A stretch of DNA of 17,709 nucleotides from Campylobacter sp. Lineage in GTDB: Bacteria > Campylobacterota > Campylobacteria > Campylobacterales > Campylobacteraceae. Below are positions 1-17,709 of the stretch, piece by piece; within the stretch, counting starts at the first letter, position 1, and each line of letters starts with the position of its first letter. The translations under genes were made by a program, and so were the position numbers. Location: positions 1 through 17,709 of the forward strand of contig JAGAZK010000157.1 in the NCBI GenBank assembly GCA_017940085.1, given 5' to 3'. The notes below the pieces were generated by a model. That model saw only the letters and a program-made list of their open reading frames with translations. It had not been told where the DNA came from and did not search any database.

Positions 1-562
1 AAAATATAAAATCAAATTTAGAATGATCTTGGTGTTCTTCAAGAGCATTGCTTAATTCAATCACAAAATCACTTTCATCATCAAACACGCCAAGCCTGTA
101 TAAAATCAGCTTTGCATATAAGCTACTAGGTGTTTTTGTATCTGTGAGAAATGACATATTATCACTAAGATAAATTAGAGAATCATACATTTGAGATTTT
201 TGTGATTTTATTTCTTCTGTTAGTCTGAGTTTTTCATCAACTAAAGCGATTAGTTCTTGAAATTGTGTGTAGTTTTTGAGCCTAACTCCAAAATCATCAC
301 TAATATTGCTTCTTCTTGTTGTGTGTTTGATTTCATCTAGAGTTGAAGTGATTGAGTTTATTTCATCATAATTGATTGTAAAAATTTCTTTTTGGATAAA
401 TGAATCTACTTCGCTCGATAATCTATAAATCCCCAAAACATTTAATTTATCTCTATGAATTTCTTTGATTTGTTTTAGGTTTTGGCTTATATAAAATGCA
501 CTCAAAAAAATACTAAAAGCAAGCAAACAAGTAAGAATAAATCTGGTTTTGTTTTTTTTCAT
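1..562 (-). CDS. N-terminal part of a membrane-anchored sensor-like protein (runs off left edge)
   Basis: Reading the minus strand from ATG at 562-560 gives 187 uninterrupted codons to the window edge, so the gene is partial. The product begins MKKNKTRFILTCLLAF and has one hydrophobic segment (about residues 7-25) followed by a long hydrophilic, largely helical stretch rich in Glu, Lys and Asp, with no Cys motif. This is the usual look of a single-span sensor: an N-terminal membrane anchor and a periplasmic helical domain before a second span and an output domain (kinase, GGDEF or chemotaxis type) that would lie outside the window. The ATG overlaps the TGA of the upstream peroxidase gene (ATGA, 559-562), implying translational coupling and co-transcription. 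I cannot name the output domain, and the sensor role is inferred from architecture only. Confidence 0.65.
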   Translation of the reverse strand, partial: MKKNKTRFILTCLLAFSIFLSAFYISQNLKQIKEIHRDKLNVLGIYRLSSEVDSFIQKEIFTINYDEINSITSTLDEIKHTTRRSNISDDFGVRLKNYTQFQELIALVDEKLRLTEEIKSQKSQMYDSLIYLSDNMSFLTDTKTPSSLYAKLILYRLGVFDDESDFVIELSNALEEHQDHSKFDFIF

Positions 563-1407
563 TTCAAAATCTCCGGCGTTTTGCCATTAAGTGTTTCTAA
601 AAAAGCCATTAAATTTTTTAAATCATCTCCGTTTATTTCTTTGTGTTTGACTACTATGTCTTTGTTTGCAAGCAAAATAAACACTTCTTTTATTGTATTT
701 GCACTGCCATTATAAAAATATGGAGCTGTTTTTAATATATTTCTTAAAATCGGGACTTTTTGATAAGCGTTTTTTCCGCTTGTTGTTTGAGTGATAATCA
801 AATTTCCGCCCAAATTTACTCCATTATGACAAGGTATGCAAGATTTCCTAAAAAATTTCAAACCGGCTTTTTCGTCTGATGCTAATGCGTTTTTGTTTCC
901 TAATAAATAATCATCAAATTTACTTGGTGTTTTTAGGGCTTGGATAAAATTTGCAATAGCATCTTGGACAAATTTTACATTAGCTCCTGAGCCATAAATA
1001 TTTTCAAACAAATTTGCATAATCTGGGATTTTTTTGATACGGTTTATTAGTTCGTGTGTTTGAGTGCCAAGACCTTTTGGTGATTGGATTTTAAATTTAA
1101 TATAATCTCTTAAATTTGTATGCTCACCAGCGCTTCCATACATTTTGTTTAATGATGCGTTTAAAATAGTGCTTGGATTTGGGTATCTCCAATGACTTGT
1201 GCCCGTAACTTCTCTGGCTAAATGATGACAATTTTCACAAGACATTGATCTTTTGCTTATTCTTTGGTCAAAAAATAGTTTTTTGCCTAGCATTGCTTTG
1301 CTTACATCATAATCTATTTCGTTTGTTATAGGTGTGAAAATCCTATCATTTGCACCCAAAAACGAAACAAAAATCACAAAGCAAAGAGCAAATTTGACAA
1401 TATGCAT
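559..1407 (-). CDS. Di-haem cytochrome c peroxidase family protein (periplasmic)
   Basis: The protein (282 aa) has a signal peptide (MHIVKFALCFVIFVSFLGA) and two c-type haem motifs, CENCH (about residue 57) and CIPCH (about residue 190). Around them are the usual family blocks: 'AMLGKKLFFDQRIS', 'MSCENCH', 'HNGVNLGG', and near the C-terminus 'RNILKTAPYFYNGSANTIKE'. Members of the CcpA/MauG family reduce hydrogen peroxide in the periplasm with electrons from cytochrome c. The length is shorter than the roughly 310-340 aa of classical bacterial enzymes. A longer reading frame exists from TTG at 1428, but ATG at 1407 has an AGGG ribosome site seven bases upstream and starts directly at the signal peptide, so I chose it. 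It overlaps the following sensor-like gene by four bases and diverges from znuA. Family assignment is firm; true peroxidase activity is inferred. Confidence 0.9.
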   Translation of the reverse strand: MHIVKFALCFVIFVSFLGANDRIFTPITNEIDYDVSKAMLGKKLFFDQRISKRSMSCENCHHLAREVTGTSHWRYPNPSTILNASLNKMYGSAGEHTNLRDYIKFKIQSPKGLGTQTHELINRIKKIPDYANLFENIYGSGANVKFVQDAIANFIQALKTPSKFDDYLLGNKNALASDEKAGLKFFRKSCIPCHNGVNLGGNLIITQTTSGKNAYQKVPILRNILKTAPYFYNGSANTIKEVFILLANKDIVVKHKEINGDDLKNLMAFLETLNGKTPEILK

Positions 1408-1439
1408 ACAAAACCCTGATTTTCTCAAAAATTTGGACT

Positions 1440-1445
1440 ATAATA
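1440..1445 (-). promoter_or_regulatory. Candidate -10 box of the peroxidase gene
   Basis: The minus strand reads TATTAT at 1445-1440, about 33 bases upstream of the peroxidase ATG (1407). It would give a leader of roughly 25 nt. No -35 element is recognisable, as is usual for Campylobacter housekeeping promoters. Tentative. Confidence 0.35.
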
Positions 1446-1515
1446 ACCAAAATTTGCTAAAACTATCTTTATTTATAATGATTTTGTAGATTAAGTAAAA
1501 ATAAGCTCTATTTGA

Positions 1516-1521
1516 TATAAT
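1516..1521 (+). promoter_or_regulatory. -10 box for the znuA operon
   Basis: A perfect TATAAT lies 25 bases upstream of the znuA ATG (1547), giving a short leader with the ribosome site AAGGTGG (1537-1543). A second TATAAT occurs at 1474-1479 in the same divergent spacer. Either could serve. A zinc- or iron-responsive repressor site would be expected here, but I could not identify one with confidence. Confidence 0.5.
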
Positions 1522-1546
1522 TGTGTTTTATCAAAAAAGGTGGAAA

Positions 1547-2395
1547 ATGAATAAGATATTTTTACTTGCTTTTTGCTGTGCGGTGGCATGGACTAAGCCG
1601 ATTGTAAGTGCGAGTATTGCTCCGATTGGTAATTTTGTAGAAATTATTTCGCAAAATACCGTAGAAATCAACATTGTAGCTAGTTCAAATCCGCATTCTT
1701 ACGAGCCAAGACCAGAACAAATTGCAAAATTGTCAAAAAGTGAGTTGTTTTTTGCTGTGGGAGTTGAGTTTGAAAAAGTTTGGTTGCCTAAATTTGAAAA
1801 ACAATTCAAAAATTTAATTATCATCGATACTGCTAAAAATATACAAAAAATTCATCTCAATCACGATGATGACGATGATGACGATCATCACGAAAATCAC
1901 GATCATAGCGGATTAGATCCGCATATTTGGCTTGATCCAGTTTTAGTAAAAACTATGGCTGAAAATATTGCTTTGGCTTTGAGCGATAAATTTCCACAAA
2001 ATGCTGAAATTTACGCTACAAATTTAAATAAATTTAAACAACAAATTGATGAGATTGACAAAATGGCAAAAGATAGTTTATCAAATTTAAAATCACGCGA
2101 CTTTATAGTTTATCACCCAAGCTGGGGATATTTTGCCAAAAGATACAATCTCAATCAAATTGCAGTTGAGATTGATGGCAAAGAGCCAAAACCAGCAGAT
2201 TTGGCAAATTTGATTAAAAAAGCAAAAGAACATAATGCTAAGATTATATTTGTTTCGCCACATTTTTCGCAAAAATCAGCTAGACTAATAGCCCAGCAAA
2301 GCGGTGCAGTAGTCGCCGCTATCGATGAATTGCCAAAAAATTGGCGAGAAAATATGGAACAAATAATAAATTCAATATCTAAAGCTCTAAAATGA
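1547..2395 (+). CDS. znuA: Zinc ABC transporter, periplasmic zinc-binding protein ZnuA
   Basis: This is the cluster A-I solute-binding protein that captures metal in the periplasm and delivers it to the ZnuB permease. From ATG 1547 it is 282 aa with an N-terminal signal segment (about residues 1-16). Ligand-region histidines are H50 (NPHSYEP), H126 (DPHIWLDP) and H190 (YHPSWGYF), plus D260 near the C-terminus. Residues about 103-120 form an Asp/His-rich loop (seven consecutive Asp followed by HHENHDH), the hallmark of zinc-type rather than manganese-type members. The frame is open back to GTG 1523, but the AAGGTGG site fits ATG 1547 and the signal peptide starts there. Its TGA overlaps the znuC ATG by four bases (2392-2395). 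Zinc is the likeliest substrate; manganese cannot be excluded from sequence. Confidence 0.92.
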   Translation: MNKIFLLAFCCAVAWTKPIVSASIAPIGNFVEIISQNTVEINIVASSNPHSYEPRPEQIAKLSKSELFFAVGVEFEKVWLPKFEKQFKNLIIIDTAKNIQKIHLNHDDDDDDDHHENHDHSGLDPHIWLDPVLVKTMAENIALALSDKFPQNAEIYATNLNKFKQQIDEIDKMAKDSLSNLKSRDFIVYHPSWGYFAKRYNLNQIAVEIDGKEPKPADLANLIKKAKEHNAKIIFVSPHFSQKSARLIAQQSGAVVAAIDELPKNWRENMEQIINSISKALK

Positions 2396-3138
2396 ATATA
2401 AAAATATCAAATTTGAGCTTTAGTTATGCGAAATTGCCTGTCTTGCAAAATATAAATTTGGAATTTAAAAGCGATGATTTTTTGTGCATAATTGGACCAA
2501 ATGGTGGCGGAAAATCCACACTTTTAAAGCTTATTTTAGGACTTTTGGATTTTAAAAATGGAAGCATTGAAATAAACGGAGAAAATCCAAAAAAATATTC
2601 TAAATTTATTGGTTATGTCCCACAAAATATTCCGCTAAATTCGGCTTTTCCTATGACTGCAATTAGTGTAGTTTTAATGGGGCGATTAAATTCTAAATCA
2701 TTTGGTTTTTATAATAAAAATGACAAAATATTAGCTTTAGAAGCTTTGCAAAAAGTCAGTATGAGCGAATTTGCAAACAAAAAAATAAGTGATTTAAGTG
2801 GCGGACAAAGACAAAGAATTTACATAGCAAGGGCTTTAGCAAGTGGAGCTAAGATTTTGATTTTAGATGAGCCTACAGCTAGTATAGATCCAAAGGGTCA
2901 AACCGAAATTTATTCACTTTTAAGAGAATTAAATGAAAGCGGAATTGGTATTTTGATGGTCAGCCATGATATAAATATGGCTATGGGATTTGCCAAAAAA
3001 ATTGCTTATATCAATCGTGAGCTTGTTTTGCATGATACTTACAAACTCTCAGATCCAAAACAAATCAAGCACTTAGCACACAAGGGCGAACATTTTTGTG
3101 ATGTTGAATTGGCTGAATTTTGGAGTAAGCATGTTTGA
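2392..3138 (+). CDS. znuC: Zinc ABC transporter, ATP-binding protein ZnuC
   Basis: This cytoplasmic ATPase subunit powers metal import through ZnuB. The 248-aa protein carries all nucleotide-binding elements: Walker A GPNGGGKST (residues 35-43), Q-loop Gln near residue 78 (VPQN), signature LSGGQRQ (135-141), Walker B ILILDEP (155-161) and the switch His in VSHD (about 192). The length is typical for ZnuC/TroB. It starts with an ATGA overlap with znuA and its last codons contain the znuB ribosome site and ATG, so translation of the three subunits is coupled. Intact, with no missing catalytic residue. Confidence 0.95.
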   Translation: MNIKISNLSFSYAKLPVLQNINLEFKSDDFLCIIGPNGGGKSTLLKLILGLLDFKNGSIEINGENPKKYSKFIGYVPQNIPLNSAFPMTAISVVLMGRLNSKSFGFYNKNDKILALEALQKVSMSEFANKKISDLSGGQRQRIYIARALASGAKILILDEPTASIDPKGQTEIYSLLRELNESGIGILMVSHDINMAMGFAKKIAYINRELVLHDTYKLSDPKQIKHLAHKGEHFCDVELAEFWSKHV

Positions 3139-3928
3139 GTTTTTAAGCTATGAATTTATGCAAAATGCAATATTTGGTGCCATTTTGATAAGCATTGCAT
3201 GTGGGATTATTGGCACTTTGAGTGTGATAAACAAAATGTCTTTTATAGCAGGTGGTGTCGCTCATGGCTCTTATGGCGGAATTGGGATTGCATTTTTTTT
3301 GGGTCTTGCACCGCTCCAAAGTGCTGGAGTTTTTGCGATAATTTTGGGTTTAGTCATAGCTTTTGTGAGTTTAAAAAATCAAGAGCGAACAGATAGTGTA
3401 ATCGGTGCTATTTGGGCATTTGGAATGGCTGTGGGGATTATTTTTATAGATTTAAGTCCAGGGTATAGTGGAGATTTGATGAGCTATTTGTTTGGCTCAA
3501 TACTTGCAGTTTCTGGCTCGGATTTGGTTTTTATTAGTTTGATTGACTTGATTTTTATAATTTTTGCCGTGTTTTTTTATGCTCAAATTTGTGCAGTGAG
3601 TTTTGATAGTGAATTTGCCGCACTTCGCGGAGTGAGAGTTAAATTTTTGTATTATACTATGACTACGCTTATTGCACTTTGCGTGGTGATTAGTATAGAG
3701 ATTGTGGGACTTATTTTAGTAATTGCTTTGCTTACAATTCCACCTTTCATAGCTGAAAAATTTAGTCCAAATTTAGCTGTAATGATGATTTTATCATCAA
3801 TAATTGCAGCTATTTTTTGTGTAAGTGGCCTTGCGGTGAGTTATAAATTTAATCTTAGTAGCGGTGCAGCCATAATCTTGATAGCTACGATTTGCTTTTT
3901 TGGATTAAATTTAATCAAATCAAAATAA
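3131..3928 (+). CDS. znuB: Zinc ABC transporter, membrane permease ZnuB
   Basis: This is the inner-membrane permease of the ZnuABC importer (ABC-3 family). The 265-aa protein is almost entirely hydrophobic helices. Family blocks are 'GGVAHGSYGGIGIAF' (about 41-55), 'ERTDSVIGAIWAFGMAVG', 'DLMSYLFGSILAVS', the coupling-helix-like 'ALRGV', and 'LLTIPP'. The frame is open from ATG 3098 inside znuC, but ATG 3131 has GGAG at 3122-3125 with five-base spacing and opens directly on the expected N-terminus (MFEFLSYEFM), so I use it. It overlaps znuC by eight bases and its TAA shares one base with the next gene's ATG (3928). Confidence 0.93.
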   Translation: MFEFLSYEFMQNAIFGAILISIACGIIGTLSVINKMSFIAGGVAHGSYGGIGIAFFLGLAPLQSAGVFAIILGLVIAFVSLKNQERTDSVIGAIWAFGMAVGIIFIDLSPGYSGDLMSYLFGSILAVSGSDLVFISLIDLIFIIFAVFFYAQICAVSFDSEFAALRGVRVKFLYYTMTTLIALCVVISIEIVGLILVIALLTIPPFIAEKFSPNLAVMMILSSIIAAIFCVSGLAVSYKFNLSSGAAIILIATICFFGLNLIKSK

Positions 3929-4482
3929 TGTATTTGTTTTTGCTTGCAATTGCTTTATCTATGGATAGCGTAGCTGTTTGTATGGCAAATGCGACCAAAC
4001 ACGCCCAAATAAAATTTAGCTCAATTTGCCTGATGGCTTTTATATTTGGATTTTTTCAAGCTTTTATGCCAGTTTTGGGGTATTTTTTTGGGCTTGGATT
4101 TTATAAATTTATTGCTGAGATTGATCATTATATTGCATTTTTTATACTTGTATTTTTAGGCTTTAAAATGATAAAAGAAAGCAAAAATCATCTAGAAATG
4201 GATTTTAAATTAGGTTTTTGGACTTTGATTTTAGGGGCAATTGCTACGAGCATTGATGCTTTGGCTGCGGGAATTACGCTTGGATTTGAGAGTGTAAATA
4301 TCGTATTTGCAGCTTTTATGATAGGTGTGGTTTGTTTTGTTTTGTGTATTGGGGCTGGGCTAATTGGTAAATTTTTGGGTCAAAATTTACAAAACAAAGC
4401 TTTGATTCTAGGTGGAGTTATACTCATAATTTTGGGCTTTAAAATATTATTAGAGCATTTAAATTTAATTAAATTTGTTTAA
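3928..4482 (+). CDS. mntP: Manganese efflux pump MntP
   Basis: This is an inner-membrane Mn(II) exporter of the MntP (formerly UPF0059/DUF204) family. The 184-aa, roughly six-helix protein shows the internal duplication typical of the family, with acidic motifs in each half: 'ALSMDSVAVCMANA' (about residues 6-19) and 'ATSIDALAAGITLG'. Length matches the family (about 185-190 aa). An upstream in-frame ATG at 3892 lies inside znuB and would add twelve residues with no family counterpart; the start at 3928, forming a TAATG junction with znuB, gives the normal N-terminus. It is therefore the fourth gene of the znu operon. No manganese riboswitch is visible before it, in keeping with the overlapping layout. 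Confidence 0.9.
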   Translation: MYLFLLAIALSMDSVAVCMANATKHAQIKFSSICLMAFIFGFFQAFMPVLGYFFGLGFYKFIAEIDHYIAFFILVFLGFKMIKESKNHLEMDFKLGFWTLILGAIATSIDALAAGITLGFESVNIVFAAFMIGVVCFVLCIGAGLIGKFLGQNLQNKALILGGVILIILGFKILLEHLNLIKFV

Positions 4483-4523
4483 TTATTAAGCACTATTTTG
4501 ATAAAATCGCAATTTTAACTAAA

Positions 4524-4530
4524 AAGGAGA
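4524..4530 (+). promoter_or_regulatory. Strong ribosome binding site of the polyamine dehydrogenase gene
   Basis: AAGGAGA lies four bases before ATG 4535 and fixes that start. A -10-like ATAAAAT (4501-4507) sits upstream in the 52-base gap after mntP, so this gene probably has its own promoter. Confidence 0.6.
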
Positions 4531-4534
4531 AATT

Positions 4535-5749
4535 ATGAGCCATATTTTAATTATCGGAGCGGGTGGAGTAAGTAGAGTTGCAACCGTAAAATGTGCGATG
4601 AACTCAGCTGTTTTTACAAAAATAACTCTTGCTAGTAGAACCAAAAGCAAATGCGATGAAATAGCTAAATTTATAAAAGAAAGGCTTGGCGTGGAGATTG
4701 ACACGGCTAAAATCAATGCCGATGATACCGAAGCCGTGGCGAAATTCGCAAAAGATATAAAAGCCGATTTGCTTTTAAATGTGGCTTTGCCGTATCAAGA
4801 TTTGACTTTAATGGATGCTTGTTTAAAAGCTAAAATTCCATATATTGATACCGCAAATTACGAGCACCCGGATACCGCACACTTTGAATACAAACTTCAA
4901 TGGGCGAAAAATGACGATTTTAAAGCGGCAAAAATCCCGGCACTACTTGGAAGCGGCTTTGATCCAGGCGTTACAAATGTATTTTGTGCTTATGCTCAGC
5001 AAAATCTCTTTGATGAAATCAATGAAATTGACATACTTGATTGCAACGCAGGAGACCATGGATACGCATTTGCAACAAATTTTAACCCAGAAATAAATCT
5101 GCGTGAAGTATCCGCAAATGGTCGTTACTGGGAAGATAGCTCGTGGATTACCACAAAACCACTTGAAATAATGATGAAATGGGACTATCCGAAAGTCGGC
5201 GTTAAAGATAGCTATTTGCTTTACCACGAAGAAATGGAAAGCTTGGTAAAAAACATAAAAGGGCTTAAAAGAATTCGCTTTTTTATGACTTTTGGGCAAA
5301 GTTATCTAACCCACATGAGATGCTTAGAAAATGTCGGAATGCTACGCATTGACGAAGTCGAGCATAACGGCATGAAAATCGTTCCTATTCAGTTTTTAAA
5401 GACCTTACTTCCTGATCCGGCAAGTCTAGGACCTCGCACAAAAGGCAAAACAAATATCGGCTGCGTAATAAAAGGTATAAAAGATGGCAAACCACGAAAA
5501 GTTTATATTTACAATGTTTGCGACCATGAAGAGTGCTTTAAAGAAACTGGCGCACAAGCCGTTAGCTACACCACAGGCGTTCCTGCGATGATAGGCTCGA
5601 TGATGATAGCAAAGGGCATTTGGAAGGGAGCTGGCGTATTTAATATGGAAGAATTTGACGCCAAGCCTTTTATGGACGAGCTAAACAAACAAGGACTTCC
5701 TTGGGAAATCATAGAAATGGATCCCGATGAAAGTAGAGTTGTAGAGTAA
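4535..5749 (+). CDS. Carboxynorspermidine/carboxyspermidine dehydrogenase (saccharopine dehydrogenase family)
   Basis: The product (404 aa) starts with a Rossmann fold motif 'ILIIGAGGVSRV' (about residues 4-15) and shows further family blocks: 'DLLLNVALPYQD', 'YIDTANYE', 'LLGSGFDPGVTNVF', 'NAGDHGYAFATNFNPE' and 'YTTGVPAMIGSMM'. These match the enzyme that reductively condenses aspartate-beta-semialdehyde with a diamine, using NADPH, to give carboxy(nor)spermidine, the alternative spermidine route used by Campylobacter. A partner decarboxylase is not in the window. The length is normal and the frame intact. The base composition is odd: hand counts of two 60-base lines (5101-5160, 5401-5460) give 48% GC against about 25% in sample lines of znuC or the aminotransferase, with many GCC, GGC and CCG codons, suggesting acquisition from a more GC-rich relative. 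Substrate length (spermidine versus norspermidine) cannot be told. Confidence 0.9.
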   Translation: MSHILIIGAGGVSRVATVKCAMNSAVFTKITLASRTKSKCDEIAKFIKERLGVEIDTAKINADDTEAVAKFAKDIKADLLLNVALPYQDLTLMDACLKAKIPYIDTANYEHPDTAHFEYKLQWAKNDDFKAAKIPALLGSGFDPGVTNVFCAYAQQNLFDEINEIDILDCNAGDHGYAFATNFNPEINLREVSANGRYWEDSSWITTKPLEIMMKWDYPKVGVKDSYLLYHEEMESLVKNIKGLKRIRFFMTFGQSYLTHMRCLENVGMLRIDEVEHNGMKIVPIQFLKTLLPDPASLGPRTKGKTNIGCVIKGIKDGKPRKVYIYNVCDHEECFKETGAQAVSYTTGVPAMIGSMMIAKGIWKGAGVFNMEEFDAKPFMDELNKQGLPWEIIEMDPDESRVVE

Positions 5750-5763
5750 ATTTTAAATTTATT

Positions 5764-5867
5764 TGCGTAAATTTATGCGAATTTACGCAGAACAAATTTG
5801 CCAAATTTAGTAAATTTGTTCGCCAAAACTTGCCAAATTTGGTAAATTTAAACCAAAATTTCGCAAG
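5764..5867. terminator. Three consecutive hairpins downstream of the polyamine gene
   Basis: Three inverted repeats follow the TAA of the dehydrogenase gene. Arms 5764-5773 and 5780-5789 are a perfect 10-bp pair (TGCGTAAATT). Arms 5790-5799 and 5812-5821 are a perfect 10-bp pair (GAACAAATTT). Arms from 5829 (CTTGC) and ending at 5867 (GCAAG) form a longer stem with one mismatch and a bulge. The first is likely the transcription stop; no clean T-run follows any of them. Confidence 0.55.
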
Positions 5868-5888
5868 TTTTAAATTTAAAGGATTAAT

Positions 5889-6161
5889 TTGACTTACGAG
5901 ACAACGCTCACAACTAAATTTCTTGTATTTTTGCAAACTTTAATGTTTAATTATAATCCGTATTTTTTGGATTTGATAATTTTGTTTTTAGTGATTTTTT
6001 GGGTTTGTTTTATTTTGAGTGTGATTAAATTTAAATCTTCAAAGCCATAAAACCACACATTTAAATTTTTATTATTATTTTTGGCGTTTTTGGCATTTGG
6101 AAGCTTGATTTTGCTTTTATGTTGTTATTATGCTATTTTTCAAGCTTATATGGGCGTTTGA
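5889..6161 (+). pseudogene. Small two-span membrane protein gene interrupted by an in-frame TAA
   Basis: A TTG at 5889, preceded by AAAGGA (5878-5883) at good spacing, opens a 53-codon frame ending at TAA 6048-6050. The product has one hydrophobic helix (LDLIILFLVIFWVCFILSV) ending in KFKSSKP. The same frame continues after the TAA for another 36 sense codons to TGA 6159-6161 and encodes a second strong helix (FKFLLLFLAFLAFGSLILLL). Two helices in one frame, split only by a stop in the intervening loop, look like an 89-residue two-span protein with a nonsense mutation. Alternatively the first 53 codons are a complete one-span protein and the remainder is chance hydrophobicity in T-rich DNA. 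I do not recognise the family. It sits in the 483-base gap between the polyamine gene and rpmE. Confidence 0.45.
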
Positions 6162-6194
6162 ATAAATATAAAATAAAATTCAGATTATTTTAGA

Positions 6195-6200
6195 TATAAT
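6195..6200 (+). promoter_or_regulatory. -10 box of rpmE
   Basis: A perfect TATAAT is followed by a leader of about 25 nt with AAAGGG (6221-6226) before ATG 6233. This is the best promoter candidate for rpmE and possibly the genes after it. Confidence 0.6.
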
Positions 6201-6232
6201 CGCAGACTTAATTTTCAAAAAAAGGGTAAGCA

Positions 6233-6433
6233 ATGAAAAAAGAAATTCATCCACAATATGTAGATTGCACTGTTTCATGTGCTTGTGGAAACACTTTTGA
6301 GACCAAATCAAACAAAAGCGAAATCAGAGTTGATATTTGCAATGCTTGTCATCCGTTTTTCACAGGTAGCGAAAAAATCGTTGATAGTGCAGGTAGAGTA
6401 GATAAATTTAAGAAAAAATACAATATGAAATAA
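6233..6433 (+). CDS. rpmE: Ribosomal protein bL31, zinc-binding (C+) type
   Basis: This 66-aa protein of the large ribosomal subunit starts MKKEIHPQY and keeps the four zinc-ribbon cysteines C16, C18, C36 and C39 (SCACG and CNACH). It is therefore the zinc-containing form, whose synthesis is often balanced against a zinc-free paralogue in other bacteria; no such paralogue is in this window. Length and the C-terminal basic segment ([10 protein letters not shown]) are normal. It has its own promoter and strong ribosome site. Two bases after its TAA begins a hairpin that overlaps the start of rsmI. Confidence 0.96.
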
Positions 6434-6435
6434 TT

Positions 6436-6454
6436 AGCAAGGCTTTTCCTTGCT
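6436..6454 (+). terminator. Terminator-like hairpin that covers the rsmI ribosome site and start codon
   Basis: AGCAAGG (6436-6442) and CCTTGCT (6448-6454) form a perfect 7-bp stem with a CTTTT loop, followed by TTATTT. It lies just after the rpmE stop, where a terminator would be expected. Its 5' arm contains the AAGG ribosome site of rsmI and its 3' arm contains the rsmI TTG start (6450-6452). Confidence 0.6.
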
Positions 6455-7265
6455 TTATTTCTTGCCTACGCCAATCGGCAATCTTGAGGACATCACAAAA
6501 AGAAGCTTGGATATTTTAAGTCGTTGCGATATTGTGATTTGCGAAGATACTAGGGTAAGCAAGAGTTTAATTTCACTTCTAAATCTTAAATTTAATCTCC
6601 AAATTTCGCCAAAAAGCTTTTTCTCTTTGCATTCACACAATGAAAATGAGTTTTTTGATAAATTTGACAAAACGCAGTTTAATGAAAAAATTTGTGTTTA
6701 TATGAGCGATGCTGGAATGCCTTGTATTAGCGATCCAGGCGTAAGTTTAGTTAAATTTGCGTGGGATAATGGGATAAATTATGAAGTTTTACCTGGTGCA
6801 AATGCTGCTATCTTGAGCGCTGCTGCAAGTGGAATTATAAATAAAGAATTTTCGTTTTTGGGATTTTTGTCAAATATAGGCAAAAATCGCTTATTAGAGA
6901 TTGAAAATTTGATGAAAAATCCTTATCCATGCGTGATTTACGAATCTCCAAAAAGAATTTTAAATTTGATAGAAAATCTGGCTAAATTTGATGAAAATAG
7001 ACAAATTTTTGCTATCAAAGAAGCTACAAAAAAATTTGAAACCAAATTTAAAGGCAAAATTTGCGAAGTTTTAAAGGATTTAAAAACAGCAAATTTAAAT
7101 GGTGAGTGGTGCGTAGTGGTGGATAAATCGCCTTTTTGTTCGTCTGAAAAAATTACTACAAAAGACATAATGGATTTAAATTTACCCCCAAAACAAAAAG
7201 CAAAATTACTCTCAAAAATTACTGGCGAAGACCCAAAAAAAATCTATGCAAATTTAATAAAATAA
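6450..7265 (+). CDS. rsmI: 16S rRNA (cytidine-1402-2'-O)-methyltransferase RsmI
   Basis: This SAM-dependent enzyme methylates the ribose of C1402 in the decoding centre of 16S rRNA. The 271-aa protein has the tetrapyrrole-methylase fold markers of the family: N-terminal 'LPTPIGNLEDITKRSLDIL', 'CEDTRVSK', 'YMSDAGMPCISDPG', the SAM-site 'LPGANAAILSAAASG', and 'YESPKRI'. The start is TTG at 6450; no ATG is available before the conserved PTPIGNLEDIT block, and AAGG at 6439-6442 is seven bases upstream. Both start and ribosome site lie within a stable hairpin, so basal translation is probably low or controlled. The gene is intact and of normal size; it is 16 bases from rpmE and 35 bases before rlmB. 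Confidence 0.94.
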   Translation: MLYFLPTPIGNLEDITKRSLDILSRCDIVICEDTRVSKSLISLLNLKFNLQISPKSFFSLHSHNENEFFDKFDKTQFNEKICVYMSDAGMPCISDPGVSLVKFAWDNGINYEVLPGANAAILSAAASGIINKEFSFLGFLSNIGKNRLLEIENLMKNPYPCVIYESPKRILNLIENLAKFDENRQIFAIKEATKKFETKFKGKICEVLKDLKTANLNGEWCVVVDKSPFCSSEKITTKDIMDLNLPPKQKAKLLSKITGEDPKKIYANLIK

Positions 7266-7300
7266 GCTCTTTTTTAAGCGTATTTTGGTAATATTTGGCG

Positions 7301-7975
7301 ATGATTATTTTTGGTAAGCAATTAGTTTTTCATGTTTTGCAAAAACACTCTGAGCAAATACAAACTATATATTTAGCTAAAGATGTGGAAAAATCAGTAT
7401 TTAATATGATTAAAAAACATGGCAAAAAAATTGAAAAACTAGATTTCAAAAAAGCCCAAGCTTTAGCTAGAGGCGGTAATCATCAAGGTTTTTTAGCTTT
7501 GGTTGAAGATTTTGAATTGGCAAAATTTTCAGATTTAAAGTCGCTCGATCGCTTAGTCGTGCTTTATGGCATTAGCGATGTAGGTAATATCGGCTCTATA
7601 ATCCGCACAGCCTATGCTTTGGGAGCAGATGGTTTGGTGATTGTCGCTAAAAATTTAGCAATCGATGGAGTTATGAGAGCTAGTTGTGGAGCGGCTTATG
7701 AATTGCCTATTGCTTTGGTAGATGACGGACTTGGTGCGTTAAATGAACTAAAACAAAGCGGATTTGAGATTTATGCGGCAGATGCAAATGGATCTAAAAT
7801 CAATAAAAAAGCTGAAAAATTTGTGTTAGTAATGGGGAGCGAGAGCGATGGGATACCCAAAAAAGCTCTTGAAAAGTGCGATAAAATCGCTAGAATTGAA
7901 ATGCGTAGCGATTGGGATAGCTTAAATGTGAGCGTTGCGTTTGGAATTTTGTTTGATAGGATGATTAATGGCTAA
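7301..7975 (+). CDS. rlmB: 23S rRNA 2'-O-methyltransferase of the SpoU/TrmH family (RlmB-like)
   Basis: This is a SAM-dependent ribose methyltransferase with the SPOUT knot. Its three conserved motifs are visible: motif 1 'DVGNIGSIIRTA' (about residues 93-104), motif 2 'LVMGSESDGIP' (176-186) and motif 3 'WDSLNVSVAFGI' (205-216). An N-terminal substrate-binding domain 'IIFGKQLVFHVLQ' resembles RlmB, which modifies G2251 of 23S rRNA. From ATG 7301 the length is 224 aa; the frame is also open from TTG 7295, but the family begins at M-I-x-x-G-K-Q. No strong ribosome site is visible. The end overlaps the next gene by eight bases. SpoU paralogues are hard to separate, so a tRNA target cannot be excluded. 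Confidence 0.85.
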   Translation: MIIFGKQLVFHVLQKHSEQIQTIYLAKDVEKSVFNMIKKHGKKIEKLDFKKAQALARGGNHQGFLALVEDFELAKFSDLKSLDRLVVLYGISDVGNIGSIIRTAYALGADGLVIVAKNLAIDGVMRASCGAAYELPIALVDDGLGALNELKQSGFEIYAADANGSKINKKAEKFVLVMGSESDGIPKKALEKCDKIARIEMRSDWDSLNVSVAFGILFDRMING

Positions 7976-8906
7976 TGAAATATTGATGTTGCGAGAAATT
8001 GGCGTTGAGATGATTTCAAGATCTACTCATATTGAGGCTGTATATATTGAGTATATGATTAACAAAGATTTTGAAAACCTAAGAAAAGCTAATGCACTCG
8101 GTTATGCTAAAATAATTTCAAGAGAATTTAATATAAATCTAGATTCTTGGTGCGAAGAATACAAAACATATTTAGCTGAAATGAATAGTGTCGAGCCAGA
8201 GCAACATTTTGGTGTCAATCCGAAGCTACCATCATACACTCCAAAAAGCAAAAGTAATTATAAATTTGCCATAGTCGTGGGAATAATAGCATTGATAGCT
8301 GGTGGTTATGTGTTTGTATCGTCTCATTATTTTGATGATATGGTCTCATCTGTATTTGGCAATAGAAATGTCATAGAAAATACAAATTCAATCATAGAAG
8401 AAGCAGAAAAAAATATAAAAGAAAGTGAAAAAGAAGAAATTGTAGTCGCTGATAACAACGAAAGCGAAATAAATACTACTATATCAGCTATAGCTCCTGA
8501 TAGCAATCAAACAATCACTCCTTTAGCTCAAGAAACAGCTCAAACAAATCAAAATAATACTCCTAGTATCCAGCCATCAATCGAGCAAACTCCAAATTTA
8601 GCGGTTGTCCCTATATTAGAAGAGCCAAAAGTCGTAAAAATCAGCACTAAAAAAATGCTTTGGCTTGGTATTAAAGATCTAAGAACAATGAAAAAAGAAT
8701 CTTTGTATGTCAAAAATAGCATTGAGATAGATTTAAACAAAACTGCTCTCATACTCACAGGACATGGTGAGCTTTCTATTGATTATGGCGATACTCACAA
8801 AGATTTTAACAATAATGGCGGTATTAGATTTCATATAGACAATGGCTTTATTCAAGAAATAGATTTTAATAAATTTGTTCAGCTCAACAAAGGAAGTCAA
8901 TGGTAA
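7968..8906 (+). CDS. RodZ-like single-span membrane protein with cytoplasmic helix-turn-helix domain
   Basis: The 312-aa protein has three parts. Residues 1-70 resemble the HTH_25/RodZ N-terminal domain ('LREIGVEMISRSTHIEAVYI', 'INKDFENLRKANALGYAKII', 'FNINLDSW'). One membrane helix lies at about 98-118 (YKFAIVVGIIALIAGGYVFV). A long Ser/Thr/Asn/Gln/Glu-rich linker (about 135-220) leads to a periplasmic C-terminal domain ('KKMLWLGIKDLRTMKKESLYVKN' region to the end). RodZ proteins link MreB to the cell-wall elongation machinery, so a cell-shape role is plausible but inferred from architecture. The start ATG 7968 has AGGA at 7958-7961 and overlaps the rlmB end. The stop overlaps the next gene by seven bases, suggesting that the two products work together. 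Confidence 0.7.
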   Translation: MANEILMLREIGVEMISRSTHIEAVYIEYMINKDFENLRKANALGYAKIISREFNINLDSWCEEYKTYLAEMNSVEPEQHFGVNPKLPSYTPKSKSNYKFAIVVGIIALIAGGYVFVSSHYFDDMVSSVFGNRNVIENTNSIIEEAEKNIKESEKEEIVVADNNESEINTTISAIAPDSNQTITPLAQETAQTNQNNTPSIQPSIEQTPNLAVVPILEEPKVVKISTKKMLWLGIKDLRTMKKESLYVKNSIEIDLNKTALILTGHGELSIDYGDTHKDFNNNGGIRFHIDNGFIQEIDFNKFVQLNKGSQW

Positions 8907-9706
8907 GGATTTTATTTGTTTTACTTTTTGTATGTAGTGCTTTTGGAGCAAATTTACATGAAAATGTGAGAAATTTGATAGGCGATGATATATACAATAC
9001 AAATTATGAAAAAATGCAAGGTATTTTTTCAAATCAAAATGAATATATGGATATGTATGGAAACTTGGACTATCAAAAGATTAGCGAGACTTTGACTGCT
9101 TATTCTTTTTTAAATTTAGAATTAGATTATGTGGCTACTATGAGATTAAATTTTGAAAGTGATGCGAAGTCTTTGTTATTAGTCAAAATCGTCTCTCAAG
9201 CTCTAAAAAATATGGGTTATGTTTATTTTAGAAGTGTGGGATTTGATATGGCAAATGGCAAAACTCGCTGGAGCGTAACTGTGGCTAGTAAATCTATCGT
9301 AGATAGTGGGCGTTTGTATGAAGCTCTACTTAGAAATTCAGCCTTTATAAAAAATATATCAAGAACTAGTGAGCTTGAATTTGTTTATTCTCTAGATCTA
9401 GAAAATGCTTATTTGCTGACTGAAAGATTGCCAAAATCAAAAGATGAATTTATCAAGCCAATAGAAGCATTTTTTTATAAAATTGACAACAAAAGCACAC
9501 TAGCAATCCAGTCCCATAGGCAAAATAATTGGCATCCTATAATAAAAATTTTTGATAAAGATTTGACATTAATTAGACAAATTAAAGAAGATAAAAGAAC
9601 AAATTTTGTAAATTTTGAACTTCCAAAAAATGCTTATTATATTAGGATTAGCGATATTTATACGCTTGAAAATATAAAACATGGCTTGATTATCGAAATA
9701 AACTAA
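8900..9706 (+). CDS. Exported protein of unknown function, coupled to the RodZ-like gene
   Basis: I do not recognise a named family. The 268-aa product has a clear Sec signal peptide (MVRILFVLLFVCSAFGA, cleavage near residue 17) and no other membrane span, so it is predicted to be periplasmic. The mature part has alternating helical and strand segments, with 'RWSVTVASKSIVDSGRLYEAL' and a beta-rich C-terminal third ('WHPIIKIFDKDLTLIRQIKED'). No catalytic motif or Cys pair is evident. The ATG at 8900 is preceded by AAAGGAAG (8889-8896) within the end of the RodZ-like gene, overlapping it by seven bases. The tight coupling suggests a role at the cell envelope beside the RodZ-like protein; that is inference. 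Confidence 0.8.
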   Translation: MVRILFVLLFVCSAFGANLHENVRNLIGDDIYNTNYEKMQGIFSNQNEYMDMYGNLDYQKISETLTAYSFLNLELDYVATMRLNFESDAKSLLLVKIVSQALKNMGYVYFRSVGFDMANGKTRWSVTVASKSIVDSGRLYEALLRNSAFIKNISRTSELEFVYSLDLENAYLLTERLPKSKDEFIKPIEAFFYKIDNKSTLAIQSHRQNNWHPIIKIFDKDLTLIRQIKEDKRTNFVNFELPKNAYYIRISDIYTLENIKHGLIIEIN

Positions 9707-9714
9707 GGCACAAA

Positions 9715-9786
9715 ATGTTTTTTATTATAAATTTACTCACAAATTTAAAAGATCTGGCGACCACCGGTATCAAATTAGCACTTTGA
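9715..9786 (+). other. Possible 23-codon leader peptide ORF before the aminotransferase-hom operon
   Basis: ATG 9715 follows AAGG (9705-9708) by six bases and opens a 23-codon frame ending at TGA 9784-9786, encoding MFFIINLLTNLKDLATTGI then KLAL. Codons 16-19 are ACC ACC GGT ATC (Thr-Thr-Gly-Ile), and the 3' end runs through the inverted repeat at 9765-9791. Thr and Ile are end products of the pathway served by the downstream hom gene. It is short and could be chance. Confidence 0.25.
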
Positions 9787-9791
9787 TACCG
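9765..9791. promoter_or_regulatory. Perfect 10-bp inverted repeat upstream of the aminotransferase operon
   Basis: CGGTATCAAA (9765-9774) and TTTGATACCG (9782-9791) are perfect complements around a 7-base spacer. It ends 11 bases before the TATAAT at 9803-9808, so it covers the position where a -35 element would be. It is not followed by a T-run, which argues against a simple terminator; an operator or an RNA attenuator stem are the alternatives. Confidence 0.6.
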
Positions 9792-9802
9792 CTTTGGCAA
9801 TT

Positions 9803-9808
9803 TATAAT
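9803..9808 (+). promoter_or_regulatory. -10 box of the aminotransferase-hom-yraN operon
   Basis: TATAAT is followed by the ribosome site AAGGAG (9816-9821) and ATG 9829. The leader would be only about 15 nt, which is short but usable. Confidence 0.5.
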
Positions 9809-9828
9809 TAAATTTAAGGAGATTAAAA

Positions 9829-11034
9829 ATGTTTGATGAAATTCGTTTTAATAAAATTGAAAGATTACCAAATTATGCGTTTGCTGAAATGGGAGCTATG
9901 AAAATGGCTGCTAGGAGAGCTGGAGAAGATATAATAGATCTATCAATGGGAAATCCAACTGGTCCTACACCACAACACATAGTAGAAAAACTTTGTGAAG
10001 CTGCACAAAAAGACAAAAATCACGGATATAGTGTAAGTCAAGGTATTTATAAACTTCGTTTGGCTATTTGTAATTGGTATAAAAGAAAATATAATGTTGA
10101 TTTAGATCCAGAAACCGAAGCAGTCGCTGTAATGGGAAGCAAAGAAGGTTTTGTTCATTTAGTAACTGCTATCATAAACCCTGGCGATGTAGCAGTCGTG
10201 CCTGATCCTGCTTATCCGATACATACTCAAGCATTTATTTTAGCTGGTGGAAATGTCGTAAAAATGCCTTTGGATTATAATGAAAATTTAGAGCTTGATG
10301 AAGATAAATTTTTTGCAAATTTACAAAATATCATTGATGAAAGCATTCCTAGACCAAAATATGTAGTAGTAAATTTCCCACACAATCCAACCACAGTCAT
10401 TTGCTATAAGAGTTTTTATGAAAAACTTGTAGCAATGTCAAAAAAAGAAAGATTTTATATTATTAGCGACATTGCTTATGCTGAGCTTGGATTTGATGGC
10501 TATAAAACACCTAGCATTTTTGAAGTTGAAGGTGCAAAAGATGTCGCTGTGGAGTGCTATACGCTTTCAAAAAGCTACAATATGGCAGGTTGGCGTGTAG
10601 GATTTGTTTGCGGAAACAAAAAACTAATTTTTGCTCTTAAAAAAATCAAATCTTGGTTTGATTATGGAATGTTCACTCCTATTCAAGTAGCTGCAACCGT
10701 CGCACTTGATGGACCGCAAGATTGCGTAGAAGAAAATAGAGCTATGTATGAGCATAGACGAGATGTTTTAGTTGAAAGCTTTGGAGCTGCTGGTTGGGAG
10801 ATAGCAAAATCTCGTGCAAGTATGTTTGCATGGGCGAAACTTCCACCGCAAGTAGGAAATATAGGTTCAAACGAATTTGCAAAACAACTTCTAACAAAAG
10901 CTAAAGTCGCAGTTAGTGCAGGTGGTGGATTTGGTGTAGCTGGAGATAAATATGTCAGGATTGCTCTTATAGAAAACGACAATCGTATCCGTCAAGCAGC
11001 ACGAAATATCAAGCAATACTTGAAAGAATTATAA
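9829..11034 (+). CDS. Class I/II pyridoxal-phosphate aminotransferase (AlaC / LL-DAP aminotransferase type)
   Basis: The 401-aa protein has the fold type I aminotransferase pattern: 'DLSMGNPTGPTP' near the N-terminus, 'GYSVSQGIYKLRLAI', 'PDPAYPIH', 'NFPHNPTT', 'ISDIAYAELGFDG', and the cofactor-binding lysine in 'TLSKSYNMAGWRVGF' (about residue 239), with the C-terminal Arg region 'YVRIALIEN'. Such proteins are often annotated as LL-diaminopimelate or alanine aminotransferase. It is co-transcribed with hom (one-base overlap, TAATG at 11032-11036), which suggests a role in amino-acid biosynthesis, but the amino donor and acceptor cannot be decided from sequence. It has a strong ribosome site and may have its own promoter. 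Confidence 0.9.
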   Translation: MFDEIRFNKIERLPNYAFAEMGAMKMAARRAGEDIIDLSMGNPTGPTPQHIVEKLCEAAQKDKNHGYSVSQGIYKLRLAICNWYKRKYNVDLDPETEAVAVMGSKEGFVHLVTAIINPGDVAVVPDPAYPIHTQAFILAGGNVVKMPLDYNENLELDEDKFFANLQNIIDESIPRPKYVVVNFPHNPTTVICYKSFYEKLVAMSKKERFYIISDIAYAELGFDGYKTPSIFEVEGAKDVAVECYTLSKSYNMAGWRVGFVCGNKKLIFALKKIKSWFDYGMFTPIQVAATVALDGPQDCVEENRAMYEHRRDVLVESFGAAGWEIAKSRASMFAWAKLPPQVGNIGSNEFAKQLLTKAKVAVSAGGGFGVAGDKYVRIALIENDNRIRQAARNIKQYLKEL

Positions 11035-12299
11035 TGAATATAGCTATTCTTGGTGTCGGGACTGTGGGGACTGGGGTCGTAAATATCCTAGCAGAAAACA
11101 AAAATTTAATCACAGCTAGAGCTGGAGAGCCGATAATTCCAGTTGTTGGCGTGGTAAGAGATCTTAGTAAGCACAAAAACTCAAATTTAGAACTCACTAC
11201 AGATATTGATAGCGTCATAAATAGAGATGATATTGATGTTTTTGTAGAATTAATGGGTGGAGTTGATAAACCATATAAGATAGTTGGTGAGATTTTAAAA
11301 CGCAAAAAGCCGGTAGTTACAGCCAATAAAGCTCTTCTTGCATATCATAGAAGCGATCTTGAAAATTTAGCTGGTGATACTCCTTTTGGATATGAAGCAA
11401 GTGTGGCTGGCGGGATTCCTATCATAAAAGCTTTAAGAGAAGGTTTGAGTGCCAATAAAATAGAAAAAATAATGGGTATTTTAAACGGCACTAGCAATTA
11501 TATTCTTACAAATATGATGAAAAACGAACTCCCATTTGATGAGGTGCTAAAAACTGCTCAAAATTTAGGCTACGCAGAAGCAGATCCTACATTTGATATA
11601 GGTGGATTTGACGCAGCACACAAGCTTTTGATATTAGCAAGTATCGCATATAATGTAAATGCCAAACCTGAAGATATTTTAATAGAAGGTATCGAAAAAA
11701 TCAATTCTGAAGATATATTTTTTGCAAACGAATTTGGCTATGCTATAAAACTTCTTGCTATTGCCAAAAGATACGAAAAAGAAGTAGAATTAAGAGTTCA
11801 GCCTGTGCTTTTATCCAAAGATAAAATGATAGCCAAAGTAGATGGTGTAATGAACGCAATAAGCGTAACAGGCAATGCAGTTGGTGAAAATTTGTTTTAT
11901 GGAGCTGGAGCTGGTGGAAATGCGACAGCAAGTGCAGTGATAAGCGATCTTATTGACATAGCAAGACAAATCAAAAGCCCAATGCTAGGATACAAAGCCC
12001 CAAATGAGCTTGTTAAATTAAATTTACTTCCAAAAGAAAAAATCCAAACCAAATTTTATATGCGTTTAAGTGTGGCTGATAAAGTCGGAGTTTTAGCACA
12101 AATTGCAAATTTGATGAGTCAAAATAATCTCTCAATCGATAGCTTTTTGCAAAAACCAAGAATCAATGAAAATGACTTTACTACGCTGTATTTTACAACT
12201 CATACTTGTTTGGAATCCGATATGCAAAAAGCGATCTCTTTTATATCAAAACAAGATTTTGTCAAAAGTGAGCCTTTTATGATGAGAATTGAAAAGTGA
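11034..12299 (+). CDS. hom: Homoserine dehydrogenase
   Basis: This enzyme reduces aspartate-beta-semialdehyde to homoserine with NAD(P)H, the entry to threonine, methionine and isoleucine. The 421-aa protein has the nucleotide motif 'ILGVGTVGTGV' (residues 5-15), 'VVTANKALLA' with its catalytic-region Lys, the signature block 'GILNGTSNYILTNM', and 'AEADPTFDIGGFDAAHKL'. The last 80 or so residues form an ACT domain ('LSVADKVGVLAQIANLMSQ'), the usual site for threonine feedback. It is the monofunctional type, with no aspartokinase fused. It overlaps the aminotransferase by one base and yraN by four. Aspartate-beta-semialdehyde is also the substrate of the polyamine enzyme at 4535-5749. Confidence 0.96.
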   Translation: MNIAILGVGTVGTGVVNILAENKNLITARAGEPIIPVVGVVRDLSKHKNSNLELTTDIDSVINRDDIDVFVELMGGVDKPYKIVGEILKRKKPVVTANKALLAYHRSDLENLAGDTPFGYEASVAGGIPIIKALREGLSANKIEKIMGILNGTSNYILTNMMKNELPFDEVLKTAQNLGYAEADPTFDIGGFDAAHKLLILASIAYNVNAKPEDILIEGIEKINSEDIFFANEFGYAIKLLAIAKRYEKEVELRVQPVLLSKDKMIAKVDGVMNAISVTGNAVGENLFYGAGAGGNATASAVISDLIDIARQIKSPMLGYKAPNELVKLNLLPKEKIQTKFYMRLSVADKVGVLAQIANLMSQNNLSIDSFLQKPRINENDFTTLYFTTHTCLESDMQKAISFISKQDFVKSEPFMMRIEK

Positions 12300-12634
12300 G
12301 CTTAAAAGAATATTTATTTGGATTTAAAAGCGAAGATAAAGCCGTAAAATATCTAAAAAACAATGATTTTGAGATAATTAAAAGAAATTTTCGCTCTAAA
12401 TTTGGTGAAATTGACATAATAGCCAAAAAGAGTGAGATTTTGCATTTTATTGAAGTTAAGGCGACTTCTGGCGAATATGAAGCTGTTTATCGGCTTACTA
12501 AAACTAAATTTGACAAAATTTTAAAAACAATAAATTATTTTTTTATGAAAAATGGCTTTGAGAGCGATTATGAGATAGATATTATATGTGTTGAAAAAGA
12601 TAAAATTCAACATATAAAAAATATTAGTTTATAA
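12296..12634 (+). CDS. yraN: YraN family (UPF0102) nuclease-fold protein
   Basis: The 112-aa protein has the family core 'RNFRSKFGEIDIIAKKSE' and 'LHFIEVKAT', the D..ExK arrangement of the PD-(D/E)XK nuclease fold. The biological role of the family is poorly defined; Holliday-junction-resolvase-like activity has been suggested from structure. The start is GTG 12296, which overlaps the hom TGA (GTGA), so it is translated by coupling; no clear ribosome site is present. Size is typical. Confidence 0.88.
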   Translation: MSLKEYLFGFKSEDKAVKYLKNNDFEIIKRNFRSKFGEIDIIAKKSEILHFIEVKATSGEYEAVYRLTKTKFDKILKTINYFFMKNGFESDYEIDIICVEKDKIQHIKNISL

Positions 12635-12654
12635 AAATTATTAACTAATAATTT
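12635..12654. promoter_or_regulatory. A/T-only inverted repeat upstream of the trxA promoter
   Basis: AAATTATTA (12635-12643) and TAATAATTT (12646-12654) are perfect 9-bp complements separated by AC. It starts right after the yraN stop and ends 12 bases before the trxA TATAAT, at the position of a -35 element. It may be an operator for an AT-rich-site regulator such as a Fur/PerR protein, or a weak hairpin; in such AT-rich DNA chance is also possible. Confidence 0.35.
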
Positions 12655-12666
12655 AAAATTCAAAAA

Positions 12667-12672
12667 TATAAT
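12667..12672 (+). promoter_or_regulatory. -10 box of trxA
   Basis: A perfect TATAAT lies 29 bases before the ATG, followed by the strong ribosome site AAAGGAG (12688-12694) six bases before ATG 12701. Confidence 0.6.
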
Positions 12673-12700
12673 TACGCAATTTTAAAAAAAGGAGAACAAA

Positions 12701-13021
12701 ATGGGAAAATATATAGAAATCGTCAATAAAGACGAGTTTTCGGCTACTACTAAAGATGGAGTTTCTTTGGTTGATTTTTGGGCACCTTGGTGCGGACCTT
12801 GCAGAATGCTTGCTCCTGTAATTGAAGAGCTTGCAAATGATTTTGACGGCAAAGCCAAAATTTGCAAAATTAATACCGATGAAGCTCAAGATTTAGCGGT
12901 TGAATTTGGCGTTAGATCTATTCCTACTTTGCTTTTTATCAAAGACGGGCAAGTAGTAGATCAAATGATTGGTGCTCAATCAAAAGTAGCAATCTCAGAC
13001 AAAATCAATTCGCTTTTATAA
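12701..13021 (+). CDS. trxA: Thioredoxin
   Basis: This cytoplasmic disulfide reductant is 106 aa with the canonical active site WAPWCGPCRM (redox cysteines C31 and C34), buried Asp in 'LVDFWAPW' and the cis-proline P75 in 'RSIPTLLF'. Size and all signature residues are those of a functional thioredoxin. It has its own promoter and ribosome site and ends at a strong terminator, with its reductase gene trxB 81 bases downstream. The two form a complete NADPH-thioredoxin system. Confidence 0.97.
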   Translation: MGKYIEIVNKDEFSATTKDGVSLVDFWAPWCGPCRMLAPVIEELANDFDGKAKICKINTDEAQDLAVEFGVRSIPTLLFIKDGQVVDQMIGAQSKVAISDKINSLL

Positions 13022-13027
13022 TTTTTA

Positions 13028-13050
13028 GGGGCAAATTTGCCCCTTATTTT
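13028..13050 (+). terminator. Rho-independent terminator after trxA
   Basis: GGGGCAAA and TTTGCCCC (13028-13043) form a perfect palindromic stem followed by TTATTTT. It starts seven bases after the trxA stop. A tight turn is needed, so the loop would open part of the AAATTT centre. Confidence 0.85.
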
Positions 13051-13102
13051 GTTGATTAAATTTAATAAATTTGATGAATAAAGTAAATTTAGGGGGATAC
13101 AA

Positions 13103-14035
13103 ATGCTTGATTTAGCAATTATCGGTGGAGGTCCAGCAGGACTTGCAGCAGGACTTTATGCGACTAGAGGCGGACTTAAAAATGTCGTGATGTTTGAAAA
13201 AGGAATGCCTGGCGGTCAAATTACAAGTAGCTCTGAAATGGAAAATTATCCAGGAGTCCCGCAAGTCCAAGATGGTATTAGTTTTATGCAGCCTTGGAGC
13301 GAACAATGCACAAGATTTGGGCTTGAGATCAAAATGGCTGGAATTCAAAAAGTCAGAAAAAATGGCGAAATTTTTGAAATTTTGCTTGAAGACGGCACTA
13401 AAGAGAGTGCAAAAGCGGTGATTGTTTGCACAGGATCTAAGCCAAGAAGGGCTAATTTTAAAGGTGAAGATGAGTTTTTTGGCAAAGGCGTTAGCACTTG
13501 TGCGACTTGTGATGGATTTTTTTACAAAGGCAAAGAAGTAGCAGTTTTGGGTGGCGGAAATACGGCACTAGAAGAAGCTTTATATTTGAGTGAGATTTGC
13601 TCAAAAGTGTATTTGATATACAGACGAGGCGAATTTAGCAAAGCTGCTCCAGTTGTCGTAGAAAAGGTCAAAAACAATCCAAAAATCGAGCTTATTTTAA
13701 ACTCAAACATAGACAAAGCTTATGGAGATGAAAAAAACGGCTTAACTGGCTTGAAAATAAAATCAAATAGCGGTGAGATTAGAGATTTGCAAGTGCCTGG
13801 AGTCTTTACTTTCGTAGGACTTGATGTGCAAAATTCAGTGCTTTTTGATGAACAAAACAATCCGATTTGCGAAATTCTTCCAAGTGGCCAAGTAAAAGTA
13901 AATCTTAAAATGCAAACAAGCGTAGCTGGACTTTTTGCAGCAGGTGATTTGAGACAAGATGCACCAAAACAAGTAGTTTGTGCAGCAGCAGATGGTGCTA
14001 CAGCAGCACTTGGAGTAATTGAATATCTCAGATAA
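13103..14035 (+). CDS. trxB: Thioredoxin reductase
   Basis: This FAD- and NADPH-dependent enzyme reduces thioredoxin. The 310-aa protein has the FAD-binding '[15 protein letters not shown]' (residues 6-20), the redox pair in CATCDG (C133, C136), the NADPH motif '[15 protein letters not shown]' (about 149-163), and the C-terminal FAD motif '[17 protein letters not shown]'. It is full length and intact. The ribosome site AGGGGG (13091-13096) precedes ATG 13103. The preceding terminator implies its own promoter in the gap; a -10-like GAATAA is weak. It converges with the outer-membrane protein array. Confidence 0.96.
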
Positions 14036-14038
14036 AAA

Positions 14039-14139
14039 GATTTTTATTTTTAGGGAGTTTGAAAATTTCTTGTTTAATGAACTAAATTTGTTCTGTTTTT
14101 GCAAGAAATTTTCTACACAACCCTAATAATCTAAAAATC
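14039..14139. repeat. Long imperfect inverted repeat after trxB
   Basis: The segment folds back on itself over about 35 bases per arm: GATTTTTA (14039-14046), TAGGG (14051-14055) and GAAAATTTCTTG (14061-14072) pair respectively with 14132-14139, 14121-14125 and 14102-14113. The central 29 bases contain a small GAAC/GTTC stem. It starts three bases after the trxB stop, so it may be a large bidirectional terminator, or a relic of a small non-autonomous mobile element. Confidence 0.5.
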
Positions 14140-14297
14140 CTTGCTTTAAAGCTACGGTTTTTGGCTAAATTTTCGCAGCTTATTTTTGCTTCTAATTTTC
14201 CAAATCTTAAGCAGATTTCGCAAGAAATTTTTGTCTATAAATACAATAAAATTTAATTAAATTTGTGAGTAAATTTACTTAGTAGGTTTTTCATTTC
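14140..14297. other. Non-coding stretch with no recognisable feature
   Basis: AT-rich DNA with stops in all long frames. A third copy of CAAGAAATTTT (14220-14230) repeats the inner arm of the preceding inverted repeat. I see no gene, promoter or RNA here. Confidence 0.4.
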
Positions 14298-14310
14298 GCT
14301 CAGTATGACA
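14298..14310. repeat. REP-like short repeat, copy 1
   Basis: GCTCAGTATGACA here is identical to 15436-15448. On the opposite strand both read TGTCATACTGAGC next to GCGAA, resembling the widespread TCATTCTGAGCGAAGCG-type intergenic repeats of many bacteria. This copy retains only one arm plus CATTTC. Confidence 0.5.
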
Positions 14311-14367
14311 AAAAAATGCAGTATTTTTTAAAATTCGCCGTATTTTTAAAATATTCAAGAGCAAAAT

Positions 14368-14504
14368 GAGTGAAACGCTCGGACGAAGTCCGACATTTCT
14401 AGCGAAGCGGAAAACAAGCGAAGCGGTCGGCGTTAGCCGATGTTTCCTTGAAAACAAGCGAAGCGGTGGCGAGTGAAACGAGACAGGTTTCCTTGAATTG
14501 TGTG
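14368..14504. repeat. GC-rich array of mini-hairpins and short direct repeats
   Basis: In sequence order there are: GAGTG-AAA-CGCTC (14368-14380, one G-U pair), CGGAC-GAA-GTCCG (14380-14392), three copies of GCGAAGC (14402-14408, 14418-14424, 14458-14464), and TCGGC-GTTA-GCCGA (14427-14440). An 18-base repeat (GAAAACAAGCGAAGCGGT) is exact at 14410-14427 and 14450-14467, 40 bases apart; GTTTCCTTGAA recurs at 14442 and 14487. Line 14401-14460 is 53% GC in an otherwise AT-rich genome. The open minus-strand frame across it looks like translated repeat, not a gene. Confidence 0.6.
14461..14504. repeat. 44-bp dispersed repeat, copy A
   Basis: 35 of 44 bases match 15668-15711 without gaps (by hand alignment), ending in the exact shared block CTTGAATTGTGTG. 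Most differences are transitions. The two copies lie on either side of the outer-membrane protein gene at 14649-15371. Confidence 0.65.
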
Positions 14505-14517
14505 GAGTATATCAAAT

Positions 14518-14569
14518 CTTTTGGCGGTTGCAAAAAGGGGCGGTCCGCAACCGCAGTAATCGCCAAAAG
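14518..14569. terminator. Large stem-loop with two alternative foldings
   Basis: Outer arms CTTTTGGCG (14518-14526) and CGCCAAAAG (14561-14569) are perfect complements, and so are inner arms GCGGTTGC (14524-14531) and GCAACCGC (14547-14554). The two pairings share bases, so the structure can switch between them. It is probably the transcription stop for the minus-strand OMP gene that ends at 14649 and could also stop trxB transcripts; a small structured RNA is another possibility. A degenerate copy of its right arm lies at 14612-14634. Confidence 0.5.
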
Positions 14570-14648
14570 TTTTGATTTAATTTAGCCGAGCTGGGAAAAA
14601 TAAAATCCCTTGCAATACGAATAATCGCTAAAAGCCAAAGTCTTAAAA

Positions 14649-15371
14649 CTAAAATTTGTAGTTGTATCCTACAAACACTCCCATATTCGTAATCTTGTGT
14701 TTGGTTTCTTGTCTTATAATTCCTATTGTGGCAGTATTTTCTTGATTTTGATCAAAATTTGTTTGATCTATTTTAAAGCCAAACTCAATCTCATTATTTT
14801 GATCTATTTCATAAATACCGCCGATTTTAGCTCCATATATAAAGCCACCATAATTAGTTTTTAAATTATTAAAACCAGAAGGGTGTTGAAAATTATCTTC
14901 TAAAACAATATTTGAAACACCAGCAAAAGCTCCCAAAATTCCTTTAAAATCAAGCCCAGCAAGATTAAATTTAGGCGTCCAATCCCCGCCGACAATTAAA
15001 TTATAAGTATCCCATTTGTATTCTTGTGTTTCAGTAGCAGCATAAAATTGTTGCTTATCTTTTGCTCCTAAAACGGCATTAAACTTAGTATAAATTCTCC
15101 ATAAATCAAAATCATAACCAAATTTAAGCCCAATTCCAAAAGAGCTATCTTTGTAATTATCGGACAATGTATTAATATTTATTCCATTTTCAATTAGTTT
15201 ATATTTAAAATTATATTTTGAATTAAAATTATATTCGCCATCAGCTCCGATAAAAAGACCATTAGCACACGCACTGCTGATTATACTGCTTACCAATACT
15301 GCACCAAGAGCAAATTTATTAAATTTACTCTTACAAACGGCATTTTTGCCACCAAATTTACGATTTTTCAT
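14649..15371 (-). CDS. Outer-membrane beta-barrel protein, paralogue 1 of 3
   Basis: The 240-aa product has an unusually long, basic N-terminal region (MKNRKFGGKNAVCKSKFNKF) before the hydrophobic signal core ALGAVLVSSIISSACA, cleavage being likely before NGLFIG. The mature part alternates amphipathic strands with loops and ends in GYNYKF; a C-terminal Phe is the signal for outer-membrane assembly. Blocks shared with the two upstream paralogues are 'FGYDFDLWRIY', 'GGDWTPKFN', 'YGAKIGGIYE...EIEFGFK' and 'NMGVFVGYNYKF'. Function is unknown; small barrels of this size act as porins, adhesins or structural proteins. The ribosome site AAAGGAAA precedes the ATG at 15371. It has its own 384-base upstream region holding a G9 tract, so expression may vary. 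Dispersed repeats lie on both sides of it. Confidence 0.85.
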   Translation of the reverse strand: MKNRKFGGKNAVCKSKFNKFALGAVLVSSIISSACANGLFIGADGEYNFNSKYNFKYKLIENGININTLSDNYKDSSFGIGLKFGYDFDLWRIYTKFNAVLGAKDKQQFYAATETQEYKWDTYNLIVGGDWTPKFNLAGLDFKGILGAFAGVSNIVLEDNFQHPSGFNNLKTNYGGFIYGAKIGGIYEIDQNNEIEFGFKIDQTNFDQNQENTATIGIIRQETKHKITNMGVFVGYNYKF

Positions 15372-15420
15372 AATATTTCCTTTGAAATAAATTTACTACT
15401 AAATTTTTCACCAAATTTAA

Positions 15421-15448
15421 GATACTTCGCCAAAGGCTCAGTATGACA
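15421..15448. repeat. REP-like palindromic repeat, copy 2, in the leader of OMP paralogue 1
   Basis: On the minus strand it reads TGTCATACTGAGCCTTTGGC and continues GAAGTATC. ATACT pairs with AGTAT and GCC with GGC around a TTT loop, leaving a GA/GA internal mismatch. It shares GCTCAGTATGACA with 14298-14310 and GATACTTCGC with 15636-15645. Confidence 0.6.
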
Positions 15449-15496
15449 GCTAAATTTAAACTCAAATTTACTAAATTTAGTAATTTTCAAAGTATT

Positions 15497-15502
15497 ATTC
15501 TA
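15497..15502 (-). promoter_or_regulatory. -10-like box directly after the G tract (OMP paralogue 1)
   Basis: The minus strand reads TAGAAT at 15502-15497, immediately downstream of the G9 tract, followed by AATAC. It would give a leader of about 115 nt to the ATG at 15371, including the REP-like repeat. Tentative. Confidence 0.4.
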
Positions 15503-15511
15503 CCCCCCCCC
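15503..15511 (-). repeat. G9 homopolymer tract (C9 on the plus strand)
   Basis: Nine consecutive Cs on the plus strand, read as G9 in the direction of the OMP genes. Poly-G tracts of 8-11 are the typical phase-variation sites of Campylobacter. This one lies outside any open reading frame I trust, 132 bases upstream of the OMP paralogue 1 start. Confidence 0.9.
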
Positions 15512-15535
15512 ATTAAAATTAGCTTAAATTGCGTT

Positions 15536-15633
15536 AAATTTTTGAAATTTTTTGAAAAAATTTAAAATTTGAGTAAATTTGGGAGAAAATTTGAATAAAT
15601 TTAAAGCAAATTTGATTAAATTTACGCAAATTT
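15536..15633. promoter_or_regulatory. Helically phased AAATTT tracts upstream of OMP paralogue 1
   Basis: AAATTT begins at 15536, 15545, 15558, 15565, 15575, 15587, 15597, 15608, 15618 and 15628. The mean step is 10.2 bases and the last six copies are spaced 12, 10, 11, 10 and 10. Short A/T tracts in phase with the helix bend DNA. The block lies upstream of the G tract and the -10-like box. Confidence 0.5.
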
Positions 15634-15667
15634 AGATACTTCGCTGTCGCTTAAGTCGATGTTAGCA

Positions 15668-15711
15668 AAGCAGTGGCTAACAAAATGAGATAGATTTTCT
15701 TGAATTGTGTG
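15668..15711. repeat. 44-bp dispersed repeat, copy B
   Basis: Partner of 14461-14504 (35 of 44 identical by hand alignment). It is preceded by a degenerate REP-like segment GATACTTCGC (15636-15645) and overlaps a small stem, GTTAGC (15661-15666) with GCTAAC (15675-15680). Confidence 0.65.
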
Positions 15712-15712
15712 T

Positions 15713-15747
15713 AAATTTGGGCTAATCAAAGTTAGTAGCCCAAATTT
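15713..15747 (-). terminator. Terminator of OMP paralogue 2
   Basis: AAATTTGGGCTA (15713-15724) and TAGCCCAAATTT (15736-15747) are perfect 12-bp complements around 11 bases, just past the stop at 15756 on the minus strand. The AAATTT in the arm supplies the T-rich side. Confidence 0.7.
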
Positions 15748-15755
15748 TGACAAAT

Positions 15756-16436
15756 TTAAAATTTAAAATTATACCCAGCGTATAGTCCTACGCTATTTCT
15801 TTTTATACCTTTCATATTCATTGAAATGTCAGATGATACTATAATATCGTCTTTATCGCCGTATTTAACGGTATCATATTTGACACCAAAATCTATTTCA
15901 TGACGCCTAGCAAATGTAATAATCCCACCAATTTTTCCACCATAAACAAAACCATTTTGCCTGATTGTTCTTTCAAATTCGCTTATAATTCCGCTTGTTG
16001 AATTAGTATATGACATATCGGTATTTAATACAGAATACCCTACATAAGGTCCAACAACTATTTTAAATTTGCTATTTATCTCTGGTGTCCAATCAGCTCC
16101 GATTACAAAATCTAGGCTCTCATTATCTATTTCAAAATTTTGATATTGGGTAGTTGTTCTGCTAGAATATTCATAATCTGTGCCACTATTGTAATTAAAA
16201 GCTCCATAAGCTCGCCATAAATCAAAATCGTAGCCAAATTTAACGCCCATAAATGGAGTAATTTTAGAATCGCTCTCTGTATAATAAGTGCCCAAATAAG
16301 TTATTTTAGCATTTTCTTCTGCTTTTACAGGCTTGAAATTTATTCCTAATTGCCCACCTACAAAAAATCCATCAGCTAATACGCTACTTGCCAAACCTAC
16401 CACAACAGCCACAGCTACGCTAAATTTGCTTATCAT
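15756..16436 (-). CDS. Outer-membrane beta-barrel protein, paralogue 2 of 3
   Basis: The 226-aa product has a signal peptide (MISKFSVAVAVVVGLASSVLA, then DGFFVGGQLG). The body is strand-rich, with 'FGYDFDLWRAYGAFNY', 'IGADWTPEIN', 'YGGKIGGIITF...EIDFGVKYD' and terminal 'SVGLYAGYNFKF', i.e. the same blocks as its neighbours and a C-terminal Phe. I chose ATG 16436 over the adjoining GTG 16439, because AAGGAG then sits five bases upstream. It has its own terminator (15713-15747). The distinctive segments between the shared blocks (for example the Tyr/Thr/Ser-rich stretch after 'NYNSGTDYEYSSRTTTQYQ') differ strongly among the three paralogues, as expected of surface loops. Specific function unknown. 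Confidence 0.85.
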   Translation of the reverse strand: MISKFSVAVAVVVGLASSVLADGFFVGGQLGINFKPVKAEENAKITYLGTYYTESDSKITPFMGVKFGYDFDLWRAYGAFNYNSGTDYEYSSRTTTQYQNFEIDNESLDFVIGADWTPEINSKFKIVVGPYVGYSVLNTDMSYTNSTSGIISEFERTIRQNGFVYGGKIGGIITFARRHEIDFGVKYDTVKYGDKDDIIVSSDISMNMKGIKRNSVGLYAGYNFKF

Positions 16437-16546
16437 CACAACTCCTTTTTGAAAATTGCAAAATTGTAGATTTGTTTTGTAAAATAAATGTTAAAATTTT
16501 GTTATTTTGTTAGGTTTTGTGAGTAAATTTGTCTTAAAATGAGAGC

Positions 16547-16574
16547 AAATTTGGCTCAAATTTGAGCCAAATTT
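16547..16574 (-). terminator. Perfect 28-bp palindrome ending OMP paralogue 3
   Basis: The segment is its own reverse complement: AAATTTGGCTC, a central AAATTT, then GAGCCAAATTT. It starts five bases past the stop at 16580 in the minus direction and is the likely transcription stop for paralogue 3. In double-stranded DNA it is also a symmetric protein-binding site candidate. Confidence 0.65.
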
Positions 16575-16579
16575 ATAAA

Positions 16580-17179
16580 TTAAAATTTGTAGTTGTATCC
16601 TGCGAATAATCCCATATTTGTGCGTTCTATATCGTCTCTAACATAGCCTGAGGTTATATCGTATGAAGCTTGGCTAAATTTAAAACCAAATTCAATTTCG
16701 TGGCTTTTAGCTAATTGGTAAATACCACCAAGTCTAAGTCCATAAAGAAAGCCGTTTTCATCATAAGACAAATAATAACTACCATAGCGAATGCTTGTAT
16801 CCAAATTAGAATGCCCTACAAAACCGCCAACAATGGCTTTGAGATCTTGTTTGAATACATTTATTTTTGGCGTCCAATCAGCTCCAATTATATAATCTTG
16901 ACCTTTCCAGTTCGCACTATTTGAGCCACTGATTGCTTTGTTTGATGATTTTGCGTTGCGGATATAAGCGCCATAAACTCTCCAATTATCAAAATCATAT
17001 CCGCCTTTGACACCTATAGCAAGCGTGCTATCACTTACGCTATATGTTCCATTTGGGAGAGTTATGTCTATTTCTGATTTGAAATTATAATTACCTTCGC
17101 CACCTACAAACCAACCTTGTGCCGATACGGCACTTACTAGACTTGTGGCTAAAACCGCACTTAAAACTAATTTTTTCAC
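16580..17179 (-). CDS. Outer-membrane beta-barrel protein, paralogue 3 of 3
   Basis: The 199-aa product has a compact signal peptide (MKKLVLSAVLATSLVSAVSA, then QGWFVGGEGNYNF). Shared blocks are 'GYDFDNWRVYGAY', 'IGADWTPKIN', 'YGLRLGGIYQLAKSHEIEFGFKF' and 'NMGLFAGYNYKF', with a C-terminal Phe. It is the shortest and the most upstream of the tandem set in the direction of transcription. The start is GTG 17179, with AAGGAG five bases upstream (17190-17185). A -10-like TATAAA lies at 17215-17210. Each paralogue has its own leader, and paralogues 3 and 2 each have a terminator, so they can be expressed separately. Function unknown. Confidence 0.85.
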   Translation of the reverse strand: MKKLVLSAVLATSLVSAVSAQGWFVGGEGNYNFKSEIDITLPNGTYSVSDSTLAIGVKGGYDFDNWRVYGAYIRNAKSSNKAISGSNSANWKGQDYIIGADWTPKINVFKQDLKAIVGGFVGHSNLDTSIRYGSYYLSYDENGFLYGLRLGGIYQLAKSHEIEFGFKFSQASYDITSGYVRDDIERTNMGLFAGYNYKF

Positions 17180-17209
17180 TATTTCTCCTTTTTAATGAAT
17201 TTTTTTGTT

Positions 17210-17215
17210 TTTATA
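17210..17215 (-). promoter_or_regulatory. Candidate -10 box of OMP paralogue 3
   Basis: TATAAA on the minus strand (17215-17210), about 31 bases before the GTG start at 17179. Tentative in such AT-rich DNA. Confidence 0.35.
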
Positions 17216-17300
17216 AGATATTTTCTACAAAACAACTTTTGCTTACAGTTGCAAACACAAGTGAAGCAAAAAATATCTCGCAAATCTTTTTGTTAAATTT

Positions 17301-17337
17301 ACTCAAATTTAGTCCAAATTTGGGGCTAAATTTGAGT
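17301..17337 (-). terminator. Long inverted repeat between the acyl-adenylating enzyme and the OMP array
   Basis: ACTCAAATTTAG (17301-17312) and CTAAATTTGAGT (17326-17337) are perfect 12-bp complements, extended inward by CC/GG pairs around an AAATTT centre. It lies 110 bases past the stop of the minus-strand gene at 17448 and is probably its terminator, insulating the OMP genes. Confidence 0.55.
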
Positions 17338-17447
17338 AAGGCGTGATTTTACCATTTTGTTATTAAAAGTTAGTAAATTTGGAGCAAATTTAGTAGAAAT
17401 ACAAACACTTTTAAGCAAATTTCTTTATCTTGCAAATTTATTAACTT

Positions 17448-17709
17448 TCACAACCCCAAATTTAAAGCTAAATCTTTTAAGCCTTTGAAATTTATTTTCC
17501 CACTGCCTAAAACTGGGATTTCGCTTACTTGTTTGATTACGCTTGGTTGCATAATTGGGGCCAAATTTGATGATTTGATTTTTTCATTAACTTCGCTTTC
17601 ACTCATTTGGCCACTATAGAGCATAACGACTTTTTCGCCTTTTTTATCGTCATTTAAATTTGTGCAAGCAAAAATAATTTCTTCTTTGAAAATATCATTT
17701 AAAGCACTC
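17448..17709 (-). CDS. C-terminal part of an acyl-adenylating (ANL superfamily) enzyme, Aas-like
   Basis: The minus strand is open from the right edge to TGA 17450-17448, giving the last 86 residues of a larger protein. The tail contains 'IKQVSEIPVLGSGKINFKGL', where the Lys of GSGK is the A10 catalytic lysine of acyl-CoA/acyl-ACP synthetases. The preceding 'MLYSGQMSESEVNEKIKSSNLAP' fits the mobile C-terminal subdomain. The 'E-I-P-V-L-G-S-G-K' context is most like acyl-ACP synthetase domains of Aas-type proteins that recycle lysophospholipids; long-chain acyl-CoA ligase or an O-antigen or polyketide-type ligase remain possible. Only the C-terminus is visible, so substrate is undetermined. Confidence 0.75.
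   Translation of the reverse strand, partial: SALNDIFKEEIIFACTNLNDDKKGEKVVMLYSGQMSESEVNEKIKSSNLAPIMQPSVIKQVSEIPVLGSGKINFKGLKDLALNLGL

Follow-up and report, generated by a model that had tools for sequence, protein, structure and literature searches.

The G tract that lies upstream of an outer membrane protein (OMP) gene of Campylobacter sp. is best read as part of a promoter, and the same arrangement recurs ahead of most members of an OMP paralogue family. We consider it probable (roughly 0.75) that slippage in this tract alters the length of the spacer between the -35 and -10 elements and thereby grades promoter output, gene by gene, across the OMP repertoire. The switching mechanism itself is already known, and it is its deployment over most of a paralogue family that is of interest here. 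The window analysed is a stretch of 17,709 nucleotides (contig C130) from a draft assembly of 1.5 Mb in 268 contigs; tract lengths are those of the assembly consensus and, as the draft is 83.6% complete, copies of the promoter module may be missing from our count.

Architecture of the predicted promoter region

The original prediction placed nine Gs directly before TAGAAT in a non-coding gap of 384 bases upstream of an OMP gene, and both the sequence and the list of open reading frames (ORFs) bear this out. Nine Cs on the plus strand at 15503-15511 are G9 on the minus strand, and TAGAAT (15502-15497, minus) adjoins them directly on the 3' side of that strand. The gap is bounded by the OMP gene at 14649-15371 (minus) and, on the other side, by the next OMP gene, which ends at 15756; no ORF of at least 60 aa was found within it. 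The tract is the sole run of seven or more Gs or Cs in the window, which contains three overlapping 7-mers of G or C against 0.21 expected, a number reached by 1 of 200 dinucleotide shuffles. The prediction had overlooked the other copies of the module and a conserved TTTAAG (15528-15523) located 20 bases 5' of the -10 box; the order on the minus strand from 15528 to 15497 is TTTAAG-CTAATTTTAAT-GGGGGGGGG-TAGAAT. The promoter described for C. jejuni has a -10 of TATAAT and a -35 of TTTAAGTnTT, with 15-19 bases between this 10-mer and the -10 (PMC3824568). Because TTTAAG opens this consensus, on the strength of which it presumably acts as the -35, the G tract would fall in the -35/-10 spacer. 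The features of the region are as follows.

15523..15528, minus strand: TTTAAG, putative start of a Campylobacter-type -35 element, present in 9/9 copies in this genome and matching the published C. jejuni -35 TTTAAGTnTT (PMC3824568)
15512..15522, minus strand: CTAATTTTAAT, constant 11-base part of the spacer, near-identical among the copies in this genome
15503..15511, minus strand: G9 tract, putative variable part of the spacer (G9 in 7/9 copies, G10 in 1/9, A+G8 in 1/9)
15497..15502, minus strand: TAGAAT, putative -10 box, identical in 9/9 copies; TATAAT, TAAAAT or TAGAAT in relatives
15372..15496, minus strand: leader of 125 bases, with a start site predicted from the -10 at about 15490
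15468..15483, minus strand: perfect 16-base palindrome TTACTAAATTTAGTAA just past the -10, kept in 6/9 copies (alignment, by eye)
15420..15447, minus strand: dispersed repeat GTCATACTGAGC...GCGAAGTATCT within the leader (genome search, exact matches)
15378..15383, minus strand: AAAGGA, ribosome-binding site read from the sequence, comparable in 8/8 copies with a gene
14649..15371, minus strand: OMP gene (ORF) of 240 aa, predicted eight-strand barrel with a signal sequence, no Pfam or NCBIfam family above cut-off

This arrangement is best read, as first proposed, as phase variation of transcription and not of translation: the tract lies outside the ORFs, between a Campylobacter-type -35 and a -10, and takes the same position ahead of 8 of 12 paralogues and of OMP genes in congeners. 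Translational phase variation would involve a coding G tract, and here 125 bases plus the -10 box separate the tract from the ATG. A scan of 15350-15760 for sigma-70 promoters and terminators with an E. coli-type consensus did not pick up the G-tract promoter, a miss that is expected for a Campylobacter-type -35 and equally expected if there were no promoter at this site. The tract might instead belong to a leader transcribed from a promoter further upstream and act in RNA, for example as a small-RNA target like that of Helicobacter tlpB/RepG, and a G repeat in the leader is indeed a known mode in Helicobacter (PMC8295292). However, a -10-like box follows the tract immediately in every copy in this genome, the start codon lies only about 28-50 bases past the box at most congener loci, and no Rfam family was found in the window, so that we hold an action in RNA to be extremely improbable.

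Two further elements of the leader deserve mention. The palindrome TTACTAAATTTAGTAA is possibly an operator, or a mere by-product of AAATTT repeats; AAATTT occurs at 168 sites in the window against 61 expected (2.7-fold over-represented), the maximum of 200 shuffles being 80. The leader repeat (GTCATNCTGAGC...GCGAAGNATCT) has eight exact matches in the genome (window 15420-15447 and contigs C19, C33, C35, C45, C253, C114 and C204), six of which lie within about 130 bases up- or downstream of a module copy.

The three OMPs encoded in the window have signal-like N-termini and C-termini of YNYKF or YNFKF. The structure predicted for the product of the gene behind the tract is an eight-strand barrel (mean pLDDT 81, pTM 0.72; residues 1-35 poorly defined), for which Foldseek matches in the PDB include OmpA, Ail, NspA and OmpX at TM-scores of about 0.28-0.58, modest values that place the protein in a fold class without assigning it further. 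Pfam and NCBIfam scans returned no family above cut-off, and as a single barrel of 240 aa whose Pfam Autotransporter match (E 0.013) stays below the cut-off, the protein does not qualify as a capC-like autotransporter. Public data also contain a protein with 96% identity (P0001).

Module copies across the paralogue family

The 21 overlapping G9 9-mers of the genome resolve into 18 separate runs (nine or ten Gs each), where about 0.29 such runs are expected in 1.5 Mb from the base composition of the window; runs of this class are thus not due to chance. The module TTTAAGCT-N4-TTAAT-G9-TAGAAT is present in nine copies: 8 of the 18 runs sit in it, and one more copy, with A+G8, was added by DNA search. 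A protein search with the OMP gave 13 genome matches, which we counted as 12 loci because the gene on C253 is split over two frames. The module lies upstream of eight of these loci, on the coding strand, its -10 standing 83 to 268 bases before the ATG; it is missing at C201, at C215 and at the window's other two OMP genes. For the remaining module copy, on C33, no gene is seen because the contig stops 29 bases after the -10. The broken paralogue on C253 (L016, G000:C253:2887-3598) loses its frame after codon 117 and may be a pseudogene, a variant or an assembly error. Elsewhere in the genome, two G9 tracts (L013 and L015; G000:C186:8637 and C238:13608) occur in near-identical coding context of glycosyltransferase type, as judged by eye, and are probably ordinary frameshift contingency loci.

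The distance from TTTAAG to the -10 is 20 bases in eight of the nine copies, even where an A replaces a G, and 23 in the C19 copy, which has an extra GT together with G10. Among the eight copies with genes, mean identity is 0.84 for the promoter with the tract omitted and 0.60 for the coding sequence (first 700 bases, fewer for C35), and the promoter value is the higher one in 28/28 pairs. Ungapped identity around the module has reached background level by about 80-100 bases on the upstream side and by 40 bases on the downstream side, and in gapped alignment similarity returns in the last part of the leader and in the signal sequence.

The high promoter identity (0.84) and the exact G9 in seven of nine copies speak for a fixed, non-switching tract, with G9 shared among the copies through recent duplication or gene conversion. 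Against this, tract lengths among the relatives examined range from G7 to G13, and the strand, position and partner box of the tract are conserved between genera, and we judge a fixed tract to be very improbable. A fixed length in relatives was also the outcome that the original prediction had named as counting against itself; lengths instead vary between species and between paralogues, though most copies in this genome are alike. Expression tuned by tract length, as first suggested, is still what we infer.

Occurrence in related genomes

Sixteen genomes of the genus were searched with the pattern TTTAAGN{5,20}GGGGGGN{0,14}TANAAT, in which TTTAAG is preselected and the spacing is free; it gave 33 rows in 12 of the 16 genomes, compared with two for the reversed pattern. 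Outside the genome under study there are 23 sites (24 rows minus one site listed twice), with a spacing of 20 in seven and with TTTAAG at only 11-12 in five. Downstream of the genus sites are ORFs for OMPs, for an autotransporter that was confirmed (L113) and for others judged autotransporter-like by eye; the remaining products include a GTPase of the dynamin family, a 451-aa protein whose start is lipoprotein-like, proteins of about 70 aa whose starts are signal-like, and one protein of 320-340 aa. Length differences are seen between homologous loci whose flanks are conserved: the OMP loci L097 and L099 have G9 (G014) and G8 (G008), the autotransporter-like loci L113 and L120 have G7 (G001) and G8 (G008), and L094 and L096, which share their upstream flank and have the tract directly before TATAAT, have G8 (G006) and G9 (G001). 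The next ORF at L094 is the dynamin-family GTPase (Pfam), a candidate for a phase-variable gene whose product is not a surface protein. The longest tract among the relatives examined, G13, is at L025 in another genus. Across 73 unique non-ORF sites (75 minus two that are ORF-internal), G7 occurs at 4, G8 at 15, G9 at 39, G10 at 9 and G11 at 6, a distribution drawn from searches that mostly demanded at least six to eight Gs.

At the family level, G8 followed by TANAAT is present in 81 of 153 genomes. By our own tally over the per-genome table, the 131 genomes that belong to five genera contain 263 matches, compared with 42 of the reversed pattern; neither pattern occurs in the other 22 genomes. 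We inspected 30 loci in four family genomes. Long proteins that share a signal-like start lie downstream of six of the eight loci in G075 and of seven of the eight in G041. In G093, OMP-like proteins follow three of the seven loci, and Pfam supports one of these three (L145, the one tested). Pfam found no family for the one G075 protein and the one G041 protein that were scanned. Few genomes of the order have the module in its strict form: there are 16 matches in 7 of 398 sampled genomes, eight of these matches being in the genome under study, and none for the reversed control. In named genomes, where the search again preselected TTTAAG and left the spacing open, the strict form was found in 17 stretches: five from Campylobacter, including C. 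estrildidarum, C. aviculae and one C. jejuni isolate, three from Helicobacter sp., six from uncultured Helicobacteraceae, two from Sulfurovum and one from Sulfurimonas; Campylobacter sp. RGIG9945 (yak rectum) is also among these genomes. The spacing is 20 in 13 of the 17 stretches, 19 in two and 23 in two.

Tentatively, and at slightly less than even odds, the module may be a slippery-spacer promoter of constant design (TTTAAG, about 11 bases, G run, -10), carried as a portable cassette by the Campylobacterota, that in this lineage was spread, or kept uniform, over an expanded OMP family. Most of the family would then switch independently, and a clone could form hundreds of OMP combinations without a dedicated regulator; G075, G041 and G093 would do likewise with other surface-protein families. 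No similar DNA was found among plasmid records, and two matching stretches in viral contigs were judged to be chance, neither having a G8 run before a -10. C. jejuni locus L139 was considered as capC but not accepted as such, the flanking ORFs of the 8-kb locus being of cueO, nspC and fdhA type by eye; no tmRNA was found at this locus, nor any Pfam family in the available 505 aa.

Proposed mechanism and relation to known systems

From the position, order and repeated occurrence of its elements, the G9 tract would be the part that varies within the spacer between the -35 and -10 of a putative sigma-70 promoter driving the OMP gene. Replication slippage would add or remove Gs, as suggested by the class of tract, by the length differences among copies and relatives and by the length variation published for Campylobacter capC and in reads of Helicobacter canadensis. 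With each G, TTTAAG would be displaced from the -10 by one base more or less, which is about a tenth of a turn of the helix, and by analogy with porA and tp0126 RNA polymerase would then use the promoter better or worse, giving a graded level without a frameshift. With a module copy of its own, each of the eight paralogues would have its level set independently, yielding a combinatorial OMP repertoire. Slippage could thus change many surface-protein levels independently and, if the model is true, a whole OMP family is diversified with no dedicated regulator involved.

Promoter tracts that make transcription phase-variable form an established class, which has been defined and counted in Campylobacter with PhasomeIt (PMC6321876; review PMC8355987). 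Campylobacter phase variation mostly involves G tracts in ORFs, and intergenic tracts are a minority whose mode of action is little described in the text available to us from these sources (PMC6321876, PMC8355987). The closest case in the genus is capC, which has a poly-G tract in its putative promoter; among strains of C. jejuni the tract is most commonly G9, the shortest being G4 and the longest G10 or more (PMC7168839). There the tract length did not track intact versus broken genes, and that paper left the effect on expression untested. The likeness to capC is one of description, and capC is an autotransporter whereas the protein here is a small OMP. In mechanism, the closest cases are porA of Neisseria meningitidis and tp0126 of Treponema pallidum. 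In porA, a poly-G tract likewise lies between the -35 and -10 of an outer membrane protein gene, and variants with 11G, 10G and 9G differ in expression level (PMC3639595). The same order of elements, TTTAAG, 11 bases, G9 and TAGAAT, is present in the window and in 9/9 copies of this genome, TTTAAG taking the place of the -35 by inference; porA is, however, one gene rather than most of a paralogue family, it has a different -35, and its switching is demonstrated where ours is deduced. In tp0126, which encodes an OmpW homologue, poly-G also separates the -35 and -10 and output is best at one spacing, and several Treponema paralogues (tprE, G and J) have promoter poly-G tracts (PMC7864442). The 8 of 12 OMP loci described here make up a multi-paralogue family that would work in the manner of tprE, G and J, with no homology to the tpr genes implied; Treponema differs in being a spirochaete with unrelated promoters and a smaller gene set, and in that expression was measured there. 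Helicobacter canadensis is a further relative, with promoter-associated poly-G tracts that vary in length in reads (PMC2823697); other genes are concerned, and the likeness lies in promoter association. In the related bacterium Helicobacter pylori, a slippery tract tunes the promoter of the adhesin gene sabA gradedly; unlike the present case it is a T run beside the -35 that works through alignment with upstream elements (PMC4081817). For Campylobacter, neither the TTTAAG/G-tract/-10 layout nor an OMP family carrying it was found in the literature searched, subscription papers and supplements lying outside that search. A promoter class whose layout can be defined lends itself to direct searches and tests, and among the copies and relatives spacers of different lengths occur as a natural series, which bears on the open question of how important the weak -35 is in these bacteria.

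The putative -35 element and spacer length

Recounted from TTTAAG, the published C. jejuni spacers of 15-19 become 19-23, and the spacing of 20 given by G9 corresponds to 16 in the published counting; tracts of G8 to G12 should therefore be usable, and shorter or longer ones weak. Changing the -35 to consensus about doubled promoter activity in C. jejuni and deleting it lowered activity threefold (PMC3824568), and a displaced -35 should thus modulate output rather than abolish it. Differential RNA-seq of C. jejuni gives another picture, in which about 89% of promoters have A/T periodicity and an extended -10 without a clear -35 (PMC3656092), so that spacing to the -35 may matter less than supposed. 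The tract could accordingly slip within the promoter and yet act through the shape or melting of the DNA next to the -10, where a stiff G run would replace the T-rich or TG extended -10, or through the phasing of upstream A/T tracts, rather than through distance to the -35. In Treponema tprL, G-run instability in the -10 is thought to be responsible (PMC7864442), and the alignment mode of sabA (PMC4081817) likewise fits an action of this kind. Since TTTAAG is nevertheless present in 9/9 copies, and its spacing of 20 is kept in 8/9 even with an A in place of a G, we regard such an action as unlikely and favour the effect of spacer length.

Sites chosen without regard to TTTAAG bear on both readings. 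Twenty-four unique upstream regions were selected by G8+TANAAT alone, from the 30 loci (50 sites listed) after removal of the ORF-internal L169 and L171 and of four with repeated upstream sequence. In 11 of them a -35-like TT..AG[CT] precedes the tract by 4-22 bases, against a mean of 3.7 and a maximum of 9 in 500 shuffles, a result flattered by the motif having been picked after the sites were viewed. The other 13 have no recognised -35, which favours an action by shape or phasing.

Pairs of TTTAAGYT and TATAAT without a G run were collected from five congeners (G001, G004, G006, G008 and G014), eight of 141 rows being removed for a G7 run. A spacing of 11 is found in 28 of the remaining 133 (reversed control 3/91), and a spacing of 22 in 20/133 (13 distinct sequences; control 9/91), which is a weaker excess. 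A spacing of 20 lies inside the C. jejuni range of 19-23, yet it shows no peak among these pairs (2/133; control 5/91). G9 as the optimal length was thus not upheld, since the G-less pairs favour 11, perhaps 22, over 20. A best spacing of 22 would make G11 the high state and leave G9 at a low or middle level; if the G run alters twist, a spacing of 20 may be best. The spacing of 11 is about half of 22, and the two positions are one helical turn apart.
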